From: a virus
Length of the DNA stretch: 26,122 bases
Direction: 5' to 3' (one strand)
IMG/VR virus record: IMGVR_UViG_3300047352_000543
Span: 1-26,122 of that record
Below are positions 1 through 26,122 of the stretch, one piece after another. Both the position numbers and the translations under genes were made by a program. Under the pieces are notes generated by a model. The model searched no databases and had not been told where the DNA came from. It saw nothing but the letters and a program-made list of their open reading frames with translations. Within the stretch, counting starts at the first letter, position 1; each line of letters opens with the position of its first letter.

Positions 1-259
1 GCGCTGCATTCAGATTTAAACGGATATCTTCCATTGGCACTACTGCATTTGGCGCTTGCTCTTCTGGCACAATGAGTTCAGGTGCTGATACTTTGGCTAG
101 TCGTCCTTTACCTTGCTCATAGGGGACTAACTGATCAAGTGTTAAATACGTTACCTTGCCTGCTGCATCACGCACCATTGCAAACTCTTTATCATGCTTA
201 CTAATAAACTCTACAAGTTTACCTGTCTTTGTATCTTGAAATAATTTGTGGTCAGCCAT
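1..259 (-). CDS. Unknown protein, 3' end cut off by the window edge
   Basis: The frame is open from an ATG at 257-259 (minus strand) to the window edge, giving 86 residues that begin MADHKLFQDTKTGKLVEF. No stop is reached, so the gene is partial. The visible part is mixed charged and hydrophobic, with no signal peptide, membrane segment or motif I recognise. A Pro/Glu-rich stretch (APELIVPEEQAPNAVVP) lies near residues 60-77. It is the last minus-strand gene of the virion block, about 80 nt beyond the stop of the major capsid protein's partner gene and separated from it by a terminator-like hairpin. Position suggests a structural or head-completion role, but that is inference only. There is no strong Shine-Dalgarno sequence. 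Confidence 0.7.
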   Translation of the reverse strand, partial: MADHKLFQDTKTGKLVEFISKHDKEFAMVRDAAGKVTYLTLDQLVPYEQGKGRLAKVSAPELIVPEEQAPNAVVPMEDIRLNLNAA

Positions 260-292
260 ATCTTTGGGGTACACTTCTTTTATTATAGGCAC

Positions 293-317
293 AAAAAAAG
301 AGCCCCCGTAGGAGCTC
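293..317 (-). terminator. Intrinsic terminator after the capsid operon
   Basis: On the minus strand, GAGCTCC, a TACG loop and GGGGCTC form a 7-bp stem (one G-T pair) followed at once by seven T residues. It lies 25 nt past the stop of the gene at 342-959, so it probably ends the capsid transcript. It is the clearest U-tract terminator in the minus-strand block. Confidence 0.85.
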
Positions 318-341
318 TCTTGTTTGACTGATTTATAACAA

Positions 342-959
342 TCAGGTACCAGAACCAGCTTCAACTGCGTAAGGAATGTGAGCATCCTCAGCGTCAGGAG
401 CAGGGGCAGGAACGTAGTAGCACACTTCAACCAAGATGGCGGAAGGTGAATTACGGCAAGCACCAGCAGAAGGATTCAACGAAGCGGTAGACACTTCATC
501 GGTCGTGACCGTGATAGCAGTGTCAGTACCAAGAGCAGCAACGTTCAAGATGGAGACGAGCACAGAGCCCTCACCATTCTCGGGGTAGTAGCCATCAGCG
601 TCAGCAGTGATTGCAACGCTAGTAGGCAGTCCAGTTGCGGCGGTGATCTTTGCAGTACCACCAACAGATTTCACACCAGGGGCAGAAATAGCTGTGCGGT
701 AAACAGCAGCACCAGCGGGAATGACAAGAGGCTTGTCAACGCGGGGCTTGTCATCTTGACGAAGGTCAGGAGACAGAATGTAGGCAACGTGATCAGAAGC
801 AGCAGGAAGCTCTCCATTAACCAATTGACCTTTCGTATCGGGGTTGAGCACGATGGCACCAACAGCACGATAAAACTCGACGCCAGGGATTGCCTCGACG
901 CCTTGCTCACGATATGCGTTCAAGTGAGCAACATAATTTCCGGGGAAAATTGTAGACAT
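342..959 (-). CDS. Probable capsid decoration or head accessory protein
   Basis: This is a 205-residue protein starting MSTIFPGNYVAHLNAYREQG. A longer frame starts at 977, but the ATG at 959 has AGGAG eight nt upstream and leaves a clean 14-nt gap after the capsid gene stop, so I chose it. The second half is rich in Thr, Val, Ala and Gly with alternating hydrophobics (for example SVAITADADGYYPENGEGS), as in beta-sandwich domains. It has no signal peptide or transmembrane segment. It follows the major capsid gene directly, probably on the same transcript, and a terminator follows it. In many phages this slot holds a capsid cementing or decoration protein. I infer that role from position and composition, not from a recognised family. 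Confidence 0.75.
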   Translation of the reverse strand: MSTIFPGNYVAHLNAYREQGVEAIPGVEFYRAVGAIVLNPDTKGQLVNGELPAASDHVAYILSPDLRQDDKPRVDKPLVIPAGAAVYRTAISAPGVKSVGGTAKITAATGLPTSVAITADADGYYPENGEGSVLVSILNVAALGTDTAITVTTDEVSTASLNPSAGACRNSPSAILVEVCYYVPAPAPDAEDAHIPYAVEAGSGT

Positions 960-973
960 AGTTAGTACTCCTA

Positions 974-2125
974 TCAATATACGAAAGAGTAACCAACCGT
1001 GATGAAATCCTTATTAAGGGTTTCAAAACCGGCGAACAAGCTCCAGATCATGATGATGAAACGAGAGAAGTCATCGTTGTTGTTCAACAAGATTTGAGCG
1101 TTGTTACCACCAATACCTACGCCGACAGCCTGAGGACCGAAGAAGATCAACTGAGCAGCGCCGTAATCGGCAGCCGTAGCAGCTTCGTCAGTAATTGCCA
1201 GGTTGTAGGAAGTTTCAGGCAGGTTGGTGGACTCGAACCAGCGGACGCCTTCAAAGAGGAATCCGGTAGGCATCACGGGTTGACCAGCAACAAAGCCAGC
1301 TTGTCCGTATGCAGGACCCATGCCTTTATAGAAGTTGGCATTAGGTGCCAGACCTGGGTTCATGGGATCAACCATGCCCGTGCCTGGGTAACGTGCGATT
1401 TCGCGGAAGTCGCTGTTCTGACGCAGGTGCATCATTGCAGTGGGGTCCACGATGCAACGGTAGTAACCATCAGCGAAGGTAGGGACGTTGCGCTTACGCA
1501 TGTCCTTAACGACTTCGAGAAGGTCGGTCTTAACATCAAACTTGGCAGATTCACCAGCTTCGTAGGTGACGCCAAGGGTTCCGAGACCGCCGTCATCTTT
1601 GGCTTTACCACCGGGGAGGTAGTAACCACCTTGCTCTGCAGATGATTGACCACAAGCTTCTGCTTTCAGCAGCTCGTTAGCAAACACCCGATCGCGCCAA
1701 CGACGATAGTCATCGAGCAGCGTGAGTGAACCAATGGATTGGTGGAAAACGTTCAGGTTGCCAGTATCAAGCAGCAAACGCTGAGCGGTAATAAGGGTCT
1801 CGCGAGCTACCTTGAAGGTAGAAGGCTGAGTTGCATCGCGGGAATCAGCAGGGCCGGTGTACTCACGCAGAGTAACGAGCACTTTGTCCTTGACGATGTT
1901 GCGTGCGGAGGCGGATCCAAGTGTTTGGTCGGCGGTCCGCTCACGGGACTCCTTGGTGCCAGGCTTACCCCAGAAGCGGTAACGATCAAGCTGCACGGTC
2001 TGACCAGGCTGCTTAGAGAAATCGTGTACAACTACGGGCTCAACTGCCATCTCAATGATGTAGGCAGGATGAGGACGGTAAAGTTCTGCACCAAGAAGCT
2101 TCGGAAAGTCATTATCAATCCACAT
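974..2125 (-). CDS. Major capsid protein, N4 gp56-like
   Basis: This 383-residue protein reads as a major capsid protein of the N4 gp56 family, which adopts the HK97 fold and builds the icosahedral shell. Familiar features are the N-terminal segment EPVVVHDFSKQPGQTVQLDRYRFW, here about residues 29-52, the conserved RETLITAQRLLLDTGN helix near 109-124, and the C-terminal domain with the GVGIGGNNAQ and WSLFAGFETLNKDFITVGYSF stretches. The length is normal for the family. The ATG at 2125 is preceded by GGAG nine nt upstream, one of the best ribosome binding sites in the window. The leader carries a hairpin. The gene lies downstream of the sigma factor and the 228-residue gene, separated from them by the plus-strand HNH and structural pair. 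Its assignment is secure by family pattern, though not confirmed by search. Confidence 0.9.
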   Translation of the reverse strand: MWIDNDFPKLLGAELYRPHPAYIIEMAVEPVVVHDFSKQPGQTVQLDRYRFWGKPGTKESRERTADQTLGSASARNIVKDKVLVTLREYTGPADSRDATQPSTFKVARETLITAQRLLLDTGNLNVFHQSIGSLTLLDDYRRWRDRVFANELLKAEACGQSSAEQGGYYLPGGKAKDDGGLGTLGVTYEAGESAKFDVKTDLLEVVKDMRKRNVPTFADGYYRCIVDPTAMMHLRQNSDFREIARYPGTGMVDPMNPGLAPNANFYKGMGPAYGQAGFVAGQPVMPTGFLFEGVRWFESTNLPETSYNLAITDEAATAADYGAAQLIFFGPQAVGVGIGGNNAQILLNNNDDFSRFIIMIWSLFAGFETLNKDFITVGYSFVY

Positions 2126-2185
2126 GGATTAATACTCCGTAAGCTAAAAGGTTTATAAGTGACTTCGACAGGTCACATATATAGA
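2126..2185 (-). promoter_or_regulatory. Capsid gene leader: TATATA box, hairpin and strong SD
   Basis: On the minus strand, a TATATA stretch (about 2178-2184) is followed by the inverted repeat GTGAC (arms 2172-2176 and 2159-2163, 8-nt loop), then TTATAAA and an ACGGAG ribosome binding site nine nt before the ATG. Unlike other virion genes, there is no TACAAT box about 24 nt upstream. A 5' hairpin plus strong SD fits a stabilised, highly translated capsid mRNA. Confidence 0.5.
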
Positions 2186-2238
2186 TATTAATGTGTGTTG
2201 TTATACTTATGTATATGTACCCAAATATCTTGTGGTAA

Positions 2239-2604
2239 ATGGATTTTATTAATGACAAAATTTGGAAACCTATTCATACTTTGCCAGGGTTTGAGTGCTG
2301 TATTGAGTACTACGTCAACGAAGCTGGGCTTGTTAAAAGTACTAAAGGTGTTATCGAGCGTATCCTTAAGCAGCGTGTCAATAAGAATGGTTATTCTCAA
2401 GTTAATTTGACGCAACGAATTGGACGTAAGCAGACAATTACTACGACAGTACACAAGCTAGTGGCACTTGCATTCTTAGAACAGCCTGCTGCAAGTCCTG
2501 GTAAAGCAAAGGGGTGCAGTCGTATTAAGCACATTGATGGATGTAAAACTAATAACTCAGTTGATAATCTTAAATGGACTAAAATAGAAGAAAGTGATAA
2601 CTAA
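2239..2604 (+). CDS. Free-standing HNH homing endonuclease with NUMOD4 domain
   Basis: This 121-residue protein begins with a NUMOD4-type DNA-binding element (WKPIHTLPGFECCIEYYVNEAGLVKS, residues 9-34) and ends with an HNH_3-type nuclease core: VHKLVALAF (71-79) and IKHIDGCKTNNSVDNLKW (96-113). The likely metal and catalytic residues are His72, His98, the Asn pair at 105-106 and Asn110. Such enzymes nick or cut DNA at a target site and spread by recombination. It is not inside an intron or intein that I can see. It lies on the plus strand, opposite to its neighbours, between the capsid gene leader and the structural gene at 2610 with only 5 nt to that gene. This layout suggests it arrived as an insertion or travels with that gene. 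There is no clear SD; a TATACT box lies about 30 nt upstream. Confidence 0.88.
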   Translation: MDFINDKIWKPIHTLPGFECCIEYYVNEAGLVKSTKGVIERILKQRVNKNGYSQVNLTQRIGRKQTITTTVHKLVALAFLEQPAASPGKAKGCSRIKHIDGCKTNNSVDNLKWTKIEESDN

Positions 2605-2609
2605 ACACA

Positions 2610-3254
2610 ATGGCTGATAGTCTGGTTCTTACTGGTGTTAAGGACGTTAAAAAGCACACCGGCACTGAGATGCTTCTCACACGTCCCAAGCGTGGAGGTG
2701 ATACACATTCCCTCAAAGAATGGTGGAAAGGTGGTGGTGTAAGTACTTGTTATGTTGAATGCTCAGTATTTGATGTAACTACTGCATCTGGTACTGTCAA
2801 GCTGGTGCTTGATAGTAATAGCAGCACTAACGTTCGTATTGACCACGATGGTAACTTTAACTTTACCTTTATTGGTATCAATGAAGTTGCACGTGGCGCA
2901 CTCTTTACTGAGTCGTATGAGTTGATTGAGCATTACGTATTCCCACGTATCAGTGGTGGCAAAGTAATGACTGTTACTCCTGCTGGTGGTGCTAGCCGTC
3001 CTAACGTTCCTGTGCCTCCATCTGGTGTGGTGACTGGGGCTGCAATCTCTGATGCTGGTACCGGATATGGTGCCGGTCAGAACGGTGTATCCGTTAATGG
3101 CGGTAGTGGTTCAGGTATGACAATCAACTATGGCTCTGACGGTGACGCTATTAACTCTGTAACTGTTGTTAGTGGTGGTCAAGACTATGTGAACGGTGAG
3201 ACCGTGACTGTCCCTGGTGGTAATGGCGACGGTGAGTTAACCGTTACTGTTTAA
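2610..3254 (+). CDS. Beta-rich virion structural protein with glycine-rich C-terminal repeat domain
   Basis: This 214-residue protein begins MADSLVLTGVKDVKKHTGTEM. Residues 1-118 look like one beta-rich domain. After a Pro linker (RPNVPVPPSGVV, about 129-140), residues 142-214 form a Gly/Val/Thr/Asn-rich module with two similar halves (DAGTGYGAGQNGVSVNGGSG and SGGQDYVNGETVTVPGGNG). Short modules of this type, GxGYxxGxxV followed by GGxGSG, recur in marine phage virion proteins. A head decoration, fibre or baseplate-like role is plausible. It is on the plus strand directly after the HNH gene, and its stop shares the tetramer TTAA (3251-3254) with the stop of the convergent gene. The AATGG start follows the HNH stop by 5 nt, suggesting co-transcription. 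Confidence 0.8.
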   Translation: MADSLVLTGVKDVKKHTGTEMLLTRPKRGGDTHSLKEWWKGGGVSTCYVECSVFDVTTASGTVKLVLDSNSSTNVRIDHDGNFNFTFIGINEVARGALFTESYELIEHYVFPRISGGKVMTVTPAGGASRPNVPVPPSGVVTGAAISDAGTGYGAGQNGVSVNGGSGSGMTINYGSDGDAINSVTVVSGGQDYVNGETVTVPGGNGDGELTVTV

Positions 3255-3937
3255 CGGCAAAGGCTATATCGCATAGCATTTACTTCTGCTCCAGATAAGT
3301 ATTCTTGCCCTATGACGCACTTGACGTTGTAGGGCAATCTTCTTGTGTTACGGGCGTGGAAGCCAATATAAAAGTAATCGTTTAAGCGAACGTACATCTT
3401 GTCGTACGGATGCTCTTGCCTTTCTTTGGTATACAACCGTACATCAAACCAAGCATCAATGTACTTATTACCAGTCTTCAAGTTTTCTAAGTCAACACTG
3501 ATATAAGCATCTGATTTGCCACCTAGACTAGAGCGTCTAATCAACGCAGGGTCATAAGTATTGACTGTAGTTAAGTCTTTACTCTCATCAATCTCTGCTG
3601 GGAAATATGTGTTGAGTACACTTAAATCCTTTTCAGTAATCATCGCACATTCCCAACCTGGCTCTTCAAAGCAGGCAAATGCGTAGTCCTGATTGATTGC
3701 TACTTCTACACGAATAAAATGATTCTCTTTCCCAAATAACCCAACTGCATCTTGGTAGTTAATTTCAAATGGAATAATTGTCACACGATCTTTCTGCGGT
3801 GAGTTGATTGAACCACCTTCTGCATAATTTAAGGACTTATTGCAAGATGTATACTGTGGCATGGTGCTGTCACTTGCACCATAGATAATATGTCTATCTA
3901 GGATGCGTTGTGTGACATCCTTCGCACCCTCGTTCAT
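3251..3937 (-). CDS. Unknown protein, 228 residues, downstream of the sigma gene
   Basis: The protein starts MNEGAKDVTQRILDRHIIYG and has no motif I can name. Its composition is that of a soluble globular protein: many Tyr, Asp and Arg residues, four scattered cysteines (Cys32, Cys94, Cys102 and others near the C terminus) and several beta-like stretches (RVTIIPFEINYQD, KMYVRLNDYFYIGFHARN). It could be a structural or tail-attachment protein given the neighbourhood. It lies 32 nt after the sigma factor stop and has its own TACAAT box at 3962-3967, which overlaps the end of the sigma gene. It therefore appears separately promoted. Its stop codon overlaps that of the plus-strand structural gene in a shared TTAA. 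Confidence 0.72.
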   Translation of the reverse strand: MNEGAKDVTQRILDRHIIYGASDSTMPQYTSCNKSLNYAEGGSINSPQKDRVTIIPFEINYQDAVGLFGKENHFIRVEVAINQDYAFACFEEPGWECAMITEKDLSVLNTYFPAEIDESKDLTTVNTYDPALIRRSSLGGKSDAYISVDLENLKTGNKYIDAWFDVRLYTKERQEHPYDKMYVRLNDYFYIGFHARNTRRLPYNVKCVIGQEYLSGAEVNAMRYSLCR

Positions 3938-3961
3938 GAGATTATTGCATCTGTTACTTCT

Positions 3962-3967
3962 ATTGTA
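3962..3967 (-). promoter_or_regulatory. TACAAT -10 box for the 228-residue gene
   Basis: Minus-strand TTACAATAG, with 24 nt between the box and the ATG at 3937. It lies within 8 nt of the sigma factor stop. It belongs to the recurrent virion promoter family; no -35 box is evident. Confidence 0.55.
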
Positions 3968-3969
3968 AT

Positions 3970-4905
3970 TTACAAATACTCATTGATTTCATCAGAGTTA
4001 GCACGCAATGCTCTTAATGCTTTGTGCTCTAGCGTACGCACACGGTCACGGCTCATATTAAGCACTTGTCCAATAGCAGTCATCGACATTGGCTCAAGCA
4101 TTTCATCACCAATTCCATAACGCATTGCCACTACAGCACCTTGCATTTCAGGTAATTCTGAAATTAATTCACGGATATCTTCTTTGATGTACTGACGCTC
4201 AAGGATGAGTTCAGGTAACTGTGTCTCATCTTCAAGCAGGTCAATCAGAGCTGTATCTCTGTTCTCACCAATCTTGATTTCTAGTGATGTTGGCTGACGT
4301 GCCTTACACATTAAATCTTTAATCTCATCTACAGTTAGGTCCAGATGTGCAGCAAGGTCAAACACATTAGGCATCTGACCATTCATCTGACTTAGTTCAC
4401 GCTGGGCTTTTTTAAGTTTGTTGAGGTTCTCAGTAATGTGGATCGGCAGGCGGATGGCTCTGCTCTTCTCCGCAATCGCCCTTGTAATGCCTTGTCGAAT
4501 CCACCAATATGCATAAGTAGAGAACTTATAGCCACGACCAGGATCGAACTTCTCCACACCACGGACGAGTCCGATTGTTCCTTCTTGGATAATGTCCAAG
4601 AGCTCCATATTACGCTTGGTATATTTCTTTGCGACAGAGACAACAAGACGAAGATTAGCGGTAACCATCTTGTCTTTTGCTCTTTCGCCATCACGTAGTT
4701 CTTTTTTAATTTGTTTCTCGGTGAGGTCCATTGCTTCAGCTAGTCCTTCTGTATCTAGCTCTAGCTCTTTCTTCATCTCCTTAAGTACCATCATACGTTG
4801 TACTTGGCGACCTAAAAGGATTTCCTCATCGTGTTCCAGAAGTGGGATACGTCCGATGTCACGCAGGTAGGAACGTACTGAATCTCCTGAAAGTTTTACT
4901 GACAT
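3970..4905 (-). CDS. Sigma-70 family RNA polymerase sigma factor, cyanobacterial group 2-like
   Basis: This is a complete 311-residue sigma factor that would bind host core RNA polymerase and direct it to promoters. Region 1.2 is at 8-40 (DSVRSYLRDIGRIPLLEHDE). Regions 2.1-2.4 are at 78-148, with NLRLVVSVAKKY, LLDIIQEGTIGLVRGVEKFD and the -10-reading helix YWWIRQGITRAIA. Region 3 spans roughly 150-230, starting RAIRLPIHITENLNKLKKA. Region 4 is at 238-305, with the helix-turn-helix SRDRVRTLEHKALRALR. There is no long region 1.1. The match to cyanobacterial SigB/C/D-type factors is much closer than to T4 gp55-type late sigmas. It sits inside the virion block, so a late transcription role is likely. 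The start ATG lacks an SD but has a TACAGT box with 23 nt between. Region 4.2 departs from the usual RERVRQIE (here RDRVRTLE), which could shift -35 preference. Confidence 0.93.
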   Translation of the reverse strand: MSVKLSGDSVRSYLRDIGRIPLLEHDEEILLGRQVQRMMVLKEMKKELELDTEGLAEAMDLTEKQIKKELRDGERAKDKMVTANLRLVVSVAKKYTKRNMELLDIIQEGTIGLVRGVEKFDPGRGYKFSTYAYWWIRQGITRAIAEKSRAIRLPIHITENLNKLKKAQRELSQMNGQMPNVFDLAAHLDLTVDEIKDLMCKARQPTSLEIKIGENRDTALIDLLEDETQLPELILERQYIKEDIRELISELPEMQGAVVAMRYGIGDEMLEPMSMTAIGQVLNMSRDRVRTLEHKALRALRANSDEINEYL

Positions 4906-4928
4906 ATTATGCTTTTTGGGTATACTTA

Positions 4929-4934
4929 ACTGTA
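4929..4934 (-). promoter_or_regulatory. TACAGT -10 box for the sigma gene
   Basis: Minus-strand TTAGGCTACAGT with 23 nt before the ATG. The upstream TTAGGC resembles the TTAGAC found before three other virion genes. If the sigma recognises this family, the gene would be self-activating. Confidence 0.5.
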
Positions 4935-4960
4935 GCCTAATATTCTAGCTTCGTCAACAC

Positions 4961-5248
4961 TTAACCGTGTAATCTTGCATACCTAAGTGACTTTTTAGGT
5001 TGCTCTCCATCTTCCATAGACTCCACAGCCATTGCCTGCGCTGCGTGTTCGTTAAATCCTTTCTCTTTATAGATAGATTCTGCCTCTTGATATTTCTCAA
5101 CACTACTTTCAAAATCTTCGCCGTGAGTAAGCATCTCAGCAGTCATCTGATTAGCTGCCTGGTCAGGCACGCCATCAGTCTTTAGATGCTTCCAGATTGT
5201 CTGGAATACTTCCGGGTCTTGTTGTGTTTCTTGTCCAGCTAAACGCAC
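4961..5248 (-). CDS. Small acidic helical protein of unknown function
   Basis: This is a 95-residue protein with a GTG start at 5248: MRLAGQETQQDPEVFQTIWK. It is strongly helical and acidic (many Glu, Gln, Ala and Met residues), with no cysteine and no membrane segment. Two segments look related, AANQMTAEMLTHGEDFESSV and HAAQAMAVESMEDGEQPKKS, suggesting an internal duplication of a helix pair. I do not recognise a family. A better ATG start is absent, since the next Met is far inside. The GTG is also supported by the TACAAT box with 26 nt between, and the leader hairpin ends exactly on the GTG. The gene lies between the 153-residue gene (38-nt gap) and the sigma gene. A head assembly role is possible. 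Confidence 0.65.
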   Translation of the reverse strand: MRLAGQETQQDPEVFQTIWKHLKTDGVPDQAANQMTAEMLTHGEDFESSVEKYQEAESIYKEKGFNEHAAQAMAVESMEDGEQPKKSLRYARLHG

Positions 5249-5280
5249 GGTATAAGTATTAGCAACCTATACCGATTGTA
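5248..5280 (-). promoter_or_regulatory. TACAAT box with a 7-bp inverted repeat ending on the start codon
   Basis: TACAAT (5275-5280, minus strand) is followed directly by CGGTATA, a 13-nt loop and TATACCG. The last G of the second arm is the first base of the GTG start. Transcription would begin inside the repeat, so it could be an operator, or an RNA hairpin that restricts the start codon. There are 26 nt between box and start. Confidence 0.5.
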
Positions 5281-5286
5281 ATAGAT

Positions 5287-5748
5287 TTACATTCCCATCT
5301 GGTTCTGTGCCAGGTCAGGGTTCATTCCCACTGCCATTGCTTTACCAGTTGCGATGCTGTTGCGAACTGCAGCACCTTCAATATCACCCATCTGTGACAT
5401 GTACTGTGTGGCGGGAGAGCCGAGCACTTCCATTACTTCAGCCTTACGCTCGTTAGCAAAGGATGCAGCTTTAAATTCTTCGTTGTCAGATACAAGCTGT
5501 TGCTTACGTACGCCTTGTACTGCGTTTGCTTCAGCCTGAGGAATCATTGAGCCTTGGTTCTGACCCATGTTCTGCATGGCCAGACGCTCATTGTTGTATG
5601 GCTGACTGTTAACACTAGGCTTGGACGAGCCGCCTTGGTCAAAGGAGTTTGGTCCTGGAGGTGCTGACGTCCGGTTCATGCCTTCAAGTCCACGCATTGC
5701 GCTGGACTGTGGAAGCATTTGCTCTGCAATAGTATAAGGATTAGCCAT
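5287..5748 (-). CDS. Gln/Asn/Met-rich probable virion protein
   Basis: This 153-residue protein starts MANPYTIAEQMLPQSSAMRG. The first 75 residues are low in order: Pro, Gly, Ser, Asn and Gln-rich (for example SAPPGPNSFDQGGSSKPSVN). Residues 76-153 are Ala/Glu/Met-rich and likely helical. There are no cysteines, signal peptide or membrane segment. Composition and place, between the Gln/Ala/Pro-rich protein and the small acidic protein in the portal-to-capsid interval, suit a head assembly or internal virion protein, but no family is recognised. The ATG at 5748 has no good SD. It follows a TACAAT box (24 nt between) and a GC-rich hairpin, so it appears separately transcribed. Confidence 0.7.
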   Translation of the reverse strand: MANPYTIAEQMLPQSSAMRGLEGMNRTSAPPGPNSFDQGGSSKPSVNSQPYNNERLAMQNMGQNQGSMIPQAEANAVQGVRKQQLVSDNEEFKAASFANERKAEVMEVLGSPATQYMSQMGDIEGAAVRNSIATGKAMAVGMNPDLAQNQMGM

Positions 5749-5772
5749 TGTTTAATTGATTCTCATATATAC

Positions 5773-5800
5773 ATTGTAAGGGGATACGTTATGTACCCCC
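5773..5800 (-). promoter_or_regulatory. GC-rich hairpin abutting a TACAAT box
   Basis: On the minus strand, GGGGGTAC, an ATAAC loop and GTATCCCC (5780-5800) form an 8-bp stem with one G-T pair, followed immediately by TTACAAT (box 5773-5778). The ATG at 5748 lies 31 nt past the hairpin, close to the hairpin-to-ATG spacing of the right-hand gene array. The hairpin follows the stop at 5812 but lacks a T-tract. Confidence 0.5.
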
Positions 5801-5811
5801 TCACGTTTTTA

Positions 5812-6834
5812 TCAGAGGTCTTGGATCATCATCTTCTGCTGGAAGGCAGCTGGAGGAGCCTGTGACAGGACCTTCCATGCATCTTCAGGGTTTGCATCCA
5901 TCATCTCGGAGAACCCACCCCAGAAGTCATTAGCGGCGTTTGCCTGACGACCTGGTGTTGGCATCTCTTGGATAGGACGTTGGAAGTTCTGGGGAACCTG
6001 ACCTTGCTCTTGGGCGAGGATTTCAGCTTCGAACTGTGCACGTGCTTGCTCGTTAGCAAGTTCAGCGGCTTCGCTTTCGGTCAGCGTTGGATAAGGACCT
6101 TCTGCACCGAAGAAGTCGTTGACATAGTCAGCCAGGACGTCGGGGTCGGTGAGCATGAGGTTCATTGCTGCACGCTCTTCACCAGCTGCTTCAAGCACCA
6201 AAGACTGATGCTGACCACGCTGCACTTGCTCGATGAGGGCATCCTCAACGGCACAGGCATAGGTGTTCAGAAGGTTGGGAGCTTCAGCACCAAAGTGCTC
6301 AAGAACTTCAAGACTTTCGTCGCTGATTTGACTTAGATACGCGTCCCGTGCCGGAGCCTGACTTTCTGCCAGAGCCGGAGCCGGTGCGGCCACCTGCTGC
6401 TGAAGCGCCTGCTGCATCAAAGCCTGGGTTGAAGCTTGGGGAGAGTAGGTCTGCTGCGCCGAATACTGGGCTTGCTGCTGAGGAGCCTGGGGCATTGAAG
6501 CCCAGCTGGGCTGAGTAGCTGCCTGGGGTGTTGGCGTCACTTGGTAAGCCGAGGGTGACACCTGGGCCTGGTACTGGTTGCTTGTATTCAAACTTGCGCT
6601 GAGCGCCTGGAACGCCTGCTGCCATGGATTGCCCGCCGGAGCCGAAGCCTGCGCTGCCGGGGCCTGTCCCTGGTAAGCCGGAGCCTGAGGCATTTGGGGC
6701 ACCTGGACCTGATATGCCTGGGAGGCTTGTCCTTGGTTGCTCGCGTACTGGCTGTCCTGCGCTGGCGCGGCGTACGTCTGCGGGGCTGAGGCTTGGGGGG
6801 CGCTCGTCTGAGCTGTCTGGATGGTACTTTCCAC
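5812..6834 (-). CDS. Gln/Ala/Pro-rich protein overlapping the portal gene; scaffold-like candidate
   Basis: This is a 340-residue protein with a GTG start at 6834, preceded by TAAGGAG ten nt upstream. That SD lies inside portal codons for LRKEL. Residues 1-160 are low complexity, built of Gln, Ala, Pro, Ser and Tyr (QAPAYQGQAPAAQASAPAGN and similar). Residues 165-340 are acidic and ordered, mainly helical (SDESLEVLEHFGAEAPNLLN, then FFGAEGPYPTLTESEAAELA), ending QQKMMIQDL. A disordered half joined to an acidic helical half, encoded between portal and capsid, fits a scaffolding protein or an internal head protein. I cannot name a family. The first 527 bp are also read in another frame by the portal gene. 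The last 496 bp are read by this gene alone, which supports it being real. Confidence 0.8.
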   Translation of the reverse strand: MESTIQTAQTSAPQASAPQTYAAPAQDSQYASNQGQASQAYQVQVPQMPQAPAYQGQAPAAQASAPAGNPWQQAFQALSASLNTSNQYQAQVSPSAYQVTPTPQAATQPSWASMPQAPQQQAQYSAQQTYSPQASTQALMQQALQQQVAAPAPALAESQAPARDAYLSQISDESLEVLEHFGAEAPNLLNTYACAVEDALIEQVQRGQHQSLVLEAAGEERAAMNLMLTDPDVLADYVNDFFGAEGPYPTLTESEAAELANEQARAQFEAEILAQEQGQVPQNFQRPIQEMPTPGRQANAANDFWGGFSEMMDANPEDAWKVLSQAPPAAFQQKMMIQDL

Positions 6835-8587
6835 TGTAACTTAACTCCTTACGTAAAAATTCGAGTGATCTATATAGGAACCCAGTGATATCTAGGTTGG
6901 GGTCAGACGCCAATGGAAGTTCTGGTGTCTGTGGATGCGGTAACTGATAAAGTTGACCGAGTAATGAAATGAAACTGTTAATACTTTGTTGAGTTTGTTG
7001 GACCATTCGGAAGGGGTAGCCACTCAACATTGCTGCCCTTTCTTCGTCAGTCTTACTTGGGAAGAGGTACTTAAGTGCTTCAATAGAATCCACACCCAGT
7101 TCCTGAAGGTTACGTACGACAATACTGTTATTAAGTATGTCTTGTGCGTCATCTTCAAAGATGTCACCCATCCAACGCCAGCTAACTGTAGTGCTACCGT
7201 CGGGGATTAAACCTGTTACTCCGTCAGGCATTTCGCCTGTGTCAAGTGTAACACGGATGGCTTTTTCTCTCTTCTGAGTGAACTTCTCCATAGCAGCAAT
7301 GTGTTTCTCCATTGCTTCTGTGTATTCCTCAGGTGTCTGATATTCTTCCTGTAGAGGAACTACAGGTTGCTTGAGACCAATTGCAACTGCAAAGCTCTCT
7401 TTAAACATCTTCTCTTCATGCTGAATCATCAGACTGAAGAGTCTGCATAAGCCGTAGCTAAACAGTGCCTTTGCTTTCTTCTCTGCTGTAGCAGCACACC
7501 TGCCATACAGAGACTTCATTTCATATGCAGTAGAAGCAGTGTTGATGTCAATGTCATCTACACCACCCAGTGCCAGTCTGATTTCAGAGCGATACTGTTT
7601 GATATACATATTCTGGTCACCACTCACACTGTCAGGCGTGAGGTAGTTGACACGGTCAGTTGGCTCAAGGTTTGCGATTACTCGTGGCACCTTGATTTGA
7701 CCATCTAAAGCAGACGCGCCACCAAACGGTTCACTGACTCTGGTGCTACTACGTCCAATAGCAGCAAAGCCTGCTTGACTACTAATGGTTGGACGGAAGC
7801 TACCTTCATCACCACTCTCAATAATGTCGTGTTTGGGTCGACTAGAGATGAGTGTGGGGTTGCCAAAGAACTTGAGGTTCTTACGGACGTTCTTGACTAG
7901 CTCATCATGATAGAGAATCTGATTGGCTAACCAATCAAACTCACCATTACCAGTAGCTTCACCAGTACAGTCCATGTGGTTAAACACTTCGACTGCTGGA
8001 ATAAAACCAAGACTGTTCGTTAAGGTCTCGGTCTCACCTTGCATATTATTGATTTGAGCTCCCATCTCGTTCTCAAAGTCAATCTTCTCATTAGAGATTG
8101 TCTGTTCGATACGGTCACGGAATACTTTCAGTCGGATGTATTTCTTCTTACCACCTTTACCATCTGACCTTGCAAATGTATCAAGCAGATTAGGCTCTTG
8201 TACATTAAAGGTATAGATTAAGACGACGTTCTCAAGGTCACCATTCTGGTCACGATAAGCACGATAGTTTTCTTTAGGGAAGAACAGAAGCTGGTAGTCA
8301 TCTCCTGACGGTCTGAAGTAGAACAGACCTTGTCCGTCACATAGGAAGTAATCAACAATACTGTCGAGCTTCATCTCAAGCATGTTGTGGTCTACAACAC
8401 GTTTGATGAACTCTTTGCGATAACCAAAGCTATCTTGTTCTGCGTAGAACTCAAGTCCTTTACGCAGCATGAACATCCTCATCTGTGATAGATGAGAACT
8501 TACAATCATTGAATCAACAGCAAGGTCCCCACGCCGCTCTTTAGCAGCTAAGAGGATCTGTTCAAATTGACTGTTAACTTGATTCAT
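6308..8587 (-). CDS. Portal protein with a Gly/Ser/Pro-rich C-terminal tail
   Basis: This is a 759-residue protein. Residues 1-580 or so read as a portal, the dodecameric ring at the capsid vertex through which DNA passes. They include the N-terminal helical and wing region (RKEFIKRVVDHNMLEMKLD), a beta-rich section (DDYQLLFFPKENYRAYRD), the region MYIKQYRSEIRLALGGVDDI followed by TASTAYEMKSLYGR, and the helical stem and crown. Neighbours support this: terminase two genes upstream and capsid downstream. From about residue 585 the protein changes to a 175-residue Gly/Ser/Pro/Ala tail ending TGRVSKSNQRRKS, in the DNA that also encodes the next protein. No in-frame stop occurs before 6308, so the tail must be translated unless a frameshift intervenes. 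The start ATGAATCAAG follows a TTAGACTA box. Confidence 0.87.
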   Translation of the reverse strand: MNQVNSQFEQILLAAKERRGDLAVDSMIVSSHLSQMRMFMLRKGLEFYAEQDSFGYRKEFIKRVVDHNMLEMKLDSIVDYFLCDGQGLFYFRPSGDDYQLLFFPKENYRAYRDQNGDLENVVLIYTFNVQEPNLLDTFARSDGKGGKKKYIRLKVFRDRIEQTISNEKIDFENEMGAQINNMQGETETLTNSLGFIPAVEVFNHMDCTGEATGNGEFDWLANQILYHDELVKNVRKNLKFFGNPTLISSRPKHDIIESGDEGSFRPTISSQAGFAAIGRSSTRVSEPFGGASALDGQIKVPRVIANLEPTDRVNYLTPDSVSGDQNMYIKQYRSEIRLALGGVDDIDINTASTAYEMKSLYGRCAATAEKKAKALFSYGLCRLFSLMIQHEEKMFKESFAVAIGLKQPVVPLQEEYQTPEEYTEAMEKHIAAMEKFTQKREKAIRVTLDTGEMPDGVTGLIPDGSTTVSWRWMGDIFEDDAQDILNNSIVVRNLQELGVDSIEALKYLFPSKTDEERAAMLSGYPFRMVQQTQQSINSFISLLGQLYQLPHPQTPELPLASDPNLDITGFLYRSLEFLRKELSYSGKYHPDSSDERPPSLSPADVRRASAGQPVREQPRTSLPGISGPGAPNASGSGLPGTGPGSAGFGSGGQSMAAGVPGAQRKFEYKQPVPGPGVTLGLPSDANTPGSYSAQLGFNAPGSSAASPVFGAADLLSPSFNPGFDAAGASAAGGRTGSGSGRKSGSGTGRVSKSNQRRKS

Positions 8588-8610
8588 TCTATAACTGCTT
8601 CATTAATAAA

Positions 8611-8624
8611 TAGTCTAACGACTA
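8611..8624 (-). promoter_or_regulatory. TTAGACTA box and small hairpin upstream of the portal gene
   Basis: TTAGACTA (minus strand, complement of 8611-8618) has 23 nt between it and the portal ATG. The same octamer precedes the terminase gene and the gene at 9507. It also forms a 5-bp hairpin, TAGTC-GTTA-GACTA, followed by TTTATT, so a weak terminator for the preceding gene is an alternative reading. Confidence 0.4.
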
Positions 8625-8628
8625 ATCT

Positions 8629-9507
8629 TTAAATCTTGCCTAGCTTTTTAAAGTCAGGAGTTTCAATAGGGTCTTGAGCCTCTGGACCTTTGAAGCTTTC
8701 TGGTGTGAAGTTATACATATCACCAAAGAGGTCTCCAGCCATCGTTGTACTACGAGCACGGCTGGCTTTAGTACGCGCTTTAATGCGCTGGTCTAGGTTA
8801 TCAATGTTAATAGTTTGGTTAGCATCTGCTTTGTCAATTGCATCTTGAGCACGACCTTTGTTATCAAACTGCTTTTGATAATCCATGTTCTGGGTCATGT
8901 AGCGGTCTACAAATGAAGCACTACGTCCAGGGCTATCTCCATATCCTTTATGACCACCGTAGTAGCGGCTGTTATTAATGTTTTGAGTGATTGATTGGTC
9001 TACGTTATTGTTATCACCATTGATGGTGCTGTTATTTGTAGCAGCGTTTGCATTTGCAGTACCTTCAGAAACTGAAGTATTTACTTCTGCTGTAGAGCTT
9101 TTAGCTCCATCACTTGTAGATTCTTTTTTATCTGAAGAGCTAGTACCAAAGACGTCACCCCATTGGTCAGAGCCTTTACCAATTTGATAATCTCCCTGCC
9201 CTTTCATATACTTCTGACCATGCTGATTGTAGTTCAGACCTCTCTTCTTGCTAAAGTTATAAACATCGTCTGAGCTATATCCTGCATCCATCATTCGTTT
9301 GATGTCATTCTCACCAATCGATGCATCACCACCATAATACTCTTCAATACCTTCTTTATATTTAATGCCACTCAAATCTTGACCGTACTGATTATTGGTT
9401 GCGTAGTCTTCTTTATCAAAATTTGCTTGAGCAGATGCCCTATGTTCATTAGGGGTGCTATCCATAGCTTTTTCAAGCTCTTCCCCTGCCATACGTTTCT
9501 TAGCCAT
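8629..9507 (-). CDS. Asn/Ser-rich protein between terminase and portal, unknown
   Basis: This is a 292-residue protein starting MAKKRMAGEELEKAMDST. Residues 45-120 are Gly/Tyr/Asp-rich and may fold (SIGENDIKRMMDAGYSSDDV resembles a short helical hairpin). Residues 120-160 are Ser/Thr/Ala-rich and probably disordered. Residues 158-185 form an Asn/Ile-rich segment (TINGDNNNVDQSITQNINNS) like one turn of a beta-helix or trimeric fibre. The C-terminal quarter is basic then acidic. There is no known motif. It lies 8 nt past the terminase stop and 41 nt before the portal start. It could be a head-tail connector partner or an internal protein; position is the only guide. Its TACAAT box lies inside the end of the terminase gene. 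Confidence 0.7.
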   Translation of the reverse strand: MAKKRMAGEELEKAMDSTPNEHRASAQANFDKEDYATNNQYGQDLSGIKYKEGIEEYYGGDASIGENDIKRMMDAGYSSDDVYNFSKKRGLNYNQHGQKYMKGQGDYQIGKGSDQWGDVFGTSSSDKKESTSDGAKSSTAEVNTSVSEGTANANAATNNSTINGDNNNVDQSITQNINNSRYYGGHKGYGDSPGRSASFVDRYMTQNMDYQKQFDNKGRAQDAIDKADANQTINIDNLDQRIKARTKASRARSTTMAGDLFGDMYNFTPESFKGPEAQDPIETPDFKKLGKI

Positions 9508-9515
9508 GCTGCTAT

Positions 9516-11054
9516 CTATAAATCAAAGCTGTCCCTATTGTAGTCTAATTGTAAATTACCTCGTCTCAATAATCCTCCCATTGTTAGCACCATACTGTCT
9601 ACAGCATCATCATGAGTTGTCTGTCCAAAGTTAAGTAGCTCTTCTTCTAGTACATCCCACTTACGCCACTTGTTCCATACCACTCGTTTATGTTCGTACA
9701 AACCAAGCACACCTCGCAGTCTTGCTAACTTGTCACCTTTAAATCCTTTGACTGGTGACATCGTCAGATTGTATAAAGCACGGTTGTCCAACATGATTCG
9801 TTTGAAGTCTCCTTCAAATGAGTTTTGATATGCAACAGCTTCTGGCCATATCATGCACGGTGACATCGTTGGGAAGTACTGCCCCTCGTCATTCTCTTCA
9901 AGGATGTTCCAGTCAGCTAACATCTCACACATAATGTCTATCTTCTCTAGGTTGCCGAGAGTACGTGCACGTCTCTGGTCAATCAGATATATCTTCCCGT
10001 CTTTGATACCACCAAGTGTCATGACGGTCCAGTCATTCTTTTCTTTAAGACCTGCACTGAGGTCCATTCCAATACCTAGGCAGTCATAGTCTTCTGGCAC
10101 TTCTGCTTTAACAATTAGCTCAGGTGAGATACCCACATCAGCTGACTTAACTGCTGTGTTGAGATACTGGTATGCAAATGCAACACGGTCTTCACTCTTA
10201 CGTTCGTTTAGATATTTCATAGACCAGAACTCTGGCCAATACGAACGTTGTCTGCCATCACCATCAGTGATGACTGCTTTTTGGATTATCTGCTTCCAGT
10301 TGTTCTTAGGTACGAATAAGGTGGCATGAATGTCGTCAAAGTGAAAACGGGTACCCAAGCATATAGCCCTTGCTCCTTGAAACATCGTCGGTGCAATAAC
10401 ATTAGACCATGTCTGTTCCATCTCACGGCGAATATCCGGATTGTTGATGGAAGCTGCCGACTTGATAGGGTCATCGATAAGCACCAACTGGGATCTTTTT
10501 GAAGTAATGGCTCCTTTGAGACCCCCACACGCAATTGTGAAAGCTTCTTCCCCTGCTGTATCAATCCCTGCAAAGTCATAGTCAATACTCCAATATTCAT
10601 CTGAACGTTTAATCTTTGAAAGCCTCACCATTGGGAATATCTCTCTGTACTTATTGCTTGTAAGAATGCCTTTGATGGTTGCCGACTTTGCTCGACTGAT
10701 ATCAACCATGTATGCGATGTACAGAATACGCAGCATCTGTTTAGCAGCAGCGTGTCTACCAATCATCCATGCTGCAAACAATCCCAGGACTGTAGATTTA
10801 GCAGAACCACGTGGTGCAAGGATTGCAGTATTCGGTCCACCTACTCCTAATAGACATTCAGTATCCTCGCCTGTACATAACTCTGTGTGCCACTCCAGCA
10901 TATGATTTGCAGGAGCTTTTCCCATATATACACAGAAGTCTTTGAAGTCGTCTCTTGCTCTTAATACTTCTGGTGATGGTGGCTTGACAGTTACTTTTGT
11001 TGCTGTCATTAAGGCAGCACGTTTAAATGCTAATGCGCTACTTGCAATTGCCAT
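9516..11054 (-). CDS. terL: Terminase large subunit (packaging ATPase and nuclease)
   Basis: This 512-residue protein is the DNA-packaging motor and headful or end-cutting nuclease. The ATPase domain has a Walker A variant APRGSAKST (80-88), a Walker B LVLIDDP (190-196) with the catalytic acid at the end, and a coupling-type motif CLGTRFHFDDIH (232-243). The RNase H-like nuclease domain follows, with an acidic residue in IGMDLSAG (Asp331) and the C-terminal pair in THDDAVDSM (480-488). The length is normal for large terminases. The ATG at 11054 has no SD; a TTAGACTA box lies 19 nt upstream. Neighbours fit: a small-terminase candidate two genes upstream and the portal two genes downstream. The packaging strategy cannot be read from the protein alone. 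Confidence 0.95.
   Translation of the reverse strand: MAIASSALAFKRAALMTATKVTVKPPSPEVLRARDDFKDFCVYMGKAPANHMLEWHTELCTGEDTECLLGVGGPNTAILAPRGSAKSTVLGLFAAWMIGRHAAAKQMLRILYIAYMVDISRAKSATIKGILTSNKYREIFPMVRLSKIKRSDEYWSIDYDFAGIDTAGEEAFTIACGGLKGAITSKRSQLVLIDDPIKSAASINNPDIRREMEQTWSNVIAPTMFQGARAICLGTRFHFDDIHATLFVPKNNWKQIIQKAVITDGDGRQRSYWPEFWSMKYLNERKSEDRVAFAYQYLNTAVKSADVGISPELIVKAEVPEDYDCLGIGMDLSAGLKEKNDWTVMTLGGIKDGKIYLIDQRRARTLGNLEKIDIMCEMLADWNILEENDEGQYFPTMSPCMIWPEAVAYQNSFEGDFKRIMLDNRALYNLTMSPVKGFKGDKLARLRGVLGLYEHKRVVWNKWRKWDVLEEELLNFGQTTHDDAVDSMVLTMGGLLRRGNLQLDYNRDSFDL
9537..9553 (-). promoter_or_regulatory. TTAGACTACAAT promoter inside the terminase gene end
   Basis: On the minus strand two TACAAT boxes (9548-9553 and 9537-9542) overlap a TTAGACTA octamer (9541-9548). 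The inner box has 29 nt before the ATG at 9507. The sequence is also terminase coding DNA (codons for LDYNRDS), so the promoter is inferred from its match to the family. Confidence 0.45.
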
Positions 11055-11073
11055 ACTGTTAAACTTTTGTCTT

Positions 11074-11087
11074 TAGTCTAACGGCTA
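11074..11087 (-). promoter_or_regulatory. TTAGACTA box upstream of the terminase gene
   Basis: On the minus strand TTAGACTA (11074-11081) lies 19 nt before the ATG at 11054, overlapping the stop of the previous gene. The surrounding bases form a 5-bp hairpin, TAGCC-GTTA-GACTA, with one G-T pair, like that before the portal gene. Confidence 0.4.
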
Positions 11088-11366
11088 GTATCGTCCCTCG
11101 GCATATCTTTGAGCAATCCTATCTTCTGCTCTTGATTTTGCACGCATAATAATTCCACGCTGTCTATCTTCCTCATAGGCAATACCAATTGCTTGAGCCA
11201 TAGCTGCTGCTTCTTCTGCGCGGTCACCCATAAAAAATGATTCAACACCTGCACCAGGAATAGATGGCAGTCGTTGCTGCAGCGTTCCTTGTAAACGAAT
11301 ACGAGCAACACTCAAGTCAGGTGTGTTTGTCAGTAACTCAGGTAGTAGCAGCTCTAGGTCATCCAT
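11085..11366 (-). CDS. Small helical protein between the terminase subunits, unknown
   Basis: This is a 93-residue protein, MDDLELLLPELLTNTPDLSV. The N-terminal third is acidic and Leu-rich. The C-terminal half is a charged helix (GDRAEEAAAMAQAIGIAYEE, then AKSRAEDRIAQRYAEGRY). There is no cysteine or membrane segment. It overlaps the upstream 180-residue gene by 8 nt (ATGGATGA carries both start and stop) and lies 30 nt upstream of the large terminase. Translational coupling with the preceding gene is likely. It could be an alternative candidate for the small terminase subunit or a packaging accessory. No family is recognised. Confidence 0.72.
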   Translation of the reverse strand: MDDLELLLPELLTNTPDLSVARIRLQGTLQQRLPSIPGAGVESFFMGDRAEEAAAMAQAIGIAYEEDRQRGIIMRAKSRAEDRIAQRYAEGRY

Positions 11367-11901
11367 TTGTTACCTCTGCATAGACCTTCGCCCACACGGC
11401 ATTGATTGCATTCTCCATAGGTTCTGCAAACTGTGGGTCATCTTTAAAGATGGATGTAATCTCACGCATCACTCTGTCAGCACCAGCAAGGATGAGACCA
11501 CGCTTATCGGTTGTCTTATTCATTCGGTCGGACGTTTCAATATGAGACCGAAGCTCTTTCTCCAACGCTGCAAGCCTTGCACAACCATTGTCACCTTTGA
11601 TTTCTCCTGCGGTAATTGCCATTCGAAGCTCTTGTATATCGGAGTGAAGAGCAGCAATCTCACTATTAAGGATTTCACGTCGGTTCAGTTTCTTGTACTT
11701 CATCTTCACCCAACGTGCTAAATCGTTAAATGTACCTGGATACTTCAGGATGCCTGCATATACCCAAATTTCAATAATGCTTGGAGTGACGTCAGCAAAT
11801 TCTTTGAAGTCTTCTGACTCAGCAGCAGGAAGCGTATCTAGCCATTGGTCTACATAGGTGATGTATACCTTGCCACCAGCTTGTTTGGTTGAAGCAGTCA
11901 T
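11359..11901 (-). CDS. Candidate terminase small subunit
   Basis: This is a 180-residue protein. The N-terminal part (residues 10-75) is helical with Trp and Tyr residues (YVDQWLDTLPAAESEDFKEF, then IIEIWVYAGILKYPGTFNDL) and could hold a DNA-binding fold. A central charged helix (KKLNRREILNSEIAALHSDI, then LEKELRSHIET) suits an oligomerisation coiled coil. The C-terminal part is also helical. Size, domain order and place just upstream of the large terminase match small terminase subunits, which recognise the packaging site and stimulate the large subunit. The sequence is not a clear family match, so this is inference. The start overlaps the stop of the 296-residue gene by one base (TGATG), showing tight coupling. 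Confidence 0.65.
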   Translation of the reverse strand: MTASTKQAGGKVYITYVDQWLDTLPAAESEDFKEFADVTPSIIEIWVYAGILKYPGTFNDLARWVKMKYKKLNRREILNSEIAALHSDIQELRMAITAGEIKGDNGCARLAALEKELRSHIETSDRMNKTTDKRGLILAGADRVMREITSIFKDDPQFAEPMENAINAVWAKVYAEVTNG

Positions 11902-12791
11902 CAGAATGCCCTCGCCATGGTACGTGATTTAGCACTTTGACGATTAGATTTATTAGCTTCAATCTTGTCACTCTCTTGTAGCGTCTTACGGTCCTCATCT
12001 CCTTGAGCACCAATCTTGCGGACGTCTTGGTCACCTTGTCCAGCAATCTTGCTCATATCTACTGAGCCTTGAGCAGCGATAGACAGTCGATCTGAGTTAC
12101 CTTGTGCTCCAATCTTGGTGACATCAGCTTGGCTTTGTGCGCCAATGTTTTTACGTGCTTCGGAACCTTCAGTAAGAATGTTTTCTTTCTCCCGCTCACC
12201 TTGTGACTTTTGTTGTGTTGTGATGTTAGTTACATCTACATCACCCTGTGCACCAATCTTCGTGACATCAACTTCACCTTGAGCGCCAATCTTGCTGATA
12301 TCAACTTTACCTTGTGTATTGATGTTCATCCGGTCTTGCTCACCTTGAGAGCCAATCGTCAGTCGGTTCTGCTCACCGTCAGTGACACGTGTCAGCCTAT
12401 CTTGCTGACCCTGTGCTCCAATGTTTAGACGTTGCTGTTCTCCAGTAGCGGCTAACATCCCTAGATCACGTCCGTGCTGTGCATTAGCAAAGTCATTCTC
12501 AAAGTTAAATTGAGCTTCCATGGATTGCATTCCATAGTTAAACTCATTCTTCATATTTGACGCTTGGTTCCTTTGCTCCAGGTCTGCCTGGTGCGTCATA
12601 TTCTCTTGTGCTAGCGATGAGTTATGCGTAGACAGCTGCTGAGCCAGCATTGCATCAAATCCAGACTGCACCATATTGCCTTGGTATGCTTGCTTCTGTG
12701 CATTTAGACCAGGGTCACTTCCGGCTTCTTGACCGTAGAAGTCATTCATAATGCTCTGGAAGTTGAACATACCTCCTTTACTCTTGGCCAT
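11901..12791 (-). CDS. Probable internal virion protein with 11-residue coiled-coil repeats
   Basis: This is a 296-residue protein. Residues 1-110 are Gln/Asn/Met-rich and helical. Residues 124-270 consist of about thirteen 11-residue units of the pattern I-G-A-Q-G-x-x-D-x-x-K (IGAQGEVDVTK, IGAQGDVDVTN, IAGQGDQDVRK). One four-residue insertion, EKEN at 201-204, breaks the register. The C terminus is basic (KSNRQSAKSRTMARAF). Eleven-residue periodicity is typical of right-handed or near-straight coiled coils, so a long rod is expected. I infer a virion core or ejection role from the neighbours; no enzyme motif is present. The ATG at 12791 follows a TACAAT box (24 nt between) that faces the promoter of the lysozyme gene. 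Confidence 0.78.
   Translation of the reverse strand: MAKSKGGMFNFQSIMNDFYGQEAGSDPGLNAQKQAYQGNMVQSGFDAMLAQQLSTHNSSLAQENMTHQADLEQRNQASNMKNEFNYGMQSMEAQFNFENDFANAQHGRDLGMLAATGEQQRLNIGAQGQQDRLTRVTDGEQNRLTIGSQGEQDRMNINTQGKVDISKIGAQGEVDVTKIGAQGDVDVTNITTQQKSQGEREKENILTEGSEARKNIGAQSQADVTKIGAQGNSDRLSIAAQGSVDMSKIAGQGDQDVRKIGAQGDEDRKTLQESDKIEANKSNRQSAKSRTMARAF
11982..12422 (-). repeat. 33-bp coding repeats (11-residue units)
   Basis: The DNA that encodes residues 124-270 of the 296-residue protein repeats with a 33-bp period, visible as recurring complements of ATTGGTGCTCAAGG-like blocks. The units differ at many third positions, so the repeat is old or kept by selection rather than newly expanded. Confidence 0.8.
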
Positions 12792-12815
12792 AGTATCTAC
12801 GTTGAGTCATACCTT

Positions 12816-12842
12816 ATTGTATCTATTCTAATTCCTTACAAT
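12816..12842. promoter_or_regulatory. Face-to-face divergent TACAAT promoters
   Basis: The 75-nt gap between the repeat protein (minus) and the lysozyme gene (plus) holds TACAAT on each strand: minus at 12816-12821, plus at 12837-12842. They form an inverted repeat with 15 nt between. Each has exactly 24 nt between it and its own start codon. The two polymerases would overlap, so mutual interference is likely. Confidence 0.6.
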
Positions 12843-12866
12843 AGTGAAAGGTAATGCACATTAGAT

Positions 12867-13817
12867 ATGCGGTTTGCTTCTATCGGTGGTCAAAGTAATT
12901 ATGCACAAGCTGGTAAGGCTGTAGCTAATGATGCCGCTAAAACATTTGACGCAGCACGTAAAAACTCAGTTGACTTTGGTGGACTAGCTCAGGCAGCTAT
13001 GAAAGTAAGGTCTAATGAAAAGATTGCTTCTATGAAAGCAGCAGCTACTGTCACTAAATCTTCTATTGATGCACAGGCATACGGTAAGGTTAAAGACGCT
13101 AAACGAGATGCTGCAAAGAGTGGTGTAATGCGTAAAGCTGGTGGCCTTATCGCACTAGGTGTTGGTGGACTTGCAGAGAAATCAGAGAAGCGTGATTACT
13201 CTTTGTATGACAAGAAGATTGCAGGTATGAAAGCTAAAAATGATGCCGATAGAGCCACAATGGCTGGTATTGATACTAGTGGTAAGAAGGTAGAAACTTC
13301 TAGTACTCCTACTGCTAATACTGGTGGTACAGCTGCTTCTAGTGCTAGCACTACCGCAGCTACTGGTGTTGCTGGTGATGGCAGTGGTTGGGCTCGTATG
13401 AGTAAAGTTATTAAAACAGGCGAAGGTACTCTTGGTGATAAAGGCTATACAACTCAATTTACTGGTAAACAGTTCTCTGATATGAGTAGACATCCTGCAC
13501 AGATTAACTCTGCAAATGGTTTAAGTTCAGATGCAGCTGGTGCATATCAATTCTTGTCTACTACTTATAATCCTGCCGCTAAAGCACTTGGTATTACAGA
13601 CTTCTCTCCTGAAAGCCAAGAGAAGGTTGGTAAGTATCTAGCGCAGAAGCGTGGGATGAATACTGATATTGTTCACACAGATAAAGCTTCTTTCTTAAAG
13701 TCACTTGATAAGATTGCACCTGAATGGGCAAGTATGCCAACTATTAAGACAGGGACTTCATACTATGGTCAAGGTGGTTTAACACCTGATGAAGCTTGGA
13801 ATATCTATAACTCTTAA
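12867..13817 (+). CDS. Virion-associated GH104 lysozyme (lytic transglycosylase)
   Basis: This is a 316-residue protein. Residues 1-170 are Ala/Lys/Ser-rich with one hydrophobic Gly segment (AGGLIALGVGGLA, 91-103) and a Ser/Thr/Ala linker (145-170). Residues 174-316 resemble lambda R endolysin, a peptidoglycan lytic transglycosylase: catalytic Glu186 in KTGEGT (lambda SEGT), then FTGKQFSDMSRHP, GAYQFLSTTYNPAAKALG and FSPESQEKVGKYLAQKRG, matching the same blocks in lambda R. The fused N-terminal region and location among virion genes suggest a particle-borne enzyme that opens the cell wall at infection, rather than a holin-dependent endolysin. It is on the plus strand against its neighbours, has its own TACAAT promoter, and shares a TTAA stop tetramer (13814-13817) with the convergent gene. 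Confidence 0.88.
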   Translation: MRFASIGGQSNYAQAGKAVANDAAKTFDAARKNSVDFGGLAQAAMKVRSNEKIASMKAAATVTKSSIDAQAYGKVKDAKRDAAKSGVMRKAGGLIALGVGGLAEKSEKRDYSLYDKKIAGMKAKNDADRATMAGIDTSGKKVETSSTPTANTGGTAASSASTTAATGVAGDGSGWARMSKVIKTGEGTLGDKGYTTQFTGKQFSDMSRHPAQINSANGLSSDAAGAYQFLSTTYNPAAKALGITDFSPESQEKVGKYLAQKRGMNTDIVHTDKASFLKSLDKIAPEWASMPTIKTGTSYYGQGGLTPDEAWNIYNS

Positions 13818-14452
13818 ACAGCAAACGCAGCACCGAGTGAAGACAGTCCAGCAACTAGTGCTTGGATTGATTCACGACGACGGTTCTTCTCATCCTTACG
13901 GTCTGCACGTTCCATAGACTCACGACGGAACATCAGCTCATCAGCACGAGCTTCACGTGCATCAATACGGTCTGCTAAACGGTTCTTATCTGACTGTGCC
14001 ATTTGTGCTCGGGTGAGCTCCATTTGATCATTGCCTTGCTGTTGACTAAGCAAGAAATTTCTTTGATTATTTGCTTCTGTAGATGCCAATTGTGCAGTCA
14101 GAGGCTCCATGCTGCGTGAATGGTTTACAGCATCACGTTCTTTTGTTTTTCCTTCTTCTAATCTTCTAATGGCTGACTGCACAGCTCCTTTGCTTGTTTT
14201 GTCATAATCTAAATTCAACTCGCTTTCACTATATCCACTATCTTCGCCATACCTTTTTCCTGCTGCACGAGACCTTGTAGTCTCCATTTTTGTTTGAGCA
14301 GCGTCTAATTCAGTTTGACTTCTACCAAACAAGCTATCCATAAAGGTAGCTTTTACTTTCCCACTTACTGGGTCTTTCTCTCTGCCACTAATTACTCCTT
14401 CAGCATCTTGACCGAAGAAGCCCATAAAATCGTCATATCCGTTTCTAGGCAT
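13814..14452 (-). CDS. Charged coiled-coil probable virion protein
   Basis: This 212-residue protein starts MPRNGYDDFMGFFGQDAEGV. Most of it is strongly helical and charged (RRLEEGKTKERDAVNHSRSM, then RLADRIDAREARADELMFRR). It ends with a short hydrophobic tail (IQALVAGLSSLGAAFAV) that could contact a membrane or pack in a bundle. The N-terminal MNDFYGQEAG of the 296-residue protein and DDFMGFFGQDAEG here look alike, hinting at a shared docking segment in these neighbours. There is no enzyme motif. It follows the S74 gene by 30 nt, and its stop overlaps that of the lysozyme gene. An internal core or ejection role is inferred. Confidence 0.75.
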   Translation of the reverse strand: MPRNGYDDFMGFFGQDAEGVISGREKDPVSGKVKATFMDSLFGRSQTELDAAQTKMETTRSRAAGKRYGEDSGYSESELNLDYDKTSKGAVQSAIRRLEEGKTKERDAVNHSRSMEPLTAQLASTEANNQRNFLLSQQQGNDQMELTRAQMAQSDKNRLADRIDAREARADELMFRRESMERADRKDEKNRRRESIQALVAGLSSLGAAFAV

Positions 14453-14460
14453 TAGTCACT

Positions 14461-14490
14461 CTGTGTAATCTCTTTATCTATTTTACACAG
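14461..14490. repeat. 8-bp inverted repeat across the S74 gene stop
   Basis: CTGTGTAA (14461-14468) and TTACACAG (14483-14490) are perfect complements with a 14-nt loop. The minus-strand stop codon lies inside the second arm. No T-tract follows on the minus strand, so it is not a normal terminator; an RNA processing or coupling element is possible. Confidence 0.45.
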
Positions 14491-15115
14491 CTGCGAGAGC
14501 TTGTTTTGCTTCAAGTCTCGTCAGTCGTGTTTCTAGTTGTTGATTAGCACGCACCAGCAGTCCAATCAGATCTGTTGTGTCGATACAGAGCTTACCAATA
14601 CTCTCGTCGTAGTAAGTGGCGTCAGGTACTACTTCCTGGAACTCTTGTGCAATAAACCCGTGATGCATACGCTCTGGGCTTGAGCTGTACTCTTCTTTAT
14701 AGAAGAAGGTGACAGGACGCAAGTTACGCAGAGTCTCTAGTGCATCATCAATCGTATCTACTGTGTGCTTCGTAGTCTCATCACTCAGACCAATAGCAGC
14801 ACTAGCGATGCTACCAATAGCACCGAATGCACTACCTGTCTTACTGGCACTGGCAGCCTTCTCTGCTGCTTTAACTTGTGCCTTAGCTTGAACACTTGCA
14901 GCTACTACTTGTGCTTCTGCCTGCATTGCCGCTTGCTTTTCAGCAGACCTATTAGTCATTGCATCAGCAGCAATCTGGTCATACTTTGGTGATGTCTCAC
15001 GGATGCTTCCAAAGGTATCTCCTGTACTTACAGCACTCGCAGCTGAACCTGCATTGCTTCCTACCCCGCCTGAACTTAATTGAATAGGTGAAAACTTACC
15101 TGCAAATCTAGTCAT
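14483..15115 (-). CDS. Short protein with C-terminal peptidase S74 (endosialidase-type) chaperone domain
   Basis: This is a 210-residue protein. Residues 1-50 are Gly/Ser-rich, 55-92 form an Ala/Gln-rich helix (AEAQVVAASVQAKAQVKAAE) and 95-110 are Gly/Ala-rich. Residues 111-205 are an intramolecular chaperone domain: SDETTK (Ser111 and Lys116 fit the Ser-Lys self-cleavage dyad), ALETLRNLRPVTFFYK, the signature HGFIAQEFQEVVPDA, and a C-terminal helix LLVRANQQLETRLTRLEAK. In known cases this domain trimerises a spike or fibre and then cuts itself off. Here the part in front is only 110 residues and lacks beta-helix repeats, which is unusual. The start overlaps the previous stop by one base (TAATG). 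Confidence 0.88.
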   Translation of the reverse strand: MTRFAGKFSPIQLSSGGVGSNAGSAASAVSTGDTFGSIRETSPKYDQIAADAMTNRSAEKQAAMQAEAQVVAASVQAKAQVKAAEKAASASKTGSAFGAIGSIASAAIGLSDETTKHTVDTIDDALETLRNLRPVTFFYKEEYSSSPERMHHGFIAQEFQEVVPDATYYDESIGKLCIDTTDLIGLLVRANQQLETRLTRLEAKQALAAV

Positions 15116-16338
15116 TACATCAACGTATTGTTTTCTTTATTGTACTGTCTTTCATTCTCTTCTTTATTGCGACGACGGCGTTCACCTTCAATTAGATGGC
15201 CTCCGATTTGACCTGCAGCTAATCCTGCAAATCCTCCTAGAATTCCACCTTTAAGTGGCCGCCTAGATGCAACACCTGCAGCACCACCTGCTAGTGCTGA
15301 TGCAAAAGGTACAATTCCAGTTGTTACAGGAAGGCTTCTACCAAGAAATTGTAATTCAGGTCCATGGATACCTTCGTCTGTTGTTTTAATTGCACCACCT
15401 AATATTGTTGTATCACCATCAGTGGGATTCCAGTCTTCTCTTTTGTCATACTTAAATGCTTGATATCTGTTGTACTCATCTTTACTTACATCAGGTCGTA
15501 CTTTTTTGAATTCATCATATGGGAGTAAATTGCCTGTACGTCCCATGAAATATTTAAGTGCTACTTCTCCCAGTACGTTTTCTGTTTTGCTGGGATCTTC
15601 TTCACTAGGAATAGCAGCTTTATAGCCTTCAGCGCCACCAAAAGGTGTCATTAATCCTAGTCCTGTATTGATAGCTACTCCGGTGGGAACAGATAGCCAA
15701 GGTAAATGGCCTGATTCAAAGTTCCGCTCTTGATAAACTGCATCCTTACCTTTACCAGCAATACTTACTCCTCGTTTAGGTATCGCTTTCCCATCTACCA
15801 TTTCTATAACACCTTGCTGTAAAGCCTGACTTTTGTTAGCAACTCTTAAAGGCACGTCAGGAGCCACAGCATTCATAACAGTGTGTTTGCCATATAGATT
15901 TAGAGGCCCATCACCATGAGCCATTTTATTAAATCTTTTTTGAACTCCTTCATTAATTACTTCTGCACTTGCTTGTGCTGCATTAAGCAACCAATAGAAT
16001 TTACGTACTCCGTCTTGTGCAATATCATTAGCAACTGCCGCTCCCATCTGTCCAGCTCGATAAGCAGGTGATTGCGATTGATCTAATCCCAAATCCATTT
16101 CACGTTCTGCTTTTAAACGTGCAGGATTTGCTTGTCCAGCGGCTTCTTTGATTTTATTTCCTAAATGCCAAGCACCAGCCATTTGCTCGATTTTTGGTGC
16201 GTCTGGCTGGTGACCATCTAATTCAAGCTCACGATAATGAGCTTTACGTACGTCTTCAGGACCGATACCTAAATCATTCCTAAAACCTGCTTTTGCATCT
16301 CCTAGGTTTTTTAGTAGTCCTGCAAATCTTCCAGCCAT
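15115..16338 (-). CDS. Probable internal or ejected virion protein with Gly-rich hydrophobic C terminus
   Basis: This is a 407-residue protein, MAGRFAGLLKNLGDAKAGFR. Residues 1-300 are mixed and mostly soluble, including ALQQGVIEMVDGKAIPKRG and LPYDEFKKVRPDVSKDEYNR. Residues about 335-385 hold two Gly/Ala-rich hydrophobic segments (VPFASALAGGAAGVA and GGILGGFAGLAAGQIGGHLI) with a basic RRPLK turn, a hairpin well suited to inserting in a membrane. A highly charged tail follows (EGERRRRNKEENERQYNK). There is no signal peptide or enzyme motif. It lies 5 nt after the 203-residue gene and 1 nt over the S74 gene, in one operon. A role in DNA ejection across the host envelope is plausible. Confidence 0.75.
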   Translation of the reverse strand: MAGRFAGLLKNLGDAKAGFRNDLGIGPEDVRKAHYRELELDGHQPDAPKIEQMAGAWHLGNKIKEAAGQANPARLKAEREMDLGLDQSQSPAYRAGQMGAAVANDIAQDGVRKFYWLLNAAQASAEVINEGVQKRFNKMAHGDGPLNLYGKHTVMNAVAPDVPLRVANKSQALQQGVIEMVDGKAIPKRGVSIAGKGKDAVYQERNFESGHLPWLSVPTGVAINTGLGLMTPFGGAEGYKAAIPSEEDPSKTENVLGEVALKYFMGRTGNLLPYDEFKKVRPDVSKDEYNRYQAFKYDKREDWNPTDGDTTILGGAIKTTDEGIHGPELQFLGRSLPVTTGIVPFASALAGGAAGVASRRPLKGGILGGFAGLAAGQIGGHLIEGERRRRNKEENERQYNKENNTLM

Positions 16339-16343
16339 TGTCT

Positions 16344-16955
16344 TTAGCCCAGTAAGTCAGTTTGGTTGTATCCGCCAATTCCTAGCTGTGCCAACATTTG
16401 ACGTTCAATCTCTTGTCTATATTGCTGATCACCTTCTTGCTGTAGTTTCTCCCACGGTGTTGTTCCTCCACCCTTGGCTCGTAATACTGTGTCGGATACC
16501 ATTTGACCTCCCATATCTCCTACTAAGTTGCCTCCAAGCTCAGCACCCATTCTTGCTAACGGGTTGTTCTTATGCTTACCTAGCGCCGACACCAGCCCCA
16601 CGCCGCCCATCGCGCCACCCACGCCTGTGCCTACGCCTGCGATTAGCTTGTCGCCTAAATCACCTGGTGTCATGGCTCCTTGATAGATACCAAATGCAGC
16701 ATCCATTCCAAAATTCTGCGCCAACGTAGTTGGTGTTACTCCAGCTGGTCCCATGTAATCAGCAAGGGCTTTGCCTGCAAACTTCTTAGCTCCTTGTGCA
16801 GCAGTCCCAATAGCTGAACGTGCGGCTAAGCCTTTACCCATTGCAGCTGGAACTAAAGCACTAGTTCCTGCTTTAGCTGCACCCATTCCTGCTAATCCTT
16901 TTGCAAATAATCCAGCCTTTGCCAATAATGGTCCTGCTGCTGCTAAAAACGGCAT
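16344..16955 (-). CDS. Ala/Gly-rich hydrophobic probable ejection protein
   Basis: This is a 203-residue protein, MPFLAAAGPLLAKAGLFAKG. The first 70 residues are an amphipathic run of Ala, Gly, Lys and Leu like membrane-active peptides. A second Gly-rich hydrophobic hairpin lies near 104-127 (KLIAGVGTGVGGAMGGVGLV), and a third Gly segment follows (GAELGGNLVGDMGGQMV). The last 35 residues are charged (EKLQQEGDQQYRQEIERQM). This composition is typical of phage proteins injected with the DNA, but no family is recognised. It sits between the 95-residue gene (4-nt gap) and the 407-residue gene, clearly in one operon. Confidence 0.74.
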   Translation of the reverse strand: MPFLAAAGPLLAKAGLFAKGLAGMGAAKAGTSALVPAAMGKGLAARSAIGTAAQGAKKFAGKALADYMGPAGVTPTTLAQNFGMDAAFGIYQGAMTPGDLGDKLIAGVGTGVGGAMGGVGLVSALGKHKNNPLARMGAELGGNLVGDMGGQMVSDTVLRAKGGGTTPWEKLQQEGDQQYRQEIERQMLAQLGIGGYNQTDLLG

Positions 16956-16959
16956 CTAT

Positions 16960-17247
16960 CTATTCCTGAGGCGGTACTCCCATTTTAGCGGCATTCCATT
17001 GCATACCTTGATTGGTAGTTGCGAACATCTGCATCCAGTTAGCAGTACGCTTTTGTTCTTCTGGATTCGTCATCATTTCCATTGCACGAGAACCAACTTC
17101 ACCTGCCATACGCTTGTTTGATTTAGACAAGTCACCAGTAGGTGTTACTTCAGTCGTGCCGTTAGTTGATGCAAAAGAGTTAGGTGTTTCACGTGACTTC
17201 TGTTGGTTCAGTCGTCCGTTCTGGATATCCTTTTGGTTAAATTTCAT
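16960..17247 (-). CDS. Small polar probable virion protein, unknown
   Basis: This is a 95-residue protein, MKFNQKDIQNGRLNQQKSRE. It is rich in Asn, Gln, Thr, Lys and Met and is probably partly disordered in the first 50 residues, then helical (MAGEVGSRAMEMMTNPEEQK, then ANWMQMFATTNQGMQW). It has no cysteine. The ATG overlaps the TGA of the 807-residue gene (ATGA), so translation is coupled. With its neighbours it forms a five-gene operon running from 19667 to 14483. No family is recognised. Confidence 0.72.
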   Translation of the reverse strand: MKFNQKDIQNGRLNQQKSRETPNSFASTNGTTEVTPTGDLSKSNKRMAGEVGSRAMEMMTNPEEQKRTANWMQMFATTNQGMQWNAAKMGVPPQE

Positions 17248-19667
17248 TGGTACTGCTCCTGTTCACGTTGGTCACGTTCGCCACCAATCAAAGCAGCTAA
17301 TCCTGCGGCAGCACCTGCGGCGGCAGCCGCGCCTCCAAACCGCTTACGAAGGTTCTGACGTTCGATGCCACGACCAATCTCACGGTTTACACGTCCTTTC
17401 CTGCTCTGATAATCAGGGGAGAACCTGAACTGGTCGCCTGGTGGGTTATTGACAGCCCTCTCAGGAGTTAGCTGATTCAATGCAGCTTTTATATCAGGAG
17501 TAATGTTTCTTGGACTTCTACCTGGCGGTAGTGCTAACTGCTGCGCTTGTGGGTTAGGACGTCCTGCAGATTCCATACGAGCAGGTCCTGTGCCAGCCCA
17601 AGGGTCAGGTGCAATTGACGGAGCTACTCGTGATTCTTGAATAGGCTGTTTAGGAGACATTGGTTGAACTGGTGGCACATTGACTTGTGTCACGTTTGCA
17701 GTGGGGAATCCAGCCCCTTGTCCACCACGTTGTGGACGGATTTCAACAATCTGTTGTCCTGCTGCTCTACGACGCCGTCCTTCCTCTCCTGCAAGGAAAT
17801 TAGCCTCTACCTGTCCAGCTTTATCGGCATTCTCTTTACCGAAACGCCGTACACGTTCTGGACGTCCCATTTGGCGTACTTCACCACGGATGAAGTTGGC
17901 ACGAGGTACTTCACCTTTTAATGCACCTTGAATTGCCATTTGTGCATCGCCACGAGCAGCATCTGCTCCAGCAATTGCATTAGCAGCTTCTGGTAGCAGA
18001 ATCTTCTGTCCCTGAGCATCTTGGGTATAAAGCATGCCCGCTTCGTCCAATTGACGTACTACATCTTCAGGTCCGATGTTTGCAAGCTCAGCACGTACTC
18101 CTTGAGCATCTTTACCGCGTCCTACCTTCTCATTCTTAATAAGAGCTAATGGGACACCAGCATCGGGTCGCATATTGGGATTATTGCCGTAAACCTGCAC
18201 ACCTTTACCAATACCGCCTGGTACACGCTCTGCAAACATCTCAGCGCGGGTAGCGTTCGGTCCACCTGCAATACCTTGCATTTCTACTTGGTTCATAGCG
18301 TTTGCAAGACGCTGAACCTCTCCATCTGCGTAACGCAGCTTATAAAGTACTTCTGAGATTCCTGGATTGTCAGTAAAGACCATTTTGCCAGCTTCTCTGT
18401 CAAATCGTCCTAATCGCTCACCTTTAGCAGCAGCTTGACGGATTACAAAGTCTGCAGCCTGCTGTAGTTCATTAACGTTACGGACTTCTGCTCTTGGAAC
18501 GTTTACTCCCATTCCACGCAGCCTGTCAGCAAACAATTTACCTTCTTCAAGGATTCCTACTTGTGGGAAGCCAAAACTATCTCCACCTTCACGTCCGAAG
18601 TCAGGGAGGTTGTCAACCATCCACCTTTGTTGCCTAGGAAGAGGTCCTTGTGGTGCATTTACTGCTTGAGCAGTGTCAGGAGTGTTTACTGGCTTGACGA
18701 ACTCAACTTCTCCAGCAGGTCCACGGTCTTTAACGTTTCCGATGTTCCGAATCTCGTCCATCTCGTCAAGAATCCGTTGACCACGCTGGTCTCCTTCTCT
18801 TCCTTGCCTTTCTGCACGCCTGATGGCTGCATCTTCATTAACCATCTGCATAAGTGGGTCTTGACCACCTTTGCCTTCTAAACCTGCACGAATTTCAGCT
18901 TCTGCTTTGACACGAGCATCAATAGGCATTGCTCGGACGGGTTGATTCCATCCAAACTCACCACCGAAGCGATTGTTCAATTCAGCAGCGACAATTTGGT
19001 CAATTTCGCCTGTATTGAACGGACGAGCATCAGCAGCGACTAAACCAGCAGCTAATTTACGCTCATTCTGTAATCCAACCTTGCCTGGCTGATTATCTTC
19101 TTCCAAACGCTCAATTGCTCTACCCATTCCTGGGAATGCGGCAGTTCCAAACTTTTCTTGTCCTCTTTTGAGTTGTGCGAGTGCATCAGCTACTCCACGA
19201 CCGGGTGCACCAGCTCCTGGGTTAACTCGAATCTCTCTATCGCCTGCAGGACCACCTAAATTCTCTGCATCCAAGAATCCACGCTTTCTACCTTCAATTC
19301 CTTCAGCAACTTCTTCAGGTGCAAGAAATTCTTCAGGTAAAGCACCGGCTCTTACCTTTTCTTCTCTAACAAGGATGTTCCTACCGCCATTTCTACCTGG
19401 TTTGGCATCAGCAGGACGGAAATCGTCTTGAGGGCGGCGAGCTTCGCCTACTTTACGTCCTCTATCGTCATATGCCTGCTCAGGTGCTTCACCAAACGGA
19501 TCTGGAGCATTATCTTCTGCTCTTACTTCTTTAATTCCACGTTCTCGTAGATGTTGCTGGAGATTAAACGTTTCTTCAGGAGATAATCCCAATGTTTTAC
19601 CAGCAGCAGCCTGTTCTGCACCTAATCGCAGCAGATCAGAGGATAATCCGTTAGATTCTAAAGTCAC
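17244..19667 (-). CDS. Large Arg/Gly/Glu-rich probable internal virion protein
   Basis: At 807 residues this is the largest protein in the window. It starts with GTG at 19667 (MTLESNGLSSDLLRLGAEQA); the nearby ATGs upstream run into stops. Composition is dominated by Gly, Arg, Ala, Glu, Gln and Pro, with much low-order sequence. More ordered parts are near 360-480 (FADRLRGMGVNVPRAEVRNV, then VLYKLRYADGEVQRLANAMN). The last 45 residues carry a basic patch, then a short Ala/Gly hydrophobic segment (GGAAAAAGAAAGLAALIGG) and a charged end. I see no transglycosylase, protease or polymerase motif. By size and place it could be the large internal or ejected protein of the particle. It has a TACAAT box with 23 nt between. 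Confidence 0.78.
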   Translation of the reverse strand: MTLESNGLSSDLLRLGAEQAAAGKTLGLSPEETFNLQQHLRERGIKEVRAEDNAPDPFGEAPEQAYDDRGRKVGEARRPQDDFRPADAKPGRNGGRNILVREEKVRAGALPEEFLAPEEVAEGIEGRKRGFLDAENLGGPAGDREIRVNPGAGAPGRGVADALAQLKRGQEKFGTAAFPGMGRAIERLEEDNQPGKVGLQNERKLAAGLVAADARPFNTGEIDQIVAAELNNRFGGEFGWNQPVRAMPIDARVKAEAEIRAGLEGKGGQDPLMQMVNEDAAIRRAERQGREGDQRGQRILDEMDEIRNIGNVKDRGPAGEVEFVKPVNTPDTAQAVNAPQGPLPRQQRWMVDNLPDFGREGGDSFGFPQVGILEEGKLFADRLRGMGVNVPRAEVRNVNELQQAADFVIRQAAAKGERLGRFDREAGKMVFTDNPGISEVLYKLRYADGEVQRLANAMNQVEMQGIAGGPNATRAEMFAERVPGGIGKGVQVYGNNPNMRPDAGVPLALIKNEKVGRGKDAQGVRAELANIGPEDVVRQLDEAGMLYTQDAQGQKILLPEAANAIAGADAARGDAQMAIQGALKGEVPRANFIRGEVRQMGRPERVRRFGKENADKAGQVEANFLAGEEGRRRRAAGQQIVEIRPQRGGQGAGFPTANVTQVNVPPVQPMSPKQPIQESRVAPSIAPDPWAGTGPARMESAGRPNPQAQQLALPPGRSPRNITPDIKAALNQLTPERAVNNPPGDQFRFSPDYQSRKGRVNREIGRGIERQNLRKRFGGAAAAAGAAAGLAALIGGERDQREQEQYQ

Positions 19668-19684
19668 ATCTACATATCAAACCT

Positions 19685-19701
19685 GTATCTATTGTAGATA
19701 C
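19685..19701 (-). promoter_or_regulatory. TACAAT box inside a perfect 17-bp palindrome
   Basis: GTATCTA-TTG-TAGATAC (7-bp arms, 3-nt centre) spans the minus-strand TACAAT (19691-19696), which has 23 nt before the GTG at 19667. The palindrome over the -10 box is a good candidate operator. It could also fold as RNA, but transcription from this promoter would start just after it. Confidence 0.5.
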
Positions 19702-19721
19702 TTTTATATCACTATATATCT

Positions 19722-20939
19722 CTAACGACGCAGCATTTTGGCGTATGCATCACCATCTGCTAGTGGGCCTACTCCAGATGTTTTGTATTTAGCCTGCTGT
19801 GTCTGCAGATGCTTGCCATATGCTTCACCATCAGCTACAGGTCCTGCAGTATTACTAACTTTGTCTTCGTCATAGCTAGCAATGCCGTTGTCAACGATTT
19901 TAGTCACGTACTTGTCCTTCATATCTTGGGCAGATAGACGTCCTGACTTGTAGCCACGGATATCATCCTTATTATCTACTGTAATAAAGTCATTCTTACC
20001 ATCGGGAGTGGCATTTGGGTTGACCATACGGTGTTGACCACCTGCATATGAGATTCCCATCTGCGATTCCATGTTTCGCAGCCCCTGCAAGCTGCTTTCA
20101 CCGCTAAAGAATGCTTTACGACGGTCCATATCAAAGCCAGATGTTGCTGGAGCTTCGGATTTACCGCTGAAATCTGCACCACCGTACTTTCTGTCCCACT
20201 TTGCTGCTTGTCGTGCACCAGATGGGCGCTTTGGAATGGATTTTTCTACTACTTGTCCCGCAGCTTCTACATTTTTGGCGAATTGTTCGCCATCTACGAT
20301 TGGTCCGACGCCAGTTACTGCGCCAGGTTTCTGCATTTCTAGATTTCTGGCGTATTCCGCGCCATCTGCGATGGGTCCAACGTTGGCATAAGGGCTTTGG
20401 CTGGATGCAGGCAGCTGTGTTGAGTTAAATGGGTTGCGCATTGTGTACCCATCAGACAATAAGGAGTTGGCTTCCTTCATTGTCATAGGAGCAGGACTAG
20501 TGCTGGTGCCTTTCTGCACCACACCGGTAGGACTTACACGCTGTTCGCTGCCGAAACCAGCACCGGCACGATGTGTTTCTGCTTTTGCACCAGCTTGTTG
20601 TTCTGTTTCCTTGTAATCAGCAGGCAATCCTCTTGTCATTCCAGGCAAAGTGACGCTGGAATCGTATGCACCAAGGTTTTGATTAACGGTTGCAGGCAGG
20701 GCTCCATAAATTGCTCCACCATTTCCTGGTGTTGTAGGTCGCTCAGGGTTCTGCGTTGGATTTTCTACTTGAGTAGCTTTACTAGGAACTGCTTTAGGAA
20801 TACCATCTAAGCCAATCTCATATTGTGGCCTTACTTGTTTAATTTTAGTAGAGCGCACTTTAGGCGTATATGTTGAATCTGTCCCGTAATAATATGGACT
20901 ATCTTTACCAGCTGGTTTAGCTACATACCTTTCAGCCAT
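19722..20939 (-). CDS. Probable virion protein with four GP-hydrophobic-x-DG repeats
   Basis: This is a 405-residue protein, MAERYVAKPAGKDSPYYYGT. It is mostly polar and Gly/Pro/Ser-rich. It carries four copies of a 14-residue motif: VGPIADGAEYARNL (187-200), VGPIVDGEQFAKNV (211-224), AGPVADGEAYGKHL (365-378) and VGPLADGDAYAKML (390-403, almost the C terminus). The shared pattern is a Gly-Pro turn, then (A/V)DG, then an amphipathic helix with an aromatic and a basic residue. Such repeats often bind a partner or pack on each other. Residues 270-360 are the most ordered part. The function is unknown. It lies 29 nt after the 75-residue gene and 54 nt before the 807-residue gene. Confidence 0.75.
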   Translation of the reverse strand: MAERYVAKPAGKDSPYYYGTDSTYTPKVRSTKIKQVRPQYEIGLDGIPKAVPSKATQVENPTQNPERPTTPGNGGAIYGALPATVNQNLGAYDSSVTLPGMTRGLPADYKETEQQAGAKAETHRAGAGFGSEQRVSPTGVVQKGTSTSPAPMTMKEANSLLSDGYTMRNPFNSTQLPASSQSPYANVGPIADGAEYARNLEMQKPGAVTGVGPIVDGEQFAKNVEAAGQVVEKSIPKRPSGARQAAKWDRKYGGADFSGKSEAPATSGFDMDRRKAFFSGESSLQGLRNMESQMGISYAGGQHRMVNPNATPDGKNDFITVDNKDDIRGYKSGRLSAQDMKDKYVTKIVDNGIASYDEDKVSNTAGPVADGEAYGKHLQTQQAKYKTSGVGPLADGDAYAKMLRR

Positions 20940-20968
20940 TTGTCTACTCTTATGTATATCTATTCATT

Positions 20969-21196
20969 CTATAAAACTTCGCCTGTGTTCTCACGACTGG
21001 CACGTTCCATTGCGATTGCATCATTTGGTGGCAACTTAGGTGGAGAAGCAGGGCTGTCGTCAATAGCAGCTCCACCTCCTACACCCAAGCACTTCTGCAA
21101 GGTCTCATTCCACTGGTACCCAGGCTTACACATCACCTTATTGATTTGTTCCTGACGACTTACATTCATGGTCCAGTGTTTCTCATTCTCCCCCAT
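20969..21196 (-). CDS. Small two-cysteine protein, first gene of the leftward block
   Basis: This is a 75-residue protein, MGENEKHWTMNVSRQEQINK. The motif MCKPGYQWNETLQKCLGVGG has two cysteines 13 residues apart and an aromatic between, as in small disulfide-linked loops. A Pro/Ser/Asp-rich tail follows. An internal Met at residue 10 is an alternative start. There is no signal peptide, so a disulfide would need an oxidising site such as the assembled particle. It is the promoter-proximal gene of the minus-strand block, next to the non-coding region. TTATAGAATG overlaps its start and recurs before the portal start and near 20970. No family is recognised. Confidence 0.65.
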   Translation of the reverse strand: MGENEKHWTMNVSRQEQINKVMCKPGYQWNETLQKCLGVGGGAAIDDSPASPPKLPPNDAIAMERASRENTGEVL

Positions 21197-21202
21197 TCTA
21201 TA

Positions 21203-21332
21203 AAAACTACGTTGCTACGCTAAGCTACGTTCTCTCTATACCTTTCTAAATTAATTACATATGGGGGCTAGGGGGGTATTAATAAATAGGTATATAGAAA
21301 ACTACGGTAGTTAGCGTAGTTTCTGTAGTTTT
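21203..21332. repeat. Long nested inverted repeat next to the virion block
   Basis: The arms 21203-21227 and 21308-21332 are complementary at about 20 of 25 positions, including uninterrupted runs AAAACTAC/GTAGTTTT and CTACGCTAA/TTAGCGTAG. Inside them, TATACCT (21237-21243) and AGGTATA (21288-21294) pair again. The central loop contains the G-runs GGGGGCTAGGGGGG and AT-rich sequence. The left arm lies 6 nt upstream of the minus-strand start at 21196, so the structure would be in that mRNA leader if transcribed. Confidence 0.7.
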
Positions 21333-21472
21333 TCGGCTGACTCCAAATCTGCCGTTTTATAAGCACCGCTGTTTCTTCTCATTAGTGTCCAACAACGCCG
21401 TACGCTGTAGCGGTAGTGATTGTGGAAAACTATTAAATTATTGTAATAACATTTAGCCTGCTTTCTGCCCTG

Positions 21473-21494
21473 AAAAAGCACCCTATAGGGGGCT
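21473..21494 (-). terminator. Minus-strand intrinsic terminator with no assigned gene
   Basis: On the minus strand AGCCCCC, a TATA loop and GGGTGCT form a stem with one mismatch, followed by a T-run. No convincing protein gene lies upstream of it on this strand, so it may end a small RNA. Alternatively it blocks stray transcription from the array. Confidence 0.5.
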
Positions 21495-21666
21495 AAAAGT
21501 GCTACAAAATTTGTGACGGGTCTAATACCCTCTGTACCCGAACTGTCGGTCGAACAAAAAAAAATAACTAGTGTTACACACGCTCGCTTCGCTCGCTTGT
21601 TAACAACTGTTGTTCGCTCACGTTGTGAGCTCACGTTTATCTTTTGTTCACGCAAGTTTACGAACT

Positions 21667-21703
21667 CGAGAATGATTCTCATTTGTAATGATAATGGTTC
21701 TCA
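21667..21703. promoter_or_regulatory. Two tandem Fur-box-like palindromes
   Basis: Both sites fit the 7-1-7 Fur pattern TGATAAT-N-ATTATCA. Site 1 (21667-21681) reads CGAGAAT-G-ATTCTCA, which contains the perfect 6-1-6 palindrome GAGAAT-G-ATTCTC, and matches 11 of 14 positions. Site 2 (21689-21703) reads TGATAAT-G-GTTCTCA and matches 12 of 14. Their centres are 22 bp apart, about two helical turns, as in multi-dimer Fur operators. Fur is the iron-responsive repressor found in cyanobacteria. Which transcript they would control is unclear. Confidence 0.45.
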
Positions 21704-21855
21704 TTGTCGTTCGTAATCATCTTGCGCTCACATTTGTAACCACACATTAACTTCGATATCTAACTGCCGTTGATATCACACGTTCATATTGTTGTGTGTT
21801 ACTTAAGTGAACCCTTGTCTACACGTGAGGGTACCCCTCCTACCTCACCCACCTC

Positions 21856-21880
21856 GCACCATATCTGGTGCTCTTTACCT
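21856..21880 (+). terminator. Hairpin GCACCA-TATC-TGGTGC upstream of the first array gene
   Basis: A perfect 6-bp stem with a TATC loop is followed by TCTTTACCTTTG. The ATG at 21904 lies 32 nt past the hairpin, matching the array spacing. It belongs to the array hairpin family, with a different loop. What it would terminate upstream is unknown. Confidence 0.6.
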
Positions 21881-21903
21881 TTGTACTTTTATATTTAATT
21901 ACT

Positions 21904-22086
21904 ATGACTATTGAACGTCCTGTTGGCGCTGAACGCCGTAACGAACTAGGCAAAGGCTTACTCGGAGCGAGCATCGGCTTTGCTGTACTTGGTCCCATCG
22001 GCGCTGCCGTTGGTGGCTTCATTGGTGCATCTATCGGATGCTCTGAAGATAACGAGCGTAAAGCTCGTAATGACCAAGAGTTCTAA
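21904..22086 (+). CDS. Small glycine-zipper membrane-type protein
   Basis: This is a 60-residue protein, MTIERPVGAERRNELGKGLL. The ATG at 21904 is preferred over a GTG at 21868, because that longer start would run through the upstream hairpin. Residues 18-46 form a glycine zipper (LGASIGFAVLGPIGAAVGGF), with Gly or Ala about every fourth residue, a pattern of tightly packed membrane helices. The N terminus is charged and the tail (CSEDNERKARNDQEF) is polar with one cysteine. Such proteins can insert in membranes as holins, stress proteins or toxins. Here no partner shows which. There is no SD. A TAAC-loop terminator follows 7 nt after the stop. Confidence 0.75.
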   Translation: MTIERPVGAERRNELGKGLLGASIGFAVLGPIGAAVGGFIGASIGCSEDNERKARNDQEF

Positions 22087-22093
22087 CTACATT

Positions 22094-22120
22094 CCCCTCT
22101 AACGAGGGGTTTATCTTTTT
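22094..22120 (+). terminator. TAAC-loop hairpin (CCCCTC/GAGGGG) with T-rich tail
   Basis: The 6-bp stem at 22094-22109 has loop TAAC and is followed by TTTATCTTTTTG. It ends the glycine-zipper gene. The next ATG is unusually far (103 nt), leaving room for a separate promoter there. Confidence 0.85.
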
Positions 22121-22212
22121 GTACAATTTCTTTCAAGTAATTGCTTGCACATGTATGTGTTTCTTTTACTTGATTGCTTGTTGTCAGCACCATTCTTTAT
22201 ATCTAAATCATT

Positions 22213-22392
22213 ATGTCTAACAATCCTTATGTCAATCAAATCATGGAGCAGACAGGTATGTCTGAGCGTGAAGTCTTTGCTTCCGCTGCTCCAATGCGTC
22301 CAATGACTTTCCCTTGTGAAATTCACGGTCGCACATTTGAAACTCACAATGAGTACATCAATGCTATGCATGAGTTTCTCGACTCTATGTAA
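22213..22392 (+). CDS. 59-residue protein with a Cys/His-rich C-terminal half
   Basis: The frame runs from the ATG at 22213 to the TAA at 22390-22392: MSNNPYVNQIMEQTGMSERE and on. Residues 33-59 (FPCEIHGRTFETHNEYINAM then HEFLDSM) contain Cys35, His38, His45 and His52 around aromatic residues, a layout like a compact C2H2-type zinc-binding finger. Metal binding is inferred, not shown. The N-terminal half is polar and Met-rich. There is no signal peptide or SD. The gene is bounded on both sides by TAAC-loop hairpins. Its leader is the longest in the array and contains TTGATTGCTTG and TTTATATCT, which may act as a promoter. Confidence 0.72.
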   Translation: MSNNPYVNQIMEQTGMSEREVFASAAPMRPMTFPCEIHGRTFETHNEYINAMHEFLDSM

Positions 22393-22398
22393 CTACCT

Positions 22399-22430
22399 TC
22401 CCTCCTAACGGAGGGTTTAGTTCACTGTGT
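22399..22430 (+). terminator. TAAC-loop hairpin (CCCTCC/GGAGGG), copy 1 of an exact 32-nt repeat
   Basis: The hairpin is at 22400-22415, followed by TTTAG and TTCACTGTGT. The 32 nt from 22399 to 22430 are identical to 22811-22842. The next ATG (22448) is 32 nt past the stem. Confidence 0.85.
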
Positions 22431-22447
22431 TCTTATAAATGTATCTA

Positions 22448-22804
22448 ATGTTCAAATCACTTCTTGCCGCTTCAGCTATCGCCCTTGCTACTGCAATGCC
22501 TAGCTTTGCTGCTCCTTCTACGTGTTGGTTATCACCTAATACACGTAGTAACGGAAGTATCCCAGCTCAGACCTGTGACGTACATCACCGCGTTAACGCT
22601 AATGGCCACAAGGTTATTGACGTTTACACACCAGTTGATGGTGTCACTATGACTGTCATTCTCTGGAAGGATGAGAACCATGACCCTGAATACGCAGAGG
22701 TTATTGGTTCTAACGGTGTACGTGGCATCATGAGCTATCGCTTCGATAACTCTGGTGACTTACACCTCTTCAACGATGCTGCTGAAGCATACATTCGTCT
22801 TTGA
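22448..22804 (+). CDS. Small secreted protein with signal peptide
   Basis: The protein is 118 residues from the ATG at 22448; an ATG at 22439 would add three. I chose 22448 because MFKSLLAASAIALATAMPSF then has the usual Lys-bearing N region, and because the hairpin-to-ATG gap becomes 32 nt, as in its neighbours. The signal peptide probably ends at SFA-AP (about residue 22). The mature part has two cysteines near its start (TCWLSPN and AQTCDVHH) that could form a disulfide. A beta-rich body follows (KVIDVYTPVDGVTMTVILWK), ending in ALFN-like acidic residues and AYIRL. Small proteins of this style occur in marine cyanobacteria, suggesting host origin. The target is probably the periplasm. Function is unknown. 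Confidence 0.8.
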   Translation: MFKSLLAASAIALATAMPSFAAPSTCWLSPNTRSNGSIPAQTCDVHHRVNANGHKVIDVYTPVDGVTMTVILWKDENHDPEYAEVIGSNGVRGIMSYRFDNSGDLHLFNDAAEAYIRL

Positions 22805-22810
22805 TACCTA

Positions 22811-22842
22811 TCCCTCCTAACGGAGGGTTTAGTTCACTGTGT
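22811..22842 (+). terminator. TAAC-loop hairpin (CCCTCC/GGAGGG), copy 2 of the 32-nt repeat
   Basis: The stem is at 22812-22827 and the tail TTTAGTTCACTGTGT is the same as in copy 1. The secreted-protein gene lies exactly between the two copies. The next ATG (22860) is 32 nt past the stem. Confidence 0.85.
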
Positions 22843-22859
22843 AATTTATCAATAACATC

Positions 22860-23057
22860 ATGAACGTACTTGCAACTGTGAGTAAGACCACTAAGGGTCA
22901 CACCACTACCTGGCGCTTCTGCGAGGTAGCTGGTACATACTTCGCTCTTCGCGATAACAACAAGGTTATCTCTTGTAAGAGCAAGGATGATATGCGTTCA
23001 CTGTATCAACAGTTTACGACTAACAAGAAGTATGGGTTCACACCCGTTCTTGTGTGA
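22860..23057 (+). CDS. Small basic protein, unknown, 65 residues
   Basis: The sequence starts MNVLATVSKTTKGHTTTWRF and continues with CEVAGTYFALRDNNKVISCK and a Lys-rich helix (SKDDMRSLYQQFTTNKKYGF). It looks like a compact beta-beta-beta-alpha fold with two cysteines and a net positive charge. Small single-domain phage proteins of this kind often bind nucleic acid or a host enzyme, but I see no diagnostic motif. It has no SD. Hairpins bound it on both sides. Confidence 0.74.
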   Translation: MNVLATVSKTTKGHTTTWRFCEVAGTYFALRDNNKVISCKSKDDMRSLYQQFTTNKKYGFTPVLV

Positions 23058-23067
23058 CCACAGTATT

Positions 23068-23090
23068 GCACCCTAACGGGTGCTTTACTT
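23068..23090 (+). terminator. TAAC-loop hairpin (GCACCC/GGGTGC)
   Basis: The perfect 6-bp stem is at 23068-23083, with loop TAAC and tail TTTACTTCACTGTAC. The tail shares TTCACTGT with the 32-nt repeat pair. The next ATG is 31 nt past the stem. Confidence 0.85.
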
Positions 23091-23114
23091 CACTGTACTT
23101 TTTATCTGGACAAC

Positions 23115-23255
23115 ATGTCAGAACTTCTTACTGCTTACTCTGAGTACCTCGAACGTATGTTCGTGAAGTCAGATGAACTAGCAACAGTGGACCTCTTCAC
23201 TGTGCCTACAACAGTCAACCTTCCTCTACTGGAGGAATGGGCTGATGTGGACTGA
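23115..23255 (+). CDS. 46-residue acidic protein, unknown
   Basis: The frame runs from the ATG at 23115 to the TGA at 23253-23255: MSELLTAYSEYLERMFVKSD, then ELATVDLFTVPTTVNLPLLE and EWADVD. It is acidic, without cysteine, with two probable amphipathic helices around a Thr/Val/Pro segment. There is no signal peptide. It is too short for most gene callers, but it fills the interval between two family hairpins exactly and begins 31 nt after the first, which supports it being real. Small acidic phage proteins often inhibit host DNA-binding proteins; that is only a possibility here. Confidence 0.68.
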   Translation: MSELLTAYSEYLERMFVKSDELATVDLFTVPTTVNLPLLEEWADVD

Positions 23256-23261
23256 GGTACT

Positions 23262-23290
23262 GCGCCCTAACGGGCGCTTTATTTCTTTAT
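23262..23290 (+). terminator. TAAC-loop hairpin (GCGCCC/GGGCGC)
   Basis: The stem is at 23262-23277, with loop TAAC and tail TTTATTTCTTTATG. It lies 6 nt after the stop of the 46-residue gene. Confidence 0.85.
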
Positions 23291-23326
23291 GCCTTTTACA
23301 AGGCGTTGTTCTATGCATTAACTCTC

Positions 23327-23539
23327 ATGATTCGTATTCCTGGTACCACTATGTCTCTCCGTCTGTTCGACGACGTCGCAACAGTGGATGAGCAGTACAA
23401 CATCGTTGACGTAGGTATCCAATACGAAGACGGTGCTATTGACAGTCTCGCTGTAGGTGGTTCATTCCACTCACTCAAGCGTGCTGTTAACAATATGAAC
23501 TCTAACGCGGACGCTGCTGCCACCGACGTGGCTTCCTGA
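23327..23539 (+). CDS. Small acidic protein, unknown, 70 residues
   Basis: The ATG at 23327 gives MIRIPGTTMSLRLFDDVATV. A TTG at 23306 (28 nt after the hairpin) would give seven more residues, and the Met at 23351 is a later option. The core is beta-like and acidic (DEQYNIVDVGIQYEDGAIDS), followed by GGSFHSLKRAVNNMNS and an Ala/Asp tail. There is no cysteine and no signal peptide. No family is recognised. The gene ends 11 nt before a terminator. Confidence 0.68.
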   Translation: MIRIPGTTMSLRLFDDVATVDEQYNIVDVGIQYEDGAIDSLAVGGSFHSLKRAVNNMNSNADAAATDVAS

Positions 23540-23550
23540 GCGTCTCGCCT

Positions 23551-23579
23551 CCTCCCTTAACCGGGAGGTTTATTTTTTT
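23551..23579 (+). terminator. Strong terminator (CCTCCC/GGGAGG, TTAACC loop)
   Basis: The 6-bp stem at 23551-23568 has a six-base loop containing TAAC and is followed by TTTATTTTTTT, the best T-tract in the array. The convergent minus-strand gene ends at 23586, so strong termination here would protect it from read-through. Confidence 0.88.
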
Positions 23580-23585
23580 GTTCCT

Positions 23586-23963
23586 CTACAACTGACCAAG
23601 CACAGGTTTCTCTGATGCGTAGTCGTATAACCCTCCCGTTAACTCTGCTAACTGCATACCTGCTGCGGTTAACCCTGCTGCTGGGATGACATACCGGACT
23701 GTTGCAGACGCTGCTGGCATTCCTAACTGTGCAGCTCTGTCAATCATCCTAGGTCCACCTGGACGGTCAATCTCCGGTAATCCATATGTAAGCGGTGTTC
23801 CTATAATTCCACCTGCCATACCCCTACCTACGGACATCATTGAGCCGTCGGGGTTGGACGGTATTACTGCTTCCCTAACTCTATGGGCATATTGGTCATC
23901 AAATGACCGTAATCGTTGCCCAAGATTGCCCAACATCTCCTGTAGTTGTCGTCCTTTTGACAT
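23586..23963 (-). CDS. Probable virion protein embedded in the small-gene array
   Basis: This is a 125-residue protein, MSKGRQLQEMLGNLGQRLRS. I prefer the ATG at 23963 to one at 23978, because the TACAAT box then has 25 nt before the start, as in the virion genes. Residues 45-110 are Gly/Ala/Pro-rich with hydrophobic stretches (GMAGGIIGTPLTYGLPEIDR, then VRYVIPAAGLTAAGMQLAEL), close in character to the internal virion proteins at 15115-16955. It is on the minus strand among plus-strand genes and has a virion-type promoter. It is therefore probably expressed with the late block, as an outlying virion gene. No family is recognised. Confidence 0.72.
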   Translation of the reverse strand: MSKGRQLQEMLGNLGQRLRSFDDQYAHRVREAVIPSNPDGSMMSVGRGMAGGIIGTPLTYGLPEIDRPGGPRMIDRAAQLGMPAASATVRYVIPAAGLTAAGMQLAELTGGLYDYASEKPVLGQL

Positions 23964-23988
23964 ACTATAGATACACATACTTATCCCT

Positions 23989-23994
23989 ATTGTA
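23989..23994 (-). promoter_or_regulatory. TACAAT -10 box for the outlying virion gene
   Basis: Minus-strand TACAATAGGG with 25 nt before the ATG at 23963. It lies inside an inverted repeat CATACT/AGTATG (23976-23981 and 23996-24001). A pair of 8-bp direct repeats lies 12 nt upstream of it. Confidence 0.55.
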
Positions 23995-24006
23995 TGAGTA
24001 TGGGCG

Positions 24007-24025
24007 CATTAAGAAATCATTAAGA
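24007..24025 (-). promoter_or_regulatory. Pho-box-like direct repeat upstream of the TACAAT box
   Basis: On the minus strand TCTTAATG-ATT-TCTTAATG: two exact 8-bp direct repeats with a 3-nt spacer, ending 12 nt before the -10 box. Cyanobacterial Pho boxes are 8-bp repeats of the form (C/T)TTAA(C/T)(C/T)(T/A) with 3-nt spacers near the -35 position. The fit is partial, so a phosphate response is only a suggestion. Confidence 0.35.
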
Positions 24026-24028
24026 CTG

Positions 24029-24196
24029 ATGATACTTTTCCTCTTCCTTATCTCCCTCTATCCCTACCCTGTAGTTGAAGCTGACCCTCATTACTGTTAT
24101 GAAATAGCCGAAGAGCTACGAATAGCTACAGAAAACGAGGTAATTACAGATAAAGAAGCAGCTCGCCTATTAGAGCGCTGTCCTTTACATACATAA
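24029..24196 (+). CDS. Small secreted two-cysteine protein
   Basis: This is a 55-residue protein from the ATG at 24029: MILFLFLISLYPYPVVEADP. A longer frame upstream overlaps the divergent promoter and is unlikely. Residues 1-18 are a signal peptide, with cleavage probable after VEA. The mature part is a helical hairpin with Cys23 and Cys51 placed to form one disulfide (HYCYEIAEELRIATENEVIT, then DKEAARLLERC). I recall similar small exported proteins with a CxxxAxELRxA...LLxRC pattern in marine cyanophages, but function is not known to me. Location: periplasm or outer face. A weak hairpin (TTCCG/CGGAA, 24202-24222) follows the stop. Confidence 0.7.
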   Translation: MILFLFLISLYPYPVVEADPHYCYEIAEELRIATENEVITDKEAARLLERCPLHT

Positions 24197-24259
24197 CAGC
24201 CTTCCGCCTCACATAAACGGAATATTTAACCTAGATTATTACTGTTAACGATATTACTT

Positions 24260-24586
24260 ATGTCTATTGAATGGGCCGCTGGCCTGTTCGAGGGCGAAGG
24301 TACTATTACACGTGATAAACGATGTTTGTCGTTTGAACTTAAGATGCATTTAACTGATTTAGATGTATTACACAAGCTACAAGCAACCCTAGGGTGTGGT
24401 TCTATCCACCCTTGCCGTACTACTCAAAAGCACCATAAGCCTATTTGGCGTTGGAGAGTATCTAATCGCAAAGATATCTATCGTGTACTTAGTTCATTCC
24501 TTCCCTATCTCGGACTTCGCCGAAGCTATAAAGCTATTAATGTACTTGAAGATATAGAACTTCTTGCACCCTATCGGGTGCTGTAG
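24260..24586 (+). CDS. LAGLIDADG homing endonuclease, single motif
   Basis: This is a 108-residue protein with one LAGLIDADG-type motif, WAAGLFEGEGTI (residues 5-16); the acidic residue at its end would bind the metal. One motif means it would act as a homodimer. The body fits the family: LQATLGCGSIHPCRTTQKHH and WRWRVSNRKDIYRVLSSFLP, then the LGLRRSYK segment. It is short but near the lower size limit for a single-motif enzyme. It is free-standing, with no intron or intein boundary visible. Its last codons (LAPYRVL) form the hairpin at 24566-24581, so the CDS has run into a pre-existing hairpin. It begins 63 nt after the previous stop, with no SD. Confidence 0.88.
   Translation: MSIEWAAGLFEGEGTITRDKRCLSFELKMHLTDLDVLHKLQATLGCGSIHPCRTTQKHHKPIWRWRVSNRKDIYRVLSSFLPYLGLRRSYKAINVLEDIELLAPYRVL
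24566..24581. terminator. Hairpin GCACCC-TATC-GGGTGC inside two convergent CDS ends
   Basis: A perfect 6-bp stem with loop TATC on the plus strand lies within the last codons of the LAGLIDADG gene and covers the stop of the probable minus-strand 42-residue gene. The plus-strand tail TGTAGTTGTTTG is only moderately T-rich. It is a member of the array hairpin family. Confidence 0.6.
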
Positions 24587-24699
24587 TTGTTTGTGTCCTT
24601 ATTATTGCCTATGAATGCAATCAATGTTACCTCTGTACACCGCTTTAACAGTTGTACTCCACCTTGAAGTCCCGTCCTTCCCGGTAGTTCTTCTGCCAT
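24571..24699 (-). CDS. Possible 42-residue protein on the minus strand
   Basis: The frame runs from the ATG (24697-24699) to a TAG at 24571-24573: MAEELPGRTGLQGGVQLLKR, then CTEVTLIAFIGNNKDTNNYS and TR. It fills most of the gap between the LAGLIDADG gene and the gene at 24769, which has no plus-strand frame of note. Its upstream sequence has TACATT with 23 nt before the ATG, the spacing of the virion promoters. The start MAEELPGRTGLQGG reads like N termini of the virion proteins. It overlaps the LAGLIDADG end by 16 bp. A chance ORF is possible. Confidence 0.42.
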   Translation of the reverse strand: MAEELPGRTGLQGGVQLLKRCTEVTLIAFIGNNKDTNNYSTR

Positions 24700-24722
24700 T
24701 TATATTTCCATCTGAGGAAATC

Positions 24723-24728
24723 AATGTA
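24723..24728 (-). promoter_or_regulatory. TACATT box for the possible 42-residue gene
   Basis: Minus-strand CTACTACATTG with 23 nt before the ATG at 24699. It differs by one base from the TACAAT consensus of the virion promoters. Confidence 0.35.
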
Positions 24729-24760
24729 GTAGACGACTACCTCCCTCATAGCAAGCTATG
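24726..24760 (+). promoter_or_regulatory. Two small hairpins in the leader of the 78-residue gene
   Basis: GTAGT/ACTAC (24726-24740, 5-nt loop) and CATAGC/GCTATG (24747-24760) stand in tandem, the second ending 8 nt before the ATG at 24769. This gene lacks the usual TAAC-loop hairpin upstream, and these may take its place. Confidence 0.4.
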
Positions 24761-24768
24761 ATTATCTT

Positions 24769-25005
24769 ATGCAAGTAAATATCCCTCCCATGATTACTAT
24801 GAATGACCGGGTACTCTCCAAGTTGAAAGACGAATATGCTGAAGCTGTTGTGGAAAATATGACACAACGTCAAGCTTTCTCCTACCTACGTCAAGTAATT
24901 TATAACGACGTAAGTGTACTTGGCTCCGAAGATGTCAAACGTAAGATTATTAAAGCTTTCGGTGAAGACAAGTACCAAGAGATGCTTGAAGACGCCTCTA
25001 AATAG
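24769..25005 (+). CDS. Small helical protein, unknown, 78 residues
   Basis: The sequence starts MQVNIPPMITMNDRVLSKLK and continues EYAEAVVENMTQRQAFSYLR, ending GEDKYQEMLEDASK. It is highly helical, with alternating acidic and basic residues and no cysteine. The C-terminal half, with SEDVKRKIIKAFGEDKYQEM, resembles short helix-turn-helix-like bundles, but I cannot assign a family. Two internal Met residues (8 and 11) could also serve as starts. There is no SD. A family hairpin follows 28 nt after the stop. Confidence 0.74.
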   Translation: MQVNIPPMITMNDRVLSKLKDEYAEAVVENMTQRQAFSYLRQVIYNDVSVLGSEDVKRKIIKAFGEDKYQEMLEDASK

Positions 25006-25025
25006 GCCCTATTAATAGAAACAAG

Positions 25026-25058
25026 CAGCCATTGCACCCTAACGGGTGCTTTAGCTGT
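25026..25058 (+). terminator. TAAC-loop hairpin (GCACCC/GGGTGC), copy 1 of a 27-nt repeat
   Basis: The stem is at 25034-25049, loop TAAC, tail TTTAGCTG. The 27 nt from 25026 to 25052 recur exactly at 25866-25892. The next ATG is 31 nt past the stem. Confidence 0.85.
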
Positions 25059-25080
25059 AAATGTCCTTTGAGAATATCTC

Positions 25081-25263
25081 ATGACTACGTCTACAGAACT
25101 TCGTTCTTTCCCACCTGTTACTGATTCAATTGATTTCATCAAGCAGGTGGACTGGGCTGACGTCCGTCGTCGTTGCAGAGCCGGAGTTAACAACTGCGGT
25201 CTCGTTATCGCCGTCATTGGCGAGAAGATGCACGACCTCGGTGTCTTCCTAGCCGAAGTCTGA
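25081..25263 (+). CDS. Small protein, unknown, 60 residues
   Basis: The sequence starts MTTSTELRSFPPVTDSIDFI. A central segment, WADVRRRCRAGVNNCGLVIA, has an Arg-rich turn and two cysteines. The end is hydrophobic and acidic (VIGEKMHDLGVFLAEV). There is no signal peptide. It could be a small regulator that binds RNA polymerase or nucleic acid through the Arg-rich stretch, but this is a guess. The ATG is 31 nt past the previous hairpin, and a structured stretch follows the stop. Confidence 0.74.
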   Translation: MTTSTELRSFPPVTDSIDFIKQVDWADVRRRCRAGVNNCGLVIAVIGEKMHDLGVFLAEV

Positions 25264-25268
25264 CCTAC

Positions 25269-25323
25269 CTGGGGATAACAGTGAGAAATTGCGCTTGAAC
25301 GCGTTTAAGCTCGTCAACCCCAG
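25269..25323 (+). ncRNA. Possible structured RNA element (two-level stem)
   Basis: CTGGGG (25269-25274) pairs with CCCCAG (25318-25323). Inside, GCTTGAA (25293-25299) pairs with TTTAAGC (25304-25310), with one G-T pair and a CGCG loop. It lies between the stop of the 60-residue gene and the next terminator, a place where no other array unit has extra sequence. It may be a 3' UTR structure or a processed small RNA. Confidence 0.35.
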
Positions 25324-25333
25324 TGTGTACATT

Positions 25334-25356
25334 GCTCCCTAACGGGAGCTTTGTTT
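25334..25356 (+). terminator. TAAC-loop hairpin (GCTCCC/GGGAGC)
   Basis: The stem is at 25334-25349, loop TAAC, tail TTTGTTTTTATG. The next ATG is 28 nt past the stem. Confidence 0.87.
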
Positions 25357-25377
25357 TTATGTGTTTATTAACTTCTT

Positions 25378-25731
25378 ATGTTTAACATTATTCGTGCTGG
25401 CTTTGCTGTACGCTCTCACACTGAAGTATGGAATCACATAAAATCAACAATGATTGATGCAGGAGTTACTTTTCCTCTTCAATCTAAAGACTATATTAAG
25501 TTTGCAACTATGTTAAATGCCTCTATGAAGGCTTTACCTCATGCACCTTGGACTAAAGCTGATTATTCTGAACCACACATGCTTAATGCATTGTGGGTCA
25601 ATATTGAAGCCGAAGTTGGACTTAACCTTGTAAAAGTTTGTGAATGCGCTTCTATTCAGATGAATACATTGTCTGATAGCGAAATTCTACATAATCTGCA
25701 ACAAGGTTATGCAACACAAGACTCTATCTAA
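25378..25731 (+). CDS. Unknown protein, 117 residues, one of the largest of the array
   Basis: The sequence starts MFNIIRAGFAVRSHTEVWNH. It looks like a soluble, mostly helical protein (SKDYIKFATMLNASMKALPH, then MLNALWVNIEAEVGLNLVKV) with a CECAS cysteine pair near residue 90 and a polar tail (HNLQQGYATQDSI). There is no signal peptide or membrane segment. No family is recognised. Its base composition is more AT-rich than that of its neighbours. It starts 28 nt past a family hairpin and ends 5 nt before the next. Confidence 0.76.
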   Translation: MFNIIRAGFAVRSHTEVWNHIKSTMIDAGVTFPLQSKDYIKFATMLNASMKALPHAPWTKADYSEPHMLNALWVNIEAEVGLNLVKVCECASIQMNTLSDSEILHNLQQGYATQDSI

Positions 25732-25736
25732 TCATT

Positions 25737-25762
25737 GCCCCCTAACGGGGGCTTTTCTTTTG
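25737..25762 (+). terminator. TAAC-loop hairpin (GCCCCC/GGGGGC)
   Basis: The stem is at 25737-25752, loop TAAC, tail TTTTCTTTTG. This is the most GC-rich stem of the family and a strong terminator candidate. The next ATG is 32 nt past the stem. Confidence 0.88.
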
Positions 25763-25784
25763 TGTGCCCAATATATAAAGAAGC

Positions 25785-25865
25785 ATGAGCCTTATCCTCG
25801 CTAATTACTTGATAAACAAGCAGCGGCGTTACATCCGTGTAGCTAAGCAAACAGCTCATCGGTGA
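25785..25865 (+). CDS. 26-residue basic peptide
   Basis: The frame runs from the ATG at 25785 to the TGA at 25863-25865: MSLILANYLINKQRRYIRVA then KQTAHR. It is strongly basic after a short hydrophobic start and could form one amphipathic helix. Such a peptide might contact RNA, ribosome or membrane. The length is very small, but it fills the interval between two family hairpins and keeps the 32-nt hairpin-to-ATG distance. AAAGAAG just upstream may act as a weak ribosome binding site. A chance ORF cannot be excluded. Confidence 0.55.
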   Translation: MSLILANYLINKQRRYIRVAKQTAHR

Positions 25866-25898
25866 CAGCCATTGCACCCTAACGGGTGCTTTTGTTTT
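25866..25898 (+). terminator. TAAC-loop hairpin (GCACCC/GGGTGC), copy 2 of the 27-nt repeat
   Basis: The stem is at 25874-25889, loop TAAC, tail TTTTGTTTTTC. It shares 27 nt exactly with 25026-25052. The next ATG is 34 nt past the stem. Confidence 0.87.
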
Positions 25899-25923
25899 TC
25901 ATGTTTTTATCTTCAGTTCGTCT

Positions 25924-26122
25924 ATGTCCGTTACCTTCGACTTCCAAATCATTAGTGACACTCAAGTCCCTGGAATTTCGTTGGTTATGGCTCAAAACGA
26001 AGATGCCTTCAGCTACCTCACGGAAGAAGAGGACCTCGCCTATCTAGCAGATGGCTCTGTTCCTCTTGCAACTGACCAAGTCGGTGACTTCATTTCTGAC
26101 GCTGAGCATGCACAGTTGTGCT
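25924..26122 (+). CDS. Unknown acidic protein, 3' end cut off by the window edge
   Basis: The frame runs from the ATG at 25924 to the window edge without a stop. The 66 residues start MSVTFDFQIISDTQVPGISL and continue VMAQNEDAFSYLTEEEDLAY. It is acidic, with a beta-like start and an Asp/Glu-rich middle (LADGSVPLATDQVGDFISDA). There is no signal peptide. It is the next unit of the array, starting 34 nt past the last hairpin. Function is unknown. Confidence 0.72.
   Translation, partial: MSVTFDFQIISDTQVPGISLVMAQNEDAFSYLTEEEDLAYLADGSVPLATDQVGDFISDAEHAQLC

Follow-up and report, generated by a model that had tools for sequence, protein, structure and literature searches.

A hairpin-box module at the junctions of small early genes in uncultured cyanophages related to S-EIV1

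Introduction

Short hairpins with closely similar loops recur between small genes of an uncultured, S-EIV1-related cyanophage, and this raises the question of what genetic element they belong to and whether it is more than a series of terminators. The stretch of DNA analyzed here, called the window, is a contig of this phage with a length of 26,122 nucleotides. The hairpins punctuate an array of short, mostly unknown genes, which forms the early side of a divergent structural/early boundary and runs past the end of the window. We found that the hairpin is one part of a hairpin-box module that marks most junctions in the small-early-gene arrays of S-EIV1-related uncultured cyanophages, with about 150 modules of the same layout in 18 contigs related to the window. 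In the module, a stop codon is followed, usually after 5-14 nt, by a GC-rich 6-bp hairpin; about 10 U-rich nt then lead to a UGUGUUCUUU-like box, and an AUG lies at about +32. We know of no earlier description of this arrangement of hairpin, box and start codon.

Hairpins and boxes in the window

The preliminary description of this DNA listed nine C(TAAC)G hairpins with perfect 6-bp stems of six types, and a tenth with a TTAACC loop. All of them were present on the plus strand (Table 1), the nine TAAC hairpins lying 5-70 bases after a stop codon. In 500 dinucleotide-preserving shuffles of 21201-26122, 6-bp TAAC hairpins occurred at a mean of 0.002 and a maximum of 1, and the minus strand of this region contained none. 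The window also contained two family members absent from that description, both with a TATC loop, and a second part of the module, a TG-containing box after every hairpin. The consensus of the box was TGTGTTCTTT, its start was located 11-13 bases past the stem in all copies, and an ATG was found about 32 bases past the stem in most of them.

A covariance model of the module recovered 12 of the 12 copies in the window. The lowest score was that of the hairpin at 21856, which precedes the first gene of the array, has no gene upstream and has a poor U-tract. The hairpin at 24566 sits inside a LAGLIDADG gene, at its 3' end, and the gene after the hairpin at 23551 is convergent, on the minus strand.

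Table 1. Gene array and copies of the module in the window, with hairpins given as stem-loop-stem and model scores in bits.
Feature	Position	Strand	Hairpin	Box	Box position	ATG	Score
Array of short genes	21868..26122	+					
Leader hairpin	21856..21871	+	GCACCA-TATC-TGGTGC	TGTACTTT	21882-21889	21904	16.7
Hairpin	22094..22109	+	CCCCTC-TAAC-GAGGGG	TGTACAAT	22120-22127		
Hairpin	22400..22415	+	CCCTCC-TAAC-GGAGGG	TGTTCTTA	22428-22435		44.1
Hairpin	22812..22827	+	CCCTCC-TAAC-GGAGGG	TGTAATTT	22840-22847	22860	
Hairpin	23068..23083	+	GCACCC-TAAC-GGGTGC	TGTACTTT	23094-23101	23115	
Hairpin	23262..23277	+	GCGCCC-TAAC-GGGCGC	TGCCTTTT	23290-23297		
Hairpin, T-tract	23551..23568	+	CCTCCC-TTAACC-GGGAGG	TGTTCCTC (box-like)	23579-23586		
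Hairpin	24566..24581	+	GCACCC-TATC-GGGTGC	TGTCCTTA	24594-24601		44.5
Hairpin	25034..25049	+	GCACCC-TAAC-GGGTGC	TGTCCTTT	25062-25069	25081	
Hairpin	25334..25349	+	GCTCCC-TAAC-GGGAGC	TGTGTTTATT	25360-25369	25378	
Hairpin	25737..25752	+	GCCCCC-TAAC-GGGGGC	TGCCCAAT	25765-25772		
Hairpin	25874..25889	+	GCACCC-TAAC-GGGTGC	TGTTTTTA	25902-25909		

Stem pairing and covariation

In the 12 copies of the window, 98.6% of stem cells were paired, compared with 76% in shuffles, and five of the six pairs showed double-sided change. The preliminary description had read the different stems as compensatory change within one genome. The differences are real, but within a single genome the stems of separate junctions may differ without compensatory mutation; the claim has to rest on a comparison between phages. 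For 37 sites of related phages, the box downstream served as the selection criterion; here 97.7% of stem cells were paired, double-sided changes were found in all six pairs, and the covariation score was 0.97 compared with 0.22 in shuffles. This result bore out that the stem is selected as a structure. Between the two structures that had been proposed, RNA is favored over a cruciform by the U-tracts and by the orientation of the copies on one strand. An outer stem, GAACACA/TGTGTTC, was rejected as a part of the module; it was nearly limited to one clade and absent from the window.

The same features bear on whether the modules are recombination boundaries, that is, short shared junctions that would permit swapping of small gene cassettes. 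The window showed 73-94% identity to a related contig, G001, across much of its first 21.8 kb, while DNA similarity within the array was found at two modules only, as such swapping might leave it. Recombination, however, needs no paired stems, rigid spacing or one-strand orientation, and we consider this explanation extremely unlikely.

Loop sequence

The loop, which had been described as constant, was not strictly so even within the window, as the two TATC members indicate. Among 78 distinct-stem tetraloops of the family, position 3 was T in 45, A in 22, C in 9 and G in 2, while positions 1, 2 and 4 were conserved, giving the consensus UA(U/A)(C/U). Some homologous-looking junctions differed in the loop alone (TATC/TAAC and TAAC/TAGC), and TATC, TGTC, TAAT and TGACTC loops stood in for TAAC with the stem-box layout unchanged. 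Phage clades tended modestly to keep their own loop (p = 0.016).

These data concern the earlier view of the TAAC loop as a GNRA-like UMAC fold read by a protein or a ribonuclease. UAAC is indeed a UMAC sequence, UMAC loops are present in phage boxB, and the three conserved positions together with the clade tendency would be consistent with recognition of the loop. The A at position 3 that defines a UMAC loop, however, was present in only 22 of the 78 loops, and the family consensus indicates that such a fold is not required. With four other loops replacing TAAC, this view appears very improbable.

Spacing of the hairpin, the box and the start codon

The hairpin was located 5' of the box in all copies. 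Of the TGTYCTTT words that closely follow a hairpin, 42 of 54 were placed exactly 12 nt past it and 6 of 54 were placed 11 nt past it. When sites were picked by the box and the start codon alone, six stem pairs were found in 32 of 50 sites and five in 10 of 50, compared with only 0-1 sites with all six pairs when the registers were slid over the same 50 sites. Since the box scarcely occurs free of the hairpin in this selection, the two form one unit.

Downstream of the hairpin, the ATG was at +32/33 in 23 of 55 copies. The box preceded the AUG by 12-19 nt. A weak second hairpin often started from +20 to +23 and enclosed the AUG; its stem reached at least 6 bp in 13% of copies and in 3% of shuffles. 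Shine-Dalgarno (SD)-like words preceded 2% of 62 module genes versus 27% of 307 late genes.

The main rival explanation, a fused terminator and translation-initiation element, builds on these features of the start region. The pyrimidine-rich UGUGUUCUUU box would recruit the 30S subunit via ribosomal protein S1 in genes lacking SD, and the hairpin would end or protect the upstream message and leave a stable 5' end or form a standby site. The scarcity of SD words, the preferred ATG distance and the second hairpin around the AUG all suit such an element, and initiation on cyanobacterial rbcS mRNA was reportedly found by Mutsuda and Sugiura in 2006 to be SD-independent and S1-dependent (cited in PMC6847405). 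The near-absence of hairpin-free boxes in the unbiased selection argues against it, as do the absence of the box from other SD-less early genes and the conserved G of the box, which is not a feature of a pyrimidine tract. Base pairing between the box and 16S rRNA was rejected as well, because its 8 bp were within chance. We regard this explanation as possible but on balance doubtful.

Distribution of the module

The pattern of the module was found in 0 of 201 picocyanobacterial genomes. The covariance model, used in a scan of host genomes of the kind that the preliminary description had proposed, gave matches in 0 of 61 in a whole-genome search that had no positive control. That description had also considered that the TAAC loop might occur at the background rate in host terminators. 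In 800 kb of sampled picocyanobacterial loci, terminator-type hairpins were few and none carried TAAC; both this possibility and a host origin of the loop were rejected.

Among cultured phages, the best blastn matches of the consensus module had an E-value of only 0.03 or worse. S-EIV1 itself contained TGTYCTT words, none of them with a visible module-like hairpin, and its match to the covariance model was weak (E 0.08). A cmscan of the window against Rfam 15 gave no match up to E = 1.

Terminator-like and leader copies

The stems at junctions fit the description of intrinsic terminators, being GC-rich, perfect, of at least 5 bp and with a short loop, and terminator-like sites numbered 29 against 10.8 expected. 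The 11 first-of-array modules, which have no gene just upstream, had a mean of 4.0 T in the 8 positions directly past the stem, compared with 5.57 in the 104 other modules (p = 2e-5). The hairpin is thus retained where no terminator is needed, and its presence at the first gene of the array indicates that the module is more than a terminator.

This contrast bears on the alternative that each gene simply has an ordinary intrinsic terminator, with a loop that is preferred, and that the hairpins have no further role. Their stems, U-tracts and location just past stop codons are in line with it, and some box-free TAWC hairpins found where genes end (G001 28137, G005 7360, G009 38974 and G015 2316) have the appearance of pure terminators. 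It leaves unexplained, however, the fixed box and the leader hairpins with a weak U-tract, and the sampled host terminators lacked such a loop. We judge it unlikely.

If the box were instead a promoter element fused to the terminator, each gene would be transcribed as a short, monocistronic, near-leaderless message. The fixed position of the box ahead of each gene would agree with this, and transcription might start at the purine that most copies have after CTTT. No conserved -10 hexamer, however, was found between the box and the AUG (at most 0.31 bit per position from +21), sigma-70 sites were not enriched, and the region had no excess of promoters (18 versus 22 expected). The sigma factor of the phage is RpoD-like, and no RNA polymerase family was found among the Pfam families of 55 scanned G001 proteins. 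The 2,353-aa ORF of G001 resembles a tail protein by eye and is thus probably not the giant virion RNA polymerase that an N4-type hairpin promoter would call for. A promoter element is accordingly improbable.

A proposed terminator hairpin joined to a leader box

Our preferred, still tentative, explanation is a composite module in which a hairpin of the intrinsic-terminator type is joined to the leader box of the next gene, possibly as a boxB-boxA-like (nut-like) antitermination signal. At junctions, the hairpin and its U-tract would bring about intrinsic termination or attenuation and so give the upstream message its 3' end, while in read-through transcripts the hairpin and the box would jointly serve as a single leader signal for the following gene. 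Arranged in the order of rRNA leaders, this signal may load a phage factor or the Nus factors of the host, and the polymerase would then pass the next hairpins. The fixed spacing, the covariation in all pairs and the leader copies at the first genes of arrays support a composite module. The box resembles boxA sequences in general.

Because many early junctions carry a hairpin and a boxA-like box, the polymerase might even have to be re-licensed at each gene. In such a relay of nut-like signals, the terminator hairpin of the junction would double as boxB ahead of the boxA-like box, possibly with a lineage-specific loop dialect read by a phage factor. Such a relay would operate in hosts that are not known to possess Rho. 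We offer this extension as rather unlikely.

Some observations run counter to these readings. The likeness of the box to boxA is a resemblance only, and a box ahead of the AUG of SD-less genes fits translation equally well. No NusB homolog was found in these phages, and no obvious candidate for an N-like Arg-rich protein was present among the listed shared phage proteins.

In either case, the module gives a handle on early-region expression in this uncultured group and a searchable signature for early gene arrays in metagenomes. A nut-like signal would extend antitermination beyond lambdoid and rRNA settings, into cyanobacteria, and a translational one would define a strong start signal of the non-Shine-Dalgarno type that could be used in picocyanobacteria.

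Comparison with known systems

The C(UUCG)G intercistronic hairpins of T4 are an example of one tetraloop reused between genes of one phage genome. To our knowledge, they have no fixed downstream box, and their loop differs from that of the cyanophage module. Intrinsic terminators share the GC-rich stem, short loop, U-tract and position just past a stop codon, but the cyanophage module differs from them in its fixed downstream box and in leader copies without a gene to terminate.

Lambdoid nut sites are likewise a small hairpin and a short box in phage early genes, and the boxB loop of phi21 is CUAACC, which contains UAAC (PMC12550061). They differ in being few per genome with boxA upstream of boxB, whereas the hairpin comes first in the cyanophages, whose loops also vary beyond the UMAC fold. 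The put sites of HK022 are hairpins of phage early leader RNA and suppress termination with no phage protein involved (PMC9378689), but they are about 70 nt long, have two long stem-loops and occur at two sites per genome. In mycobacteriophages of cluster K, the SAS/ESAS repeats are short and lie ahead of the starts of numerous small non-structural genes; most share one orientation, and some come with an inverted repeat (PMC3203893). The SAS, however, is an AGGAG-containing 13-mer located 3-7 bp before the start, with inverted repeats that lack RNA covariation. The cyanophage stems covary and the module has no SD.

The rRNA-operon leader recognized by NusB/S10 also has a hairpin followed by a linear TG..CTTT box in leader RNA, in the order boxB, boxA, boxC, and boxA alone is enough for complex formation (PMC10250234). 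The phage module differs from it in its many copies within each genome, located between protein genes, and in a box only partly like the boxA candidates of cyanobacterial hosts. In the picocyanobacterial rRNA operons examined, the Cyanobium/Synechococcus leaders contained TGCACTCTTTGAACCC and the spacer contained GAACCTTGACAACTGC, and these boxA candidates matched the phage box partially.

Hairpins in the window and covariation of their stems

The nine hairpins with the loop TAAC closed by C-G, and a tenth with TTAACC, which a preliminary description had placed between 22094 and 25889, were all present at their positions. In 500 dinucleotide-preserving shuffles of 21201-26122, 6-bp TAAC hairpins were expected at a mean of 0.002, and the minus strand of this region contained none. 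Two additional hairpins had the loop TATC (Table). A covariance model of 37 sequences, mostly sites of related phages and including three window copies, recovered 12 of 12 window copies, the leader copy before the first array gene scoring weakly (16.7 bits, E 0.12).

At 37 in-register sites, 97.7% of stem cells paired and double-sided changes were seen at 6 of 6 pairs. The covariation score was 0.97; shuffles scored 0.22, and slid registers no higher than 0.20. This set omits out-of-register sites and is thereby tilted somewhat toward structure.

Coordinates of the hairpins and neighboring features
Feature	Location	Remark
Hairpin, loop TATC	window 21856-21871	leader copy, before first array gene
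Hairpin, loop TATC	window 24566-24581	overlaps 3' end of endonuclease gene
Stand-alone LAGLIDADG endonuclease gene	window 24260-24586	within array
Small-gene array	window 21868-26122	not common to window and G001
Dyad repeats GAGAATGATTCTCATT, GATAATGGTTCTCATT	window 21664-21720	resemble Fur boxes; non-coding stretch before array
120-base stretch, inverted, 78% identical	window 21214-21330; G001 L221 ~14426-14543	divergent region of the window
Second hairpin, ATGAGT-TTT-ACTCAT, ACATC-ATTCA-GATGT	e.g. L310 ~18410, L220 ~4699	loci of related phages

A downstream box at fixed spacing

The earlier description missed the second half of the module, a downstream box and a start codon. Relatives were fetched via the terminase and via a composite pattern, then read. 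Each hairpin was followed 3' by a T-rich stretch and then by a box (consensus TGTGTTCTTT) whose TG started 11-13 bases past the stem; ATG was most often at +32/33. Among 54 TGTYCTTT words with a hairpin at most 45 bases upstream, the word lay 12 bases past the hairpin in 42 and 11 bases past it in 6. When sites were chosen blind to the hairpin, by TGTYC together with a start codon that opens a reading frame, 32 of the 50 sites had six pairs at the fixed register and 10 had five, whereas slid registers gave at most one site with six pairs. Several of the rest were hairpins off register by 1-2 bases, and about three look like chance. In sum, many genes are preceded by a bipartite element of RNA type that is constant in geometry and lies on one strand.

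The loop was not constant in the family. In 78 tetraloops (distinct stems per clade), position 1 was T in 69, position 2 A in 66, position 3 T in 45 and A in 22, and position 4 C in 61 and T in 15. The loop had been proposed to fold like GNRA, as a UMAC loop; this fold needs A at position 3, which the family often lacks, and is therefore not required by the module. Some homologous-looking junctions of relatives differed solely in the loop. Preferences varied by phage (TGTC and TTTC in G008, TAAT in G228 and G231), with a modest clade effect (p = 0.016).

Across 201 host-type family genomes the composite pattern was absent, and the covariance model had no hit in 61 of these genomes or in host loci totalling 657 kb. 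Rfam gave no match within the window, and blastn of the consensus module against cultured phages gave no convincing match.

Possible functions of the module

Terminator-like sites numbered 29 against 10.8 expected, with the window hairpins at the top of the list, and the junction copies look like intrinsic terminators. The first modules of 11 arrays, however, had no gene just upstream, and these copies, chosen by position after inspection, had a weaker U-tract (4.0 T per 8, versus 5.57 in 104 others; p = 2e-5). The hairpin thus persists even where there is no upstream message to end, and module hairpins are not only terminators. Some gene-end hairpins carried module-type loops without the box.

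We lean, with low confidence, toward reading the module as a terminator joined to a nut-like antitermination signal, because its box resembles the boxA sequence general to rRNA operons and its element order and loop have counterparts elsewhere. In rrn leaders, boxA is sufficient for complex formation, and the hairpin-then-box order is common to leaders and module (PMC10250234); the boxB loop of phage phi21 is CUAACC (PMC12550061). Counting against the nut-like signal, host rrn boxA candidates matched the module box only partially, nine phage records yielded no NusB homologue, and the listed shared phage proteins included no evident N-like protein.

Almost as good a fit would be a box that acts as a translation-initiation element: its position is suitable and a Shine-Dalgarno sequence is absent, being found in 2% of 62 module genes versus 27% of 307 late genes. 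Other early genes (n = 371) had it in 9%, near the shuffled level. That the box may be a promoter element is less likely, because no -10-like sequence is conserved 3' of it.

Downstream of many modules, a second weak hairpin, beginning at +20 to +23, encloses the start codon. In the TATC clade (L233, L259, L260, L308, L311), post-stop GAACACA can pair with TGTGTTC of the box into an outer stem.

The window genome and its nearest relatives

The window, a virus record of 26,122 bases, had its terminase, major head protein and a virion structural protein on the minus strand, and the last showed 48.5% identity to a protein of cultured cyanophage S-EIV1 across 79% of its length. Leftward-running structural genes give way, at 21.9 kb, to an array of short, mostly unknown genes that run rightward to the window end. 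The nearest relative, IMGVR_UViG_3300046170_000371 (G001; 87 kb), had a 99% identical terminase protein and 73-94% DNA identity in aligning pieces over the first 21.8 kb. Past this point, DNA matches were limited to two hairpin modules while the structural genes are closely similar, which suggests that array genes turn over rapidly, although part of the junction may also be missing from G001.

The RpoD-like sigma factor of the window was 59-63% identical to most Synechococcus, Cyanobium and Prochlorococcus matches. Its two closest matches (80-82%) came from contigs assigned to Crocinitomicaceae and Blastopirellula MAGs (L140, L141); these are probably phage contigs placed in the wrong genome bins. 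G001 (locus L220) had photosynthetic reaction-centre (Photo_RC) genes, probably in its early region; two of the proteins scanned were hits to this family.
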